64,000 nt of DNA from Picrophilus oshimae DSM 9789 (GCF_900176435.1 NZ_FWYE01000002.1:186001-250000), one strand, 5' to 3'. Positions 1-64,000 are shown, counted from the first letter of the stretch. Notes: a model not told the origin generated them from the sequence alone. Numbers and translations are program-made.

Positions 1-6
1 TCAGTT

Positions 7-891
7 ATGGAATTTGTAAGCTCAGGTAAGGTTAAGGACATATACAATGACAATGGAAACCTTGTTTTTAAGTTCAGCAACAGGATCTCAGTTTTTGATA
101 AGATAATACCTAGTGAGATACCATACAAGGGCGAGGTCCTATGCAGAACCGCATATTACTGGTACAGATTATGCGAGGATCTTAATATAAAAACGGATTT
201 GATCGGACTTAAATCCAATAATGAGATGGTTGTAAAAAGATACGACGTTGTAAACAAAGGTTTTAATTTTAAGATAAATTACATGATACCAATTGAATTC
301 ATAACAAGATACTATGTTGCCGGTTCTTTATACGATAGAATAAAATCAAAAAAAATTGATTACCATGACCTTGGGTTTAAAAACGAGCCTGAATATGGAG
401 AAAAATTACCTGATCCATTCTTTGAAATGACAACAAAAAGGGAAAAAACCGATAGGGTTCTTAATACAGATGAGGCAATGAGCATATCAGGAATGGAAAA
501 ACACGAAATTTATGAAATTATGGAATTAATATTTAAAATAGACAGGAGAATAAATGAATCAGTTGAATCAAGAGGATTAATACATGTTGACGGCAAGAAG
601 GAATTCGCACTTGGATTAAAAAGGGAGCCTGTTGTATGCGATACCTTTGGAACACCTGATGAGGATCGCTTCTGGGATTTAAAAGAATACAAAAAAAATA
701 ATATAATGGAGCTTAGCAAGGAGATGGTCAGGCAGTACTATAGGGAAACAGGCTATCATGAAAGGCTTTACTCTGCAAGGGAAAATCATGAGAAGGAACC
801 TGATATACCACCACTAAATAATGACATGATTAAAAGAATTTCAAACCTTTACATTGATTTGTATCAAAAAATTACTGGTTTAAAATGGTGA
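7..891 (+). CDS. purC: Phosphoribosylaminoimidazole-succinocarboxamide synthase (PurC)
   Basis: Cytosolic purine synthesis enzyme that joins aspartate to CAIR using ATP, giving SAICAR. The N-terminus carries the family nucleotide-binding segment GKVKDIY (residues 7-13). A conserved R-Y-Y-V-A-G-S segment sits near residue 105, and D-E-D-R-F-W-D near 219 matches the C-terminal signature. Length of 294 aa is slightly above the usual 235-290. The start is six bases from the window edge, so a further upstream start cannot be excluded, although the N-terminus already aligns with the family. It runs convergently into the GHMP kinase gene with a 12-bp overlap of the 3' ends. Confidence 0.93.
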   Translation: MEFVSSGKVKDIYNDNGNLVFKFSNRISVFDKIIPSEIPYKGEVLCRTAYYWYRLCEDLNIKTDLIGLKSNNEMVVKRYDVVNKGFNFKINYMIPIEFITRYYVAGSLYDRIKSKKIDYHDLGFKNEPEYGEKLPDPFFEMTTKREKTDRVLNTDEAMSISGMEKHEIYEIMELIFKIDRRINESVESRGLIHVDGKKEFALGLKREPVVCDTFGTPDEDRFWDLKEYKKNNIMELSKEMVRQYYRETGYHERLYSARENHEKEPDIPPLNNDMIKRISNLYIDLYQKITGLKW

Positions 892-1869
892 TATCCTTCT
901 TGTTCCAGAATAATCAAATGAGATCCTTATAACAAATTTTGAATGCTTTGTCATACCTTTTTCTATATAATCCAAATTTTCAGGTTTTGATACTATCAGA
1001 ACAAAGCCCTGCGAGCCACCGCCGAGAAGCCTCGCAGCTGTGGCCCCAAGCGATCTTGCCCTGGCCATTATATTATCTATCCTTTCATTGGAGACGTTGC
1101 TTCCAAGGGTCTTTTTTATTTCCCAGCCTGTGTTTATGAGCTGGGAAAATCTATCAAAGTCCTGGGATTTTATTGAATCCCTGATTGAATATGATATATC
1201 TTTAAGCGATAATAATTTTGATATCGTATTTCTATCATTCTTTTTTGATTTCTCTGCCTGTTCGCGTAGGGCGTCTGAGCTGGCCCTGGTCTTTCCTGTA
1301 TAAACTAAAAACATGGATTTTTCAAGCTCATCTATAAAGCTGTTTTTTGCGAATTTTTCACATGTAATGCCCCTATCGGTAAATTCCATAAATTTAAAAC
1401 CACCCAGTGAAACTGCATATGGATCCTGGCGTCCAAGTATTATACCGAGATGATTACTTTCTATGTTATAAGATTCTTCAGCAAGTTCGTATTTGTTTAA
1501 CTCTTTATTTAATATCTCGTATTTTAACATGGTTATTGAATTCATTAACGCACTGCTTGAACCAAGACCTGATCCTGGCGGCACGTCGCCATTTATCATA
1601 ATTTTACCATAATTAATTCCGGATTTATTGAATATTTCAAGTAGCTTTTTTTCAGCAATGTTTCCCCCTGAGCCTGTTATTGATGATCTTAAAAAATCCC
1701 TTGATGCTATTTCAAGGTCTTTTTCATCATTTATGTATTTAATAAGAATGCCGCGGTCTATCGTTACATTAAGCACTGCACCACCGTATTTTTCAGGAAA
1801 TGGGCTTATATCGGTACCACCTCCTGCAAAACTAACCCTGAGCGGACTGTATATATAAATCCGGTTCAT
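880..1869 (-). CDS. GHMP-family kinase (HddA/galactokinase-like)
   Basis: A small-molecule kinase of the GHMP superfamily. The N-terminus SPLRVSFAGGGTD (8-20) is the form seen in heptose-7-phosphate kinase-like members. The ATP-binding motif PPGSGLGSSSA is at 97-107, and a Gly-rich C-terminal motif (ARLLGGGSQG) is near 279-288. Length of 329 aa is normal. The natural substrate cannot be read from the motifs. Thermoplasmatales use GHMP-type kinases for mevalonate 3-kinase and mevalonate-3-phosphate 5-kinase in isoprenoid lipid synthesis, so this gene is a candidate for such a role; a sugar kinase is the alternative. It has its own promoter region and converges on purC. Confidence 0.8.
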   Translation of the reverse strand: MNRIYIYSPLRVSFAGGGTDISPFPEKYGGAVLNVTIDRGILIKYINDEKDLEIASRDFLRSSITGSGGNIAEKKLLEIFNKSGINYGKIMINGDVPPGSGLGSSSALMNSITMLKYEILNKELNKYELAEESYNIESNHLGIILGRQDPYAVSLGGFKFMEFTDRGITCEKFAKNSFIDELEKSMFLVYTGKTRASSDALREQAEKSKKNDRNTISKLLSLKDISYSIRDSIKSQDFDRFSQLINTGWEIKKTLGSNVSNERIDNIMARARSLGATAARLLGGGSQGFVLIVSKPENLDYIEKGMTKHSKFVIRISFDYSGTRRISPF

Positions 1870-2078
1870 CGTTGCTGATTATAAATACAATATTAATATT
1901 TTTTCAATGCTTTTAACCGTTAAAATACCTACAAAATCATTAAATTAAAAGCAGTTAACATCATTGTTAAATGTAAATAATATTATGATTAAGGCATTAT
2001 TAATGAATGAATATTATTATATTATAGAAATTATTATATATTATAATCATATATATTAAAATATTGGTGGTTATTTTA

Positions 2079-2282
2079 ATGTTTGTTATCAAATGCCCGA
2101 ATGGCGTTTATTCTAGCAATGGGCCATCCAGGAGATGTAAATTTAGATTGCCTGCAACCAAAAGCCAGATTCCTGGAATTGAATTTAAAAAGCTTTTATT
2201 TTACATGTGGAATATAAATGACTTGATATCTTCAGAATATAATTCTGGTTCCTCATGCTATATCGATCAATGCCGTGATTAA
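2079..2282 (+). CDS. Possible small protein upstream of a membrane protein
   Basis: A 67-codon ORF if started at the ATG 2079; an in-frame TTG lies at 2064. GGTGG at 2066-2070 could act as an SD for the ATG. There is a C-P-N-G-V-Y...C pair near the N-terminus and two more Cys near the C-terminus, but no recognised domain. Support comes from context: its TAA stop (2280-2282) is followed after one base by the ATG of the next gene, the tight arrangement used elsewhere in this window for coupled genes. Composition is not strongly protein-like, so this is tentative. Confidence 0.35.
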   Translation: MFVIKCPNGVYSSNGPSRRCKFRLPATKSQIPGIEFKKLLFYMWNINDLISSEYNSGSSCYIDQCRD

Positions 2283-2283
2283 T

Positions 2284-3030
2284 ATGCATAGGTTCAGGGC
2301 GCTTTTATTATTTATAATTATTTTAGTTTTTTTCTATTCAATTTTGCTGCAACCGGCAATACAAAATAATTTAAACATATCATATGATAATTCAATAAAT
2401 GATCCTTTCATGGTACATTCATTTAATAATTCCTGTGAGAGCAGATACTATTTAAACAAAAACAATTATTATATAGATATTGCATCAGCGAATCATAAAG
2501 ATTTTTATCTTAATGTAAGTGGTAATGGTGTTTCATTGAACCTGTATTCAAATAAATGGGAATTCCATGGATTCTACATTAATGAATCCGGTATATATTA
2601 TTTTAACACATCTGGTTCAGGGAGATATTTAATATCAATGTCTGCACAGGATCCTGGATTTGTATATAAATATAATATCAACATGCCAACAAGTTTTGTT
2701 CTGGTTCCTGCATTGATAGACCAGAATAGGATAGAGATAGAGACCAATGGTAATTACAGGATTTTGCTATACAATTCCCTGCTGGAACCTTTAAAATGCT
2801 CCAACAAAGGAAGGATTTATTATAATATTACCAGCAAGCAGTATAACGGCGTTGATTTTATTACATTATATGCTAATATGAATACATTGGTATTATTATC
2901 CTGGGGCGCATTCCATGCTAGACATAATTTAAAATATAATATTATTGAAATAATTCTGCCTGGATTTATAATATCTATTTATATAATATTTAGAATCACA
3001 AAGAAGAATTATAAAAATAAAAGAATGTAA
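2284..3030 (+). CDS. Membrane-anchored extracellular protein of unknown function
   Basis: About 248 aa with a hydrophobic N-terminal segment (roughly residues 8-24, signal peptide or anchor), a long Asn-, Tyr- and Ser-rich polar region, a second hydrophobic segment near 218-236, and a Lys/Arg-rich tail. This is the layout of a surface domain held by N- and C-terminal membrane segments, as in several other unknown proteins of this window. Start chosen at ATG 2284, one base after the stop of the small upstream ORF. I do not recognise the family. The extracytoplasmic part is rich in NxS/T sequons, fitting an acidophile surface protein. Confidence 0.6.
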   Translation: MHRFRALLLFIIILVFFYSILLQPAIQNNLNISYDNSINDPFMVHSFNNSCESRYYLNKNNYYIDIASANHKDFYLNVSGNGVSLNLYSNKWEFHGFYINESGIYYFNTSGSGRYLISMSAQDPGFVYKYNINMPTSFVLVPALIDQNRIEIETNGNYRILLYNSLLEPLKCSNKGRIYYNITSKQYNGVDFITLYANMNTLVLLSWGAFHARHNLKYNIIEIILPGFIISIYIIFRITKKNYKNKRM

Positions 3031-3524
3031 AGTAATAAATTCAGCCATATGGTATAAATTTAATACAGATAACATAAACAACCTATCTTTAATCTTGATG
3101 CTTAATAATATTTATTTCCGGAAAAATGGCCCTGGTGAGGCTTTCCTAATATAATGGTTAATAAATGTGTATATTTAATAAAGAATTATTAAAAACAACA
3201 TTGAGTTCAAAACTAAAAGGAGTGCCAGAGTTTTTAAATATATTCTATGATAAATTAAATGAGGATTTTTAACCATTGTCTTTTACAAACTATTATTTAA
3301 TTTTAAACATTTTATTTTCCGCAATAAAAACCCTGGGCATTCTATAAATATTTCATTATTTTTTATGTTGTGTTTTAATATTATAATGTTTTCTTTGAGT
3401 CATCTTAAAAGGCATTAAGATCCATTATTTATAATAATTATAAATAATATTGTTTTAAAAATATAAATTTAAATCTTTTTTCAATATTAAAAAGTATTAA
3501 GAACATATATTTAATCCACATTAA
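3031..3524. other. Gene-poor AT-rich stretch
   Basis: About 490 bp with no convincing gene. It holds one 35-codon ATG-started frame (3165-3272) that has an ordinary amphipathic composition but no recognisable family, and many T-runs. The last 30 bases contain a TATA-like CATATATTTAAT (about 3503-3514), appropriately placed for the following MFS gene. No tRNA-like, IS-like or repeat structure was seen. Confidence 0.5.
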
Positions 3525-4793
3525 TTGGAAATTCATAAAACAATGGTTTTGATAGGATCAAGATCTTTTATTGTTGCGGCCGGGGCCTCAACAGCGGCAT
3601 CTTTTATTGGTGTCTATGGAGTGCTGCTGGGCGCATCTCCAATTGAAATGGGCTTTTTACAGGCACTTGCAAACTCCATATCAAATGGCGCCCAGATATT
3701 ATTCGGAAGAATAAGCGATGCCTCTGGATTAAGAAAGCCATGGATAATAGGCGCAAGTGCCATGCTTGCAGTTTTATGGTTTTCATTATCATATGTTACC
3801 GGACCGCTGGAGCTTATATTAATTTATTCTGTAATATCTTTATCATCTGCAATGATAACGGTAAACTGGTTTGCACTCCTGACTGATCTGACAGGTCATG
3901 GAAACCGCGGATCTTTTATGGCAAGGATAAGCAACCTATCATCAATAGGAAACATGATAACTTTAATAATACTTACCTTCTTTTTAAAGGGGGATGAAAA
4001 ATCCCTTTTAATAATACCATTCACACTGGCATCAATTTCATACGTATTATCTGCAATAATTGTTTCACTTTTAAAGGAGTCGAAAAAGAGGAGCATTTTT
4101 AGAAAGAGTTTTATTGAAAATGTAAAAGATGTTAAAAAGCATGGTGATTTTTACAGATATTTAAGGGCAATGATGTTCCAGGGGTTCTTCTGGTCAATGG
4201 CATGGCCAATATTTCCAATAACAGTTATAGCTGTAAGAAATTTCACACTTCCAATGATAGCTGTTCTTACCGTTGTAAATATAACAGCAACGATAATAAT
4301 TCAAATATACACAGGAAGAACATCTGATAGAGGTAACAGGGTTCCATTGATCTTTATAAACAGATTACTATTAGGCGGCATACCCTTTATGTACGCATTC
4401 TTTGTTAGCTTCTATGAGTTCATTTTCATTGAGGTTTACTCAGGCGTGCTTTCCGGAATACAAAATGTGGTGATGAATTCATATTTAATGGATCTGCTTC
4501 CTGATGAGAACCGTGCAGAGTACATATCGATAATGAATGGTTTTAATGGCATTGTCTATTTCTTTGGCTCTGTTTCAGGTGGTGAGCTGCTTGAGTATTT
4601 AATAGGTTTTATACCATTGCACATGGCGGTTGAGTATTCATTTATAATAATAGGTACCGGCAGGATAATAACGTCATTTCTTTTTATAAACCTGAACGAT
4701 CCTGGAAGAAATAAAAGAACACCGTTATTAAATATATTGTTTAGATTGAACAATGCCGGGCTTCCTTCTGGATCAATAATAAGGCAGAGATAA
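3525..4793 (+). CDS. Major facilitator superfamily transporter
   Basis: Integral membrane secondary transporter of about 420 aa with 12 predicted hydrophobic segments. The loop between helices 2 and 3 has G-R-I-S-D-A-S-G-L-R-K-P, the MFS motif A (G-x-x-x-D-x-x-G-R-R), and the second half has a matching G-R-T-S-D-R-G-N-R. Substrate cannot be inferred. The longest frame begins with TTG 3525; the ATG at 3543 is six codons inside, and both fit the TATA-like box around 3503-3514. It is a single gene with its own promoter. A distant similarity to the MFS gene at 10.1-11.4 kb is likely but not established. Confidence 0.85.
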   Translation: MEIHKTMVLIGSRSFIVAAGASTAASFIGVYGVLLGASPIEMGFLQALANSISNGAQILFGRISDASGLRKPWIIGASAMLAVLWFSLSYVTGPLELILIYSVISLSSAMITVNWFALLTDLTGHGNRGSFMARISNLSSIGNMITLIILTFFLKGDEKSLLIIPFTLASISYVLSAIIVSLLKESKKRSIFRKSFIENVKDVKKHGDFYRYLRAMMFQGFFWSMAWPIFPITVIAVRNFTLPMIAVLTVVNITATIIIQIYTGRTSDRGNRVPLIFINRLLLGGIPFMYAFFVSFYEFIFIEVYSGVLSGIQNVVMNSYLMDLLPDENRAEYISIMNGFNGIVYFFGSVSGGELLEYLIGFIPLHMAVEYSFIIIGTGRIITSFLFINLNDPGRNKRTPLLNILFRLNNAGLPSGSIIRQR

Positions 4794-4844
4794 TTTTTTA
4801 ATAAATTAATTATAAAAAATTTATAAATACATTAATTTTCTTCC

Positions 4845-5654
4845 ATGATTATCATGAAAAAAAGCACCATTTACTATACATTAATTATTATAATTATAGT
4901 AGTGGCCATTATAGGCATTGAGCTTTATTCAGGCGTCTACCCGCCATTCTCGGTTGTTGAATCATACAGCATGGAGCACTCAAACTACTGGCAGCCTGGT
5001 ATAATAGACGAGGGTTCAATAGTCTTTGTAAAGAAGGTAAACAGCATAAATGATATAAAAACATATGTCACAGGAAGATCATCAGATTACAGAACATACG
5101 GCGAGTACGGCAACGTTATTTTATACCATGATGGCCCAAGGATAATAATACACAGGGCCATGTTTTATCTTGAATGGAATCAGGAAAAGCCGGTTATTTT
5201 AGGTTATAATAACCAATCATGGATAAAAATTTATAACAACGATGTCATTGTTTTATACAATATAGGTTATGCACACAGGAATTTAATGATAAACGTATCA
5301 AGATATATCGGTGATTCCGGATTTATAACTGCAGGCGACCATAACGTTGCGACGATACCAAAGGATTCAATATATTATAATAAAACATACAATGCTTACT
5401 GTGCCACCGACCAGACATTATTTAATATAAAACCTGTAACATTGAATCAAATAGTCGGGGTTGCATATGGCGATATACCGTGGTTTGGCCTGTACAAGCT
5501 TAATATACTAAGGCTTGAGGGTAAGTGGCCTGAAATATACGCCGATCACGTACCAAGGTACAGCTATCTATATTTATATACAACAACGACAATAATATTG
5601 ATACTTATCTTCATGCCTTATGGTAAAATCTCAAGATCGTTAAGAAAGAAATAA
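4845..5654 (+). CDS. Signal peptidase I-like serine protease (S26B type)
   Basis: Membrane protease that would remove signal peptides from exported proteins. The N-terminal transmembrane segment is at about 10-25. The catalytic Ser motif E-S-Y-S-M-E (39-44; S42 by analogy with SxSM) follows. I-I-H-R-A (101-105) provides the His that replaces Lys in archaeal S26B enzymes, and A-G-D-H-N near 165 matches the conserved GDN/GDH box. A second hydrophobic segment near the C-terminus (about 243-259) ends in a basic tail. Length of 269 aa is longer than the core family because of inserted extracellular segments. ATG 4845 lies about 25 nt after a TATA-like ATTTATAAATAC, so it is probably leaderless. 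Confidence 0.82.
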   Translation: MIIMKKSTIYYTLIIIIIVVAIIGIELYSGVYPPFSVVESYSMEHSNYWQPGIIDEGSIVFVKKVNSINDIKTYVTGRSSDYRTYGEYGNVILYHDGPRIIIHRAMFYLEWNQEKPVILGYNNQSWIKIYNNDVIVLYNIGYAHRNLMINVSRYIGDSGFITAGDHNVATIPKDSIYYNKTYNAYCATDQTLFNIKPVTLNQIVGVAYGDIPWFGLYKLNILRLEGKWPEIYADHVPRYSYLYLYTTTTIILILIFMPYGKISRSLRKK

Positions 5655-5687
5655 AATATATATATAAAATTTTCAATTAACTTTTTA

Positions 5688-6554
5688 ATGGCAAAAAATA
5701 ATAAAAGATCAACAAATAAAAATCAAAAAAATAAGAATTCTGCGTCAAAAAATCAAAATAAAAAAAATAACATCAATCTTAAAAATAAGAATGTTATAGG
5801 CAGTGCCATAGCTGCGGTGATCATCGTTGTGCTTGTCGTTGTTGTTTTAACACATCCATTATACAGGGCGCCATTTAGTGCGCCATCATCGATATCAAGC
5901 GATAAATACTACATGGTTTCAAACAGGGACATGTTGAGCAACGGTTCGTCCGGTGTTTTCTTTATATCCTGGTATGGCTGCCCAATAGGCGCAACAGATT
6001 CATGGGCAATTTACTATGCAATAAACAGCACTACTGATATATATAAGTACGTTGAGCTTCATACTGCAGATCCTGGAGATATCTACTCAAATGGAACAAC
6101 AGGCCAGCCCGGACTCCTGTTTAAAGGTGATTTTACATTTAAAACAACTGACGGTTATAAGTACACATTTTATCCGATATACATGTACAATGAAACCATG
6201 ACGGGAACGATAAATAATAAACCGATAAACGGAAGCCTTGCGGCATACGGCCTTTCAGTAATAAAGGCTGAGGCCCCTCCTGGAATATATAATATCATGA
6301 AGAAATACGAGAGCGATGTTACATATGATAATCATATAACAACAACGTTTATAATAACAGGACCATCCGGTACCTACATTTTAAATGCATACATGTATGC
6401 CCCAAGGAGCGGCGGCCTTCTTGGATCCGGATCGCCGCAGCATGGAGCATGGAATCCGAATCCACCCCAGTATGTTATGGAATATCTTAATACAAGCAGC
6501 CAGATAAAATCAGCTGCTAATACATTTATGTCCTATCTAAATGATGCAAGGTAA
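5688..6554 (+). CDS. DUF929-family membrane-anchored protein
   Basis: 288 aa. A very Lys/Asn-rich cytoplasmic N-terminus (residues 1-33) precedes one transmembrane segment (about 36-55), followed by an extracytoplasmic domain. The signature F-F-I-S-W-Y-G-C-P-I-G-A-T-D-S-W (about 86-101) is typical of the archaeal DUF929 family, whose biochemical role is unknown to me. A paralogue lies at 47791-48543 beside the oxidase genes; that copy has Ser instead of Cys at the matching position. This gene has a TATA-like box about 30 bp upstream and stands alone after the signal peptidase gene. Confidence 0.78.
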   Translation: MAKNNKRSTNKNQKNKNSASKNQNKKNNINLKNKNVIGSAIAAVIIVVLVVVVLTHPLYRAPFSAPSSISSDKYYMVSNRDMLSNGSSGVFFISWYGCPIGATDSWAIYYAINSTTDIYKYVELHTADPGDIYSNGTTGQPGLLFKGDFTFKTTDGYKYTFYPIYMYNETMTGTINNKPINGSLAAYGLSVIKAEAPPGIYNIMKKYESDVTYDNHITTTFIITGPSGTYILNAYMYAPRSGGLLGSGSPQHGAWNPNPPQYVMEYLNTSSQIKSAANTFMSYLNDAR

Positions 6555-6594
6555 TAATTAAACAGTATTAAATAATAAAATAATATCCTTTTTT

Positions 6595-7245
6595 ATGTAT
6601 GACCCTGAAAAAGAGAGAATAATAGAGGCCTCAAGAGATATTATATCATCATCGCTTACCGTTGGTTCATGGGGAAATATAAGCATGAGAACCCATGATG
6701 GCAACATTGTTATAACACCAAGCGGGAAAAATTATAAAAAGTTATCAAAGGAGGATCTTATTGTAACAGATATAAATGGAAATATTATATCAGGAAAATA
6801 TAAACCTTCCAGTGAAAGACTAATGCATTATGAAATATACAAAAAAAGGAAGGATGTAAATGCAATTGTCCACACACATGCTGTTTATTCATCAGTACTT
6901 TCAGTAATTGATGAGGATCTGCCTGTTATAACCGAGGATGTTGCCATGCTGCTTGGCCATGTTCGTGTTGCAAAATATGCAATAACGGGAAGCATGGATC
7001 TTGCATTAAACGTTGCATCCGTTCTTAATGATGCAAATGCGGCAATAATGGCAAACCATGGGGCAGTTGCCGTAGGCGTCGATATGGAACGCGCATATAC
7101 AGCTGCACAGGTTCTTGAAAAGTCATGCAAGATCTTTGTTCTATCAAGGATAATCGGCAGGGTAAACGTCGTTCCTGAAGAGGATGCAAAACAGCTTTCA
7201 AAGATATCTGAATCGTATCTATCCCAATGGAAGAACTGGGATTAA
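6595..7245 (+). CDS. Class II aldolase/adducin-family protein (fuculose-phosphate aldolase-like)
   Basis: 216 aa, the normal size for zinc-dependent class II aldolases that cleave sugar phosphates such as fuculose 1-phosphate. Motifs seen: G-S-W-G-N-I-S near 23-29, T-P-S-G near 40, V-H-T-H-A near 94-98 (zinc-binding His pair), and A-N-H-G near 152-155 (third zinc His). The exact sugar substrate is not evident. The gene ends convergently with elp3, the stop codons overlapping by four bases. Confidence 0.85.
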   Translation: MYDPEKERIIEASRDIISSSLTVGSWGNISMRTHDGNIVITPSGKNYKKLSKEDLIVTDINGNIISGKYKPSSERLMHYEIYKKRKDVNAIVHTHAVYSSVLSVIDEDLPVITEDVAMLLGHVRVAKYAITGSMDLALNVASVLNDANAAIMANHGAVAVGVDMERAYTAAQVLEKSCKIFVLSRIIGRVNVVPEEDAKQLSKISESYLSQWKNWD

Positions 7246-8837
7246 TACAGGCTTTTTGCCATGTATGGCCCAAGTCTTTCATAACCATATTTTCTAAAGT
7301 AATTTCTTACACCGATTCCACTTATTACAAGTATTCTTTTTAAACCGTATTCATCCCTTGTTATGCGCTCCGCCTCATTAAGCAGGTTATGCCCAAGGCC
7401 GTGATGCTGCCATTCGTTGCTGTTATGAGAGCCAAGTGGAACGATGTTGCCAAAAACCTTTATCTCACGTATTATCGATGAATTATAAACCTCCTTTCTA
7501 TGGGCATACTCTGATGGTATTCTTAACCTTATAAAGCCTATTATATCATCATTGCTGTTTTCATAGGATAAAAATATTTCATCCCCGCTGCCTGCCCTGT
7601 AATTCCTTCTTACAAGCCTGAAATCATTGTTATATTTATGTTTTTCAATGCCTATCTCCCTTGATCTTATCTCCATTGTCTTTAAATTGAGTTTTTTCAA
7701 ATTTTCCATGACAAGGTTTCTTAAATCACTGCGCTTTACACCGGCCTCTATGAACTGGACTGGTATATCACGCTGCATTCTCATAACCCTTACCCATGGC
7801 GGCATCCTGGCCATGAAGTAGGTTATTAAATTAACAGCCCTCTCGGTATCGTATGGCACATATTTTCCTGATTTCCAGAGTTTATAAAGCGATGTGCCCC
7901 TTACAACCAGTGTTGGATAGATCTTTAACATATCCGGCATGTAATCACTGTTTGAAAACATCTCATCAAAGCTTTTTACATCATCTGAATATGAGGACCC
8001 GTACATCCCTGGCATGATATGGTAAACAATCTTTAAACCTGCGTCCCTGGCCAGTCTGGTTGATCTTATTATCTCGGCAAGGCCATGACCCCTGTTATTT
8101 ATATTAAGTATCCTGTCATTTAATATCTGAACACCAAGCTCAACCTTTGTTGTTCCATATTCAAGTGCCAGGTCTATATCCCTTTCCATAAACCAGTCCG
8201 GCTTTGTTTCAACGGTTAGTCCTATACAGCGTCTCTGTGAGCTCTCATTCATAAGCATTGATTCCTCGAGGCTGCCAGACACATATTTATTCATACCGTC
8301 AAGACAGCCCTTAACAAATGCCCTTTGATACTCGGGTGATCTCGCCGTAAATGTTCCACCCATTATTATTAAATCAATCTTGCTTGTATCATGGCCTATT
8401 GTTTCAAGCTGTTTTAATCTATTAAATGTTATATTGTATGAATCATATGAATTGTACCTGCCCCTCAGTGCGGATGGTTCGAATCCAGTATATGACTGCG
8501 GTGAATTTGTGTCAACGCCTCCAGGGCAGAATATGCATTTTCCATGGGGACAGCGCTCCGGCGATGTCATGGCCGCCACAACTGCAACACCGGATATTGT
8601 CCTTGTTGGCTTTATCTTTAATATATTTTCATACTTTTTATTATTTTTATAATTTAATATCTCGACGTCGCTTGGTATGTAATCTAGATTATAAATCTTT
8701 GATAAACGAATCTTCTCCCTTTGAAGATCCTCCTTATTTTTTATTTCGCCTGAATCAAGCTCCAGCGTTATATCATCAAAGAAATCCATTATATAATCAT
8801 TGTAACTTATTATAAAAATTTTAAGTGATCCCTGCAT
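7242..8837 (-). CDS. elp3: Elongator protein 3 (Elp3), tRNA wobble-uridine modification enzyme
   Basis: Radical SAM plus GNAT acetyltransferase fusion that makes carboxymethyl-type modifications at tRNA U34. Visible are the iron-sulfur motif C-P-H-G-K-C-I-F-C with C-P-G-G following (near 97-107), the Elp3-specific S-Y-T-G-F-E-P-S-A segment just after, and the C-terminal acetyltransferase motif W-Q-H-H-G-L-G (about 477-483) with the closing R-K-Y-G-Y-E-R-L-G-P-Y-M. The longest frame starts at ATG 8837. A TATA-like element so close to that codon makes the in-frame ATG 8789 (MDFFDD) an attractive alternative start. The promoter is shared, head to head, with the DEAD-box gene in a 33-bp gap. Confidence 0.93.
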   Translation of the reverse strand: MQGSLKIFIISYNDYIMDFFDDITLELDSGEIKNKEDLQREKIRLSKIYNLDYIPSDVEILNYKNNKKYENILKIKPTRTISGVAVVAAMTSPERCPHGKCIFCPGGVDTNSPQSYTGFEPSALRGRYNSYDSYNITFNRLKQLETIGHDTSKIDLIIMGGTFTARSPEYQRAFVKGCLDGMNKYVSGSLEESMLMNESSQRRCIGLTVETKPDWFMERDIDLALEYGTTKVELGVQILNDRILNINNRGHGLAEIIRSTRLARDAGLKIVYHIMPGMYGSSYSDDVKSFDEMFSNSDYMPDMLKIYPTLVVRGTSLYKLWKSGKYVPYDTERAVNLITYFMARMPPWVRVMRMQRDIPVQFIEAGVKRSDLRNLVMENLKKLNLKTMEIRSREIGIEKHKYNNDFRLVRRNYRAGSGDEIFLSYENSNDDIIGFIRLRIPSEYAHRKEVYNSSIIREIKVFGNIVPLGSHNSNEWQHHGLGHNLLNEAERITRDEYGLKRILVISGIGVRNYFRKYGYERLGPYMAKSLY

Positions 8838-8840
8838 AAC

Positions 8841-8850
8841 TATATATTAT
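8841..8850 (+). promoter_or_regulatory. TATA box for the DEAD-box helicase gene
   Basis: TATATATTAT, centred 25 nt before the GTG start at 8871, the spacing expected for a leaderless archaeal transcript. The same AT-rich patch probably also serves the divergent elp3 gene. Confidence 0.5.
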
Positions 8851-8870
8851 AATAAAAGATATCTGGTCAA

Positions 8871-10034
8871 GTGTTTATTTTGAATTCGTTCAGCTTTAAA
8901 ATAGATAAAAGGATAAAGGAATCGCTTGACAGGATGGGTTTTTATGAACCAACAGAGGTTCAGGGCCTTGCCATTCCTGAGATACTCTCGGGCAGGGATG
9001 TTGTTATTAAATCAATGACCGGATCTGGAAAAACTGCGGCATTTTTGATACCTGCCATTCAAAGGGCACTGGGCTCAAAATTTTTTAACACCGTTCTTAT
9101 TGTACTGCCAACAAGGGAGCTTGCATTGCAGACCTATTCAGTTGCATTAAATATATCCAGGAATTTCTTCAGAACCACTGTTGTTTACGGTGGCTCATCG
9201 ATGGAAAAACAGATCCATGATTTAAGGGATTCTAAAATAATAATAGGCACACCCGGAAGAATTATAGATCTAATTAATAGAGACCTATTAAATCTTGAGC
9301 ATGTTTGTATGTTTATTCTGGATGAGGCAGATATGATGCTTGACATGGGCTTTATAGATGATATATACAAAATAATAGAAAACCTTCCTGAAAAAAGACA
9401 GAACGTGCTTGCCTCGGCAACAATGCCTGAAAGGCTCGATGATATGATAAAAAATTTGATGAATGATCCTGAATTGATAGCAGTTTCCAATGGATACACG
9501 CCAAAAACAATAGTGCATGATTATACAATTATACCAGAGCATAAAAAATTCTCGGCTTTGCTATCTTATATCGATGAGAATAGAGACATGAAAAGAATTA
9601 TCTTTGTGAGAACAAAGCATGGTGCTGTTGTGCTAAGTGAGATACTCAATAAATGCGGTTTTAAAAACGTAACCTTGCATGGTGACATGAGGCAGAGATC
9701 AAGGGAAATATCCATAAAAAGGTTCAGAAATTACAGGAGTGGAATAATGATTGCAACAAACGTTGCGGCCAGGGGCATAGATATACCAGATGTTGATGAA
9801 ATCATAAATTTCGATGCGCCCATAGACGATATAAAATCATACTCCCACAGGGCAGGCAGATCTGGAAGATTTGGCAGGCCTGGACATGCATTGACGATAT
9901 TTACAGAGAAACAGAAAAATATGATAAATGAGATAGAAATGAAAAACAATGTAAAGATGGATCATAAAATTATAAAAATAAATGATGTTTATTATAATAT
10001 AGATTACCGTGATATTATAAACAATATCCAGTAA
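8871..10034 (+). CDS. DEAD-box ATP-dependent RNA helicase
   Basis: 387 aa, a minimal two-domain DEAD-box protein with a short C-terminal tail. Q-motif region near 23-30; motif I M-T-G-S-G-K-T (about 49-55); P-T-R-E-L-A (about 83-88); D-E-A-D (about 152-155); S-A-T (about 186-188); H-R-A-G-R-S-G-R near the end of domain 2. It would remodel RNA structures, perhaps in ribosome assembly or mRNA turnover, but no specific partner can be read. The GTG start at 8871 lies 25 nt after a TATA box and no other start is suitably placed, so initiation is probably leaderless. It is divergent from elp3. Confidence 0.92.
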   Translation: MFILNSFSFKIDKRIKESLDRMGFYEPTEVQGLAIPEILSGRDVVIKSMTGSGKTAAFLIPAIQRALGSKFFNTVLIVLPTRELALQTYSVALNISRNFFRTTVVYGGSSMEKQIHDLRDSKIIIGTPGRIIDLINRDLLNLEHVCMFILDEADMMLDMGFIDDIYKIIENLPEKRQNVLASATMPERLDDMIKNLMNDPELIAVSNGYTPKTIVHDYTIIPEHKKFSALLSYIDENRDMKRIIFVRTKHGAVVLSEILNKCGFKNVTLHGDMRQRSREISIKRFRNYRSGIMIATNVAARGIDIPDVDEIINFDAPIDDIKSYSHRAGRSGRFGRPGHALTIFTEKQKNMINEIEMKNNVKMDHKIIKINDVYYNIDYRDIINNIQ

Positions 10035-10081
10035 TTTAAATGATATTTTATAATAAGATAATCAAAGATTATATATATTAT

Positions 10082-11406
10082 ATGCATAACCATCAAAGGT
10101 TGAGCAAACGGATAATAAGTGGTTTATAGGGTATGTATTTTCAAATATTGGTGCCGGCCTTACGACGCCGCTGATACCCTTATTTGTTGTTTTATACCTT
10201 AAAAGCAACGTTGTTCTTGTTGGTATTGTTTCATCTGTTTCATCTGCTGCCTCCGTGCCTGCACTGATTTTCTGGGGTAATATATCAGACAGAATAAAGA
10301 AGAGAAAGATATTCATATTAATAGGTTTCTTTGGGTCTTTTGCATCCCTTATGCTTGTTCTCACAGTTCATAATATAACATCTTACCTTATTATGTTAAT
10401 AGCATTTCAGATCATAGCCATGGCCAGCGTGCCCGTGTCAACGTTGCTTATACTTGAGAACTCCAGCAGAGATCTATGGCCATCAATCATGGGAAAATTC
10501 AACAGCTACAATGCCATAGGAACAGTTGTTGGCATTGGATCTGGAATAGCCTTTCTCACCCTATATTCTTATAAGGGCAGTGCCGTGCTTCCATACGTTT
10601 ATATCATTTCTGCAATGGTTTACCTTGCTGCAGGTATATCATCGATATTCACACTTAAGGAGCCGCAGATAATAATAAAAAGGAACAGGCTAAACTGGAT
10701 ATACACAGTAAGGCTCTTTGAAAGGCTAAGATTCTTCCCGACACATATAATACACACAGGAATCAATTCAAACGGCCATAAGATTTCAATGGATCTTAAA
10801 AGGTACCTTGTGGTCACATTTATATTAATGGCGGCATTCCAGATCTTCTTTGTGCCATACCCGGTCTTCGTTCTTAAAAGGTTCAGTGCAACGGACAATG
10901 AGATATACATTATGTACCTGTTAAACAGCCTCATGTCTGCGATTACGTTCTTCCCCGCTGGAAAATACATAAAATACATTGGGTCAAACCGGATGCTTAT
11001 ATACTCTGTATCTTTAAGGGCGGTAATATTCACTGTAATGGGCATATTAACAATCAGCGCCTCTGGTCTTTATTACTTCATATTGTTTATTCTGGTTTAT
11101 GGAATGCTTGGCGGTATATGGAGCTTTATAAGCATAAGCGAGATTACAAGCATATCAAACATGGCTGATAAGAACACCAGGGGAAAGGTGATAGGCTATT
11201 ACAATTCACTGAACGGCGCAGGCCAGATATTTGGCTCCCTGTTATCCGGATTTATTGCCTATGATATCAGCTACCTATTCGATTTTATTTTATCATCATT
11301 AATTATAGTTTCAATGATAGTATACATAATAAAAATGAATCCTCCAGACATAAGTGTAAAAATCAGACCCTCACGCGTTTCACAAAAAGGTGAAAAAGAT
11401 TCTTAA
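10082..11406 (+). CDS. MFS transporter with a frame break at the start of the gene
   Basis: Polytopic transporter of the major facilitator superfamily with motif A-like G-N-I-S-D-R-I-K-K-R-K. The first usual start codon in the open frame is GTG 10255, but this would delete the first transmembrane helix. The frame stays open upstream to 10090 and encodes a normal MFS first helix (W-F-I-G-Y-V-F-S-N-I-G-A-G-L-T-T-P...), with no ATG, GTG or TTG. The ATG at 10082 is out of frame. One extra A in the run at 10095-10097 would join ATG-CAT-AAC-CAT-CAA to the open frame. The gene may therefore contain a sequencing error, a real frameshift mutation, recoding, or a non-standard start. The 3' end overlaps the opposing GT2 gene by 44 bp. 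Confidence 0.8.
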
Positions 11407-12022
11407 AGCCGTCCTCCCATGTTCTCAGCTTGGGCCTGCTCAACCTTACACCATAAACTATCGGTATTTCTATTAACTTACCATGCCTTATTGCCTCTAT
11501 TTTTATATCCTCGGAGAATGACATGCCATCTCCAAGATAGCCCATTTTGTTATAAAGATCCTTTTTAAATACCCACATGCCGCTCTGGGAATCCTTTAAT
11601 GAAAAATTAAAGAGCAGCTTTATTGAAAGATTTAAAACCATGTTTCCAAACCGGTGCAATGATGTGTAGTTACTCTTGCTTCGCAATGTCATTCTGTCAC
11701 ATGATATAAAATCGACGTTATCGATTAAAAGTATGTCTATTAATGGCCTTACCATTTTGTAAGGATAGGTATTATCGCCATCCAGGCATACTATTATATC
11801 ACCTGAGGCCCTTTCAATGCCTGTTTTATATGCACGGCCGTAACCTTTTCTTGGTTCATTTATAACAGTTGCACCAAGTGATCTCGCTATATCTGGTGTT
11901 CCATCGTTTGAGTTGCTGTCAACAACGATTATTTCAATATTTTCAATGGATTTTAAACCATTAATGACCGCACCTATTGTCTCGGCCTCGTTTATTGTTG
12001 GTATCACCGCACTGATCTTCAT
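11363..12022 (-). CDS. Family 2 glycosyltransferase (dolichyl-phosphate mannose/glucose synthase-like)
   Basis: 219 aa GT-A fold enzyme without C-terminal membrane helices. The N-terminus V-I-P-T-I-N-E-A-E-T-I (6-16) and V-V-D-S-N-S-N-D-G-T (33-42) are the nucleotide-sugar binding elements. L-D-G-D (79-82) is the metal-binding D-x-D. A Q-S-G-M-W-V-F-K segment near 145 matches DPM1-like enzymes. It would load a sugar from a nucleotide donor onto a polyprenyl phosphate on the cytoplasmic face for later glycosylation. The acceptor and sugar are not determined. The coding end overlaps the MFS gene tail. Confidence 0.85.
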   Translation of the reverse strand: MKISAVIPTINEAETIGAVINGLKSIENIEIIVVDSNSNDGTPDIARSLGATVINEPRKGYGRAYKTGIERASGDIIVCLDGDNTYPYKMVRPLIDILLIDNVDFISCDRMTLRSKSNYTSLHRFGNMVLNLSIKLLFNFSLKDSQSGMWVFKKDLYNKMGYLGDGMSFSEDIKIEAIRHGKLIEIPIVYGVRLSRPKLRTWEDGFKNLFHLFVKRVRV

Positions 12023-12086
12023 TCGAATGGTTAATATAAATGGATATAATATTTTTTATGTAAAAAAATAATGTCCTTTGAAAATA

Positions 12087-12097
12087 TTATATATTTA
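12087..12097 (+). promoter_or_regulatory. TATA box for guaAA
   Basis: TTATATATTTA, centred about 24 nt before ATG 12116. It supports that ATG as the start and argues against the longer frame beginning at 12071, which would place the TATA box inside the coding region. Confidence 0.6.
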
Positions 12098-12115
12098 ATA
12101 AAAATACAAAATGAA

Positions 12116-12682
12116 ATGAAGATATATATAATAGACAACGGCGGCCAGTGGACGCACAGGGAGTGGCGGACAGTAAGGGATCTTGGCGTTGATTCAACAA
12201 TAGTACCAAACACAGTGGATGCAGATGTACTCGCTGATGCTGATGGTATTATCCTGTCTGGTGGACCTGCAAGCATTGAGAGTGAAATGAGTAAGCTTGG
12301 AAACATAAAGGAGTACATGCACAGATATAATTATCCGGTTCTTGGCATATGTGTTGGCGCCCAGTTCATAGCAATAGACTCAGGTGGCCGTGTTTCAAAG
12401 GCATTACATGCCGAGTATGGTAAAAAAATTGTTAATTTTACCTCTAAGGATGGAATATTTTATAATGTTCCTGATTCAATAAATGCCTGGGAAAACCACA
12501 ATGATGAGATAAAATCGATATCAGATGATTATATAATATGCGCATATTCTGATACATGCAGGGTTCAGGCATTTTATCATAAAAATAGGGATATATTTGG
12601 TGTTCAGTTCCATCCAGAGGTAAATAATACAGAGCATGGAACAACAATATTTAAGAATTTTATTGAAAAGTGCAGGAGATAA
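12116..12682 (+). CDS. guaAA: GMP synthase glutamine amidotransferase subunit (GuaA-A)
   Basis: Archaeal split GMP synthase: this 188-aa class I amidotransferase releases ammonia from glutamine for the separate synthetase subunit, which is not in this window. M-K-I-Y-I-I-D-N-G-G-Q-W-T-H-R is the typical archaeal N-terminus. L-G-I-C-V-G-A-Q contains the nucleophile Cys, and V-Q-F-H-P-E-V holds the catalytic His and Glu. The start at ATG 12116 gives the canonical family N-terminus and sits about 24 nt from a TATA box; the frame is open to 12071, but that extension is not family sequence. Followed immediately by trmI. Confidence 0.92.
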   Translation: MKIYIIDNGGQWTHREWRTVRDLGVDSTIVPNTVDADVLADADGIILSGGPASIESEMSKLGNIKEYMHRYNYPVLGICVGAQFIAIDSGGRVSKALHAEYGKKIVNFTSKDGIFYNVPDSINAWENHNDEIKSISDDYIICAYSDTCRVQAFYHKNRDIFGVQFHPEVNNTEHGTTIFKNFIEKCRR

Positions 12683-12684
12683 AT

Positions 12685-13416
12685 ATGTATATAATAAAGC
12701 ATGGCGATATTATAGGAAGGCTTTACAGTGACTTTGCAATAATAAAGAATGAAAAAATAAAGATACCTGAGTATAGAATAATAGAGCCCGGGGACATAAT
12801 AAAGCTAAAGGGCCTTGATTTCATTGTTATTGATCCACAGCCTGCATATTTCAGTTACTTCAATTTAAGAAGGACGCAATCCATATCCGATAAGGATATA
12901 GCATATATACTTTTTAAAACAGGGGTAAGACCTGGAATGAACATTCTTGAGATTGGCATTGGCATAGGCACCATGAGCTATGCAATATTAAATATACTTG
13001 GTAATGGAAGCCTGACCAGCATAGATATAAACATTGAAAATATAAAAAATTCAGAAAAAAATGTTAATGAATTAATTGATACAGGGAACTGGCGCATCAT
13101 CAATGGCGATATCAAAAAAGTCCAGGGAGAAAAATACGATGCAGTCATAGTTGACATACCGGATCCATGGAACTACATGAATTTAATATCGGAATCCTTA
13201 AAGCCGGGGAAATATGTATCCTTTTATCTGCCAAATTTTGATCAGCTTGAAAAAACCGTAATTTCAATGGAGGAAAATGGAATATATCATGAGGAATCGC
13301 TTGAGCTTATAAAGAGAAACATTATAGTAAGGGAAAATGCCACAAGGCCGGATAATAAAATGATAGGCCACACAGCTTATATATCAATAGGTATTAAAAA
13401 ATCTATTTATTCATAA
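12685..13416 (+). CDS. trmI: tRNA (adenine-57/58-N1) methyltransferase (TrmI)
   Basis: SAM-dependent methyltransferase that makes m1A in the T-loop of tRNA. The N-terminal small beta domain (about 1-65) is followed by the conserved [11 protein letters not shown] segment and D-I-A-Y-I-L near 72-77. The SAM motif [10 protein letters not shown] is near 93-102, and D-I-P-D-P-W near 156-161 matches the family D-x-P-x-P-W active-site motif. Start ATG 12685 is chosen because GGAG (12674-12677) lies at SD distance; an in-frame GTG at 12670 would overlap guaAA. It is probably co-transcribed with guaAA and overlaps tfb at the 3' end by 10 bp. Confidence 0.9.
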
Positions 13417-14321
13417 TTTAAATCAAGTGCACCGGTGATCTCCTTATATCTGTTCCTTATTGTTACCTCGGTAACACCGGAAACCTTTGATATCTCCTTT
13501 TGTGTCTTTGGCTTTCCGGATATTATTGCGGCTATGTATATCGCTGCGGCGGCAACACCCGTTGGTCCCTTTCCAGCTGATATACCTGTTTCATTAACCC
13601 TTCGAATTATCTCCTCGCTTTTAATTATTACATCCTTATCAAGGTTCAATTTGTTGCAGAACTGTGAAACGTAGGAATATGGTGTTGTTGGCTTTAAATT
13701 TAATTTTAATTCCTTTGCAAGATGCCTGTATGCCTTTCCAATCTTCTTTTTGTTTATGTCTGCAGCCTTGGAGATCTCATCAAGGGTCCTTGGAATGTTT
13801 ACCTGCCTGCATGCCGCATAGATTGCCGCGCATACTATGCTTTCAATACTGCGGCCCCTTATTAAATTCCTCTCCACGGCCTTCCTGTATATAAGGGCAG
13901 CACTTTCCTTTATGTCTTTCGGTATTCCCAGCTTTGAGCCGTCATCATTTAAAAGCTGTAAGGCCAGTGAAAGATTCCTTTCCGATGCATTTGAAACACG
14001 AATGCGCTGGTGCCATTTTCTAACGCGGTAAATCTGGGCACGGTTTTTATGTGGTATTCTTTTTCCATAATAGTCCCTGTTGGACCATGATATCTCTGTG
14101 GCCAGGCCCTTATCATGGCTCAAAAAACTCATTGGCGAACCTGTCCTTGCACGCTTTTCGTCCTGATCAGAATCAAAAGCCCGCCATTCCGGGCCCTGGT
14201 CTATTGATGTTTCCTCTATGACTATACCACAATCGCCACATAAAACCTCACCCCTCTCATAATCCCTTATAAGATGCCCTGAACCACACTCGGGGCATCT
14301 CTGTCCAATATTTTCCTCCAT
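13407..14321 (-). CDS. tfb: Transcription initiation factor B, copy 1 (TFB)
   Basis: Basal transcription factor that bridges TBP-DNA and RNA polymerase. The N-terminal zinc ribbon has Cys at 9, 12, 28 and 31 (C-P-E-C ... C-G-D-C). The B-finger/reader and linker region is at about 45-95, and two cyclin-like core repeats span about 110-300 with the recognition-helix signature [11 protein letters not shown]. Length of 304 aa is normal. A GGTGATC SD lies five bases before ATG 14321. It is close to the second TFB (14759) and reads away from it. The two share most ribbon and core residues but differ in the reader/linker, so they may favour different promoters. Confidence 0.95.
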
Positions 14322-14513
14322 TGAAGATCACCAATAAATTTAAGTAGTACATTACATACACTATTAAAGTATTTCCATTTTTCAGGATAGATTCATAATA
14401 TTAAAGATTGACAACTAAATTATAGTGTGAAAAACTAAGGGGAGTTAGGATACAGCTTTATCCACAAATTTTTTTATACTGTAATCAAAAAATTTTAATA
14501 AATTTGCGTAAAC

Positions 14514-14521
14514 TTTAAATA
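14514..14521 (+). promoter_or_regulatory. TATA box for gar1-tfb2
   Basis: TTTAAATA about 28 nt before ATG 14548, consistent with a leaderless gar1 mRNA that continues into the second tfb gene. Confidence 0.5.
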
Positions 14522-14547
14522 TAACATTTGGATATACTAATCTGCTA

Positions 14548-14757
14548 ATGAGGTATCAGTGCAGGGTCGTTCATATAAAAAACAATGAAATGCTAATACG
14601 GATTGATAACTGTATAAAAATGCATGAAAACGTTTACAGTGATGATGGAAAAAACGTTGGTAAGATAATCAAAATACTTGGGCCGGTTAGAAATCCGTAT
14701 GCACTTGTAAGATTGAGGGAGAAGATAGATATTAAAGATGTGTATGTGAGGTGTTAA
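14548..14757 (+). CDS. gar1: H/ACA ribonucleoprotein Gar1 subunit
   Basis: 69-aa Gar1-core protein. The pattern [21 protein letters not shown] in the middle is the family beta-barrel signature. Gar1 binds Cbf5 in box H/ACA particles and aids substrate turnover during guide-RNA-directed pseudouridylation. The gene directly precedes tfb2, with one base between stop and start, and a GAGGTG element in its last codons serves as the SD for tfb2. Gar1 next to TFB is a recurrent archaeal gene pair. Confidence 0.85.
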
Positions 14758-14758
14758 T

Positions 14759-15691
14759 ATGGTTGATAAGAAAAAGAGTATATATGATATTGAAAAATGC
14801 CCGGAATGCGGATCATCACAGTTGGTCAGGGATTATGAAAGGGGAGAGTTAATATGCTCAAACTGTGGCCTGGTCATTGATGACAGTTACATTGATGAGG
14901 GGCCAGAGTGGCGTGCATTTGACTCAGAGCAAAATGAGAGCCGTGCAAGAACGGGCTCTCCGATGACTTATACAATTCACGATAAGGGTCTCTCAACAGA
15001 TATATCGTGGAAGAACAAGGATTCATATGGAAAATCAATACCAACAAGAAACAGGGCGCAGCTCTACAGGTTAAGAAAATGGCAGAAGAGAATAAAGGTA
15101 TCGAATGCCGCTGAGAGAAATCTCTCACAGGCACTGCAGGAACTTGAAAGGATGACATCAAACCTAAGCATACCAAACGATGTTCGTGAAACAGCAGCTG
15201 TCATTTACAGAAAGGCCGTGAAGCAGAACATGATACGTGGCAGATCAATAGAGGGTGTTGTTGCAGGCTCAATATATGCTGCATGCAGGATAACAAATGT
15301 GCCAAGAACACTTGATGAAATAGCATCTGTTACAAGGGTAAAAAAGAAGGAGATTGGCAGGACCTACAGGATCATGGCAAGGTATCTAAAACTAAATATA
15401 ATGCCATCAAAGCCAGAGGATTATGTAAACAGGTTCTGCTCAAAGCTTAGATTGTCAATGGAGGCCAGAAAGAGGGCCGAGGAGATACTAAAGATGGCCG
15501 TGGACAACGATCTTACTTCAGGAAAGGGGCCAACAGGTGTTGCTGCCGCAGCGATATACATAGCATCATTGATAACCGGAGAAAGGAGAACGCAGCGTGC
15601 CATAGCAGAGGTTGCCGGTGTTACAGAGGTAACAATAAGGAACAGATACAAGGAATTAACTGAAAAATTGAACCTAACAATAGAGGAATAA
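14759..15691 (+). CDS. tfb: Transcription initiation factor B, copy 2 (TFB)
   Basis: 310 aa. Zinc ribbon C-P-E-C ... C-S-N-C (Cys near 15, 18, 34, 37), a reader/linker region with R-A-R-T-G-S-P-M as in copy 1, two cyclin folds, and the C-terminal helix signature [11 protein letters not shown]. It is translationally coupled to gar1 (one-base gap, GAGGTG SD). As a full-length factor with intact zinc ligands it should be functional. The segment after G-S-P-M differs from copy 1 (T-Y-T-I-H against S-F-L-S-H), and the first cyclin repeat has several different surface positions. It converges with pcc1, two bases between the ends. Confidence 0.95.
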
Positions 15692-15693
15692 AT

Positions 15694-15903
15694 TTAATTT
15701 ATTTCATTCATTTTTAACCATGTTTCATAATCTCTAAGTATATCATCAATTATATTATATAACGATTGCATTTTTAGGTTTTTTATATTTATATCAATCT
15801 TTTTTTCACGGCATCTTATTTCTATTGTTTCATCATTATCAGGGCTCAGGGCCATCATCAGGCTATTGCAGTTTTCGGTATCCATTGATATTTTTACATC
15901 CAT
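15694..15903 (-). CDS. pcc1: KEOPS complex Pcc1-like subunit
   Basis: 69-aa protein with the Pcc1 pattern: a short beta strand, L-M-M-A-L-S-P-D-N (about 15-23), alternating hydrophobic strands, then a helix with S-L-Y-N-I-I-D-D-I-L near 47-56. Pcc1 is the small dimerisation subunit of KEOPS, which makes t6A37 on tRNAs with Kae1, Bud32 and Cgi121; none of those is in this window. Short length and low information make the family call moderate. Confidence 0.65.
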   Translation of the reverse strand: MDVKISMDTENCNSLMMALSPDNDETIEIRCREKKIDINIKNLKMQSLYNIIDDILRDYETWLKMNEIN

Positions 15904-16242
15904 GATTAAAAAATATATTATGTTATAAATATTTTTATAATGCCGATAGATTATTCTTTTTTATAGATGATTCGTGTATTATTAATTATTGAAATCATTA
16001 ACGATGCTGATATCAGGCATTTAAATTGTAATATATCATGGTAATGTACAAAGAAAGACAGAAATTAAGGATTTTGAATCTTACATTGATTTTTATGTTT
16101 ATAATTATATTATTCTTCGATCTCTAAAATATGATACCTTTACTATAAAATCTTACATTTATTTTTAATTGATATCAATTTTTATGGATTTTTAAATAAA
16201 GAGTTAAAAATTTTTATATACATAGATTTTATCTTCTCTACC
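15904..16242. other. AT-rich intergenic region before the his leader
   Basis: About 340 bp without a convincing ORF or RNA gene, rich in T-runs and A-runs. The final 35 bases contain the his promoter. I see no tRNA-like fold or direct repeat. Confidence 0.5.
16211..16220 (+). promoter_or_regulatory. TATA box of the his operon
   Basis: TTTTTATATA, with TATATA centred about 25 nt before the ATG at 16243. By archaeal promoter geometry the transcript would begin at or within two bases of that ATG, not at hisG. This places the His-rich ORF at the very 5' end of the mRNA. Confidence 0.6.
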
Positions 16243-16386
16243 ATGGAAGCATGGATGGTGTCTGGAGGTGTCGTCTGCAACAGTGCATTTTTAAGCGGAG
16301 CCTTTATGCACCATCATAGCCATCAGTATAAAAATCTTTTAAGATCTGATGGCCAGAACGAATCATCATTCCTGGAGAGCATATGA
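16243..16386 (+). CDS. Candidate histidine leader peptide upstream of hisG
   Basis: 47-codon ORF starting at the predicted transcription start (leaderless). Codons 22-28 read M-H-H-H-S-H-Q: CAC 16309, CAT 16312, CAT 16315, CAT 16321. It ends with TGA at 16384-16386, 22 nt before the hisG ATG at 16409, or overlaps an alternative hisG ATG at 16349 in another frame. Four of 47 codons being His, clustered and directly before the histidine operon, resembles bacterial HisL leader peptides. The His codons abut or overlap the 5' arm of an inverted repeat (16319-16353). That the peptide is made and that it regulates his expression are inferences. Confidence 0.5.
   Translation: MEAWMVSGGVVCNSAFLSGAFMHHHSHQYKNLLRSDGQNESSFLESI
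16319..16353 (+). promoter_or_regulatory. Inverted repeat at the His codons and possible hisG start
   Basis: GCCATCAG (16319-16326) is the exact reverse complement of CTGATGGC (16346-16353). Inside, ATCTT (16334-16338) pairs with AAGAT (16341-16345) around TT, leaving a seven-base 5' bulge. The 5' arm includes the fourth His codon of the leader ORF; the 3' arm contains the ATG at 16349. A ribosome held at the His codons would open this stem. A separate pairing, GATGGTG (16254-16260) with CACCATC (16309-16315), lies just upstream and covers the first three His codons. Confidence 0.45.
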
Positions 16387-16408
16387 TCCAGGCAGCTTCG
16401 GTAACTCC

Positions 16409-17008
16409 ATGAAATTCGTAATACCAACCGGCAGGTTATTTTATACATCTCTTAGATTCCTTGATAGCATTGGAATATTAATACAGCCAGAAGATAGAAA
16501 GCTAATATTCAATTACAATGATTTTACTGTAATATCTGTAAAGCCTGATGATGTGCCTTACTTTGTTGGCCTTGGTGGTCTTGGAATCTGTGGCCTTGAT
16601 ACGGTAATGGAGATCAACAGGAATTTATTAATGCTTAAAAGGCTTGATTGCTCAAGATACAGGTTAAGCGTTATATCCAGCATGGAATATGATCTTGAGG
16701 ATCTTGATGGCAAAACAGTGGCAACCAGGCATGCAAGGATAACAAGAGAGTTCTTTAATAAACTTGGAATTAACATAAAGATCCTAAAGCTGCATGGAGC
16801 ACTGGAGGTTGCGCCGCTGACAGGTGTTGCAGACGCAATTGTTGACATAATAGATACCGGAAACACAATTAAAAAGAATGGTTTAATTGAAATAAAAAAG
16901 ATCATGGATATAAATCCATGGGTGATTTCAAATAAAAGGTTTTTTTATGAGAATGAAGATGAAATAAAATTGTTATTAAAGGGAGGTTTTCAGGTTGGAT
17001 ATATATGA
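16409..17008 (+). CDS. hisG: ATP phosphoribosyltransferase, short form (HisG)
   Basis: First enzyme of histidine synthesis, joining ATP and PRPP. Beginning at ATG 16409 the protein opens [10 protein letters not shown], the family N-terminus, giving 199 aa, the size of short HisG proteins. The PRPP-binding region [15 protein letters not shown] near 153-167 is clear. The frame is open to ATG 16349, which would add 20 residues (containing N-H-H-S-W) with no family similarity. Short-form HisG usually needs HisZ as regulatory partner; none is seen here, and the C-terminal regulatory domain of long HisG is absent. First structural gene of the operon; hisD starts inside its last codons. Confidence 0.9.
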
Positions 17009-18122
17009 ATATGTCTCAAATATTATTTCCGATGTAAGGATAAATGGAATTGATGCACTGAAAAGGTATTCAGAGGCATTTGATAATTACAGCGGCGGGT
17101 TCACGGTTACAGATGATGAAATAGAAGATGCTGATAAATCAATAAAGCCCGGGGAAAAAGACGCAATAAAAAACATATATGAAAGGATCTATGAATACCA
17201 CAAAAACCAGTTTGAGGGGCAAAAAATAAACATAAAAAACGGCTCCATCTATGGAATTATCTACAGACCCATTGATAGAATAGGTCTGTACGTTCCCGGT
17301 AAAAGGGCACTGCCATCAACTTTGATGATGCTAGGAATACCTGCTAGGATTGCCGGTGTTAAAAGCATTGTACTTTGCACGGCCCCTGAGAATGGTAATG
17401 TTAATAAATATACATTGTACATAGCACGTTTGCTTGGCATAAGAGAAATATACAAGATAGGTGGAGTGCAGGCCATAGCGGCCATGGCCTATGGAATATC
17501 AATGAAACCTGTCGATAAGATCTTTGGGCCAGGAAATAAATACGTTAATGAGGCAAAAAGGCAGGTCTTTGGGATCACGGGCATTGATGGCCTTTACGGG
17601 CCTTCAGAGATATGTTTAATAGCGGATGACTCGGCAAATATAAACTATATAAAGAATGATCTTTTATCACAGCTTGAGCACGGCGAGGCATCATCTGCCT
17701 ACCTTATAACAAACTCTTTAAGAATATATAATGAGGTAAAATTGGAGAACGTTAAAAAATATTATAAAGAGACAGTTGAGGAGTCAATAGAACTTGCAAA
17801 TGAAATAGCGCCCGAGCATCTTGAGTTACTTGTAAATGATCCATTGAAATATCTTAATATCATTAGAAACGCGGGCGCAGTTTACATGGGTGAATATGGA
17901 CCGGTGCCCGCTGGCGATTATTTCCTTGGCGTTAACCACGTTTTACCAACAGGATCCTCGGCAAGGTTTTCCTCTGTGCTTACAGTATACGATTTTATGA
18001 AGAGAATATCAGTGGCAATGCCATCAAAGTATGATTTCCTTTCTGCCGTGGACTCCGGACTTAAACTTGCATCAATTGAGAATATGAAGATGCATTACAA
18101 ATCAATGGAGGCCAGGATATGA
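16995..18122 (+). CDS. hisD: Histidinol dehydrogenase (HisD)
   Basis: NAD- and zinc-dependent enzyme for the last two steps of histidine synthesis. Motifs: Y-V-P-G-K-R-A near 95-101; [12 protein letters not shown] near 155-166; I-F-G-P-G-N-K-Y-V near 174-182; Q-L-E-H-G near 225-229 (zinc-binding region); and N-H-V-L-P-T-G near 313-319. At 375 aa it is shorter than typical (about 430), mainly at the N-terminus. TTG 16995 is the start: GGGAGGT (16981-16987) lies at SD distance and the next ATG is out of frame. It overlaps hisG by 14 bp and hisB by 4. Confidence 0.93.
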
Positions 18123-18643
18123 TAAGAAATACAAGGGAAACAGAGATATACGTTGAATTATATAAAGACGGCGGGATAAACACCGGGGATCCGGTACTGA
18201 ATCACATGGTAAAAACAATGTTTTTCTATGCAAATATACCTGTTACGGTAAACGCAAAATTTGATCTAAGGCACCACCTCTGGGAGGATCTTGGAATAAC
18301 CATAGGCCTTGAGATAAATAGGGTAAAAAAAGATAATATAAAGAGGTATGGATATTCGATAATACCAATGGACGATGCATTGATAATATGTTCAATAGAT
18401 TTCTCCAGGAGCTATTTAAACATGGATGTTGATTTTAAGGATGAGGAGGGTTTCGAGATCTCATTAATTCACGAGTTTTTAAATGCCCTTTCAAGGACAT
18501 CTAATATAACAATGCATTTTATAAAGATGTCAGGAGAGAACGCACATCACATATCAGAATGCATGTTCAAGGCCCTTGGATTCTCATTGAGATCTGCACT
18601 TGAGGCCAGCGACAGGATTGAAAGCACAAAGGGATCAATATGA
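18119..18643 (+). CDS. hisB: Imidazoleglycerol-phosphate dehydratase (HisB)
   Basis: 174-aa monofunctional HisB, without the phosphatase domain of enterobacterial HisB. R-N-T-R-E-T-E near the N-terminus, L-N-H-M near 27-30, D-L-R-H-H-L-W-E-D (about 49-57, two metal-binding His) and G-E-N-A-H-H near 141-146 (second metal site) match the family. Starts in an ATGA overlap with hisD and ends in an ATGA overlap with hisH. It makes imidazole acetol phosphate, the substrate for HisC, which is encoded separately at 55.1 kb. Confidence 0.93.
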
Positions 18644-19200
18644 TAGCAATAATCGACTACGGCTCCGGGAATCTTGCAAGCGTTGAAAAAGCACTGCATG
18701 GTGTTGTGACGTCTGATCCATATAAAATAGATATGGCAGACAAGATTGTGTTTCCCGGCGCAGGTTCATTTTCAGCAGCTGTCTCTGGCATAAAAAACAT
18801 AAGAGACATTATAATAGAAAAGATAAGGAATGGAACGCCTTACCTTGGCATATGCCTTGGCCTTGAGATTCTTTTTTCTGAAAGTGAGGAGGGGCCTGGC
18901 ACCGGCCTGTCATTTTTTAATGAAAGGCTAAAAAGGTTTAAAAAAGGCATTCACATGGGATGGAACACTGTTGAATTCAATGATAATATTATATTTTCTG
19001 GAATAAAAAAAGGTGAATATTTTTACTTTGTGCATCGTTACTATGCACCATTAGGTTCTTATACATGCGGCAAAACGTTTTTTAATGGCTATTTTACCTC
19101 ATTTATAAACATAAATAATATATATGCCGTGCAGTTCCATCCTGAAAAATCTGGCGAGCCGGGATTAAAACTCTTAAGGAATTTTGGTGAGCTTGCATGA
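18640..19200 (+). CDS. hisH: Imidazole glycerol phosphate synthase, glutaminase subunit (HisH)
   Basis: 186-aa class I glutamine amidotransferase that feeds ammonia to HisF. I-D-Y-G-S-G-N-L (4-11) is the N-terminal motif. Y-L-G-I-C-L-G-L near 67-74 has the nucleophile Cys, and Q-F-H-P-E-K-S-G near 165-172 has the catalytic His and Glu. Four-base overlaps at both ends (ATGA) indicate translational coupling with hisB and hisA. Confidence 0.93.
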   Translation: MIAIIDYGSGNLASVEKALHGVVTSDPYKIDMADKIVFPGAGSFSAAVSGIKNIRDIIIEKIRNGTPYLGICLGLEILFSESEEGPGTGLSFFNERLKRFKKGIHMGWNTVEFNDNIIFSGIKKGEYFYFVHRYYAPLGSYTCGKTFFNGYFTSFININNIYAVQFHPEKSGEPGLKLLRNFGELA

Positions 19201-19865
19201 TCGATGTTTACCCAGCAATAGATATTTACAATGGCAGGGCAGTCTTCCTGGAGAATGGCAGGCTTGAAAGGATTAAGGTGTATGGCGATCCTGTTTATTA
19301 CGCCCTGAGATTTCAGGAATATTTTGATTTTCTTCACGTTATAGATTTAAACGGTGCAATAGAAAATAAAAGAAAAAACAGGGATGTAATAAAAAATATA
19401 ATAAAAGAGGTAAAAGCAAAGGTTCAGGTTGGTGGGGGCCTTAGAACTTTAAATGATGTAATTGATGTTTATGATTCCGGTGCATACAGTGCAATCATAG
19501 GAACAAACATAGATATAGAAGTTGATAAAAACGTTACATTGAGCATCGATGTCTATAAAGACAGGGTTGCAAACAGGGGCTGGCTCAATATTACAGATAA
19601 TGATCCGGTATCATTCTATAAAATGCTAAAAAACAGGTTTTCAAGGTTTATATACACAAACATAGGCAGTGACGGAACCAATAATTCAGGCATACCTGAA
19701 AAATTCTGGGACAATGAATACTTTATCTACGCCGGTGGTGTATCAGGGATAAACGATGTTAAAAAGGCACTTAAAAATGGATTTTCAGGAATAATAATAG
19801 GAAGGGCGCTTTATGAAAATAGAATTGATCCAGGTGAGTTGAAATGCTTGCAAAAAGGATTATAG
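19197..19865 (+). CDS. hisA: ProFAR isomerase (HisA)
   Basis: 222-aa (beta/alpha)8 barrel catalysing the Amadori rearrangement of ProFAR. Y-P-A-I-D-I at the N-terminus carries the first catalytic Asp, Q-V-G-G-G-L-R near 78-84 is the first phosphate-binding loop, and a second Asp lies in N-I-G-S-D-G-T near 155-161. Slightly shorter than the usual 240. Coupled to hisH by ATGA, and its last 22 bases overlap the start of hisF. Confidence 0.92.
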   Translation: MIDVYPAIDIYNGRAVFLENGRLERIKVYGDPVYYALRFQEYFDFLHVIDLNGAIENKRKNRDVIKNIIKEVKAKVQVGGGLRTLNDVIDVYDSGAYSAIIGTNIDIEVDKNVTLSIDVYKDRVANRGWLNITDNDPVSFYKMLKNRFSRFIYTNIGSDGTNNSGIPEKFWDNEYFIYAGGVSGINDVKKALKNGFSGIIIGRALYENRIDPGELKCLQKGL

Positions 19866-20593
19866 CTGCACTTGATGTAAGGAACGGCAGGGTTGTCAAG
19901 GGTGTAAGATTCATGGATATAAAAGATGCCGGCGATCCTGTTGAAAATGCTGTTATATACCAGGATCAGGGTGCAGATGAGATCGTCTTCCTTGATATAA
20001 GCGCAACAGATGAAAAACGTGATATAATGATCGATCTTGTTAAAAGTGTCTCAAGGGAATTAAACATACCATTTACTGTTGGTGGTGGGATAAGATCTGT
20101 AAAAACTGCATTGAACCTTCTAAGGGAGGGCTGTGACAAGGTTTTTTTAAATACATATGCAATTGAAAATCCATGGATAATAAAAGAGATATCAAGAGAA
20201 ACTGGGTCTGCAAATCTTGTTATAGCAGTTGACGCAATGTACAACAATGGCTATTATGTTTACAAAAACGCTGGCAGGATAAACAGCGGATTAAAATTAA
20301 ATGAATGGCTTCCACTGGCTGAATACCTTGGCGCCGGCGAGATACTTTTAACATCAATAGACAGCGATGGTACAATGAAAGGCTTCGATAACAGGCTAAT
20401 ATCAGAGGCCTCATCAATGATTGATATACCAGTAATAGCATCTGGCGGTGCCGGAAAACCGGAGCATTTTCTTGATGCCTTTATGGCAGGTGCCTCAGGG
20501 GCGCTTGCGGCATCAATACTTCATTTTAAAATCAACACAGTAAATGATATAAAAAGATATTTAAGGAGCAATGGTGTTAATGTCAGATTATAA
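19844..20593 (+). CDS. hisF: Imidazole glycerol phosphate synthase, cyclase subunit (HisF)
   Basis: 249-aa (beta/alpha)8 cyclase partner of HisH. A-A-L-D-V-R-N-G-R-V-V-K-G near the N-terminus includes the catalytic Asp (near residue 10). V-G-G-G-I-R-S and A-S-G-G-A-G are the phosphate loops, and the second catalytic Asp lies in T-S-I-D-S-D-G-T. Paralogous in fold to the adjacent HisA. An SD-like GGTGA (about 19834-19838) lies inside hisA ahead of ATG 19844. The 3' end overlaps hisIE. Confidence 0.94.
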   Translation: MLAKRIIAALDVRNGRVVKGVRFMDIKDAGDPVENAVIYQDQGADEIVFLDISATDEKRDIMIDLVKSVSRELNIPFTVGGGIRSVKTALNLLREGCDKVFLNTYAIENPWIIKEISRETGSANLVIAVDAMYNNGYYVYKNAGRINSGLKLNEWLPLAEYLGAGEILLTSIDSDGTMKGFDNRLISEASSMIDIPVIASGGAGKPEHFLDAFMAGASGALAASILHFKINTVNDIKRYLRSNGVNVRL

Positions 20594-21194
20594 TATTAAT
20601 TTTAATGATGGAATCGTTCCAGTTGTGGTTCAGGATTTTGACACTGGCGATGTTCTTACACTTGCATACATGGACAGAAATGCACTTGAAATGACCATGA
20701 AAACAGGCTATGCATTTTATTATTCCAGGTCGATGAAGAGGATCCACATGAAGGGCGAGGTAAGCGGCAATACCCAAAAGGTAATGGAAATATACCAGGA
20801 CTGCAATGATAACTCACTCTTAATAAAGGTTAAAAAGGATGGCCCTGCATGCCATACAGGAAATAATTCATGCTTTTATAGAAAGCTTGGAGAGCCAAAG
20901 GTCGATGGAAATATAGATTACTCGCTTGAAATACTTTTAAGGCTCGAAGACCTGGTAAGGAAGAGGATGAAAGATCCTGTTAATGGATCTTATACAAATT
21001 ATTTAATAGACTCCGGGGATGAAAACATAAGAAAGAAGGTTGGTGAGGAGGCAATTGAGACCATACTTGCATCCGGAAGGGATCGAATAGTATACGAGAC
21101 CGCCGATCTTTTATACCATTTAATAGTCTTTCTTGCTTTTAACAATGTATCGCTCTTTGATGTAATGAATGAGCTTAACAGGAGATCAAAATAA
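20571..21194 (+). CDS. hisI: Bifunctional phosphoribosyl-AMP cyclohydrolase / phosphoribosyl-ATP pyrophosphatase (HisIE)
   Basis: Two fused domains for steps 2 and 3 of histidine synthesis. The N-terminal cyclohydrolase has A-Y-M-D-R-N-A near 27-33, Y-Y-S-R-S near 46-50, D-C-N-D-N near 78 and C-H-T-G-N near 97-101 (metal-binding Cys and His). The C-terminal pyrophosphohydrolase (about 120-205) has K-V-G-E-E-A-I-E and E-T-A-D-L-L-Y-H. Total 207 aa, normal for HisIE. ATG 20571 is the longest start; GTG 20574 and ATG 20580 (MSDYN) are plausible too, with AAGGAG at 20563-20568. Last gene of the operon; no hisC or histidinol-phosphate phosphatase gene follows. Confidence 0.93.
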   Translation: MVLMSDYNINFNDGIVPVVVQDFDTGDVLTLAYMDRNALEMTMKTGYAFYYSRSMKRIHMKGEVSGNTQKVMEIYQDCNDNSLLIKVKKDGPACHTGNNSCFYRKLGEPKVDGNIDYSLEILLRLEDLVRKRMKDPVNGSYTNYLIDSGDENIRKKVGEEAIETILASGRDRIVYETADLLYHLIVFLAFNNVSLFDVMNELNRRSK

Positions 21195-21244
21195 TCCAAA
21201 ACATCTTTTGGATAAATAGATAAATAGATTAAAAATAATCTTTC

Positions 21245-21775
21245 ATGGAAATATTCGATGATGATATCATGCTTAGAACGGACATTGGCATAGAATATGC
21301 AGCGGATCTAATGAAAATAATGAATGAAAGGAATCTTAATTTATACATTGCCTCCCGCAGCTTTCCTATAAATTATAGCAAGGAGGATGCCATTGCGTTC
21401 ATAAGAAGGAACAGGGAGGTTTTTGGCCAGAGATTTGCCATAGATTTTTTTATATTCATAGGGAACGAGCTGGCCGGTGTTGTTACACTTGACGACATAG
21501 ACTATGAAAATAAGAGCGCACACATAGGATATATACTTGGAAAAAAATACAGGAATCATGGATACATGACAAGGTCTGTTTCCATTGTAATAGATTACGG
21601 AAATAAAACATTAAAGTTGCACAGAATATACACATCTGTAATAGAATTCAATAAAAGATCATTAAGCGTCCTTTTAAACAATGGCTTCTACATTGAGGGC
21701 ATTTCAAGGGATTCTTTTTTATACAATGGCAGATTCTACTCAATGATAAGAGTGGCAAGGATATTTAATTATTGA
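21245..21775 (+). CDS. GNAT-family acetyltransferase (RimJ/RimL-like)
   Basis: 176-aa acetyl-CoA-dependent N-acetyltransferase. The central strand A-H-I-G-Y-I-L-G-K-K-Y-R-N-H-G-Y-M-T-R (about 96-114) is motif A, with the acetyl-CoA pyrophosphate-binding loop. I-Y-T-S-V-I-E-F-N-K-R-S near 137-148 and V-L-L-N-N-G-F-Y-I-E-G match RimJ/RimL-type proteins, which modify ribosomal protein N-termini or small amines. Substrate unknown. It has a TATA-like AT-rich region within the 50-bp gap after hisIE, so it is probably not part of the his operon. Confidence 0.82.
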   Translation: MEIFDDDIMLRTDIGIEYAADLMKIMNERNLNLYIASRSFPINYSKEDAIAFIRRNREVFGQRFAIDFFIFIGNELAGVVTLDDIDYENKSAHIGYILGKKYRNHGYMTRSVSIVIDYGNKTLKLHRIYTSVIEFNKRSLSVLLNNGFYIEGISRDSFLYNGRFYSMIRVARIFNY

Positions 21776-21862
21776 GATATAAATATTAAAATATAATAAA
21801 ATAACGGCAATAAACAGAATTATGAAAATATTTATATTGATTAATGGTATAAGAGCGTTAAT

Positions 21863-23539
21863 ATGACAAGGTATGTACTCGTTTCGGATACAACACTTAG
21901 TTATGAATACAGAAACTTTCCATTGCTTGACTTCCTGCCATGTGCCCCGGGTGATAAGATACCTGGCAGAATATACAGGTTTTTAAAGGGACCTGCACCT
22001 GAGGCCCTGCCAAATGGCGAGCTGAAGTATGCACCATACTCAATAAGAAAGATTGAGGCATCACTTTTAAGAAAATTTAAAAGAAATGAGGTCGCCGTTG
22101 CACATGAGGATTATCTTGAAAACTTTATAAAGGATGATACCGAGATCATAGGCGTTTCAACAATGGACCCACTCGGAATAGGACCAACAACAATGTCATA
22201 CGTTGCACTTTTCGGCGGAAACCTGGATGCCTGGGTGAGAAGGGAATGGGATGCACTGATAGAGAAGATAAACAGGGTCAGGGCAGGCAAAAAGGCAAAG
22301 CTCGTTGTTGGTGGCCCAGGTGTCTGGGAGTTTACCGTTCTCAGGGACGAAATAGAAAAGTACAAGTTCGATTACATTGTGCAGGGTGAGATGGATGATC
22401 TTGCGCCGGAGCTCTTTGAGCAGATCAGCGAGGGCAACATCGATAAAAAGATGTTCTTTCAGGGATACATGACATACGATGACCACTTCAGGAAGGTTTT
22501 AAAAAATGACGATATGTTCATAGCAAGGGGTATAGGTCAGAGGGCATATCCAGCACTTGAGGACATACCTGAGGTTCAGAGGCCTGTGATAAAGGGCATG
22601 GTCGAGGTCATGAGGGGTTGCGGCGTTGGCTGCGACTTCTGCGAGGTTACTTTAAGACCGTTAAGGTACTATCCTTTGGAGAAAATAAAGAAGGAGATCG
22701 AGGTTAATGTTGCCGGCGGAATAGATCATGCCTGGCTTCATTCTGATGAGATCTTTGAGTACAAGCACGAGAAGATGTTCACGCCAAACCAGGATGCCCT
22801 TGAGGATCTTTTTAAAACCGTTATGAGCATAAAGGGCGTCACCGGAACAAATCCTACTCACGGAAGAATATCAATACCAGCGGCGTTTCCAGAGCTTATA
22901 AAAAGTCTATCAGAGATAATACATGCCGGGCCTGATAACTGGATAGGCATACAGACAGGTGTTGAAACAGGCAGCGACTCACTTGCAATGAAGCACATGC
23001 CAAATAAAACAATGCCATTAAGGATAGGATCTGACGGTACATTCCAGGAGATAGTCTGGCAGGGTGTTTACAACGAAACAAAGTATTACTGGAGATCGGC
23101 ATTCACAATACAGGTTGGCCAGCAGGAGGAAACCGATGAGGATAACTGGGATTCAATAGCAATGATAAACAGGCTTAGCAATTCATATGTTGACGGCAGA
23201 CCATTTGAGTTCACGGTAACACCATTGGTCAATGTTCCACTTGGAAGAATAAAATCAAGAAACCTAAACATGATGCTTAATCCAGTGCAGCTTGGTGTTT
23301 ACTATGCATCATACAGGCACCTCGCAAAGATGGCCGCAAGAGATGGATTCTCAAACACACATGGAAACATGTTTGTCAGGCTTGGAACAGGCTCTGTTAT
23401 ATCAATAGGTGGAACATTGATGCTAAAGGTCGTTGAAAAGATAGCAAGGAAGCACGGCGTTGACATAGATAAGGTAAAAAGGTACGGCATAGAAAATAAT
23501 TCAGAGATAAGCTCGCTTAGCATGCTCGCAAGGGCATAA
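21863..23539 (+). CDS. B12-binding-type radical SAM protein of unknown function
   Basis: 558 aa. The N-terminal half resembles a cobalamin-binding (Rossmann) domain: V-V-G-G-P-G-V-W near 151-158 and I-V-Q-G-E-M-D-D near 173-180, as in B12-dependent radical SAM enzymes, but no D-x-H-x-x-G motif is evident, so B12 may not be bound. The radical SAM cluster motif is C-G-V-G-C-D-F-C near 253-260, preceded by E-V-M-R-G. The C-terminal part has G-I-Q-T-G-V-E-T-G-S. Codon usage is richer in G+C than the neighbours, suggesting high expression. Single gene; the reaction is unknown. A methyltransferase or lipid or tRNA modifying role is possible. Confidence 0.72.
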   Translation: MTRYVLVSDTTLSYEYRNFPLLDFLPCAPGDKIPGRIYRFLKGPAPEALPNGELKYAPYSIRKIEASLLRKFKRNEVAVAHEDYLENFIKDDTEIIGVSTMDPLGIGPTTMSYVALFGGNLDAWVRREWDALIEKINRVRAGKKAKLVVGGPGVWEFTVLRDEIEKYKFDYIVQGEMDDLAPELFEQISEGNIDKKMFFQGYMTYDDHFRKVLKNDDMFIARGIGQRAYPALEDIPEVQRPVIKGMVEVMRGCGVGCDFCEVTLRPLRYYPLEKIKKEIEVNVAGGIDHAWLHSDEIFEYKHEKMFTPNQDALEDLFKTVMSIKGVTGTNPTHGRISIPAAFPELIKSLSEIIHAGPDNWIGIQTGVETGSDSLAMKHMPNKTMPLRIGSDGTFQEIVWQGVYNETKYYWRSAFTIQVGQQEETDEDNWDSIAMINRLSNSYVDGRPFEFTVTPLVNVPLGRIKSRNLNMMLNPVQLGVYYASYRHLAKMAARDGFSNTHGNMFVRLGTGSVISIGGTLMLKVVEKIARKHGVDIDKVKRYGIENNSEISSLSMLARA

Positions 23540-23578
23540 AATTTTTAAAGTTTTTATAATACAATTTTATACCGGACT

Positions 23579-24259
23579 ATGGTTAATTACAGATTTTTAA
23601 AGAGGATACTTGCAGTTGGTGAAAAGGACATTTTATCAAGATTAACATTTTTTTCTGATATGAGCATAAAAAATTCAGAATATTTAATAGAAATGCTAAA
23701 AAATTACCAATCAGATTTAAATAATTATAATTCGATGATACGTGATAACGAAAAGGCCAGCGATGAGATGGACGTTAACCTTAGACATGATGTCACATCA
23801 GGCGCAATAAGTTCAAATCTAATGGATAATATACTTTTGTTAATAGAAAAATGCGATGATATTGTTGATAAGACTTACTATGTTTCAAGGGAAATAAAAA
23901 GATATATTTTAAATCATAAATTCATTGATGATGAGGAGAATATAATAAAATACACATATGGAAGATTCATTGATATATTAAATAAAAACATCGAGGCACT
24001 AAATGTTGTGAAATCAATATTAAATGAAAATGATATAAATGCAATGAAGGAGCATAGAAAGACCATAGAATCAATAGAGGAGGAGGTTGATAACATAAAG
24101 GATTCGGTTATAGATTTTTCATATAAATCATCAAATACAGTATCATACATAACATTTGAGCATATAAACACACTTGCGCATAAACTGGATGACATGCTTG
24201 ATGACTGTGAGGATATAGCAGATCTTGTCTTTACAATAATGCTCTCGGTGACAAGTTGA
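23579..24259 (+). CDS. DUF47/PhoU-like protein, phosphate transport partner
   Basis: 226-aa, largely helical and highly charged protein of the DUF47 family, distantly like PhoU. The pattern of Asp/Glu-rich helices (for example D-D-M-L-D-D-C-E-D-I-A-D near the C-terminus) fits metal- and phosphate-related PhoU repeats. It is coupled to the following Pit phosphate transporter through a TTGA overlap, the usual arrangement in archaea and bacteria, so it probably controls that transporter. Confidence 0.8.
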   Translation: MVNYRFLKRILAVGEKDILSRLTFFSDMSIKNSEYLIEMLKNYQSDLNNYNSMIRDNEKASDEMDVNLRHDVTSGAISSNLMDNILLLIEKCDDIVDKTYYVSREIKRYILNHKFIDDEENIIKYTYGRFIDILNKNIEALNVVKSILNENDINAMKEHRKTIESIEEEVDNIKDSVIDFSYKSSNTVSYITFEHINTLAHKLDDMLDDCEDIADLVFTIMLSVTS

Positions 24260-25152
24260 TCTTTTTAATAATATCATTGATATTAACATTTCTTTTAACC
24301 GCCTTTGTTTCAGGAAATAACATGTCTGCAGCTGTTGGAACGCTGATAGGCTCAAGGATTATAGGCAAAAATGCGGGATTAAGCATAGGCGCTGCCGGTT
24401 TTATATCCGGACTTCTGCTTGAGGGTGATCTTTTAAAGGATGCATCAAGCCTCCTTCCGGATTCCTACATTTATGTAACATACGCATTTTTGATCTCATT
24501 TTTGATATTTATAATTGCAAATATAATCAGGGCACCATTATCTTTGACAATGGCCCTGGCCGGAACCTCAATAGGCATATCGTTAAAAATATCGTATAAA
24601 ATTGATTCATCACTAATAGATAAGATGATTTTATTCTGGATAGCCGCACCTGTTATATCAATAATAATATCATATATCTCAGAGAGGGTCTTCTTCAGGG
24701 GCCCAAAAAGGGAGGTCTGGAGAACGGCATCATTAATAAAGGTTCTATTAATAATATCATCATTCTTCACGGCCTTTACGCTTGGATCAAATACCCTTGG
24801 ATTTATAGCTGTAATAGAGGGCTTTAATTTTATAACGCTTGCAATCATGATAATATCAATAATAACAGGCTCATTTTTTTTAAGTGCCGGGGTAATAAAA
24901 CGTGTGGGCCAGGAGATGTACCTGATGAGGTATTCAAACGCACTTGTATCCCTGCTTGTTTCATCATTTCTTGTTGAAGCTGCGACATTTTTCTCTGTTC
25001 CACTTTCAAACACGCAAACATTAACATCAAGCGTCTTTGGAGTTGGCATATCATATAAATACAAGGCAATATACATAAAGCCATTTATAATAATTGTAAT
25101 GACATGGATTATCGCACCATTGCTTGGATTGATTCTTGGATATATAGCCTAA
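24256..25152 (+). CDS. pitA: Inorganic phosphate transporter, Pit family
   Basis: 298-aa integral membrane protein with about nine hydrophobic segments. The first helix carries F-V-S-G-N-N-M-S-A-A-V-G-T (about 15-27), the Pit/PHO4 family G-x-N-D-x-x-x-A-x-G-T-like signature with the Asp replaced by Asn-Met. A second related repeat near residues 230-260 contains V-P-L-S-N-T-Q-T. It would import phosphate (or a metal phosphate) with a proton or cation. TTG start at 24256 overlaps the DUF47 stop. Shorter than typical Pit proteins of 330 or more residues. Confidence 0.82.
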   Translation: MIFLIISLILTFLLTAFVSGNNMSAAVGTLIGSRIIGKNAGLSIGAAGFISGLLLEGDLLKDASSLLPDSYIYVTYAFLISFLIFIIANIIRAPLSLTMALAGTSIGISLKISYKIDSSLIDKMILFWIAAPVISIIISYISERVFFRGPKREVWRTASLIKVLLIISSFFTAFTLGSNTLGFIAVIEGFNFITLAIMIISIITGSFFLSAGVIKRVGQEMYLMRYSNALVSLLVSSFLVEAATFFSVPLSNTQTLTSSVFGVGISYKYKAIYIKPFIIIVMTWIIAPLLGLILGYIA

Positions 25153-25188
25153 CAAAACTTTTATAAAATAGATTTAATTAAATAAAGC

Positions 25189-25701
25189 ATGAGAAAGAAG
25201 ATAGCTATCATTGGTGTTGTTATACTTATAATCGGCATAGCCGTATTTGCCACCGGTAGTTATGAGGGTACACATCTATTACACAGATCTGTATCAGAAA
25301 TAAGGACAGGGGAGTACAAAACTGATAATATAACCCTGAAATCAGGAGACATACTTGCTGTTACATCGCCGCCAAGCGTTTATGGGCTTATACCGTTAAA
25401 TGACATTAAAATAGTTAATTCAACAAACATAAACAAGTATTCTCTGAAGCCGCTTGTATCATCATCAACTGCTGTTGAATACCTTGTAAATTCAACAAAT
25501 TCAGGTAGCTACGCCTTTGTTATGTTCACATCGGCAGTATCATCAACATTTACATATGAATACGGTGCATTTTCAACAATAGAAGTCATTGGTGTCCTTG
25601 CCCTCTTTGGTATAATCATAGGTGTCATAGGCTTTATTATTTTAATAGCTGGCCTTATATTAAAACCAAAGCAGAGAGAGCCACAGGATATAAATTTTTA
25701 A
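25189..25701 (+). CDS. Small membrane-anchored protein, tandem paralogue A
   Basis: 170 aa with a hydrophobic N-terminal segment (about 5-22), an extracytoplasmic middle of about 100 residues, and a C-terminal hydrophobic hairpin (about 126-160). It shares the layout and several segments with the next gene: an M-R-K start, G-x-Y-E-x-x-x-L-x-H-x-S, E-I-R-x-G-E-Y and V-x-G-L. This marks a tandem duplication. Family not recognised. A TATA-like region lies just upstream in the 36-bp gap after pitA. Confidence 0.7.
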   Translation: MRKKIAIIGVVILIIGIAVFATGSYEGTHLLHRSVSEIRTGEYKTDNITLKSGDILAVTSPPSVYGLIPLNDIKIVNSTNINKYSLKPLVSSSTAVEYLVNSTNSGSYAFVMFTSAVSSTFTYEYGAFSTIEVIGVLALFGIIIGVIGFIILIAGLILKPKQREPQDINF

Positions 25702-25725
25702 ATAATTTATTGAAATTATTAAAGA

Positions 25726-26217
25726 ATGAGAAAATCCTTAATTATTGCAGGCATCGTTGTTCTTATAATAGGACTTTTATTCTACGGTGTAATGACCTAT
25801 GAAACCGGCTTGCTTTCACATAAGAGCATTACTGAAATAAGACCAGGAGAATATGTAAGTGATAATTTTACAGCAGATTATAATTATATAGTAACAATAA
25901 AGAATCCAACTCCTGTATCAGGCCTTGTTTCATTATCGAATCTTGACAAGGTAACAAACGCATCAATGTTATATAAATATAAAATAAGATCTGATTATGC
26001 ATTTGGCAATGTAAAGGAATATGAGCATTTGGCGCCTGGAAAATATGTATTTGTGGATTTCTCAAATTCAAGACCGGCATTGATATATGAATCCGAGCCC
26101 TCAGGCTTTCTTGTTGAAATAGGATATCTTGACTATGCATCTGTTCTTGTGATAATACTTGGACCTGTAATATCAATAATAGGTATTTTTACCGGCAGCA
26201 GGAAAATAGCCTTCTGA
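25726..26217 (+). CDS. Small membrane-anchored protein, tandem paralogue B
   Basis: 163 aa, same plan as paralogue A 24 bp upstream: N-terminal membrane segment (5-22), Y-E-T-G-L-L-S-H-K-S-I-T-E-I-R-P-G-E-Y at about 29-47, a soluble middle, and a C-terminal membrane segment (about 134-155). A Gly-Leu-Val/Ile-Ser/Pro-Leu motif is shared at the same relative position. The function is unknown; the extracytoplasmic middle could be a surface or sensing domain. Confidence 0.7.
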   Translation: MRKSLIIAGIVVLIIGLLFYGVMTYETGLLSHKSITEIRPGEYVSDNFTADYNYIVTIKNPTPVSGLVSLSNLDKVTNASMLYKYKIRSDYAFGNVKEYEHLAPGKYVFVDFSNSRPALIYESEPSGFLVEIGYLDYASVLVIILGPVISIIGIFTGSRKIAF

Positions 26218-26250
26218 AAATATTTTTATAATAATACTGTATTTTCAATT

Positions 26251-27021
26251 ATGTCCGGAAAGTTATCAGGTAAGGTTGCACTAATAACAGGCGCATCAAA
26301 GGGCCTTGGCAGGGCAATAGCAGAAAAATTCTATGAGGAGGGGGCAAAAATTGCAATAAATTACAACAGGGATAAAGATGCCGCAGAGGCCTTAAAGGAG
26401 AAATTGCATGGTTCTGAAATATTTAAGGCGGATGTTTCAAACCGTGGTGAAATAAGAAACATGATAAATGACATACATAAAAAACTTGGAAACATAGATA
26501 TCCTTGTCAATAATGCGGGCATGTGGCATTTACTATCATGGGATGATTTTGATGAAAAAAAGGTAAATGAAATGTTCTCAATAAACTTAATGGGACCGAT
26601 ATACACCGTTGTTGAGGCACTTGATGATTTAAAAAAGACCCATGGAATAATAATAAATATGGCATCCAATGCGGGCATAGGAACGGCTGCAAAGAATACA
26701 ACGTTTTATTCAATAACAAAGGCCGGCGTTATTATGCTGACAAAGAGACTTGCATTTGATCTAATGGATTATAAGATACGTGTGAATGCCATAGCACCTG
26801 GCTGGATAGAAACGGATATGACCATAGGCAATAAAACCAGTGAAGAAATAAAAGAGCTTGAGAATTCATTCATATCAAGGACAAGCCTTAGAATGTTTGG
26901 CATTCCTGAGTACATAGCAAATGCCGCACTTTTCCTTGCATCAGATGATTCAAAGTACATGAACGGCCAGGTTATGGTCATTGATGGCGGCCGTCTGGAT
27001 AACCTGACCCACGGAATATAA
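26251..27021 (+). CDS. Short-chain dehydrogenase/reductase (SDR)
   Basis: 256-aa NAD(P)-dependent oxidoreductase. T-G-A-S-K-G-L-G (about 14-21) is the cofactor-binding T-G-x-x-x-G-x-G; N-N-A-G near 87-90; the catalytic triad has Ser in I-N-M-A-S-N-A-G and Y-S-I-T-K (Y-x-x-x-K). A-P-G-W-I-E-T-D and the C-terminal G-Q-V-M-V-I-D-G-G are standard. N-Y-N-R-D after the second strand suggests NADP preference. FabG-like ketoreductases and sugar dehydrogenases share these motifs, so the substrate is undetermined. Single gene with a TATA-like element about 25 nt ahead of ATG 26251. Confidence 0.88.
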   Translation: MSGKLSGKVALITGASKGLGRAIAEKFYEEGAKIAINYNRDKDAAEALKEKLHGSEIFKADVSNRGEIRNMINDIHKKLGNIDILVNNAGMWHLLSWDDFDEKKVNEMFSINLMGPIYTVVEALDDLKKTHGIIINMASNAGIGTAAKNTTFYSITKAGVIMLTKRLAFDLMDYKIRVNAIAPGWIETDMTIGNKTSEEIKELENSFISRTSLRMFGIPEYIANAALFLASDDSKYMNGQVMVIDGGRLDNLTHGI

Positions 27022-27067
27022 ATATTTTTCTTATAAATACTTAAATATGATAAAATAATCATAAATT

Positions 27068-27358
27068 ATGATTAATGTGGGTCTTTATTATAAGGTAAAA
27101 CCAGGACATGAGAAGGACTTTGAGAGTACATTTGGAAACGTCGTTAAGCTTTTAAAGAGCGGCGATACAGGCTTTATTGATGGAAAGTTATACAGGGAGG
27201 TCGATGACCCAAGCGAGTACATGATATATACGGAGTGGAAGGATCTCGAATCATTTGAAAAGTTTATAAAAATGAAGGAGTACCATGAAACCGTTGATTA
27301 TGGAAAGACAATACTTGAAACAACACCAAGACACAAGATCTTTGGATCCTCTGCGTAA
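27068..27358 (+). CDS. ABM-domain (antibiotic biosynthesis monooxygenase-like) protein
   Basis: 96-aa dimeric alpha-beta barrel protein. Y-Y-K-V-K-P-G-H-E-K-D-F near the N-terminus, Y-T-E-W-K-D-L-E-S-F-E-K-F near 57-69 and the short C-terminus fit the ABM family, whose members include small heme-degrading or quinol-oxidising enzymes and proteins of unknown role. No heme-contact residues of IsdG-type proteins are clear, so the reaction is open. Single gene. Confidence 0.8.
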   Translation: MINVGLYYKVKPGHEKDFESTFGNVVKLLKSGDTGFIDGKLYREVDDPSEYMIYTEWKDLESFEKFIKMKEYHETVDYGKTILETTPRHKIFGSSA

Positions 27359-27392
27359 AAATATTTATAACTGTTAATTATATTTAAAATAA

Positions 27393-28724
27393 ATGAGAAT
27401 ATATTACGATGCCGGTACCATAGTATCAGATGAAAATACTGATCCATTTTTATATGATAAAAGGTCTGGACTGTACAGGGCTCCAGCATACCTTTATAAT
27501 GTTATAAAGAAGAGATATCCTGACGCTATAGATGATGTTATAAATCATAAAAGCCTTGATATAAATGCTGATATAAATTTAAGGCCATATCAAATTAAAT
27601 CTATAGAGATGTGGGCTAAAAATGATTACAACGGTGTTATAGTGCTTCCAACTGCGGCCGGCAAAACCATGATAGGAATATACGCAATAAACATGCTTAA
27701 AACAACAACGCTTGTGATAGCACCAACAATAGAGCTTGTGCAGCAGTGGAGGGATAAACTTAAAAGGTTTTTTGGAATAGAAATAGGCCAGATAGGCGGC
27801 GGTGAAAAGGATATAAAGGATATAACAGTTATTACATATGATTCCGCATATTTAATGGCAGAGAGCCTGGGGAACATGTTCGAGCTTTTAATAGCCGATG
27901 AGGTTCATCACATGGCTGCAGAGAGCTATATACAGATAGCAAAGATGTACGCATCAAGGTACAGGCTTGGTTTAACAGCAACGTATGAAAGGCCGGATAA
28001 AAACCATGAATTACTTGAAAATTACATGGGCGGAAAGATCTTTGAGCTTGGTTATGAGCAGCTAAACGATTACATATCAAATTTTAAAATCTTCAGGATA
28101 CCTGTGGAGCTGGATGATGATATGGAAATTGAATATGAGAGGAATAGAAAGATCTTTCTTGATTATATACATAATCATGATATAAAGATAAATGGCAACA
28201 TGGACTTTGAGCATTTCATATTATCATCATGGAATCCTGAAGGCCGTGAGGCACTGATGGCATGGAGAAGATCCAGGGAGATAGCATACAATCCAAAGGG
28301 TAAGATAGAATATCTTAGATACATTCTCAGCAAACATCCTGGAAAGAAGACGATAATATTCTCTGAGGATACAAACACAGCGTACATGATATCAAGGGAG
28401 TTCCTTGTACCAGCACTTACATATCTCACACCGCCGAAGGAGAGGAAAAGATACCTTGAGATGTTCCGTGATGGCAGGATAACTGTTCTTGCAACATCAA
28501 GAATACTTGATGAGGGTGTTGATGTCCCTGATGCATCGATTGCCGTTATAATGAGCGGTTCGGGCAGCACAAGGCAGTTCAGGCAGCGCCTTGGAAGGAT
28601 ATTAAGGCCGGCACCAGGTAAGGAAAGCATACTTTATGAGCTTGTTTCAAGCAATACTTACGAGTATGGAACCTCGAGAAGGAGGAGAAAAGGTGTTCCC
28701 ATCGGACTTGATGATAGCGCGTAA
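27393..28724 (+). CDS. XPB/Rad25-type DNA helicase
   Basis: 443-aa superfamily 2 helicase of archaeal XPB type. Motif I P-T-A-A-G-K-T near 87-93, V-I-A-P-T-I-E-L-V-Q-Q-W, motif II D-E-V-H-H near 169-173, motif III T-A-T-Y-E-R near 194-199, and motif VI Q-R-L-G-R-I-L-R-P near 393-401. The N-terminal damage-recognition-like domain (about 1-60) is short, as in archaeal proteins. It probably works with the Bax1 nuclease encoded next, overlapping by 32 bp. XPB-Bax1 is a known archaeal DNA unwinding and incision pair. Start ATG 27393 is leaderless-like. Confidence 0.9.
   Translation: MRIYYDAGTIVSDENTDPFLYDKRSGLYRAPAYLYNVIKKRYPDAIDDVINHKSLDINADINLRPYQIKSIEMWAKNDYNGVIVLPTAAGKTMIGIYAINMLKTTTLVIAPTIELVQQWRDKLKRFFGIEIGQIGGGEKDIKDITVITYDSAYLMAESLGNMFELLIADEVHHMAAESYIQIAKMYASRYRLGLTATYERPDKNHELLENYMGGKIFELGYEQLNDYISNFKIFRIPVELDDDMEIEYERNRKIFLDYIHNHDIKINGNMDFEHFILSSWNPEGREALMAWRRSREIAYNPKGKIEYLRYILSKHPGKKTIIFSEDTNTAYMISREFLVPALTYLTPPKERKRYLEMFRDGRITVLATSRILDEGVDVPDASIAVIMSGSGSTRQFRQRLGRILRPAPGKESILYELVSSNTYEYGTSRRRRKGVPIGLDDSA
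28681..28687 (+). promoter_or_regulatory. Shine-Dalgarno deciding the bax1 start
   Basis: GGAGGAG, five bases before GTG 28693, inside the XPB gene. It supports that GTG over the longer frame from 28636. Confidence 0.6.
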
Positions 28725-29946
28725 GACAAAGACCGGTATAATATACCCTGTTTTTCTATCCGATGATAATATTGATTATGCCAGGGCCGTAATATCTGCA
28801 TTTACAGAGAATACAGGTAAAAAAAAGGAGGTAATAGAAAATAATTTAAAGGAAATAGAGTTGAAATTCCAGAATGCAAAGATTATAAGGGCCCTATCAT
28901 TAATAATGATGAGAAAATCAATATTTGTGCCTCCTGTTAATATAGATGCCCAGGCATTAAGGGAATACATATTCTCAATGGCAAGGATACCACCAATAAA
29001 CAGTAATGAAAGGGAAATGATACTCAAAAGCGCTGCCGAGTCATTTAATATTGATTATATCGATATTGAGAATGCAATCTATGCTGACAAGGACAGCGAG
29101 AGCATACTTGAAAGGCCATACAATACAGACGAGGGTAAACTTATAAGAGAGTACAACCTTGAGCAGCTTGAAACCGTCCTTTTAAAATGCACGGAATTAA
29201 ACATCTCAAATGCAAGCGACTGGCACTTTGTAATAACAAGGATAAGAAGGCTTGGACTCTTATATGAGATCAAAAATGATGGTGATAAAATAATTTCAGT
29301 AAATATCACGGGCCCAATGGCATTATTCGAAAATACAGAAAGATACGGGTCAAAATTTTCAATGTTAATAAGATCGATATATAAAATGAATGAATGGTCA
29401 TTAACTGCCTCGATAAAGGTAAAAGATTTCTCAGGCGATAAAAACATTTATACATTAAAATTAAGCGATAGTGCAAAGTTCTTTCTGCCCTCTGGGACCA
29501 TTAAACCAGAGCATTTACCGGAGCATGTCAGCAGGGGATATCCAATAATAATAAACAACAAATTTTACTTTCCTGATTATATTATAGATCTTGATGAAAG
29601 GATATATGTAAGCATAAACAGTGATGAAAGACCGGATAATCTTAACTGGATCAATGTTTATATACTATCAGATAGGGATAAGAAGAAGCCTGGAAGCATA
29701 GCCTTTTACAATGACATGGACTGGGATGAATTGTTTAACCTAATATCCAAAAAAAGGAATTTAAGCTCCGAGATTGATAATTATTCAATAGATGAGATAA
29801 AGAAAAAACTTGATCAGATTTACCCGGACTCACAGGGGATGATCGATTACCTTGAATCGCAGGGCCTTATTCCGCTTAGGGTGCTTCCGGAGCTTGGATA
29901 CAAGATAAAATGGAAAAACCTTGACATAATAATTGAAAAGGCCTAG
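28693..29946 (+). CDS. bax1: Bax1-like XPB-binding nuclease (DUF790 family)
   Basis: 417 aa from GTG 28693 (F-P-S-D-L-M follows, matching the family N-terminus P-S-D-L). The frame is open to 28636, but the upstream part lies over the helicase gene and is not family-like. A Bax1 partner loads on XPB and provides a nuclease for DNA repair. Charged N-terminal region, an alpha-helical middle, and a predicted PD-(D/E)XK-like C-terminal domain; metal-ligand residues could not be assigned by eye. Overlaps XPB by 32 bp and has a strong SD (GGAGGAG). The stop overlaps the ABC ATPase gene in the opposite direction by four bases. Confidence 0.82.
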   Translation: MFPSDLMIARKTKTGIIYPVFLSDDNIDYARAVISAFTENTGKKKEVIENNLKEIELKFQNAKIIRALSLIMMRKSIFVPPVNIDAQALREYIFSMARIPPINSNEREMILKSAAESFNIDYIDIENAIYADKDSESILERPYNTDEGKLIREYNLEQLETVLLKCTELNISNASDWHFVITRIRRLGLLYEIKNDGDKIISVNITGPMALFENTERYGSKFSMLIRSIYKMNEWSLTASIKVKDFSGDKNIYTLKLSDSAKFFLPSGTIKPEHLPEHVSRGYPIIINNKFYFPDYIIDLDERIYVSINSDERPDNLNWINVYILSDRDKKKPGSIAFYNDMDWDELFNLISKKRNLSSEIDNYSIDEIKKKLDQIYPDSQGMIDYLESQGLIPLRVLPELGYKIKWKNLDIIIEKA

Positions 29947-30683
29947 AATTTTGGAAAGAGAAATTTGGCCCTGCCATCTGAAATCTCCATGAAACCAGTA
30001 TCATAAAGCCTTTCCATGTTGTTTAAGTTTACGATTTCATTTGTTCCTGACATAAAAAGGGAGCCATTTTTCATCGCTATTATATTATCGCACAGCATGT
30101 ATGCAAGATTAACGTCGTGAAGCACAATTATGATGGTTTTCCCAGAATTTTTCATATCCTTTATGATTTTAAAAAGCCTGGATTCGTGGTTTGGGTCAAG
30201 GAAGCTGTTCGGCTCATCAAGCATTACTATATCAGGATCACGGTACATCACGGAGGCAAGCATAACAAGACGCCTCTCACCACCGCTCAGCCTGTTAAAA
30301 TCCTTATATAAAAGATCCTTTATTCCTGTGCTGGTTGATATCTTATTTATAAGTTCATCATCCTGATCATCATTATATCTCGACATTTCAATGACGTCTA
30401 TGGCCTTTAGGTTCATTGTCGATGGTATCTCCTGGAATACTATGCCTATTAACCTGGCACGCTCAATATGCGGTATCTCCTTTACATCGCGGCCGTTTAT
30501 GTAAATTTTCCCTGACCATTCCTTTATGTAATTTATTATTATATTAAGCAGTGTTGATTTTCCAGAGCCGTTTGGGCCTATGATGCCGGTAATCTTTTTA
30601 TCCTCTATTGTCAATTTTTCTATCTTTAATTTAAAGCCATTATCATAATAAAGATTTTTTATCTCAACTGGCAAGGCGCTCAC
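29943..30683 (-). CDS. ABC transporter ATP-binding protein (iron complex/B12 type)
   Basis: 246-aa ATPase subunit. Walker A G-P-N-G-S-G-K-S-T near 37-45; signature L-S-G-G-E-R-R near 131-137; Walker B V-M-L-D-E-P near 151-156; H-loop V-L-H-D-V-N near 185-190. Third gene of a substrate-binding protein, permease, ATPase cassette; its start overlaps the permease end by 20 bp. It powers import of an iron chelate, heme or corrinoid; the ligand is not evident. Heme-rich genes downstream make a heme or iron role plausible but not shown. Confidence 0.9.
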   Translation of the reverse strand: MSALPVEIKNLYYDNGFKLKIEKLTIEDKKITGIIGPNGSGKSTLLNIIINYIKEWSGKIYINGRDVKEIPHIERARLIGIVFQEIPSTMNLKAIDVIEMSRYNDDQDDELINKISTSTGIKDLLYKDFNRLSGGERRLVMLASVMYRDPDIVMLDEPNSFLDPNHESRLFKIIKDMKNSGKTIIIVLHDVNLAYMLCDNIIAMKNGSLFMSGTNEIVNLNNMERLYDTGFMEISDGRAKFLFPKF

Positions 30684-31677
30684 CCGATATTCTATTTAAT
30701 ATATAGATAAAGAATGGAACGCCCATTATGCCTGTAATAATGCCTATTGGTATTACAACGCCCGGTACAACGATATGTGCTATATCATTTGCAGATATTA
30801 GTATTATTGAGCTTATTATTGCAGATACCGGTATTACATATTTATTTCTTCCACCAAAGAGTATTCTTGAGATATGCGGTGTTACAAGACCAACAAAGCC
30901 TATCAAACCGCTTATTGAAACAACAGCCGATACGCTTATACCAACAAGTATAAATGATATGAACTTGGTGCGTTCCACGTTTACACCTATGGAATGCGCG
31001 TATCTTTCACCGATGCCAATTGCATCAAGTTCATTTGAATAAAAATATAATATAATTGAGATAAATATTACGATTATTGATACAGGTATTAAATTATTAT
31101 ATGTTATTCCCTGTAATGATCCAAGAAGCCAGAAAAAAGCCTCGTCCTCTATCTTTATGTCTGAAAATAATAAAAATGCCATTATCGATGATAAAAAGAA
31201 TGATACAGATATGCCTGTTAAAAGCAGGTAAAGTATGTTGGAATAACCGTGTCTCACCGATATAATATATATAAAAATAACCGTCATTACAGAGAATATG
31301 AATGAAAATCCCTGAAGAAATACAAATGAGAAGAGGCCAAGAAATAATGATATTACAGCACCAAGCGCAGAACCACTTGATATTCCTATTATATATGGCT
31401 CTGTTATCGGATTTTTGAATATGCTCTGAACAACAGCACCGCCTATGCCGAGTGATGACCCAACTATGACTGCACCAAGTATTTCTGGCTCCCTTAGATA
31501 AACCACGATCTCGTAGCTTGAATACTTTACATGCATGTTAATTCTAAATATTTCCTCCAGAAGTATGTCAAGGATCCTTGATGCGGGTATGTACACGGGT
31601 CCTATGAAAAGTGAGATAAAGAATATTAAAAAAAGCAGGAATAAAAGGATAATAATCTTTGTGTAAACATACCGCAT
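30664..31677 (-). CDS. FecCD-family ABC transporter permease
   Basis: 337-aa membrane protein with about nine to ten hydrophobic segments. L-R-E-P-E-I-L-G-A-V-I-V-G-S-S-L near 64-79 and G-L-I-G-F-V-G-L-V-T-P-H near 258-269 are FecCD/BtuC signatures. Partner of the adjacent substrate-binding protein and ATPase. ATG 31677 lies 13 bp after the stop of the binding protein, so the genes are co-transcribed. Confidence 0.9.
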   Translation of the reverse strand: MRYVYTKIIILLFLLFLIFFISLFIGPVYIPASRILDILLEEIFRINMHVKYSSYEIVVYLREPEILGAVIVGSSLGIGGAVVQSIFKNPITEPYIIGISSGSALGAVISLFLGLFSFVFLQGFSFIFSVMTVIFIYIISVRHGYSNILYLLLTGISVSFFLSSIMAFLLFSDIKIEDEAFFWLLGSLQGITYNNLIPVSIIVIFISIILYFYSNELDAIGIGERYAHSIGVNVERTKFISFILVGISVSAVVSISGLIGFVGLVTPHISRILFGGRNKYVIPVSAIISSIILISANDIAHIVVPGVVIPIGIITGIMGVPFFIYILNRISGERLAS

Positions 31678-31690
31678 GGAAGCACCCTGG

Positions 31691-32641
31691 TTAAAGACCG
31701 TATCCTGGGCCGTATTTTAATTTTAATGGAAATGACGGTAGTGAGAAATTTCTTAATGATGGATGCACTGTAATCATAAGCCAGTAAACAGCGTATACAA
31801 AACGAAAATCAGGCTCGTTGAAGAGGTTTGATATATTTCCTGTTAATGTAAATACCATGTGATCCCTTACCGCATTTGTCTGCGAAAACGGCGTTTCATT
31901 AACCACAGAGTATGGTATGTAATCATTTAATATTATAACATCAGGGTTTGAGCTTTCTATTAATTCCCTGGATATCGTGTAATAACCATTATTATTTGCA
32001 ATGTTTTTTAAATGAACCATGTTAAAAGCATCGTTTATAAATGTATTGTTTCCTGCAGTCCAGTAGCCTGGATATAAATAGTAGAATACCGATAGGTATT
32101 TGTAATTCTTCATAACACTGTTAATATCATTTATTGATTCGTTTATCCATTGATTTATCAATGTTGCATTAACAGTTTTTCCTGTTAATGATCCAAGTGA
32201 TGATGTCATGCATTCGATACCAGATATATTCGATGGATTGTATTCCAGGAACGTTATACCAACGGAATTGAGCTTGTTTATCGTTGATTGTGGTATTAAA
32301 TCAGTTCCTATTACAACCTGGGCTGACAGGTTGATTATTTCCTCAATATTTGCACTTTCAAGGTTTCCGGCCACTGTAATGTTTTCATGTGGAGGATAGC
32401 AGTCATAGATATTTCCACCGACGATGTAATTGTATGCACCAAGGGCATAAAGCGTTGCCGTTGCTGCTGGATCAAGTGAAACAATTCTTGTAACAGTATG
32501 ATTGAATGAAAAATTCCCATTGTATGCCTTTACTGTAATTTTACCGCTGGTGGCAGTGTTACTATGAATGTATACATAGGATATTCCGGATATAATTATT
32601 ATAACCACAATTATTAATGATGCTATAACCTTTTTGTTCAT
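31691..32641 (-). CDS. Membrane-anchored substrate-binding protein (iron complex/B12 ABC importer)
   Basis: 316 aa. N-terminal membrane anchor (about 4-24) and a PBP2 (BtuF/FhuD-like) fold. R-I-V-S-L-D-P-A-A-T-A-T-L-Y-A-L-G near 57-73 is the family start of the first lobe, N-L-E-S-A-N-I-E-E-I near 99-108 follows, and S-S-N-P-D-V-I-I-L-N-D near 229-239 is in the second lobe. Eukaryal-style NxS/T sequons are frequent. First gene of the importer operon; a TATA-like element in the 54-bp gap upstream of 32641 is plausible. Confidence 0.82.
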   Translation of the reverse strand: MNKKVIASLIIVVIIIISGISYVYIHSNTATSGKITVKAYNGNFSFNHTVTRIVSLDPAATATLYALGAYNYIVGGNIYDCYPPHENITVAGNLESANIEEIINLSAQVVIGTDLIPQSTINKLNSVGITFLEYNPSNISGIECMTSSLGSLTGKTVNATLINQWINESINDINSVMKNYKYLSVFYYLYPGYWTAGNNTFINDAFNMVHLKNIANNNGYYTISRELIESSNPDVIILNDYIPYSVVNETPFSQTNAVRDHMVFTLTGNISNLFNEPDFRFVYAVYWLMITVHPSLRNFSLPSFPLKLKYGPGYGL

Positions 32642-32695
32642 GGTATCACTTTCAGTATACTTTATAAAAAGTAAATAAATTTAATGTATTTAAGT

Positions 32696-33142
32696 TTAGT
32701 GACCTATGGTTCTGTCATGCAAAACATACCATGTTCCAAGGCCTATTGCACATAATTTTTTTTCACTATCATAGGCCCTGATCTCGACAACAATTGCGGT
32801 TCTCCCCTCCTTTATGATATCACCAATAAATTTAAACGGTGATTTTGCCATTGGTGCCAGAAAGTTTATCTTAATCTCCTGTGTAACCTGGTCCATTCCG
32901 GATGCAACAGTCATGCATGTGAAGCCCCCGGTATAATCCATGGCTGTCATGATCATGCCGCCGTGGAGCACGTTACCAACCCTTACAACGTTTTCCGATA
33001 TTGGGAACTCAAGCTCAACATGGCCCCTGGAAACCCTTGTAAATCTAATGTTCATGTAATTAAAGAGCTTGTCATGTTCCATTAGTTTATTCAAAGCATC
33101 AACGTTGTTATATATATTCTTAAAATCATCAAGCCTTGTCAT
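32696..33142 (-). CDS. Hotdog-fold thioesterase (PaaI-like)
   Basis: 148-aa acyl-CoA thioesterase-like protein. N-V-L-H-G-G-M-I-M-T-A-M-D near 57-69 contains the conserved H-G-G and the nearby acidic residue of the PaaI/YigI families. The hydrophobic strand E-I-K-I-N-F-L-A-P matches the hotdog sheet. Substrate unknown. Stands alone between the importer operon and tRNA-Arg. Confidence 0.82.
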   Translation of the reverse strand: MTRLDDFKNIYNNVDALNKLMEHDKLFNYMNIRFTRVSRGHVELEFPISENVVRVGNVLHGGMIMTAMDYTGGFTCMTVASGMDQVTQEIKINFLAPMAKSPFKFIGDIIKEGRTAIVVEIRAYDSEKKLCAIGLGTWYVLHDRTIGH

Positions 33143-33276
33143 TTACAGATTATGTTATTATAAGTAAAGTCTTTTTCTATACATACACTGGAAATTATAT
33201 AGAGTCAGATATTTTTAGATGCTTATAATAAAAATAAACGAAAATGTTATAAGTGTTCGTTAAATAACGGTTTAAG

Positions 33277-33351
33277 GGCACGTGGCCAAGCATGGATATG
33301 GCAACAGCCTCCTAAGCTGTAGATCGGGGGTTCAAATCCCCTCGTGCCCGC
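33277..33351 (+). tRNA. tRNA-Arg (anticodon CCT)
   Basis: Acceptor arms GGGCACG (33277-33283) and CGTGCCC (33344-33350) pair perfectly, with discriminator G at 33351. Anticodon stem ACAGC/GCTGT encloses loop CTCCTAA with anticodon CCT at 33312-33314. The T-arm GGGGGTTCAAATCCCCT contains GTTCAAATC. CCA is not encoded. No intron is seen. It decodes AGG, a very frequent Arg codon in this genome. A TATA-like element lies about 20-30 bp upstream. The 3' end is only five bases from the pcn stop codon on the other strand. Confidence 0.95.
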
Positions 33352-33356
33352 TCGTT

Positions 33357-34094
33357 TTATGATTCCATCCTTGGGGCCAGCAGGAATTTTCCGCTTATTG
33401 GTTCTGTTTCAGAATTAAAGCTAAATTCTATTGATAATGGATAATCGCTCTTAAATGATATCTTTATGTCCTCATTTGATGATATGGATTTAACAAGCTT
33501 TAGCAGGTACTCAAGCGGATAAGATGACTTTATGGGCTGGCTGCATGATATATCTTTTAACATGTCCTTTGGCAGAAGCATCTCACTTTCGTCGGAGTCT
33601 GATGTTGACTTTGCACTAAAGCTCTCTGGTGTTAATGTCAATCTTATTGCATCTGAGACATCCTCTGCAGCCCTGAGACCTTTTTCAAGATCTGATTTTG
33701 ATAATATTACATAATCATCAGAGTTTATCTGGGGAACTCTTGGCGTTGTAACAGAATTGTTATCAAGCAATGCTATGCTCTTTATTATCGTTCCAATTTC
33801 AAATCTTAGCTTGTCCCTATCCTTTGATATTACAATGGTGTCATTTGATGATGCAAGTCTTATAACGGATTTTACCTTATCAAGATCGACTGCTATCTCA
33901 TCAGGTGCATCAAGATCGTATTCAGAAAATGCATTTTTTGGTATGTCAAGTGAGATCATTGCAACGTGTGCTGGATCCACGGCAGTTACAGAGATGCCGT
34001 TTGGTTCCAGTTTAAATTTTACCTCGCTTACAATTGTACCAAGCATATCAACGATTTCCTTTAAATTTTTAACAGATATACTCATCCTTGTCAT
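33357..34094 (-). CDS. pcn: DNA sliding clamp (PCNA)
   Basis: 245-aa replication clamp. V-D-P-A-H-V-A-M-I near 39-47 is the conserved early motif; D-L-D-K-V near 70-74 and the interdomain connector region at about 115-130 follow; K-F-L-L-A-P-R near 236-242 is the usual C-terminal strand. Thermoplasmatales generally have a single homotrimeric PCNA, in line with one gene here. Adjacent to tRNA-Arg, reading towards it. Confidence 0.93.
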   Translation of the reverse strand: MTRMSISVKNLKEIVDMLGTIVSEVKFKLEPNGISVTAVDPAHVAMISLDIPKNAFSEYDLDAPDEIAVDLDKVKSVIRLASSNDTIVISKDRDKLRFEIGTIIKSIALLDNNSVTTPRVPQINSDDYVILSKSDLEKGLRAAEDVSDAIRLTLTPESFSAKSTSDSDESEMLLPKDMLKDISCSQPIKSSYPLEYLLKLVKSISSNEDIKISFKSDYPLSIEFSFNSETEPISGKFLLAPRMES

Positions 34095-34159
34095 TTTATC
34101 TCTGGATAATAGAGCAGGAGCTAAATAATTTTTTTCATTTAAAAAAGAAAAAAATAAAA

Positions 34160-35407
34160 TTAATACCAGCCTCTGGCCTTCATTGCGTCGGCCACCTTCT
34201 TCACGGCTATTATGTATGCAGCGGTCCTTGGGTCAACCTCATAGCGCTTTGACGTTTCAAGAACGCTTCTTGTTGCGGCGGTCATCTTTTTATCCAGTTT
34301 TGAGTAAACGGTCTCCTCATCCCAGTAATCACCTGTGACGTTCTGAACCCATTCAAAGTATGAAACGGTTACGCCACCGGCATTTGAAAGGAAGTCTGGA
34401 AGAACCAGAACATTGTTCTTGTATAGTATCTCATCGGCCTCGGGCGTTGTCGGTCCATTTGCAAGCTCAAGGATTATCTTTGCCTTTATCTTGGATGCAT
34501 TGTCACCACGGATCTGATCCTCTATTGCTGCAGGTATTAAAACATCGACGTCCTGTTCGAGAACCTCCTCTTCTGATATGTTCTCAGAGCCGTCATAGTT
34601 CATTACTGTGCCATCCTTTCTTTTATGTTCTAAGAGCTTTTCATAGTTTACACCGTCCTTTGCGTATATGCCGCCGGTTGAATCTGAAACAGCAACCACC
34701 TTTGCACCGAACATCTCCGTTGCAAATTTTACAGCGTACTGGCCTGCATTGCCAAAGCCCTGGACGGCAACCTTTGCCTTTGAAAGGTCAAGACCTATTG
34801 ATCTTGCCGCCTCCCTTAAAACGTACATACCGCCCTTTGCGGTTGCATCCCCGCGGCCCTCTGAACCACCAACAGCCAGTGGCTTTCCTGTTATTACCCC
34901 GGGACTTGATCTTCTCATAACCTTTTCGTACTCGTCCATCATCCATGCCATTATCTGTGGATTTGTGTAAACATCAGGTGCGGGTATATCCTTGTCAGGG
35001 CCTATGAAATCAGCTATTGCATCTATGTAGCCACGGCTTAACCTTTCAAGCTCACCCTGGCTTAATTCCTTTGGATTGCATATAATTCCGCCCTTTGCAC
35101 CGCCGAGTGGTAAATCAAGAAGTGCAGTCTTCCAGGTCATCCATGCCGAAAGTGCCATTACCTCTGACAAATTCTCCTTTTCATAGTATCTAATGCCACC
35201 CTTTGTTGGCCCCCTTGCATTGTTGTAATGAACCCTAAATCCTGTAAATACCTTTACCTCGCCGCTGTCCATTTTTACAGGTATTGATACCTGCAATATC
35301 TCCCTTGGATAGCTTAATATCTCAAGGGCCTGCTTATCAAGGTTCATGACCTTTGCAGCCTTCTGGAGCTGCTGCCTTGAAATTGTGAATGGATCCAAAT
35401 CCTCCAT
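34160..35407 (-). CDS. gdhA: Glutamate dehydrogenase
   Basis: 415-aa hexameric NAD(P)-dependent enzyme linking glutamate and 2-oxoglutarate. [10 protein letters not shown] near 96-105 contains the catalytic Lys. [11 protein letters not shown] near 207-217 is the Rossmann motif. A-V-S-D-S after the second strand suggests NADP use by its Ser, but this is only an inference. High-G+C codon choice compared with neighbours points to strong expression. Single gene, with an AT-rich promoter region of about 110 bp. Confidence 0.95.
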
Positions 35408-35521
35408 AAAGTCACCGTGTGATTAATTCTTAGGATATAGTTTAAATTTTCTCAAAGGAATGATAATACATATCACAGGATGTTCGGTATAATATATAAC
35501 AAAAATAGAATAAAATTTTAT

Positions 35522-36532
35522 TCAAAACATGGATGCTATATATGATCCTATTCCATTTATTATCCTTTCCTGGATCATTGATGGTTTTTTCCATGAAAAC
35601 AGTGATGGCTCTAAATAGCATGACAGCGAGCATTTGTTGCATGATTCGTACTGGCCCCAGTCATAGCTGTTCCATAGTTCCTTTATATTAACCTCCCAGA
35701 CCTTGTATTTTCCGGAATATTCGTTTAAAACATAGCACGGCATTACTATGTTTCCAAGCGGGTCTATATTTATGGTAGACCATGGCTTGCAAACCCATGG
35801 AATATTATTATACCAGGAATTTATAACAGCATCAAAGTATTCATATGAATTAACAATAGGATAGCCTGATTTCTTCATTTCCTTTAATTTTATAAGGATA
35901 TGATGCAACCTTTCCCTTTCAGGTGATATTTTATCGGCGGTGCTGTAATTATATGAAACCTGAAGATTGACACTTACATCGATTGATCTTGCAAGCTCCA
36001 TAAGATCAAATATAGAATCAAGATTGTTTTCTGTTATTGTTGTGCTCATGGAAACCGGTAAATACCTCTTTGCTTCTTTTATGCCATCAACGGCCCTTTT
36101 AAAGGAACCTGGAATGCCACGCTGCCTGTCGTGCGTGTCCTCAAGTCCATCTATGGATACAAAGAGATAATCAAGATAATTTGATATTGATTTTATCCTT
36201 GATTTTAAAAGCCAGCCATTGGTAACCATAGATGTATGAAACCTTTTATGCGATTCCTTTAATATTTCTGGAAGATCGTTCCTTAATAATGGTTCACCGC
36301 CCTCAAAGCCCATGAATGAAACATCGGCCTCAACAAGGGTGTCCATCATTTTTATTTCCTCTGATAATGATAATAATCTTTCATCCGGCCTGCGCCAGAA
36401 TGGACACATCTCACATCTAAGATTGCATGTATATAAAAGTTTATGGCCTGCTATAAATGGTGTTTTCCTGCCGCCAATGGAGTGTATCTTCCTCTTTATT
36501 GTTCTACCAAGAACAGGTTTTGCTATGGCCAT
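35522..36532 (-). CDS. Radical SAM protein with C-terminal Cys cluster (SPASM-like)
   Basis: 336 aa. The SAM/[4Fe-4S] motif is C-N-L-R-C-E-M-C (Cys 36, 40, 43), followed by G-F-E-G-G-E-P-L-L near 76-84. C-terminal Cys near 246, 265, 297, 300 and 304 (C-N-K-C-S-L-S-C) could bind auxiliary clusters. Such layouts occur in peptide-, lipid- and cofactor-modifying enzymes (HpnH/MoaA-like). No operon partner identifies the substrate. TATA-like sequence occurs before ATG 36532. Family call is sound, exact function unknown. Confidence 0.78.
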   Translation of the reverse strand: MAIAKPVLGRTIKRKIHSIGGRKTPFIAGHKLLYTCNLRCEMCPFWRRPDERLLSLSEEIKMMDTLVEADVSFMGFEGGEPLLRNDLPEILKESHKRFHTSMVTNGWLLKSRIKSISNYLDYLFVSIDGLEDTHDRQRGIPGSFKRAVDGIKEAKRYLPVSMSTTITENNLDSIFDLMELARSIDVSVNLQVSYNYSTADKISPERERLHHILIKLKEMKKSGYPIVNSYEYFDAVINSWYNNIPWVCKPWSTINIDPLGNIVMPCYVLNEYSGKYKVWEVNIKELWNSYDWGQYESCNKCSLSCYLEPSLFSWKKPSMIQERIINGIGSYIASMF

Positions 36533-36635
36533 GTATAATTAACATTAGAGCGTATTTAAAGTTTGCTTATAAATTATTAATAAATAATGTTTATAATGCA
36601 TTGAATTTTTAAATAAGTATTAACATTAAGGTATC

Positions 36636-37364
36636 GTGGATGCATTGAATTTGGAATATACAATATTAAAATATTGCGATCTTGACCCCTCAGAGGAGGA
36701 TAGAATACTAAAAGGGCTTGACCCAAAGGGCAATGACATAGTTATAGCCGTTCAAAGATATAAAATCCTTGATATGGTTCAAAATATAGTATTCAAGATG
36801 GCATTCTCAATTAAATCAAAATACATAAAGGGCTGCGTTTACTGTGTACCTAATAAATATAATATAAAAAATAATATAAAAGAGGGCGATCTCATCAATG
36901 AGCTTTCAAGGATTACAAGGTCAGGCGTTAATATAAGATACGTTTTCATTGACAGATATGTAAAGACAAGGCATCATATATTTGGAGATTTAAAGAGCAT
37001 ATTATTAAATGGAAACATAGGAAAGTATCTAATTGTTGGAATATCCGGTGTTGCTGTTAACGAGGGCGTTCTCCTTTTAACTGATCCATACCTTGGAAAG
37101 ATATATTCAATTATACCTGCAATTGAGCTTTCAATTATATACAATTTTTTGCTTAACAATTTTATTACCTTCCGCGGAGGTTTCTCAAGAATACTTATAA
37201 GGCTTGGCAAGTACAATGTTTTTAATCTAATTGGTTTTGGAGTTAATTCATTGATATACTATTTTCTTGTCTCAAGAAACATAAATATATATGCTTCCGA
37301 TTTTATTGGTATAATAATAGCGTTCATAATAACATACACCACAGCAGCAACGCTGGTATGGTAA
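36636..37364 (+). CDS. GtrA-like membrane protein with an N-terminal soluble domain
   Basis: 242 aa. The C-terminal half (about 125-240) holds four hydrophobic segments and G-K-Y-L-I-V-G-I-S-G-V-A-V-N near 129-142, with N-F-L-L-N-N-F-I-T-F near 171-180, the GtrA pattern linked to polyprenyl-linked sugar translocation. The first 120 residues are soluble, with D-L-D-P-S-E-E-D and C-V-Y-C-V, and I do not recognise them. GTG start at 36636 is the only one that gives the full frame. Seven-base overlap with the next gene, a membrane glycosyltransferase, suggests a joint glycolipid or glycan role. Confidence 0.75.
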   Translation: MDALNLEYTILKYCDLDPSEEDRILKGLDPKGNDIVIAVQRYKILDMVQNIVFKMAFSIKSKYIKGCVYCVPNKYNIKNNIKEGDLINELSRITRSGVNIRYVFIDRYVKTRHHIFGDLKSILLNGNIGKYLIVGISGVAVNEGVLLLTDPYLGKIYSIIPAIELSIIYNFLLNNFITFRGGFSRILIRLGKYNVFNLIGFGVNSLIYYFLVSRNINIYASDFIGIIIAFIITYTTAATLVW

Positions 37365-39190
37365 ATATGTCTCCAAATGAGAGGATTACAGTCAATGAGA
37401 TTTCGATCCTGTTCTTTATAATTCCATTAATACTGTTTGGTTTCTTTGGCTACCTTAACATATATGCAATAATACTTGAAAGCCTTTCAATTATACTATC
37501 ATTTATCTTTTTGTTTATATCAAATATAAATATTGAAACAAAAAAGATAAACTATGAGGAAATCTTTATAATAACAGGTTTTATAATGGTTTTTGCAACA
37601 ATAACGTTTTTGCCACTTTATATTTATTATAAGATAATTATCTTAACAGGAATCTCCGCATTCTTTATCTACATGATATATAAATTTAGGAATAACAGCA
37701 TATATTCAGGATTTGAAAGATTAAGGAATCCTGTATTAATATATACAATAATAACCCTGGTAACATTTTCAGGCATTATATTAGCAAATATATTTATAAA
37801 ATATGGTATAGGCGACGAATACATAATAGATTCATATGCATCAATGAAATTCCTGTCTGGTAAAAATCCATATATACCTGAAAACATGTCCGGTTTATTT
37901 TCATACTTTAGCAATTTTAACCTTGATTATTCAACACCGATAATGACAGGTGGCTACGTGCATATAATGGATTACCCTGCACTGGCCTTTATTGTTTACC
38001 TGCCATATAAATACATTGGAAGATTCTCATATACAATAATATCCGGACTTTCAATAATACCTTTTATATTAATATATAAAAGCATTGAAAATAAAAAACT
38101 TGCACTTTTTGCCATGATGTCGCTTTTAATAAACATACCATTCCTCTATGTTTCATATGCAGCTTTGATAGGCATACTATGGGCATCCATGCTAATGATT
38201 TCATATTATTATATTAACAAAAATATAGGCCTTTCAGGGATATTCTTCGGCCTTGCAGTTTCAGCGAAGCAGTTCCCTGCCATAATATTTCCATTCATGC
38301 TTTACATGATTTACAGGGAGAGTGGACTTAAGGCTGCAGCCAAATGGGTATCATTTATAATAATGGTCTTCCTGTTAATAAACGGCTATTTTATATATCT
38401 CTCGCCGGTACATTACATAAAGGCCGTGCTGGCACCCGAAATACTTGATATATACGGCATAGGTTATGGCATATCACAGATATCATTTCTTGGATATGCA
38501 TACATACCAAAACTGTTCTTTTCAATTGCATTCTTTGGATCAATTATATTATTTCTTATTTTGTATATAATGAGATATGATGAGTTTAAATATGCACTTT
38601 TTGTTTTTCCGGTACTGATTATGTTCTTTAACTACCGTGTGCTCTTACAGTATTTTACATACTGGCCAATAATATCAATAATTGGTCTTGAGTCTGTTCC
38701 ATACGCAAGGAAAATAAGAATAGATTTAAAGACCGTTAAAAGGGTATCAACATATGCATTTTCAATACTTTTGGTTTTAATAATTGTATTTATCCCTGTA
38801 AATATACTGCACGAAAACACCGTGCATTTTGATTCGCTATCTTTGGAACGGGGGGATAACTCAACATTTATATATGTTACTGTAACATATACCGGAAAGG
38901 TTCCAACGGAGATTCTATTTAGAGGTATAATAAATCAGACAAATTACAATGGGATAATATTTAACGAGAATAAGACCATTGTGTATCCAGGTGAGACAGT
39001 AACAATAAAATTGATGCCGGTGCGTGGTGAAAAAATTCCATCAAATTTTGTTGTAAGAATGGTTGCGTACTATAAAAACAATCTTGGATATTCAAACTAC
39101 ATGGTAAAAAATAACAAGGTTTACAGGATCAGTGATCTTTTATATATTCCTCCGCAAAATAAGTTATCACTAAATCCGATCCAGCCCTGA
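37358..39190 (+). CDS. Polytopic GT-C-type glycosyltransferase-like protein
   Basis: 610 aa with about 10-12 transmembrane segments and a C-terminal beta-rich extracytoplasmic domain (about 490-610). G-D-E-Y near 151-154 followed by S-G-K-N-P-Y is typical of lipid-linked-sugar GT-C enzymes (GT87/DUF2029-like). It starts at ATG 37358 inside the GtrA-like gene and was probably acquired with it as an operon. The coding 3' end overlaps hemB by 62 bp. Sugar donor and acceptor unknown. Confidence 0.7.
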   Translation: MVNMSPNERITVNEISILFFIIPLILFGFFGYLNIYAIILESLSIILSFIFLFISNINIETKKINYEEIFIITGFIMVFATITFLPLYIYYKIIILTGISAFFIYMIYKFRNNSIYSGFERLRNPVLIYTIITLVTFSGIILANIFIKYGIGDEYIIDSYASMKFLSGKNPYIPENMSGLFSYFSNFNLDYSTPIMTGGYVHIMDYPALAFIVYLPYKYIGRFSYTIISGLSIIPFILIYKSIENKKLALFAMMSLLINIPFLYVSYAALIGILWASMLMISYYYINKNIGLSGIFFGLAVSAKQFPAIIFPFMLYMIYRESGLKAAAKWVSFIIMVFLLINGYFIYLSPVHYIKAVLAPEILDIYGIGYGISQISFLGYAYIPKLFFSIAFFGSIILFLILYIMRYDEFKYALFVFPVLIMFFNYRVLLQYFTYWPIISIIGLESVPYARKIRIDLKTVKRVSTYAFSILLVLIIVFIPVNILHENTVHFDSLSLERGDNSTFIYVTVTYTGKVPTEILFRGIINQTNYNGIIFNENKTIVYPGETVTIKLMPVRGEKIPSNFVVRMVAYYKNNLGYSNYMVKNNKVYRISDLLYIPPQNKLSLNPIQP

Positions 39191-40088
39191 ACAGTGAAGT
39201 TAGTGCCTCGTCCCTTGCATCAGCATTCAAAAGACCTGATTTTATTGCATTTTTTATCATTGAGTATTCACCGCTTACACTGTATGTTGCAACCGGCATT
39301 TTATATATGGATTTTACCCTGTTTATTATATCAAGATAGAATAACCCTGGTTTTACCATAACAATATCTGCACCCTCCTTTACATCAAGATCGACCTCCC
39401 TGATGGCCTCGTTTCCATTGTGATAATCCATCTGGTATGATTTTCTGTCCCCAAACTGTGGTGTCGAATCTGCAGCATCCCTGAATGGACCGTAGAGATT
39501 TGATGCAAACTTTGCACTGTATGCCATTATAATTGTGTTTTTATAATCGTTTTTATCCAGTATCTCCCTTATGGCCTTTACCTGGCCGTCCATCATGCCG
39601 CTTGGTGCTATTATATCAACACCGGCATCCGCATAGCTAAGAGCCTCCTTTTGATAAATATATAACGTCGCATCGTTATCTATATAATTATCCTTTATTA
39701 TTCCACAGTGGCCTGTATCTGTGTATTCACAAAGGCAAAGATCAGCTATGACATTTAATCTTGTATTATCCTTTGCTATTCTAATGGCCCTCTGTATTAT
39801 TCCATTCCTGTCATATGATGATGAACCGGTTGAATCCTTATGGGCCGGTATTCCGAACAGTATAACGTTTTTTACACCGATTTCCTCAAGATATTTTATA
39901 TAATCCTCATATGAATCCAGTGAGTATCTATAAATCCCTGGCATTGAATCTATTTCCCTTTTATCTTTTTCAGTTTCATCAACAAAAACAGGCATTATTA
40001 ATTTTTCAGTTCTTATAACAGTTTCCTTAAAAATGTCCCTTATATTTTCATTCAGCCTGTACCTTCTCATCCTTGTAACTGGAAACAT
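39129..40088 (-). CDS. hemB: Porphobilinogen synthase (HemB)
   Basis: 319-aa enzyme condensing two 5-aminolevulinate molecules. C-L-C-E-Y-T-D-T-G-H-C-G near 116-127 gives the Cys-rich zinc site of zinc-dependent forms. A-P-S-G-M-M-D-G near 160-167 and Y-S-A-K near 188-191 contain the first active Lys; M-V-K-P-G near 240-244 contains the second. It supplies heme for the cytochrome oxidase genes further along. ATG 40088 has a TATA-like upstream. 62 bp of the C-terminal coding sequence overlap the opposing GT-C gene. Confidence 0.94.
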   Translation of the reverse strand: MFPVTRMRRYRLNENIRDIFKETVIRTEKLIMPVFVDETEKDKREIDSMPGIYRYSLDSYEDYIKYLEEIGVKNVILFGIPAHKDSTGSSSYDRNGIIQRAIRIAKDNTRLNVIADLCLCEYTDTGHCGIIKDNYIDNDATLYIYQKEALSYADAGVDIIAPSGMMDGQVKAIREILDKNDYKNTIIMAYSAKFASNLYGPFRDAADSTPQFGDRKSYQMDYHNGNEAIREVDLDVKEGADIVMVKPGLFYLDIINRVKSIYKMPVATYSVSGEYSMIKNAIKSGLLNADARDEALTSLFRAGSDLVITYFAEEYIKDH

Positions 40089-40117
40089 AATTAATAATGC
40101 AAAATAGATAATTAAAT

Positions 40118-41572
40118 TTATCTTGTTTCAGATTTATTTACATCTGTAACCTTTGATGCCTCCTTAACGCCCAGCAATGGATTATCCTCGAACATCTCTG
40201 TTATATCCTCTACTGATTTTCCCCTTGTTACAGGCATTATCATAAAGAACGTTATAAATGCCATAACTGAAAGAACACCAAAGATGAGCATTGTGTATCC
40301 TATGCCTATTGTTTTATCCATGTATGGAAAGATCTCTATTATTGCAAAGTTTGATATCCAGTCAACAAAGGCTATTAATGATGCAAAGAGGCCACGGTAC
40401 CTTGTTGGGAAGTACTCACCCTGGATTATCCAGCCCGTTCCACCAACGCCAAAGGCAAAGAATATTATAAAGCCCGCAAAGCCAATTAATAGGCCTATGG
40501 AAAAGTGCATTAAATATAATATCGTGCCGATGAAGTCAAAGAAGGCCATACCTGCATAGCCCATCAATGCCAGTGATCTCCTTCCATGTGTATCTATTAA
40601 TCTAAAGCCAATGTAAGTTGCCAGAACGTTTATAATTGCAAGTATCGCAGATGCACCTATGGCATATACCGTTGAGTATATTCCAGATACGCTTGGAAAC
40701 AGGTGCAGCTTTGATATAATAACAGGCCCGTAATAAAACGGTACGTTTATACCTGTAATCTGCTGGAACATCATGAACAGCGCAACAATGACAAAGGCCC
40801 TTTTTATTCCTGCCGTTTCCTTTATTCTTGTTTCTGTTGCTCTGAGATAGCTGTATGTCCTTTTTATCTGCTCCATCGTTGCATCTATTCCAAATTTTTT
40901 CAATGCGTCAACTGCCTTGTCAAATTTTTCATGCAATATGAGCCACCTGGGTGACTCAGGCATGTAAAGTCTAAAGGCAAGGCCTATTAAAGACGGAATG
41001 GCCGCAACCCCTAGCAGGATTCTCCAGTCAACGGCATAGGCAAGACCCGGTGCAATGAAGAATACAAGCATGCCTATTAGATATGCACCAAGGATGCCTA
41101 TTGTTATCATCCACTGCTGAAGTATTGATAAACGGCCACGCTTTTCCTTTGGGGCATATTCTGCTATATATGCAGTTGCAATTGCAGAGTCAGCACCAAC
41201 GGCTATACCTATAAAGGTCCTTGATATTATCAGCATAATAATATCTATGCTTAAACCTGAGAGTATTGCACCTATTGAGTATATAAGTGCATCGGCTATT
41301 AGAAGATATTTTCTTCCGTATCTATCGGTGAGCACCGCCGCTATCAGTGCCCCAACGGCAGCACCAAGTGAGGCCCCTGAAACAAGGTACCCTGTTATAA
41401 ATGGATTTAAATGCGATGAATAAAATGGTATAAATTCAAGATCCGTACCAATGTTCGATGTATCATATCCAAATAGAAAGCCACCTATCGTTGCAAGTAC
41501 TGTCACAGACCAGTAAAACTTGCCTGTATTCTTGTTGTTAAGCTGATTTATTATAGGATCTATAGTATCCAT
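40118..41572 (-). CDS. MFS sugar porter family transporter
   Basis: 484 aa from ATG 41572 (M-D-T-I-D-P). The frame is open to 41632, but the extra 20 residues would overlap queC. Twelve hydrophobic segments. G-G-F-L-F-G-Y-D-T (helix 1), D-R-Y-G-R-K (motif A), P-E-S-P-R-W and a second R-L-I-D-T-H-G-R-R are sugar-porter marks. Likely a proton-coupled sugar importer, suitable for a heterotroph in acid. An AT-rich block with a TATA-like element fills the 46 bp before the start. Confidence 0.9.
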   Translation of the reverse strand: MDTIDPIINQLNNKNTGKFYWSVTVLATIGGFLFGYDTSNIGTDLEFIPFYSSHLNPFITGYLVSGASLGAAVGALIAAVLTDRYGRKYLLIADALIYSIGAILSGLSIDIIMLIISRTFIGIAVGADSAIATAYIAEYAPKEKRGRLSILQQWMITIGILGAYLIGMLVFFIAPGLAYAVDWRILLGVAAIPSLIGLAFRLYMPESPRWLILHEKFDKAVDALKKFGIDATMEQIKRTYSYLRATETRIKETAGIKRAFVIVALFMMFQQITGINVPFYYGPVIISKLHLFPSVSGIYSTVYAIGASAILAIINVLATYIGFRLIDTHGRRSLALMGYAGMAFFDFIGTILYLMHFSIGLLIGFAGFIIFFAFGVGGTGWIIQGEYFPTRYRGLFASLIAFVDWISNFAIIEIFPYMDKTIGIGYTMLIFGVLSVMAFITFFMIMPVTRGKSVEDITEMFEDNPLLGVKEASKVTDVNKSETR

Positions 41573-41618
41573 ATTTTCAAAAATGAAAACAAAATATTTA
41601 AAAATTTTTAAAAAACAA

Positions 41619-42338
41619 TTAAAATTTATCAAAATGTTTATTTTTTAGGTATGTTTTATAGAATTCTGGATAATCCTCATATTCTATGTCATCAAAATCA
41701 CCAGCCTCCATGAAGCCCTTTAATCTTAATAGGCATGAATCGCATTTTCCACAGGCCTTTTCCCTTCCATTATAGCATGACCATGTTAATTTATATGGAA
41801 CTTTTAATTTCCTTCCAAGTTTTACTATATCAGATTTTGTTAGATACTGTAGCGGCACATTTATCTTTATTCCATTCCTTAATCCAATGGATGTTCCAAG
41901 GGAAAGCGCCTCCTCCATTTTATTAAAATATTCAGGCCTGCAGTCAGGATAGCCAGAATAATCTATGGCGTTTGCACCAATAAATATTTCATTTGCATTT
42001 AATGTCTCGGCATAGGCCGCAGCTATGCTTAAAAATATTGTATTCCTTGCAGGTACATAAGTTACAGGTATATCATTACCTATGCTTTTTAAATCGTTCT
42101 CTGGAACATCGATGTTATCAGTTAACGCTGAATGCCCTATGGCTCTTAAATCAATTTTTATTATCTTTAAATTCAAATGATAGTAATCGCATATCTTTTT
42201 TGAGCTTTCAAGTTCCTTTTTATGCCTCTGACCATAATCAAAGGATAATGGAAAAACCTCATAGCCATTGCTTAGAGCGTATGCAAGAACCGTTGGCGAA
42301 TCCAGACCGCCTGATAAAAGGCAAACAGCCCTCGTCAT
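41619..42338 (-). CDS. queC: 7-cyano-7-deazaguanine synthase (QueC)
   Basis: 239-aa ATP-pyrophosphatase-type enzyme that makes preQ0, the precursor of archaeosine at tRNA G15. L-L-S-G-G-L-D-S-P-T near 7-16 is the PP-loop. The C-terminal zinc site C-Y-N-G-R-E-K-A-C-G-K-C-D-S-C provides four Cys (near 188-202). No queD, queE or tgt is in this window. Single gene with a short upstream gap. Confidence 0.94.
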   Translation of the reverse strand: MTRAVCLLSGGLDSPTVLAYALSNGYEVFPLSFDYGQRHKKELESSKKICDYYHLNLKIIKIDLRAIGHSALTDNIDVPENDLKSIGNDIPVTYVPARNTIFLSIAAAYAETLNANEIFIGANAIDYSGYPDCRPEYFNKMEEALSLGTSIGLRNGIKINVPLQYLTKSDIVKLGRKLKVPYKLTWSCYNGREKACGKCDSCLLRLKGFMEAGDFDDIEYEDYPEFYKTYLKNKHFDKF

Positions 42339-42371
42339 GCTAATGAATAAAAATATTGTATTTATTTATTT

Positions 42372-43241
42372 TTAAAATTTTACAAGAATTAACATTATGC
42401 CTATTAAAAGCATTAGCATGTACATATTTGAAAAATGAAATGCCTTTTTAAAGTCCTTTTTGTTGTAATTGTTTATCATTGGCCTGGCCACGTAGTATAT
42501 TAACAATGCATCCATTACCGCTGCCATTGGCATGTATAGCAGGCCAACGTGTATTTCCTTTATGAATAGCGGTAAAATTGAGTATATAACCAGTATCGAT
42601 GTGTTTACCATTATCCAGAATTCTGTTCTTTTTATGCCAACAACTGCCGGTAGCATTGGTATATTTGATTTTTTGTAATCATCAACGTTGTTTACTGATA
42701 AATTCCAGAAGTGCGTTGGTGTCCACATGAAGACAAGAAAGGCTATAAAAAGAGATGTTGCTGATACTGAACCTGTTATGGATGCCCAGCCAGCCAGTGC
42801 TGGAAAGCTCCCTGCTATACCGCCTATAACAATATTTAAGGATGTTCTTCTTTTCAATATTATTGTGTATAAAAGAACATAGCTTGCAAAGCCTCCAAGT
42901 ATAAAGGCGGATGTAACAGGATTTAATAAAATAAAACTTGTTACAAATGATAATAAGACCATGGCTGTGGCAATTATAAAGAACAATGATCTTGTATTTG
43001 CATTTAGTATCTGAGACCTTGATGATGTTCTTTTCATCTTTGGGTCTATATCCATATCATATATGTTATTAAATATGCTTGCAGACATGGATGCAAGTGT
43101 TCCAGCAAATATTAATATTAAAAGGTCGTAGATATGATTGGTGCTGCCTGGAACTGCCAGAAAGGCGGCTATGGCAACGATATCGATTAAAATCGTTATT
43201 TCAAGCTTTGTTATCTTCATTATCTGTGATGCCATGGACAT
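42372..43241 (-). CDS. ctaB: Protoheme IX farnesyltransferase (CtaB/Cox10)
   Basis: 289-aa UbiA-family prenyltransferase that makes heme O from heme B for the terminal oxidase. N-N-I-Y-D-M-D-I-D-P-K-M-K-R-T near 62-76 is the Asp-rich prenyl-diphosphate site; a second motif N-V-D-D-Y-K-K-S-N-I-P-M near 178-189 completes it. About eight to nine membrane helices. SD GGTGAT lies upstream of ATG 43241. It is the last gene of the oxidase operon, next to subunit II. Confidence 0.9.
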   Translation of the reverse strand: MSMASQIMKITKLEITILIDIVAIAAFLAVPGSTNHIYDLLILIFAGTLASMSASIFNNIYDMDIDPKMKRTSSRSQILNANTRSLFFIIATAMVLLSFVTSFILLNPVTSAFILGGFASYVLLYTIILKRRTSLNIVIGGIAGSFPALAGWASITGSVSATSLFIAFLVFMWTPTHFWNLSVNNVDDYKKSNIPMLPAVVGIKRTEFWIMVNTSILVIYSILPLFIKEIHVGLLYMPMAAVMDALLIYYVARPMINNYNKKDFKKAFHFSNMYMLMLLIGIMLILVKF

Positions 43242-43282
43242 TGTAAATCACCTAAGATTTTTATATAAAAATAAAAAATTAT

Positions 43283-44101
43283 TTAATCACCGGCAGATGG
43301 CGGTGTGGGTGTTATTCCACCGTCGTATCTGTTGCCACCATATGACTGGCATATGCCAAAGAAATCAAATGTCTGGTTCATCTCACCAGGCTTCTGCTTT
43401 GATTCCCACTGCTCCCACTGCTTTAATGGTATTACTGCAACAGGGCCCCTCATGTGTGCATGGCCGAGACCGCAGAGCTCAACGCACTCAAAGTAGTAAA
43501 GACCGGGCGTTGTTATATTGGTCCATATGAAATTATAATGACCTGGGAATGCATCGACCTTTGTTACATTAATTAGATAGAACGAATGCATGACATCAAC
43601 ACTGGTAACATTGAACTGTATTGGCGTATCTGCTGGAAGCACTGCGAAGTGCCTTGTTGATGAACCATTTGGATATATAAATATCCACTGCCACTGGTAG
43701 CCTATGACATCTATATACATGTAATGATGGTTATCTGTCGGTGCGCTTGGAGCTGCTCCGGCAACCCTGACGCCGTATGCCGGTGGCAGATCGTAGACCA
43801 TTAATGATAGCAGGATTAATACAACAAAGAGCACAAACACCTTAAACAGTGTTTTATTGCCGCGCTCTATTGCCTCTATTCTGCCAGGCCTCATATCATC
43901 CTCATGTTCCTCTGGTTTTTTCTTTATATGATCCCAGTTCCTTATGAATACATAGATGTACCAGAAGGCAAAGCCTGCGCCTATGACAATTCCGGGCAGT
44001 ATATATGCCAGGAATATTGATGTGATTAAATCACCGCTTATTGATCCCTTTGGTATTAGGTGATATACATCCGGGGTTATACCTAATATTAAACCACTCA
44101 T
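43283..44101 (-). CDS. coxB: Cytochrome c oxidase subunit II (CuA-containing)
   Basis: 272 aa. Two N-terminal membrane helices (about 24-52 and 85-105) and a C-terminal cupredoxin domain. Y-Q-W-Q-W (135-139) is the electron-entry aromatic patch. The CuA ligands are H172 and C206-x3-C210-x3-H214-x2-M217. An N-terminal D/E-rich loop lies between the helices. It receives electrons from a small donor, probably sulfocyanin encoded just upstream, and passes them to subunit I. SD GAGGTGA precedes ATG 44101. Confidence 0.93.
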   Translation of the reverse strand: MSGLILGITPDVYHLIPKGSISGDLITSIFLAYILPGIVIGAGFAFWYIYVFIRNWDHIKKKPEEHEDDMRPGRIEAIERGNKTLFKVFVLFVVLILLSLMVYDLPPAYGVRVAGAAPSAPTDNHHYMYIDVIGYQWQWIFIYPNGSSTRHFAVLPADTPIQFNVTSVDVMHSFYLINVTKVDAFPGHYNFIWTNITTPGLYYFECVELCGLGHAHMRGPVAVIPLKQWEQWESKQKPGEMNQTFDFFGICQSYGGNRYDGGITPTPPSAGD

Positions 44102-44110
44102 TTTTTCACC

Positions 44111-44722
44111 TCATTTTATTGTATAATATGGCTTTGTTATTGATGAGCTGACTATTACATATATGTACATACCTGCCTCAGCGTGTGTTGTTAATCCACA
44201 GACAAGCCAGTATTTACCTGGTTCCGTATTGTTCCACCATATTGACCTTGAATGTGCGGTATTTCCATACCATATAGGTAAAACAACTCCTGTGCTGTTT
44301 ATAACCTTCTGCACATGAACACTTGTATGGGCCCATATTGGACCACGCGCCCACTGTGATGGATATGGTAACTCTATTTTAAGTGTGTGCGGCTTAACCT
44401 CATAATCTGTTAATGTTAGCTTTACGTTTATGTGCGCCGGCAGATATATTGTCATGGCACCATATGATGTTCCATTAAAGTTAAATGGGTATGCATTTGA
44501 ATGGCCATTGCCAACGCCCCAGTTGCATAAATGTATATATGCGGTTGGAACAGAGCTGTTTTTATTATAGGCTATGTAACCATTTGAAACCTTCTGGCCA
44601 TCGGACATAACGGTATTCATCGGGTGATATAATGCAACTGTAAGTGCAAATGCCGCTATCAATACTATGGCGACAATCAGTACTGCTATTGCAGCCTTTT
44701 TTACATTGCTTATGAGAACCAC
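44111..44722 (-). CDS. Sulfocyanin-like blue copper protein
   Basis: N-terminal membrane anchor (about residues 37-58 of the longest frame) and a cupredoxin domain. Copper ligands: H140, C203, H208 and M213 (C-G-L-T-T-H-A-E-A-G-M), numbered from the longest frame. Sulfocyanin is the usual electron carrier of archaeal aa3-type oxidases. The start is uncertain. The longest frame begins at ATG 44806 within the upstream gene; the GTG at 44722 abuts the SD block GGGGAG; an ATA at 44713 lies at SD distance and would give M-S-N-V-K-K before the anchor. I give the GTG as a conservative limit. Confidence 0.85.
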   Translation of the reverse strand: MVLISNVKKAAIAVLIVAIVLIAAFALTVALYHPMNTVMSDGQKVSNGYIAYNKNSSVPTAYIHLCNWGVGNGHSNAYPFNFNGTSYGAMTIYLPAHINVKLTLTDYEVKPHTLKIELPYPSQWARGPIWAHTSVHVQKVINSTGVVLPIWYGNTAHSRSIWWNNTEPGKYWLVCGLTTHAEAGMYIYVIVSSSITKPYYTIK

Positions 44723-44931
44723 CTCCCCATAAAGACGTTCATGAAGAGCCAGAGCGAGAACCATATTGCTATGATTATAATTGCCATGGCATATGGATTC
44801 TTCCATATGCCAATTTCTCTGTACTCTATGTCATCCTCGTCAAGATATTCGTCTATGTTCTCCTCGACGTATTTTACATTCTCTATCTTTTTATTTACAT
44901 TCTCAACATTCATATTGTTATTCTCTGTCAT
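44710..44931 (-). CDS. Small acidic membrane protein of the oxidase operon
   Basis: 73 aa with an acidic N-terminal part (E-N-I-D-E-Y-L-D-E-D-D), one membrane segment at about 48-66 and a short polar end (F-M-G-R-W-F-S). It lies between the fused subunit I/III and sulfocyanin, overlapping the latter's frame. SD GAGGTGAT stands before ATG 44931. It is probably a small structural subunit of the oxidase, comparable in place to small Sox subunits; family not recognised. Confidence 0.75.
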   Translation of the reverse strand: MTENNNMNVENVNKKIENVKYVEENIDEYLDEDDIEYREIGIWKNPYAMAIIIIAIWFSLWLFMNVFMGRWFS

Positions 44932-44940
44932 TTTATCACC

Positions 44941-47466
44941 TCAAACAAATATATATCCTATGCCTGTAAACACAGCCGTAAGAAATATCATTGCAAGGAA
45001 CCACATTGCTATGTCTATGCCTGTTGCCGTTCTGCCCCAGAGAACCCTGTCGCGTTTTGTTACCTGAAGTGCATACTTTACAAGAACTGCAACTATGCCT
45101 ATCATGAAGGCTATCTGTATGAATGTTATTATATAGTACATTGCTGAAACAGGGTTGTTATGAACTGATGAGAAGTTTACTGATGTATATGGCCCAAGAT
45201 ACAGTAATGATAATATAGTTGTTATTATGAATATTATCGATAGTATTATTGATATAACCATGTTTGTTCCGCTCTTTGTTCTGCTCTTTGATATTGCACC
45301 CCTTAGGGACATCCAGGCGAAGAGTGCCGCAAGGCCTATCGCTATTATTGATATTATTAAGTATATCGTTGATGTTGACGGGAAGAACCATGTAACAGGA
45401 TCTGGTGAATAACCGCCTGAAACATAAGGTGATACAGACTGTAATTTTAACCATTCAACGACACCGAACATTGTGGCAATGAATATCATGTTTCCTGCAA
45501 GGAACATTAGCATGCCAAGCCTCATGTTGTTTAGACCCTTCATAACCGGCTCGTCCTTGAATGTTGGTGATATTGTTGGAACCTTTATCTTGTAGTCATC
45601 GTATAACCAGCCTACTCCACCCCAGGCAAATACTGCTATGCCAACGGCTATTATTACGAATCCGAGGTATCTATATAACGTGCCAAATGCGTATGGTGGA
45701 TAGCCCATTAATGCAACGACTGCACCAAATATGCCTATGAATGAACCTATTGTTAATAACAGTGGTCTTGATGATAGCAATGGCTTCTCTATCTTTGTTG
45801 GCTTGTTCTTGTCTAAAAGCAGATCCCTCATATCACTGCCGCCAACATATGGCTCATAATCAAAGTTGTAGTATTTGGGCGGGTTTGATGTAAACCATAC
45901 AAAACCTGCGCTTGCTCTGTATGGATTATCATCCTTGAGTTTTTCTCCATACTTTAATGACCATGCAAAGTTGGCAAACATTATCAGGAATGATAAACCG
46001 AATATGAATGCACCAGCGGTTGCTATCTCATTGAATATTGTGTAACCGAAGCCTGACTGATATGTATATACCCTTCTTGGCAGATCATACAGGAAGAACA
46101 TCGGGAAGTATAGTATATTCACTCCTGGATATGCAAATGCCCAGTGGATTCTGCCAAGCTTTTCACTGTACATTCTTCCAGTAAACTTTGGGAAGTAATA
46201 GTATAGATTGCCCATTAATCCCATTACCGCGACTCCGACCATGAAGTAGTGGAAGTGTGCAACCACATAGTAATCTCCATGGACTATTGTATCTATTGCC
46301 AGCGATGACTGTGTAACTCCAGAAACACCGCCTATCATAAAGGACGTTGATGCGGCCAGAGCGAATAGTATCGGTGTCTGGAATTTGTGCCTGCCGCCTA
46401 TCATTGTTGCTATCAAACCGACTATAAGCATGGATGTTGGTATTGATATCGTTTCAGTGAATATGCTATCTGCCATTAACCATGCAAAGACTATACCGGT
46501 CATGAATGTGTGGTGCAGGAAAACCATGACACTATCAACGGATATTGCACCCATTGCAGCTATCATCCATTTCTTAAGATATGGTGGCCTGTGGTTTAGA
46601 TTTGATAAATAATCGAACATTGCCCCTGTTCCAGGTAATAGCAATAGGTAAACCTCTGGATGGCCAAAGTACCAGAACAGGTTTTCCCACATTAATGCAC
46701 CACCATAGTTTGATATATAGTATGATGCATGCATTAGGTTTCCAACCAGTAACAGGAAGAATAAACCTGTTATCTCAGGGAATACAAACCAGGATATTGC
46801 AGCAACCCAGAAGACAGCCCATACAAATAATGGTAAGTTCATCATTCTGTAGCCTTTTGCCCTGGCCTTGAATATTGTTGCAAGTATCTCCGTTGAGGCT
46901 ATTATTGTACCGATACCTCTTAAAACAACTGCTGCGGCAGCTGTGTCAGCCCCAAGATATGGTGTGAATTTAAATGAGCTTAATGGCTCATAGACTGTCC
47001 AGCCTGTATCAAGGTTTCCACCAGGTAAGAAGAATCCAGACCATAGCATGATACCGCTGAAAAGGAAAAGCCAGTAACCAAGAGCATTCATTCTTGGATA
47101 TATCATATCCCTGGATCCTATAGCCAGCGGTATTAAATATATACCAAAACCTGTACCTAGAGGCCCAAGAAACCATATAAGCATGGTTAATCCGTGTATT
47201 GTAACCAGCTGATTGTACTGAAGTGCATCGAGAAATCTTCCTGAAAAGATGCTGTATTTCACAAGATCATATCTTGGTATCGCAAGCTGCACCCTCATGA
47301 GCAGTGCCATTACACCGCCGCCTATGAAGAAGAACAGAGAGGTAAGTATGTAAAGAAGGCCTATCTGCTTGTGGTTTGTTGTAAAGATCCAGCCCTTCAC
47401 TGAATTATAGATACGGTTGTATTCCTCATACTTACCGTTCGGATTTTCAGAAGTTTCCATACTCAT
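44941..47466 (-). CDS. Terminal oxidase subunit I fused to subunit III-like domain
   Basis: 841 aa. The subunit I part (about 1-560) has T-I-H-G near 89-92 (heme a His), G-H-P-E-V-Y near 270-275 (CuB His cross-linked to Tyr), H-H-T near 320 (CuB His pair), and H-F-H-Y near 405-408 (heme a3 and heme a ligands). The C-terminal part (about 600-841) has several further helices of the subunit III type. This I+III fusion is known in the archaeal SoxM complex. The first gene of a minus-strand operon with the small subunit, sulfocyanin, subunit II and ctaB. A regulatory palindrome lies 30 bp upstream of ATG 47466. Confidence 0.93.
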   Translation of the reverse strand: MSMETSENPNGKYEEYNRIYNSVKGWIFTTNHKQIGLLYILTSLFFFIGGGVMALLMRVQLAIPRYDLVKYSIFSGRFLDALQYNQLVTIHGLTMLIWFLGPLGTGFGIYLIPLAIGSRDMIYPRMNALGYWLFLFSGIMLWSGFFLPGGNLDTGWTVYEPLSSFKFTPYLGADTAAAAVVLRGIGTIIASTEILATIFKARAKGYRMMNLPLFVWAVFWVAAISWFVFPEITGLFFLLLVGNLMHASYYISNYGGALMWENLFWYFGHPEVYLLLLPGTGAMFDYLSNLNHRPPYLKKWMIAAMGAISVDSVMVFLHHTFMTGIVFAWLMADSIFTETISIPTSMLIVGLIATMIGGRHKFQTPILFALAASTSFMIGGVSGVTQSSLAIDTIVHGDYYVVAHFHYFMVGVAVMGLMGNLYYYFPKFTGRMYSEKLGRIHWAFAYPGVNILYFPMFFLYDLPRRVYTYQSGFGYTIFNEIATAGAFIFGLSFLIMFANFAWSLKYGEKLKDDNPYRASAGFVWFTSNPPKYYNFDYEPYVGGSDMRDLLLDKNKPTKIEKPLLSSRPLLLTIGSFIGIFGAVVALMGYPPYAFGTLYRYLGFVIIAVGIAVFAWGGVGWLYDDYKIKVPTISPTFKDEPVMKGLNNMRLGMLMFLAGNMIFIATMFGVVEWLKLQSVSPYVSGGYSPDPVTWFFPSTSTIYLIISIIAIGLAALFAWMSLRGAISKSRTKSGTNMVISIILSIIFIITTILSLLYLGPYTSVNFSSVHNNPVSAMYYIITFIQIAFMIGIVAVLVKYALQVTKRDRVLWGRTATGIDIAMWFLAMIFLTAVFTGIGYIFV

Positions 47467-47790
47467 TTAATTTCATATTAATACTTTAATGTAATTGTAG
47501 AAAATATTCTATTTTTAACATTTTTAACAAAATTCGAAGATATTGTAATATATTAATACATATAATTAATGAATATAAATATTTTATATCGTTTTAATTT
47601 ATTTAATAAACTATTTCTGAATAAATTATATATATTTATTTTTAAACGATTCATACTTTTATAAGATAACCGGTGAAATTAACGATTTCAAAAATTGAAT
47701 AATTATTTAAAAGATGATAATTTAATATCATTAATTGAAGGATTTAGAAATTAATAATAATTAAATATTAATTTTATATAATCTAATAAA
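47467..47790. other. AT-rich region with divergent promoters
   Basis: About 320 bp between the oxidase operon (minus strand) and a DUF929 gene (plus strand). Contains the TGTAGAA-type palindrome at 47496-47513 on the oxidase side and many TATA-like stretches. No RNA gene or ORF worth calling. Confidence 0.6.
47496..47513. promoter_or_regulatory. Palindrome upstream of the oxidase operon
   Basis: TGTAGAA-AATA-TTCTATT. The left arm is identical to the arms at 55008 and (inverted) 53260; the right arm differs in the last two bases. It lies directly upstream of the TATA-like ATTAAAG (about 47484-47493, minus strand) and 30 bp before ATG 47466. Likely a transcription-factor site. Confidence 0.6.
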
Positions 47791-48543
47791 ATGGCAAATA
47801 TCAATTATAAACTCCTCGTGTTGTTCATAGCCGTTTTTGTTGTGATAGCGTTTTTTGCTGTGGATTATGACCTTTACCATGCATCTAAACCAGAGTGCAT
47901 TGAGATAAACAACTACTGCAAGGTCTCGGATAATGATCTTCTAAAAAATGGTTCCAATGCAATATATTTTATAACATGGGATAAAAGCCCAATAGGTGCG
48001 GCAGACTCCTGGGCCATGTATGAACTATTGCTAAGACATGGCATTAACATAAATAATCCATACTTTGATAATTCAACCTCACTCTTACAGTGGCCTGGAA
48101 CGCCGGCACTGATATTTAATTCAAGTTACACATTTACATACGATAAGATAAAGGTTGAATTTTATCCTGAGTACATTTACAATGATATATCGAATAATAG
48201 CAATTGCATAAGTTCAGGGTTAAACAGGTTAAAGTCCATGGTTCCTGAATCAATATACAATGTTGTAAAGACATATACAACAGATGTACTTATTTCAGGA
48301 ACACATTACACAAGTGCAAATTTCAGTGCAATACCGCATATAAACACGGTAATAATTATAACAGGGAAATATGGTTCTTACATATACAATGGATACATAA
48401 TAGATCCGGATGATTTTATAAACAGCACATCACATTCCACTTATTCTCCGGAATATGTATTTAATCTCACAAGAAACAATGATTTTGAGGCAGCAAATGT
48501 TGCAACGGCAAGCATACAAAGTTATCTGGCAAAAGTAATTTAA
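47791..48543 (+). CDS. DUF929-family membrane-anchored protein, second copy
   Basis: 250 aa, paralogue of the protein at 5688-6554. N-terminal membrane segment (about 8-25), then the extracytoplasmic domain with Y-F-I-T-W-D-K-S-P-I-G-A-A-D-S-W near 59-74. The Cys of the first copy's W-Y-G-C-P is Ser here. It has an extra Cys pair near 36 and 43 (P-E-C-I-E ... N-Y-C-K). Located divergent from the oxidase operon, suggesting an envelope function for this copy, but the role of the family is unknown to me. Confidence 0.75.
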   Translation: MANINYKLLVLFIAVFVVIAFFAVDYDLYHASKPECIEINNYCKVSDNDLLKNGSNAIYFITWDKSPIGAADSWAMYELLLRHGININNPYFDNSTSLLQWPGTPALIFNSSYTFTYDKIKVEFYPEYIYNDISNNSNCISSGLNRLKSMVPESIYNVVKTYTTDVLISGTHYTSANFSAIPHINTVIIITGKYGSYIYNGYIIDPDDFINSTSHSTYSPEYVFNLTRNNDFEAANVATASIQSYLAKVI

Positions 48544-48556
48544 TTTTTTTATAGAT

Positions 48557-48739
48557 TTAAGCACTCTTCTTTTTTCTGGTTAATATCACAAGTGCAGTAA
48601 CAAAGCCTATGCCAACAAGCAGCATCACAACGTCTACAGCATAACCAGCCTGATAAAAGCTGCTTATAATGCTGCCCGTACTTAGCATAACTGGCAAAAA
48701 GCCGAGACTGAACATTTTATTAACATTTTTTGAAGCCAT
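48557..48739 (-). CDS. Small membrane protein (60 aa)
   Basis: Basic N-terminal M-A-S-K-N-V-N-K, two hydrophobic segments (about 11-27 and 34-54) and a Lys-rich end. Its position between respiratory genes, an AT-rich TATA-like upstream and clean termini support a real gene. Family unknown; it might be an oxidase-associated small subunit. Confidence 0.55.
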   Translation of the reverse strand: MASKNVNKMFSLGFLPVMLSTGSIISSFYQAGYAVDVVMLLVGIGFVTALVILTRKKKSA

Positions 48740-48848
48740 GAGATTATATTATTTAAAAATATTTAAATTTTGTTTTTTTGTATCATAAACATTCATAATG
48801 TAATAAAAAATATTTATATAGAATAGAAATATATTATATCTGGTGAGT

Positions 48849-49061
48849 ATGGACAGGCTATCAGAATTAATGATTGGTATGGGATTTCTCTTTGCTGGCG
48901 CTGTACTTTTATTCCTTGGGATCTATAACCAGCTTTATCCAAAAATAATCATTGAGATGCTGGGTGCTGCGATCTTTATAATAGGTCTTGGCATAACATC
49001 AGTGCTCGTTGTCATATGGGGCACACCACAGAGGCCAAAAAACAGGGGTTATTCAAATTAA
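48849..49061 (+). CDS. Small two-helix membrane protein (70 aa)
   Basis: Start ATG 48849 is preceded by GGTGAG (48842-48847). The frame is open to GTG 48843. Two hydrophobic segments (about 10-28 and 36-56) and a polar C-terminus G-T-P-Q-R-P-K-N-R. Converges with the MFS gene two bases downstream. Family unknown. Confidence 0.6.
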   Translation: MDRLSELMIGMGFLFAGAVLLFLGIYNQLYPKIIIEMLGAAIFIIGLGITSVLVVIWGTPQRPKNRGYSN

Positions 49062-49063
49062 AT

Positions 49064-50239
49064 TTATGGATTTTTTTTATATATCTCCCTGAAGCCGGTT
49101 GTTTTATAGAGCACAATTATTGAGATCATTATAAATAATGATATTGTTATTGAAATATAGTCAATGTTCTTTATATTTATATTCACCGAGATCAATCCAG
49201 GTATAAGACCGCCAAAAAAGACACCGGCATGCTGCATTGATGTGTAAAAGCCAAGGTTTCCACCGTATGAGTCCCTTGAGGCAAGCCTTGTTATTAAGGT
49301 TGGAAAGACGATCTCACTTATTATATAACCTGTGTAAAATGCAAACACACCGAGTATAAAAACAATGTTATTATTCATAAAATAATCCAGATAGAAATAT
49401 ACAGGTGCACTGATCAAAAGTATTATTAACGATATTAGTGAAAAACGTACTGTTTTATCCCTGTCAGCCGGTTCTGCAAGGCCAACGCCTATAATGCCAG
49501 CAACAACCACAACTGGTATAAGAAACTCATAAAAATTGCTTACTTTATAGTACCTTGTGGCCAGGAATGGAAGATAAAAATAGAATGTAATCATATATAA
49601 ATATATAAAAAAGCTTATAAACGATATTAATGCCAGTCTACCAGGTATCCGTGATTTTAAAGGTTTTTTATTATATTTTGATCCTTCATGAACAAGGCTC
49701 ACAGGAACTGCCGATATTATTCCAAGTATGGAGGCTATTAAAAATACATATGAGTAGCCAATAAATGATGCAAGAACCGGACCTATAAGAACGCCAAGCA
49801 TAAATGACGCGCCAATGCCTATACCTATTAATGCGTCTGAAACGTTTCTTGTATTTTCAGGTACATTTTCATGAATTAGTGCTATTCCTGCGGCGCTCAC
49901 AGAGCCAATACCCTCAAGAAGTCTTCCAGTTATCAAACCGTATATATTATCTGGAAATGCGCATATTAGATTTCCTATTATAAAAGTGGCTATACCCATG
50001 TATATTACATTTTTTCTGCCTATTTTATCTGATAGCATGCCAAATGGCGTCTGGGACAGTGCCATTGTTATACCATATGCGCCAAGGGCAATGCCCGATA
50101 GCAAAAGTGATGATGTAAATTTATGGCTGTAAATGGAAAAAATTGGAAGAACAAGAAAAAGCCCCATTGTTCTGAGGCCAATTGTTGTTGTTACAAGACC
50201 TATTGTTCTTCTCTGTGATTTATTAAATTTTCGCATCAT
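49064..50239 (-). CDS. MFS transporter (drug/multidrug type)
   Basis: 391-aa MFS protein with about 12 hydrophobic segments and motif A G-M-L-S-D-K-I-G-R-K near 62-71. P-F-G-M-L-S-D and R-L-L-E-G-I-G-S near 107-114 are also typical. Last gene of a minus-strand operon after the ctaA-like gene (one-base gap). An export role for an inhibitor, copper or heme intermediate is possible, but the sequence does not show it. Confidence 0.82.
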   Translation of the reverse strand: MMRKFNKSQRRTIGLVTTTIGLRTMGLFLVLPIFSIYSHKFTSSLLLSGIALGAYGITMALSQTPFGMLSDKIGRKNVIYMGIATFIIGNLICAFPDNIYGLITGRLLEGIGSVSAAGIALIHENVPENTRNVSDALIGIGIGASFMLGVLIGPVLASFIGYSYVFLIASILGIISAVPVSLVHEGSKYNKKPLKSRIPGRLALISFISFFIYLYMITFYFYLPFLATRYYKVSNFYEFLIPVVVVAGIIGVGLAEPADRDKTVRFSLISLIILLISAPVYFYLDYFMNNNIVFILGVFAFYTGYIISEIVFPTLITRLASRDSYGGNLGFYTSMQHAGVFFGGLIPGLISVNINIKNIDYISITISLFIMISIIVLYKTTGFREIYKKNP

Positions 50240-50240
50240 T

Positions 50241-51026
50241 TTAAATCACTTTGAACAGGCTCAGCTGGAAGAATATTGATATCACTATTAGTATTGTCAT
50301 TGTCTGATGTAATGGTACTATAAAGCCTGGTCTTGCAGCATTTTTATTAACAAAGATAAACACCATTATCCCAACAAGTATTTGAATTGCAAGTATAAGT
50401 ATTGCAACGTTGTAATTATAGAAATATATCGATAGTATTATTATAAACAATAAGACGCTTATTCCATGCAATGTCCATATGTACTGTGATTTTGTCTTTG
50501 GAAATTTAAAGTAACCTATTGGTTTCTGGAAGCCGCGCTGGCCTGTTGTCATACCGCCCATGAATATTACAAGGAAGAAGAAGTATATTGGTATTGTATT
50601 TAATATAAATGATCCAAGATTTGAATAGTATCCTGTAAACCCTATTAAATATGTAAGCGCTGTTGAGTAAGCAAGTATATCATGAAGACCCTGAACCACG
50701 GATGGCGCCTTTCCTGCCAGTGTGTAAAGCGTGGCCATGCCAAGCAGGGCTGTTCCAACTATTAATACAAAGCCCGTTATTGTAACTATATCAAAGTGAA
50801 GAATAAGAAGTGCAAGAGAGTTTAGGCCAAGCAGTGTTGCAAGTATCCTGTGCCATACCTCTGGGTCTCCTGTCTTTGCCTTTTCAGGCATATCCCTTGT
50901 GTATGGCCAGTTTGTCCCAAGGGACAGGCCATAGCCGTATCCCTCAACGGTACCGCCAACGATAATTATCATAAAGGCAAGAACGGTTTGAAACAAAAAA
51001 TCATAATGTATTATATTTGATAACAT
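50241..51026 (-). CDS. ctaA: Heme A synthase-like membrane protein (CtaA/Cox15 family)
   Basis: 261 aa, about seven to eight hydrophobic segments. Heme-ligand-like His occur in E-V-W-H-R-I-L-A near 56-63, G-L-H-D-I-L-A near 112-118, L-H-G near 189 and P-L-H-Q-T near 239-243, in agreement with the CtaA pattern of paired His in two homologous halves. Converts heme O to heme A. Coupled to the upstream ferredoxin-like gene through a GAGGTG SD. The family match is by motif pattern only. Confidence 0.7.
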   Translation of the reverse strand: MLSNIIHYDFLFQTVLAFMIIIVGGTVEGYGYGLSLGTNWPYTRDMPEKAKTGDPEVWHRILATLLGLNSLALLILHFDIVTITGFVLIVGTALLGMATLYTLAGKAPSVVQGLHDILAYSTALTYLIGFTGYYSNLGSFILNTIPIYFFFLVIFMGGMTTGQRGFQKPIGYFKFPKTKSQYIWTLHGISVLLFIIILSIYFYNYNVAILILAIQILVGIMVFIFVNKNAARPGFIVPLHQTMTILIVISIFFQLSLFKVI

Positions 51027-51035
51027 ATTAACACC

Positions 51036-53222
51036 TCATTTAAATCCAGCCTTCACATCTTCCTGTGATGCATGTGTTGATTTTAATATTTTCTCTTTTA
51101 TGAACGTTCTAAAATCATAAAAGTATATATTATTGTAAGGGCAGGCACGTATGCAATCACCGGAGCCGACGCATTTTGAACTCTTAAAGTATCCATTTTT
51201 TATAAATTCTCCGGGCATCTCTGCAAGCCCAGTCTCACATGATACGGCGCAGGCCTTTGTCTCACATGTTTTGCATAGATTTTTATCATGAACCTTTAAT
51301 TTAAAGAATCCCAGGTAGCTAAACAATCCTACAAACGTTCCTGTACTGCAGAATCCATAACGCCTGCACGGACTCATTCCGGTGAAAGGTATTGATATAA
51401 AGAATGCATAGAATAGTATATCCCAGAAAACTATTACATATAGATACGCCGGGTCTATTCCATAAAAGCTAAATCCAAGACTGCCTGTTCTCATGTAATA
51501 ATATGAAAATATGGAGCCAAATATGGCAAACACCCATGACACTGAGATTACAGGATAAAGATAGTCCTGGAACTTCTTACCAATGGTCTTTCTGCTAATC
51601 CTTGATTCATAATTATAGGGTATCATTGCCTGGGCTATGCTGCTACCGTACATTATTGTGTATGGACATAGTGTTGAACAGTATGCTCTTCTACCAAATA
51701 GAGAGGCAAGAATGGCATAGAGCACGTATGATCCAATCAATGGTATAACAAGGTATGGATATATACCAGCCTCGTATCCGGTTGTTGGCCATAACGGTAA
51801 TAGATTATACCATGCAGGATTCAAAAAGTTTGGGCCAAGTACTGTGTAAATTGCATATGCGGCCAGTGCAATACCAAGGTTTACCCTTTTGCCAAGATCC
51901 TTTATCTTTTTCATCTGGAATATTACAAGTGCACCCATTTCAAGGCCTGTTATAATAAGAAACTCGGGTGAGTTTATTATCTCGCCTACAAGGTATATAC
52001 CTGCAAGGAAGTATGAAAACGGATTCTTAAAAACGTATATTCCACCAAAGCGTACAAGGTAAAATATAGAAAAATTTGATACCCCGTAGTTTGCCGGAAC
52101 ATAAACATGATAAAAAAGCTTTGAAAAGGCATATATGTACTTTGAATTTACAAAATAAAGCGAGTAATCTCTATATGTGTTATAAATATCAAAATATGGC
52201 TTGAAATTAAATATTGAAAAATTCATGGATGCTGCCAGAAGCCATTCCGATAAAAATGAAAGTAAAAGAACAAGGGCCATAAATGGTCTTGTGTCCTTCA
52301 ATGCATATTTTTTTATTACTACATGTTTCTGAACCAATGCAGAGCTTATGCTCTCACGGAATATACTGTCAAAATAATAGTACATGCCAAAGATTATGGC
52401 CATTGCGAGCAGAATCCATGCCAGTCCAAACGGTCTAAGCACAATTGACCCAACAAATGTACCTGCGGCCATTAAAAAATAATCTATAAAAACCATTCTT
52501 ATGTGATGCGCATCATCCCTTGGTAGAAGCATTTTATGATCTGCTATGTACTCAAGTGTGATTATCATAAATATTATCATTATAATGGTTTCGCCAAGTA
52601 TACCTATAAATATAAACTGATTATTTCCGAGAAGTGTTGGTGAGAACATATCCATAAGAAAGATTGATATCGATGCGTATTTATGCATCCTCTTTGGTTT
52701 ATAAACAAAGAAGATTACAATCATCTCCACGCTCATGGGTATTAAAAAATAGAATGTGTTTATGCCATAGCTTAATGGCGTTACAAATGCAAGTGAGTAA
52801 AGTAAATGATAATAATCAAAGTTTACTATTGTAGGATTGAAAAGGTAATAAAGGAATATACCCATTGAAACCTCGTTCCATATTAAAAGAAATGTAAAAC
52901 CCTCACCGATGCCCCTTGTTAAGCCCTTTCTTCCTATACCACCATGGATAACTGCTATAAATGTTGCCACCAGGGGCTGTGTCATTAATGCCATGCCTAT
53001 TGCAAATGATAGTATGGTATCAAGCATGCCACGTTTTGTTGTTATGTAAAATGTAATTGAGTTTAGCATGCTTGCCATCATCGCTGTAAATATTCCTATT
53101 GCTGCAACCTTTGCAAATGAAACAACATATCTATATTTAACTATGTATGAGAAAACGACTGTAACATATAAGGTCATCAGTACTGCTGTAAGCAGACCGA
53201 TGATAAAAGTTACCTCATTCAT
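51036..53222 (-). CDS. Large polytopic membrane protein with C-terminal 4Fe-4S domain (NapH/CcoG-like)
   Basis: 728 aa. The N-terminal two thirds (about 1-480) have more than ten hydrophobic segments. The C-terminal part has C-S-T-L-C-P-Y and C-R-R-Y-G-F-C, as in NapH/NosR/CcoG-type membrane ferredoxins, followed by two ferredoxin-like Cys clusters: C-K-T-C-E-T-K-A-C-A-V-S-C and C-V-G-S-G-D-C-I-R-A-C-P near the end. It could pass electrons across or within the membrane for oxidase or copper-site assembly. First gene of an operon with ctaA and an MFS gene; ATG 53222 lies 38 bp from the divergent palindrome. Confidence 0.72.
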   Translation of the reverse strand: MNEVTFIIGLLTAVLMTLYVTVVFSYIVKYRYVVSFAKVAAIGIFTAMMASMLNSITFYITTKRGMLDTILSFAIGMALMTQPLVATFIAVIHGGIGRKGLTRGIGEGFTFLLIWNEVSMGIFLYYLFNPTIVNFDYYHLLYSLAFVTPLSYGINTFYFLIPMSVEMIVIFFVYKPKRMHKYASISIFLMDMFSPTLLGNNQFIFIGILGETIIMIIFMIITLEYIADHKMLLPRDDAHHIRMVFIDYFLMAAGTFVGSIVLRPFGLAWILLAMAIIFGMYYYFDSIFRESISSALVQKHVVIKKYALKDTRPFMALVLLLSFLSEWLLAASMNFSIFNFKPYFDIYNTYRDYSLYFVNSKYIYAFSKLFYHVYVPANYGVSNFSIFYLVRFGGIYVFKNPFSYFLAGIYLVGEIINSPEFLIITGLEMGALVIFQMKKIKDLGKRVNLGIALAAYAIYTVLGPNFLNPAWYNLLPLWPTTGYEAGIYPYLVIPLIGSYVLYAILASLFGRRAYCSTLCPYTIMYGSSIAQAMIPYNYESRISRKTIGKKFQDYLYPVISVSWVFAIFGSIFSYYYMRTGSLGFSFYGIDPAYLYVIVFWDILFYAFFISIPFTGMSPCRRYGFCSTGTFVGLFSYLGFFKLKVHDKNLCKTCETKACAVSCETGLAEMPGEFIKNGYFKSSKCVGSGDCIRACPYNNIYFYDFRTFIKEKILKSTHASQEDVKAGFK

Positions 53223-53259
53223 AACAATATGTAATTTTGATCATTGTTTTATAATTAAT

Positions 53260-53277
53260 TATAGAACATTTTCTACA
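53260..53277. promoter_or_regulatory. Palindrome between divergent respiratory promoters
   Basis: TATAGAA-CATT-TTCTACA, equivalent to TGTAGAA-AATG-TTCTATA on the other strand. It is placed symmetrically: 38 bp before ATG 53222 (minus) and 37 bp before ATG 53314 (plus), with TATA-like elements on both sides (about 53247-53256 and 53282-53290). Confidence 0.6.
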
Positions 53278-53313
53278 ATTAGATTTATTATGCAATGTTA
53301 AATTGGAAATTGA

Positions 53314-54807
53314 ATGAAAAGAGACGTTATAGACAGTATAATAATCTCGGTTTTCACGTTATATTTATTTATATATTCAATGTACTCAGGTATAATATAT
53401 ATTTTCAGCAACAGTTTATACCCTGCTGAGTATCAATCATTCTTTGTTTTTATACCTTACATAATGCTTCCATTGCTATCAATATGGAAAAATAATAAAA
53501 TGATTGAGCGCGTCTATGTATATTTCATGTTTCTTGGATTTGTATCTTTTATTATACTTTTAACAACATATATATATGAACCAATGCTGGAGATACTCGA
53601 TATTGTTATTATAGCATTCTATACAGATGTTCTAGATCAGTACTTCCAGAATAATAGAAATCTCTTCTACCGTGGTGTAACATTCGTTGCGATCTTCTTT
53701 ATTATGTTTTCAATAGCAAGGTTCTTTGTCTATGTTCCGGCAACGGATCCAAGCAGGATAGTTATAGATTCAATATATGCAGATTATGCAAGATCACAGG
53801 TCCCATTCTTTTTCTATTATGGAATAATTATAAGGATAGCATATATAAATATAACAACATCGATCCAGGCAATAATATTATATATTGTTCTTTCAGTACT
53901 TCTTGCCGAGAACTATTTCCTGATCTTTGGTATTGTTAAGGGAAATTCAACGGCGTCTATGATAAATCCAACACTTACAGGCGGAATATCCGCATTAAGC
54001 TGCCAGTGCGAGGGACTTACGGCAACGCTGCCAACAGTTGCAGCCGTTGTTGCCAGTGTTATATCCGAGGCCCTTTTAACAGAGAGCATAGTACTTTTAA
54101 TAATGAGCAATATAATATTAAATATATTCCTGAATAAAAGGTCAAGAATAACACTGGTATCAAGTGTAAAGAATATAAGGGATAGCAACATTTTTCCAGT
54201 GCTTGCACTGTTCTTTGTTCTTGTATTCCCTGTGGCGGAAACCATAGGAATAATTTTTAAACTTGAAAAAACATCGATGCTGTTCTTCTTTGGCATGAAC
54301 CTTTTAACATTTATATCAGGCATATTTTTAATATACGGTATTTACAGAATAGGAATTAATATAAAAATAAGCAACATTGTTAACAAGGGTATATACATAT
54401 TCATCGCATCATTTATAATGTTTATATGGTTCATACCCGGAATGGCATTATATGCATACACAGATTATGGCATTTTTATTTTAATGAACATTATTTCATT
54501 GATATCTGGAATAATAACATACATAGTTTATATTAACATTGAAGAACTTAAAAGGGCATACGTTGAATTTATATCAATGATGTTCAGCATGACAGGCCTT
54601 GTTATATTTTATATATCAACAATATCAAAGATTACAATATATCCTGAATTCGGAATTGCACAGCAGCTATACTTCGCTGCAATGCTCTGGGCCGTATCGT
54701 TACCATTCATGTGGTTAAGCACCATAGATACAATGTACATGTATTCAATACCAAGGGATGCAATTAAAAATAAAAATAAATCAAATAAAACAGTGGTTTC
54801 AGATTAA
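53314..54807 (+). CDS. Polytopic membrane protein of unknown function
   Basis: 497 aa with about 13 hydrophobic segments. A motif S-C-Q-C-E-G near 229-234 and a central Gly/Ala/Ser-rich helix stand out. I do not recognise the family. Divergent from the ferredoxin-like membrane protein and sharing its palindrome, so possibly co-regulated for oxidase assembly, metal handling or heme transport. The start ATG 53314 is about 27 nt after a TATA-like element. Confidence 0.7.
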   Translation: MKRDVIDSIIISVFTLYLFIYSMYSGIIYIFSNSLYPAEYQSFFVFIPYIMLPLLSIWKNNKMIERVYVYFMFLGFVSFIILLTTYIYEPMLEILDIVIIAFYTDVLDQYFQNNRNLFYRGVTFVAIFFIMFSIARFFVYVPATDPSRIVIDSIYADYARSQVPFFFYYGIIIRIAYINITTSIQAIILYIVLSVLLAENYFLIFGIVKGNSTASMINPTLTGGISALSCQCEGLTATLPTVAAVVASVISEALLTESIVLLIMSNIILNIFLNKRSRITLVSSVKNIRDSNIFPVLALFFVLVFPVAETIGIIFKLEKTSMLFFFGMNLLTFISGIFLIYGIYRIGINIKISNIVNKGIYIFIASFIMFIWFIPGMALYAYTDYGIFILMNIISLISGIITYIVYINIEELKRAYVEFISMMFSMTGLVIFYISTISKITIYPEFGIAQQLYFAAMLWAVSLPFMWLSTIDTMYMYSIPRDAIKNKNKSNKTVVSD

Positions 54808-54818
54808 TTTATAAAAAT

Positions 54819-54971
54819 TTATTTTCTCATTATAAACTCCTTTACCATGATTGTTGCACCGATTGCCACCAGGGCACAAACCGCAACGGATACCTCTATG
54901 AACAGTGTGGCCGTGTTTGGATTGTATGCTGCTGGATGCAAGGTCAGGAAGTTTAATATCTGTGTAAGCAT
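54819..54971 (-). CDS. 50-aa membrane peptide in the respiratory cluster
   Basis: ATG 54971 to TAA 54819-54821. The N-terminus M-L-T-Q-I-L-N-F-L-T-L-H-P is followed by one hydrophobic segment (about 25-42, rich in Val and Ala, with one Cys) and a basic end. A TATA-like ATTTATAGTT (about 54991-55001) lies 25 nt before the start, with the perfect palindrome copy just beyond. Shares this promoter plan with the oxidase genes, so it may be a very small oxidase subunit or assembly peptide. It has no recognisable family. Confidence 0.6.
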   Translation of the reverse strand: MLTQILNFLTLHPAAYNPNTATLFIEVSVAVCALVAIGATIMVKEFIMRK

Positions 54972-55007
54972 GTTATTAAAAATAATACATAACTATAAAT
55001 AAGTTAT

Positions 55008-55025
55008 TGTAGAAGATGTTCTACA
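55008..55025. promoter_or_regulatory. Perfect palindrome upstream of the 50-aa gene
   Basis: TGTAGAA-GATG-TTCTACA, seven-base arms with four-base spacer, no mismatch. 37 bp before ATG 54971 (minus strand), immediately upstream of its TATA box. hisC begins 44 bp away on the other side, so control of hisC cannot be excluded. Confidence 0.65.
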
Positions 55026-55068
55026 TATTAAAATGCATAGGTTAAATACAAACAATAAATAATGTTCC

Positions 55069-55995
55069 ATGATATTCCTTGATAAGAATGAAAACCCATT
55101 CGATGTTCCTGAAAAAATAAAGCAGGATTTCATTGAATTTGTAAAAAGGGCTGGTTTCAACAGGTATCCAGAAAGGGGATTGCCTGATCTTTTAAATGCA
55201 ATATCCGATTTAACGGGATACGATGCAGATAATCTAATTGCCGGAAATGGCAGTGACGAGCTCCTTGAGAGGATAATATCAAATTCTGAATCCATATTAA
55301 TAAGCACGCCGACCTTTGAGATGTACTCATTCTATGCAAATAATTACAATAAGAGATTAATTAATGTACCATTAAAAAATGATTTTAACATTGACGCGGA
55401 AAGAATTGTTGAATCAGATGCAGAAACCGTAATAATATGCTCGCCAAATAATCCAACTGGAAATCTACAGAACATCGATGACATAAAGTATATACTTGAT
55501 TCTGGCAAGAATGTTGTAATAGACAATGCCTATTATGAATTTTCAGGATACGATTATAAAGGCCTTGTTGACAGTTATGATAATTTAATACTTTTAAGGA
55601 CGTTTTCAAAGGCCTTTTCAATGGCAGGCCTGAGGATAGGATATGGAATCTCAAAATCCAGTATTATTAAGGACATAAAAAGGAAGATGCCACCGTTCTA
55701 CATGAATATATTATCAGAGGGTATTGTAAGACTGGCCGTTGACAATTATAAGTTAATAGAGGATAGAATAAATTATATAATAAAGGAGAGGTCAAGGGTT
55801 TACAATGAAATATCAGATATGGCATTTAAAAGTGATGCAAACTTTCTGCTGCTAAAAAAGGATCTATACGATTACATGATGAAAAATGGTGTTATGATAA
55901 GGAAGCTGCCACTTATGCCAGGCTACTCAAGGATAACCATTGGTAGTGAGGATGAAAATAACGTGGCCATAAAGCTTATAAAAAATATTAAATAA
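55069..55995 (+). CDS. hisC: Histidinol-phosphate aminotransferase (HisC)
   Basis: 308-aa PLP enzyme, fold type I. N-E-N-P-F near 7-11; G-N-G-S-D-E near 63-68; C-S-P-N-N-P-T-G near 123-130; and T-F-S-K-A-F near 178-183 with the PLP Lys, followed by G-L-R-I-G-Y-G. Slightly shorter than usual (about 340-360). It completes the his pathway of the operon at 16.4-21.2 kb, from which it is separated by 34 kb. ATG 55069 follows an AT-rich promoter. Confidence 0.9.
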   Translation: MIFLDKNENPFDVPEKIKQDFIEFVKRAGFNRYPERGLPDLLNAISDLTGYDADNLIAGNGSDELLERIISNSESILISTPTFEMYSFYANNYNKRLINVPLKNDFNIDAERIVESDAETVIICSPNNPTGNLQNIDDIKYILDSGKNVVIDNAYYEFSGYDYKGLVDSYDNLILLRTFSKAFSMAGLRIGYGISKSSIIKDIKRKMPPFYMNILSEGIVRLAVDNYKLIEDRINYIIKERSRVYNEISDMAFKSDANFLLLKKDLYDYMMKNGVMIRKLPLMPGYSRITIGSEDENNVAIKLIKNIK

Positions 55996-56040
55996 TTATT
56001 TCAATAAGCAGATTAAAATACAAAAAAGGAATAAGCCCAC

Positions 56041-56592
56041 ATGAATCTTAAGGGAAAAAGGGTTTTGATCACCAGCGAGTCTGGTGTTGCAGATAAACTT
56101 TGCGAGGCCTTTGCAAGAAACGGTGCCATGGTATACCTGGTTTACAGCAACCATGAAAGGGCTGAGAACATTAAAAGGAAGATTCAAAACATGGCGAGGT
56201 TCATAGAGATAGGAAAAAACATAGATGACTTCCATGATTATGATGTTTCAATAAACAACATATTCATAGATACAGAAAATGATAATGAAATTTACAGATT
56301 CCTGGAGCATGGCCTTGGCAATATTAATAAAATAAAGTCAAATTTTATTGTAAATGCAGTATATGCAAGAAATGATAGCTATTTATACCGTGTTATAAGA
56401 GATGTCTTCAATGACGTTTCAATTGAGATGAAAAACAAAATTTTAAAGACTGTTGCAGGACATAAAATAGATCCGGAGTATATTATAAAGGCCCCAGGCA
56501 ATTCAAAGGAGGAGACAAAAAACCTTGACTTTGTTAATGCCGTTCTCTTTGCAGCAATAGAGGATTATAATATAAAGGAAATAGAATTATAA
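56041..56592 (+). CDS. Rossmann-fold protein, possibly a reduced SDR
   Basis: 183 aa. L-K-G-K-R-V-L-I-T-S-E-S-G-V-A near the N-terminus resembles the first strand and nucleotide loop of SDR proteins, but T-G-x-x-x-G-x-G is not conserved and there is no Y-x-x-x-K. The rest is Asn/Asp-rich and not recognised. The end overlaps the aminopeptidase gene by six bp. Probably a diverged or non-catalytic nucleotide-binding protein. Confidence 0.55.
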   Translation: MNLKGKRVLITSESGVADKLCEAFARNGAMVYLVYSNHERAENIKRKIQNMARFIEIGKNIDDFHDYDVSINNIFIDTENDNEIYRFLEHGLGNINKIKSNFIVNAVYARNDSYLYRVIRDVFNDVSIEMKNKILKTVAGHKIDPEYIIKAPGNSKEETKNLDFVNAVLFAAIEDYNIKEIEL

Positions 56593-58947
56593 TTTTATAT
56601 TTTTGTTTAGGTTTTCAAAGACATTTAAGAATTCTAGGCCCTTCTTTATTCCGCCATCTATGTCAATATTTTTTATTTTTGAGGCTTCCCTTCTTGCTCT
56701 CTCCGGATCATACAAACCTGCATATGATATCATTGTCTGAACAGTCCTGTTTATTCTAAGAACGCTGGCCTTTATGTTCATTAATGTATCTATTATCTCA
56801 AGCATGTTCTCTATTAAAAATTCCCTTGCATCCTTGTTGTATGACATTGCTATGAAAAATGAGTTTGCATCCTGCTTTTTAACCCTGCCTGATGAGACCA
56901 GATCCATGATCTTTTTGTAATTATCATTGCCTGAGAGCATTGAAATTGCATATATTGCCTTTGTTTTATCCTCGTCGTTGCTTGCCTTTAACAGTATATC
57001 TGTTAAATAATCAATGTTGTTCTCTATCCTTGCCCTTGCTATTAGATATGATAGCCTGAAGTTTGAATCCGTTTTGTAATAATCATTGTATTCTGAAAGC
57101 AGCTTTCTATCGAATTCTAAATCGTAATGTGCAAGCCTCTCGTAAATGGAGGCCAGTACTATGGTATAATTAAAGTCATTCTTTTTATTTTTCTCTATGA
57201 ATTCCATTTTTTCCTGCGCATAGAATTTTAATTCATCTAGAAAGTACTGGTTCATTGTTATGCTATAAAGATTGAAGAACTGCTTTGATATCTCATCTAT
57301 TATTAATGCATCATTTAATTTTTTCAACGATTCAATTCTGTTTGAATATGTTTTTAAATCGATCTTTCCTGAGAGCAAAAATGCATAGAGATCGTTTGCA
57401 AGACCCCAGCGTTCCAGTGAATTTATTTTATCTATGTTCTTTATAATATTCTCATATGTTGTATCATCGTATAATACCCTGTAGAATCCATTATGATTAT
57501 AATTTAATGATAGAACATCAGAATCAAGCTCGATCTCCTTTGAATTAAACAGTAATGTCTCTGTTCCGGACATGCGGTTTATGAATAATGGTATTGGCCA
57601 TGTTTCATCCCTATCTTCAAGGAACAGAAACTGCGACTGCCTTAATTTTAATCTTTCGCCGGATTTTACCTCTATGTATGGATATCCCTGCTTTGAGATC
57701 CAGAAATTCATCATTCCAGAGATATCCTTTTTCGATGAGGCGTCCATGGATGCCCAGAGATCGGAGCCTGCAGCGTTGCTGTATGAGAACTTCTTTAGAT
57801 AGTTTCTAAGGCCGTTCATAAAGAGATCGTCACCAATGTATGCCTCAAGCATCCTTAAAACGTTTGCGCCCTTGCCGTATCTTATCTCATATGAAAGCCT
57901 GGAAACGCCCTGGGGATCTGAAACCTCTGCATTTATAGGATGTGAATTCACAATGGAATCCATTGTGTATGCACCGTCTGTCTGATCCAAAAGAAAATCT
58001 TCATAGAAGTGCCATTCCGGCTCTGTATCATTCACTGTTTTAAATGCAAAGAACGTTGCAAAGCTCTCATTTAGCCAGAGATCGTTCCACCACTTCATTG
58101 TAACAAGGTCGCCGAACCACTGATGCACAAGCTCATGTGTAATTACCTCGGAGGTTCTTTTATAGCTTTTGTTTGAACTTGACGAGTCTATGCTTAACAG
58201 TATCTCCCTAAAGGTTATTGCACCCCAGTTCTCCATTGCACCTGCTGCGAATTCAGGAACTGAGATTAAATGCAGTTTTGGCAGCATATACTTTATATTT
58301 GTGTAATTTTCAAGATAGCTCAGTGATTTCTTTGCAACCTCTATAGGATAATCCGAATGGGCCAAATGACCCTTCATTGCAGTTAAATAGATGCGTTTTC
58401 CATCATAGAGATCGGAGCGTTCATCGAACCTGCCAACACCTATGTAAACGAGATATGAGGACATTCTTGGCGTGTCATTGAAATCTATAATTTTTTTGTC
58501 TTTCTCAATGCTTTCTGATCTTATCGGCATGTTCGATATTGCATTTAGTTCCTTATCTATTGAAACTTTTAAATGGAATACTGATTTATATGCAGGATGG
58601 TCAACGCATGGAAATGCACGTCTTGCATCTGACTCCTCGAACTGCGTTGAGAGTATGTATTCATTTTCGCTTCCAGCAAGGTATAGGCCTTTAAGGCTTC
58701 TTGATACATTTGCAGAGAACTTTATATGGAATTTGCCTGAGCCTGAAACGTTGTTTATTGTAAAGCCATTATCATCATTATTTATATTACATTTATTACC
58801 ATTAAATAGAATCTCATTTATTTCAATGTCAATGGCATCAAAATGTATGCTGTTTTCAAGATTATTTACAGTAATATCCTCCTCTCCTGTATACCTTTTT
58901 CCATAAAAATCAATATCAAGGTATATATCATATCTATTAATTTCCAT
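56587..58947 (-). CDS. Tricorn protease-interacting aminopeptidase (F2/F3 type, M1 family)
   Basis: 786-aa zinc aminopeptidase. G-A-M-E-N near 225-229 (substrate recognition) and H-E-L-V-H-Q-W near 261-267 with the distal N-E-S-F (third zinc ligand Glu) are the M1 hallmark. In Thermoplasma these enzymes degrade the products of the tricorn protease and the proteasome to free amino acids. F2 and F3 differ in specificity; this copy is not assigned between them. Full-length, single gene. Confidence 0.92.
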   Translation of the reverse strand: MEINRYDIYLDIDFYGKRYTGEEDITVNNLENSIHFDAIDIEINEILFNGNKCNINNDDNGFTINNVSGSGKFHIKFSANVSRSLKGLYLAGSENEYILSTQFEESDARRAFPCVDHPAYKSVFHLKVSIDKELNAISNMPIRSESIEKDKKIIDFNDTPRMSSYLVYIGVGRFDERSDLYDGKRIYLTAMKGHLAHSDYPIEVAKKSLSYLENYTNIKYMLPKLHLISVPEFAAGAMENWGAITFREILLSIDSSSSNKSYKRTSEVITHELVHQWFGDLVTMKWWNDLWLNESFATFFAFKTVNDTEPEWHFYEDFLLDQTDGAYTMDSIVNSHPINAEVSDPQGVSRLSYEIRYGKGANVLRMLEAYIGDDLFMNGLRNYLKKFSYSNAAGSDLWASMDASSKKDISGMMNFWISKQGYPYIEVKSGERLKLRQSQFLFLEDRDETWPIPLFINRMSGTETLLFNSKEIELDSDVLSLNYNHNGFYRVLYDDTTYENIIKNIDKINSLERWGLANDLYAFLLSGKIDLKTYSNRIESLKKLNDALIIDEISKQFFNLYSITMNQYFLDELKFYAQEKMEFIEKNKKNDFNYTIVLASIYERLAHYDLEFDRKLLSEYNDYYKTDSNFRLSYLIARARIENNIDYLTDILLKASNDEDKTKAIYAISMLSGNDNYKKIMDLVSSGRVKKQDANSFFIAMSYNKDAREFLIENMLEIIDTLMNIKASVLRINRTVQTMISYAGLYDPERARREASKIKNIDIDGGIKKGLEFLNVFENLNKNIKL

Positions 58948-59020
58948 GCAGGGTAATTATAAATATTTAATAAAATTTTTCCATGAAAAGTAAATATATA
59001 TATTAATAATATTAGCAGAT

Positions 59021-59407
59021 ATGATAAAATTCAGCAACATAAATCTTTACAGAAGATACATAAGCTATGGCATAGCACTGGCACTTCTGGTGCAGTTTAT
59101 ATTTGGCATCTATATAAATCTATATGTAAATATAGCATCCGGGAAGCTTAATAATCCTGTACTAATAGTGCACATACTCATCGGCTTTATTTTACTGGTA
59201 TTAACATTTATATTATTGATACTATCATACCATGAAAGATTGTATTTAGTGCTTTCGCTGGTTTCGTTTATACTTATAGCAGTTGCAGGTTTATCCGGAT
59301 TCTTTTTTATCATTGTAAATTCATCTTTATACTCATTTATAATGGGTGTTTCATTCGCAATTGTATTTTTTTGCCAGTATCTTTACATATCAATGTTAAA
59401 GGATTAA
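59021..59407 (+). CDS. Four-helix membrane protein of unknown function
   Basis: 128 aa with four hydrophobic segments and Y-R-R-Y near the N-terminus. A conserved-looking His (V-H-I-L-I-G) lies in the second helix; this pattern occurs in several small archaeal respiratory or heme-related membrane proteins, but family membership cannot be shown. Its 3' end overlaps the mobA gene by four bases. TATA-like AT-rich sequence precedes ATG 59021. Confidence 0.6.
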   Translation: MIKFSNINLYRRYISYGIALALLVQFIFGIYINLYVNIASGKLNNPVLIVHILIGFILLVLTFILLILSYHERLYLVLSLVSFILIAVAGLSGFFFIIVNSSLYSFIMGVSFAIVFFCQYLYISMLKD

Positions 59408-59946
59408 CAGCCAAGGTAATAATTTATTTCTTTTAAATCGTTTAATGTGTTCACACTCATTGTTTTAAAAGTATTGATGTTTAAAATCTTAAAATTGCTC
59501 TTCATTATAAATTTATAAATGCTTTTGCTGCCAGACAATATATATTTATCAAGATCATTTATTATTGATTTATTATAAATTGAAAGCAGTGGCTGGATAA
59601 AGCCATATGAAGATACGGCCAGAGAACGCCCGTTGTAATTATCCATTAAATATTTTAATATATTATAATCCAGAAGTGGCATATCACCACCGACCGCAAG
59701 GAATTCACTGTATTCTTTTAAGCAGGACATTAATGAATCTATTAAAGTCCCTTTGCTTTTATCGATTACAATATCGCAGTATTCTGAGTAAAGCGTTTCA
59801 TCCTTGGTGTACAATATTATTTTATCAAAGAGCATTGATTCGTTTATTATTCTTGATATTCTTTTTATCATCTCCTCACCGCATATCATTGCATGGTGCT
59901 TTCCAGGAAACCTCTCGCTCTTCTTTGCAAATATAATTGATATCAT
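59404..59946 (-). CDS. mobA: Molybdenum cofactor guanylyltransferase-like protein (MobA)
   Basis: 180-aa nucleotidyltransferase-like protein. I-I-F-A-K-K-S-E-R-F-P-G-K-H near 4-17 replaces the canonical L-A-G-G-x-S-x-R-M-G-x-x-K, so it is a diverged MobA. G-G-D-M-P-L-L near 91-97 is the D-x-P motif. It attaches GMP to molybdopterin. It overlaps the downstream end of the first moeA by four bases and belongs to the moeA-moeA-mobA operon. Confidence 0.72.
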   Translation of the reverse strand: MISIIFAKKSERFPGKHHAMICGEEMIKRISRIINESMLFDKIILYTKDETLYSEYCDIVIDKSKGTLIDSLMSCLKEYSEFLAVGGDMPLLDYNILKYLMDNYNGRSLAVSSYGFIQPLLSIYNKSIINDLDKYILSGSKSIYKFIMKSNFKILNINTFKTMSVNTLNDLKEINYYLGC

Positions 59947-61658
59947 AGTTTTTCTATTTCATTATATATAACCTTAAAGTATTTGCTGTTCCTTGATATG
60001 TAAAAATTAAAATCAATGAATCCGAGACTTTCAAAAGGCATTTTATAAAGATCAGAATATATTTTGTATGTTATTCCCGCATCGCATCTTTTTTCATTAA
60101 CATAATATGAGACCGTGTATGGGTTCTCCATGTAAAGCACGGATCTGAAATTTTTTAGTAACGGTTTTGATCTCTCATAAAGCCCGGAACCGTTGTAAAG
60201 CACTGCAATGATATCTCTTTTATCAGAATTTTTGCATAAACCGTATTCAACGGATTTTTTTATTGAATAATAGTCCTGATGATCTATATCTGAATAATTT
60301 GATATATATACATCGGCCTCATGGTTTTTCATGGATTCAATTATATTGTTGTATCCAGCCTCAACAAATGCATAATTTAAATTAATATTAAGATATGGAT
60401 AGTACTGACCATAAAAAAGTATCTCCGGCACATCGTTGTTGAATAAATGTGCTTCCAGTGAAGATCCCTTTTTGAGGTAATCATTTTCGGATCTTATTAT
60501 TGAAAAACCATTTGCCCTTTTTATCCTTGTTATTGATCCGGAATCACCTGGAACGGGATAAAAAACATATAAATTATCACGCTTTACAGCCCTTACAAGC
60601 ATTAAATCTGTGTATCCCCTGTGAAGTCTAAAAGTGCTGCCTGTTATACCATTAACGGTACATATTTTATAATTATAATGAAGCATGTTAAACAATGCTG
60701 GTATAACAAGTGAGTAAAGAAGCATCATTGATGAAACTGGAAATCCTGGCATTGCCAGTATTAATTTATCTTTGTTTATTCCAGCGGCCATTGGCTTTCC
60801 TGGCTTTACCCTCAGCCCATGAAATATTATCCCTGGACTAATGTTTTCCAGTATTTTATAAACCATGTCCCGGTCACCGGCAGATGTGCTGCCTATTGTT
60901 ACTGTTACATCATTTTCATTAACTGATCTATGTATCGCATTTGATATTTCATCGTATGAGTCCTTTGCTATATTATATTTTATAACTGAAAATGCCGGGT
61001 ATTTTTTTAATTCAGAGTACATTGATGCACTGGAATCATATATCTTTCCAGGAATGTAATCATCGCCTGGATTTATTAACTCATCACCGGTTGGTATTAT
61101 GCCTATACTTAGTCTTCTCAATACCTTTAATCTGGACTGGCCTGTTGATGCCAGAACTGCTATATCACGCTCATCAATCATCTTGTATTTATTTATTATA
61201 AGTTCGCCGGAGATTAGATCCACACCGGCATTTGATATTTCGTTAAAAATTTCAACTGGTTTAATGAATTTTATGTAATCTGATTCATTCTCGGTATCCT
61301 CAAATGGAACCATGGCATCGGCGCCAATTGGTATTATGCCTCCTGTTGGTACCTTAATACAGTAGCCGTGGCCTGGATGTTTTACAGCCTTTTCACCGAT
61401 GTATGTTTCACCGGCAAGCTTTAATCTTACAGGTTTATTATAATCCGCATTTAATAGATCATCGTGAAGAACTGCATAGCCATCGACCTGCGATCTTGAA
61501 TAAAGTGGCAGGGGCATTCTGCTGAAAACATCCTCTGCAGATATTCTGCCGATGGCATCATTTATATTTATAACCTCAACATCATCGATCTTCCTGATAT
61601 TATTAAGCTTCAATGATGCCTCATTTATATCAATTAAACTGTGAAATATCATGCCCAT
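59943..61658 (-). CDS. moeA: MoeA-family molybdopterin biosynthesis protein with C-terminal PBP-like domain
   Basis: 571 aa. The MoeA part (about 1-395) has D-A-I-G-R near 29-33, S-Q-V-D-G-Y-A near 56-62, P-T-G-D-E-L near 190-195 and T-I-G-S-T-S-A-G-D near 254-262. The C-terminal about 175 residues resemble the periplasmic binding protein-like extension found in one of the two archaeal MoeA paralogues. It inserts molybdate or tungstate into molybdopterin; the extension could bind the metal oxyanion. It overlaps the other moeA by 10 bp. Confidence 0.85.
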   Translation of the reverse strand: MGMIFHSLIDINEASLKLNNIRKIDDVEVININDAIGRISAEDVFSRMPLPLYSRSQVDGYAVLHDDLLNADYNKPVRLKLAGETYIGEKAVKHPGHGYCIKVPTGGIIPIGADAMVPFEDTENESDYIKFIKPVEIFNEISNAGVDLISGELIINKYKMIDERDIAVLASTGQSRLKVLRRLSIGIIPTGDELINPGDDYIPGKIYDSSASMYSELKKYPAFSVIKYNIAKDSYDEISNAIHRSVNENDVTVTIGSTSAGDRDMVYKILENISPGIIFHGLRVKPGKPMAAGINKDKLILAMPGFPVSSMMLLYSLVIPALFNMLHYNYKICTVNGITGSTFRLHRGYTDLMLVRAVKRDNLYVFYPVPGDSGSITRIKRANGFSIIRSENDYLKKGSSLEAHLFNNDVPEILFYGQYYPYLNINLNYAFVEAGYNNIIESMKNHEADVYISNYSDIDHQDYYSIKKSVEYGLCKNSDKRDIIAVLYNGSGLYERSKPLLKNFRSVLYMENPYTVSYYVNEKRCDAGITYKIYSDLYKMPFESLGFIDFNFYISRNSKYFKVIYNEIEKL

Positions 61659-62866
61659 TTTACATCACCGATAAGGTATGCCATAACAATTGAGTTCATT
61701 GCAATACCCTCAAGGCCATCATTTATTATTATAAATGAATTGCCTTTTATAACGCTTGAGATCAAACCAGAACCTGTTGTCTTCAATGGCTCTATTATTA
61801 CATTATTATCCGAGATGTATGTCCTGCAGATCTGAAACTTTGTGAATCCTATCCTGTTTGAAACGTTTGATGAAAGCCTTCCAGATATGGGTTTTTCAAT
61901 GCTTATATTAAAGGTATTCTTAATGATCTTTGATATTATAAAATATGATGATATTAATGCCGCCACAGGGAGGCCAGAGCATGATATAACCGGCCTGCCA
62001 TTTAAATTAAATAGTGAAACCGTTCTCCCAGGTTTTATTGAGACACCGGAGAATATGCATTTTCCAAGACCGGAGAGCACATCTCCTACAAGATCATAGC
62101 GGCCTATACTGCTGCCACCGGTTATTATCATAATATCACAGTTGTTTATATTTTTATTAATTATATTCATTATCTCATTTTTATCGTCCCTGGAGATAAA
62201 TGGACCGATTACATCAATGTATGGCATTGAATAGAATGATTTTAGCATGTAACCTGTTGAATTCCTAACTGAATTATAATAAACCTCGTCCCCGGTGTTT
62301 ATAATGCATAGTTTTATCTTTTTATAAACGTCTATTTTTTCTATTTTTACCGCTTCCATTGCCGCAATGTGCTGCGCCTCTATTAATGAATCCTTTTTGA
62401 TTATGTTAAATCCAGGATATAGATCCTCGCCCATTTTAGAGATGTTCTCATTCATATTTAAATGCCTGTAAACCATTATTGAATCGCCGTGGTTCTCCGT
62501 GTCCTCGGCCTTTACAACAGCATTTGAATTTATTGGAATGTATGATCCTGTGTACACCTCGGCACATTCACCATGGTCTATTGATCCTGGCACCTGCCCC
62601 GGCCTTACAGTATATTTTATATCCAGCCTGGCAGGATTTTCAATTGAGGCATTCATGGTATCATCAGATATTATTGCATAGCCATCAACAGCGCTCTTAT
62701 CATTATCTGGAACATATTCATTTGATAATACATCTGATGCCGAGATCCTGTTTAATGCACTGGCAATGCACAATGTTTCGGTTTTGATTTTTAATTTCAT
62801 GCTTATTTTTCCCAGGGCATCGTTATAACTTATAAAATTTTCAAATCCCCTCATTATCCTTTTCAT
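61649..62866 (-). CDS. moeA: Molybdopterin biosynthesis protein MoeA
   Basis: 405-aa standard-length MoeA. S-A-V-D-G-Y-A near 58-64, N-T-G-D-E-V near 210-215, T-G-G-S-S-I-G-R-Y-D near 248-257 and C-S-G-L-P-V-A-A near 296-303 match the four-domain MoeA fold. The pair with the next gene fits the archaeal habit of two MoeA proteins, possibly one for Mo and one for W. It is the first gene of the minus-strand moeA-moeA-mobA operon. A preceding AT-rich region with TATA-like elements supports the start. Confidence 0.9.
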   Translation of the reverse strand: MKRIMRGFENFISYNDALGKISMKLKIKTETLCIASALNRISASDVLSNEYVPDNDKSAVDGYAIISDDTMNASIENPARLDIKYTVRPGQVPGSIDHGECAEVYTGSYIPINSNAVVKAEDTENHGDSIMVYRHLNMNENISKMGEDLYPGFNIIKKDSLIEAQHIAAMEAVKIEKIDVYKKIKLCIINTGDEVYYNSVRNSTGYMLKSFYSMPYIDVIGPFISRDDKNEIMNIINKNINNCDIMIITGGSSIGRYDLVGDVLSGLGKCIFSGVSIKPGRTVSLFNLNGRPVISCSGLPVAALISSYFIISKIIKNTFNISIEKPISGRLSSNVSNRIGFTKFQICRTYISDNNVIIEPLKTTGSGLISSVIKGNSFIIINDGLEGIAMNSIVMAYLIGDVKWA

Positions 62867-62966
62867 TTAATTTATTATTATTCAATAAAATATTACCTTT
62901 TTCCATTTTTACCTTAAAAAATTTTTAAATAGCATTGAACGATTTAATATTACGATACCAAGGGTA

Positions 62967-63737
62967 ATGACTGTTGCCTCCACTGATTCCGGTGGTGGTG
63001 CAGGTGTAATGGCAGACCTAAAAACAATGACTGCGCTCAAGGTTTTTGGAACGGCAGTTATAGTATCATTAACTGCCCAGAACAGCGTATCTGTAAGATC
63101 TATATATGAGCTCCCTGAACAGTTTATACGGGATCAGTTCTATGAAATACTGAGCGATATCGGAACAGATGCAGCAAAGACAGGCATGCTTTTTTCTGAG
63201 AATATAATAAACACGGTTTATGATGAGATGAAATCATATAATGTAAAAAATATAGTTATAGATCCCGTAATGGTCTCAAAAACCGGTGCCAGATTACTAA
63301 AGGAGGACGCAATAAAGGCACTTGTAAATAAATTAATGAAGATAGCAACACTTGTTACGCCTAATATACCGGAGGCTGAGGTAATAACCGGCATGAGGAT
63401 ATCGGATCTAAATGATATGAAGAATGCCGCATTAAAAATATATAACATGACCGGCGCATCAGTGCTTATTAAGGGTGGCCATATGGAATCAAGTGTATCA
63501 GAGGATGTACTTTATAACGGTGAATTCTCATTTTATTCTGATAAAAGAATAAACACAAAGAACACGCATGGAACAGGCGATACACTTTCATCTGCAATAG
63601 CATCATACCTTGCAATGGGAAAAACACTTGAGGATTCCATTTCAATGGCCAAGGAGTATATCGAGGGTGCTATTATAAATTCATTTCCCATGGGCAGGGG
63701 ATACGGCCCATTAAACCATTTCTGGAGGATACCATGA
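62967..63737 (+). CDS. thiD: Hydroxymethylpyrimidine/phosphomethylpyrimidine kinase (ThiD)
   Basis: 256 aa thiamine-pathway kinase. S-T-D-S-G-G-G-A-G near 5-13 is the family substrate loop, V-I-D-P-V-M-V near 105-111, and G-T-G-D-T-L near 205-210 the catalytic anion hole and base. ATG 62967 removes the usual residues just before the first strand (I-P-R-V, encoded upstream in frame). The TATA box (about 62920-62930) would place the transcript start near 62950, so an ATA at 62955 or ATT at 62949 may be the real start. Coupled to the next gene by ATGA. Confidence 0.88.
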   Translation: MTVASTDSGGGAGVMADLKTMTALKVFGTAVIVSLTAQNSVSVRSIYELPEQFIRDQFYEILSDIGTDAAKTGMLFSENIINTVYDEMKSYNVKNIVIDPVMVSKTGARLLKEDAIKALVNKLMKIATLVTPNIPEAEVITGMRISDLNDMKNAALKIYNMTGASVLIKGGHMESSVSEDVLYNGEFSFYSDKRINTKNTHGTGDTLSSAIASYLAMGKTLEDSISMAKEYIEGAIINSFPMGRGYGPLNHFWRIP

Positions 63738-64000
63738 CAGGAAAGATATCAAGAGAATTTTTTGAAAGCAATATAATAAAAAGGCTTGGTTTTTTAAGAG
63801 ATGAGGTTGTAGTACCGCCTGAAAACGGTGTTGATGTTGGCATTGTAAGGCTTGGGAATGGCTACCTGGCCGTTACAACAGATCCGTTTTACATCGATCC
63901 TGTTTTTGGTTTAAAAAAGGCCGCATGGTTTGGGTTTCATATACTGCTTTCAGATATTTACACATCTGGCATACCAGCCATGTACATGAGCATAGACCTT
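63734..64000 (+). CDS. AIR synthase-like protein (PurM/HypE/ThiL superfamily), cut by the window end
   Basis: Only the first 89 codons are present. A basic N-terminus is followed by D-V-G-I-V-R-L-G-N-G-Y-L-A-V-T-T-D near 34-50 and S-D-I-Y-T-S-G near 74-80, which match the ATP-binding half of AIR synthase-related proteins. Adjacent thiD (ATGA overlap) suggests a thiamine link, as in ThiL-like or related archaeal proteins, but HypE-like proteins cannot be excluded from this fragment. Confidence 0.75.
   Translation, partial: MTGKISREFFESNIIKRLGFLRDEVVVPPENGVDVGIVRLGNGYLAVTTDPFYIDPVFGLKKAAWFGFHILLSDIYTSGIPAMYMSIDL

Follow-up and report, generated by a model that had tools for sequence, protein, structure and literature searches.

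A palindromic putative operator shared by oxidase and membrane protein promoters in Picrophilus oshimae and related archaea

A putative regulatory dyad at respiratory promoters

A dyad sequence with the consensus TRTAGAA-N4-TTCTAYA is found in front of a small set of genes in Picrophilus oshimae DSM 9789. Judged from its sequence, position and conservation, the dyad almost certainly serves as an operator, through which a single sequence-specific regulator, probably a dimer, would control a few genes together. This predicted regulon comprises the haem-copper oxidase/sulfocyanin operon, the fer728-ctaA-MFS operon, the membrane protein gene p497 and a gene for a 50-amino-acid membrane peptide; in the genus Picrophilus, fer649 is added. 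The window, i.e., the whole stretch of 64,000 nucleotides that was analysed, is C2:186001-250000 of this genome, and positions below are counted from its first letter unless a contig is given.

The window contains three dyads:

47496-47513, minus strand: putative operator dyad 1, coxI promoter, 35 bp to the conserved ATG at 47460
53260-53277, no strand assigned: putative operator dyad 2, divergent fer728/p497 promoter, 37 and 36 bp to the ATGs
55008-55025, minus strand: putative operator dyad 3, promoter of the 50-amino-acid membrane peptide gene, 36 bp to the ATG

Dyad 1 reads TGTAGAAAATATTCTATT and has two mismatches, both in the right arm; written in the coxI direction it is AATAGAATATTTTCTACA. 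Dyad 2 (TATAGAACATTTTCTACA) has one mismatch and dyad 3 (TGTAGAAGATGTTCTACA) is a perfect palindrome. These are the sites named in the original prediction, present as described, and they are the three top matches in the window to a site matrix that was built with the same three sites included.

Position relative to the core promoter is nearly constant. The distance from dyad to ATG is 37 bp for fer728, 36 bp for p497 and for the 50-amino-acid peptide gene, and 35 bp for fer649. For coxI it is 35 bp when counted from the conserved start (47460) and 29 bp from the start at 47466 given by the ORF finder. The dyad is followed by ATTA or ATAA and then by a TATA-like box with its centre about 9-10 nt downstream. 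The TATA boxes and start sites are assigned from position, with the following putative boxes:

47482-47491, minus strand: putative TATA-box region of coxI, placed by position; CTTATAT in most relatives
53247-53256, minus strand: putative TATA box of the fer728 promoter, AATTATAAAA
53282-53289, plus strand: putative TATA box of the p497 promoter, ATTTATTA region
54994-55003, minus strand: putative TATA box of the 50-amino-acid peptide gene promoter, CTTATTTATA

If the transcripts are leaderless, the TATA-like box would lie at about -26, and the dyad would extend from about -36 to -53, next to the BRE. The uniform spacing and TATA adjacency that had been proposed are thus borne out in five Picrophilus promoters (35-37 bp to the ATG, TATA-like box adjoining); across all the promoters regarded as regulated, relatives included, the range is 34-37 bp. 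The set of four promoters first proposed stands as well, but is incomplete, as a site outside the window adds a fifth, that of fer649.

Genes next to the dyads

The genes concerned are the following:

44941-47466, minus strand: coxI-III fusion, terminal oxidase subunit, first gene of the oxidase operon (COX1, E = 2.7e-107)
42372-44931, minus strand: block of downstream oxidase genes
44710-44931, minus strand: 73-amino-acid open reading frame in the oxidase operon
44111-44806, minus strand: sulfocyanin gene soxE
43283-44101, minus strand: coxII
42372-43241, minus strand: UbiA-family, haem O synthase-like
51036-53222, minus strand: fer728, polytopic membrane protein with a C-terminal NapH/MauN-like ferredoxin part
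50241-51026, minus strand: ctaA/COX15-like haem A synthase, named from the first reading of the sequence alone
49064-50239, minus strand: MFS transporter, third gene of the fer728 operon
53314-54807, plus strand: p497, polytopic membrane protein of no known family with an invariant SCQCEG motif
54819-54971, minus strand: 50-amino-acid single-span membrane peptide with conserved AYNPN and IGA...K..R

The ctaA/COX15-like open reading frame has no match in Pfam or NCBIfam; a published map of the cluster places COX15 in it (PMC12524180, PMC5473848). The structure prediction for p497 is poor (pLDDT 48). As judged from the predicted functions, the targets would fit oxidase assembly, consisting of oxidase subunits, sulfocyanin, haem O and haem A synthases and NapH-like ferredoxin proteins.

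Two genes on the far sides of sites are probably not targets. The gene hisC lies beyond the 55008 site with a gap of 43 bp, and dhs lies beyond the fer649 site with a gap of 44 bp; both are out of register. As a separate observation, a further half-site, TTCTACA, adjoins the TATA-like box of dhs itself; this is conserved in the genus relative G001, and dhs may yet be under the same control.

Rarity in the genome and a fourth site

Genome-wide, the 1.53 Mb sequence contains two exact copies of the dyad, one copy with one mismatch and three with two mismatches. For comparison, 12 genomes of equal size were simulated with an order-3 Markov model trained on 129 kb of the real sequence. The two exact copies contrast with none in the 12 simulations, and the three copies at up to one mismatch with an average of 0.17. 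When three mismatches are allowed, the search becomes uninformative, with counts at or below background and no enrichment in the window (seven matches, 4.3 expected), and the signal therefore rests on the near-perfect copies.

The second exact copy is at C2:282628-282645, 32 kb outside the window, between dhs and fer649. The latter encodes a 649-amino-acid paralogue of Fer728 (28.7% identity over 684 amino acids, E = 3e-68), and the site is kept in G001. That a content-blind search reached a second gene of the same kind is the strongest independent sign of function.

Only four strong copies occur in the 1.53 Mb, and each of them precedes respiratory or membrane genes. Scatter through random or coding positions had been named at the outset as an observation that would speak against an operator, and a genome-wide check found the word not to be scattered. 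Two further two-mismatch sites, the C3/C4 pair, are not promoter sites: one is inside an MFS coding region and the other at the 3′ end of a 166-amino-acid open reading frame.

A profile built from 26 sites was searched over 12 genomes. In P. oshimae the four sites are found at E values from 2.5e-6 to 9e-4, and the next best match is at 0.107; as the four were part of the training set, their own scores are not independent, and it is the lack of other comparable sites that is informative. The leading matches in Ferroplasma and Acidiplasma are at the same promoters as here. Three genomes of the family that lack the cluster have no profile match better than 0.07. Weak matches (E 0.014-0.11) in P. 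oshimae itself (G000) and in G010, G026 and G019 were rejected, as they fall within coding regions or lack a corresponding arrangement of genes. An extra site in G075 (C15:40019), 34 bp before the gene of a 246-amino-acid membrane protein, may be a real, lineage-specific member of the regulon.

Conservation in relatives

The divergent fer728/p497 pair is kept in G001 and in two further genera, including Acidiplasma and Ferroplasma, and a comparison of six intergenic regions found the dyad conserved in every one. All 12 close orthologues of coxI (72-98% identity, three genera) carry GAA-N4-TTCTAYAA(T/A)TA 34-35 bp from the ATG together with a TATA-like box; in the remainder of the 200 bp upstream the sequences have diverged. 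Outside Picrophilus, in Ferroplasma and Acidiplasma, the distal arm at coxI has decayed to GAA. A more distant coxI, in G009, has no dyad in its promoter. Loss of the sites in relatives was the other outcome regarded beforehand as adverse; instead, the sites are kept while other upstream sequence diverges. As the three genera (Picrophilus, Ferroplasma and Acidiplasma) are related, such distributions are not independent.

The 50-amino-acid peptide gene of Ferroplasma and Acidiplasma has a dyad at similar spacing with changed outer arms, and in two species the altered arms again pair as a perfect palindrome, e.g., TAGTGAATATATTCACTA. Arm symmetry is highest in the true register, which pairs 76.9% of cells, compared with at most 55.5% in slid registers. 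Covariation between the arms is not significant relative to shuffles, as 82 of 500 shuffles reach the score. A related word was also noticed in Ferroplasma before a 165-amino-acid membrane protein gene downstream of the MFS gene.

The dyad might instead be an unusually strong core-promoter element, an extended upstream part of BRE/TATA without a dedicated regulator. The segment is indeed AT-rich and lies next to TATA, and conservation in the coxI promoters is greatest in its proximal half, TTCTAYAATTA. Such an element would be shared by unrelated core promoters, whereas no other promoter in the genome has one of comparable strength; furthermore, a G and a C at symmetric positions of the dyad are invariant. 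This explanation is considered very improbable.

A candidate regulator

A gene for a protein of ~208 amino acids with an HTH_10 domain (PF04967, E = 3e-11) adjoins ctaA in nine Ferroplasma/Acidiplasma clusters (L104-L111, L114); the copy of Ferroplasma acidarmanus is at L110:13011-13634. Its C-terminal HTH_10 scores above the curated cut-off (43.3 bits vs 23.1), as does that of the Picrophilus homologue at 44.2 bits. P. oshimae has this one strong homologue, at C1:116292-116933 (36%, E = 6e-48), the only strong match of the candidate's subfamily in the genome, and it is unlinked to the cluster; the homologue in G001 has 38% identity. The closest relatives of the candidate (E 1e-45 or better) are limited to the three dyad-bearing genera, and outside these the best matches are at E 2e-9 or weaker. 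A tree of HTH_10 proteins leaves the Picrophilus homologue compatible with orthology to either the cluster copy or a paralogue.

Two genomes, G061 (96% complete) and G080 (91%), are without coxI, fer728, dyads and the cluster-type HTH_10 protein, and retain a paralogue. This joint absence would fit a pairing of dyad and regulator, but could also be explained by loss of one whole island.

The HTH_10 protein encoded beside ctaA, with its homologue at C1:116292-116933, is on balance favoured as the dyad regulator, from gene linkage and distribution. A different, unlinked regulator of the MarR, ArsR, Lrp, DtxR or TRASH type could bind the same operator and control the same regulon, with the HTH_10 gene a chance neighbour of ctaA. 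Linkage is the main argument for the candidate, and in Picrophilus its gene lies apart from the cluster; upstream of the HTH_10 genes, in the clusters as in Picrophilus, the search for a dyad found none. Against another binder are the retention of the gene beside ctaA in all nine of these clusters, the restriction of its close relatives to dyad-bearing genera, and the finding of no other regulator family among the neighbouring genes scanned, which covered part of the open reading frames. Another binder, and with it a chance position of the HTH_10 gene, appears rather unlikely.

The N-terminal part of the HTH_10 candidate is predicted to form two beta-alpha-beta-beta-alpha-beta units, a tandem ferredoxin-like arrangement (mean pLDDT 76.5). 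Two cysteines do not vary within the subfamily, paralogues included: Cys12 and the one in a Cys-Pro pair (alignment columns 87-88). In the predicted model each of them sits where the first helix of a unit begins. A fold search with the protein gave no meaningful full-length match.

Proposed mode of action

One dimeric protein would bind the dyad about 36-53 bp upstream of the presumably leaderless start, directly against BRE/TATA. By analogy with HTH_10 activators at haloarchaeal upstream activator sequences, it would most likely help TBP and TFB to bind. The bound regulator probably activates. Activation is preferred over repression because the TATA-like box and the start region are left free, because the register is nearly invariant, and because Bat, the HTH_10 prototype, is an activator (PMC3184054). 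A repressor at the same operator would block TFB/TBP at the BRE whenever there is no call for the oxidase. In every promoter the dyad directly adjoins the putative BRE/TATA, and a protein bound there could hinder TFB; nevertheless, both the TATA-like box and the start region lie outside the dyad, and a register of 34-37 bp to the ATG is better explained by contact with TFB/TBP. Repression is a less likely alternative, if a substantial one.

For the favoured activator, the signal may, speculatively, be copper, haem or thiol redox, perceived via the two invariant cysteines of the tandem ferredoxin-like domain; the original prediction had named oxygen, copper or haem as possible signals. The complete model, in which a dedicated HTH_10 activator senses copper, haem or redox state through these cysteines and induces the oxidase, haem A and ferredoxin-linked assembly genes through one operator, is tentative and, taken as a whole, doubtful.

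Comparison with known systems

The sulfocyanin/coxAC cluster of Ferroplasma, Acidiplasma and Picrophilus has already been published; in Picrophilus torridus it sits on a genomic island, and in Acidiplasma YE-1 its expression is higher on sulfur than on ferrous iron and down on pyrite (PMC12524180, PMC5473848). The sections of these accounts that were drawn upon describe no operator, regulon or regulator. In the literature searched, there is no earlier description of the dyad, operator or regulon, and no regulator of the sulfocyanin/aa3-type oxidase cluster. It would be the operator and regulon that are new, the gene cluster itself being already known. This cluster, which in Ferroplasma forms the iron-oxidising chain, has been targeted by research on bioleaching, and an operator with a closed target list and one candidate protein makes its regulation directly testable. 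The predicted shared control also ties two unknown membrane proteins, p497 and the 50-amino-acid peptide, to the oxidase, and suggests that fer649, too, belongs to the respiratory genes of Picrophilus.

Fer728 and Fer649 share a NapH/MauN-like C-terminal ferredoxin membrane part with bacterial NapH/CcoG-type proteins (TIGR02163, E 2e-10 and 7e-7), but at 40.4 and 29 bits they are far below the cut-off of 213, and Fer728 is a distant relative only. Unlike the NapH/CcoG-type proteins, both have an extra N-terminal membrane half, and a role in copper or haem insertion is putative.

The Bat/bop regulon of haloarchaea is comparable at the level of both protein and promoter. Bat carries an HTH_10 domain, so that the candidate belongs to the same DNA-binding family, but its sensor domains are unlike the predicted tandem ferredoxin-like domain of the candidate. 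Both systems have a short element upstream of TATA that is common to a few functionally linked promoters; the element sequences differ, and binding in the present case is predicted only. Bat activates bop (PMC3184054); for the upstream activator sequence, both PMC2253796 and PMC3184054 cite Baliga and DasSarma (1999). The Bat/bop targets are rhodopsin and carotenoid genes, whereas those of the dyad described here would be the genes of a respiratory oxidase.

Genes near the probable operators of the window

Window 53314-54807, + strand: p497, membrane protein
Window 54819-54971, - strand: 50-aa membrane peptide
Window 47791-48543, + strand: DUF929 protein gene

The p497 protein has no match in Pfam or NCBIfam. 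It carries an invariant motif, LSCQCEGLTA-LPT, whose presence in a membrane protein suggests a metal or cofactor site. The 50-aa peptide, a possible small subunit of the oxidase, is kept in three genera, with AYNPN, IGA and K..R conserved; the strand of its gene relative to p497 varies from genus to genus. In each of the three genera a DUF929 gene follows immediately on the coxI promoter region; the copy in the window has no strong dyad of its own there.

Further dyad-like sequences and the fer649 locus

L110:16300-16854 (Ferroplasma): 165-aa membrane protein gene, preceded by dyad-like TGTAGAATATATTAACCA
L016:6629-6680 (Picrophilus): third half-site, TTCTACA, beside the fer649 operator
L016:3766-6593: fer649 and the next gene

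The Ferroplasma gene is downstream of the MFS gene, and the dyad-like word before it is also present in five related loci. The TTCTACA half-site, a repeat 13 bp beyond the operator of fer649 (a fer728 paralogue), adjoins the TATA-like box of dhs and is conserved there in the same-genus relative G001.

The gene after fer649 encodes a 285-aa protein with likeness to the N-terminal half of fer728. This half and the ferredoxin half are joined as one protein in fer728 and are separate adjacent genes in many family genomes.

The coxI-soxE interval

Window 44710-44931, - strand: 73-aa membrane ORF between coxI and soxE

This open reading frame displays 54-64% conservation among the relatives compared. 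It is overlapped by the soxE (sulfocyanin) frame, which starts at 44806 and may be over-long. Despite the conservation of the 73-aa frame, Picrophilus torridus is described as having no open reading frame between coxI and soxE (PMC12524180); this probably represents an annotation gap.
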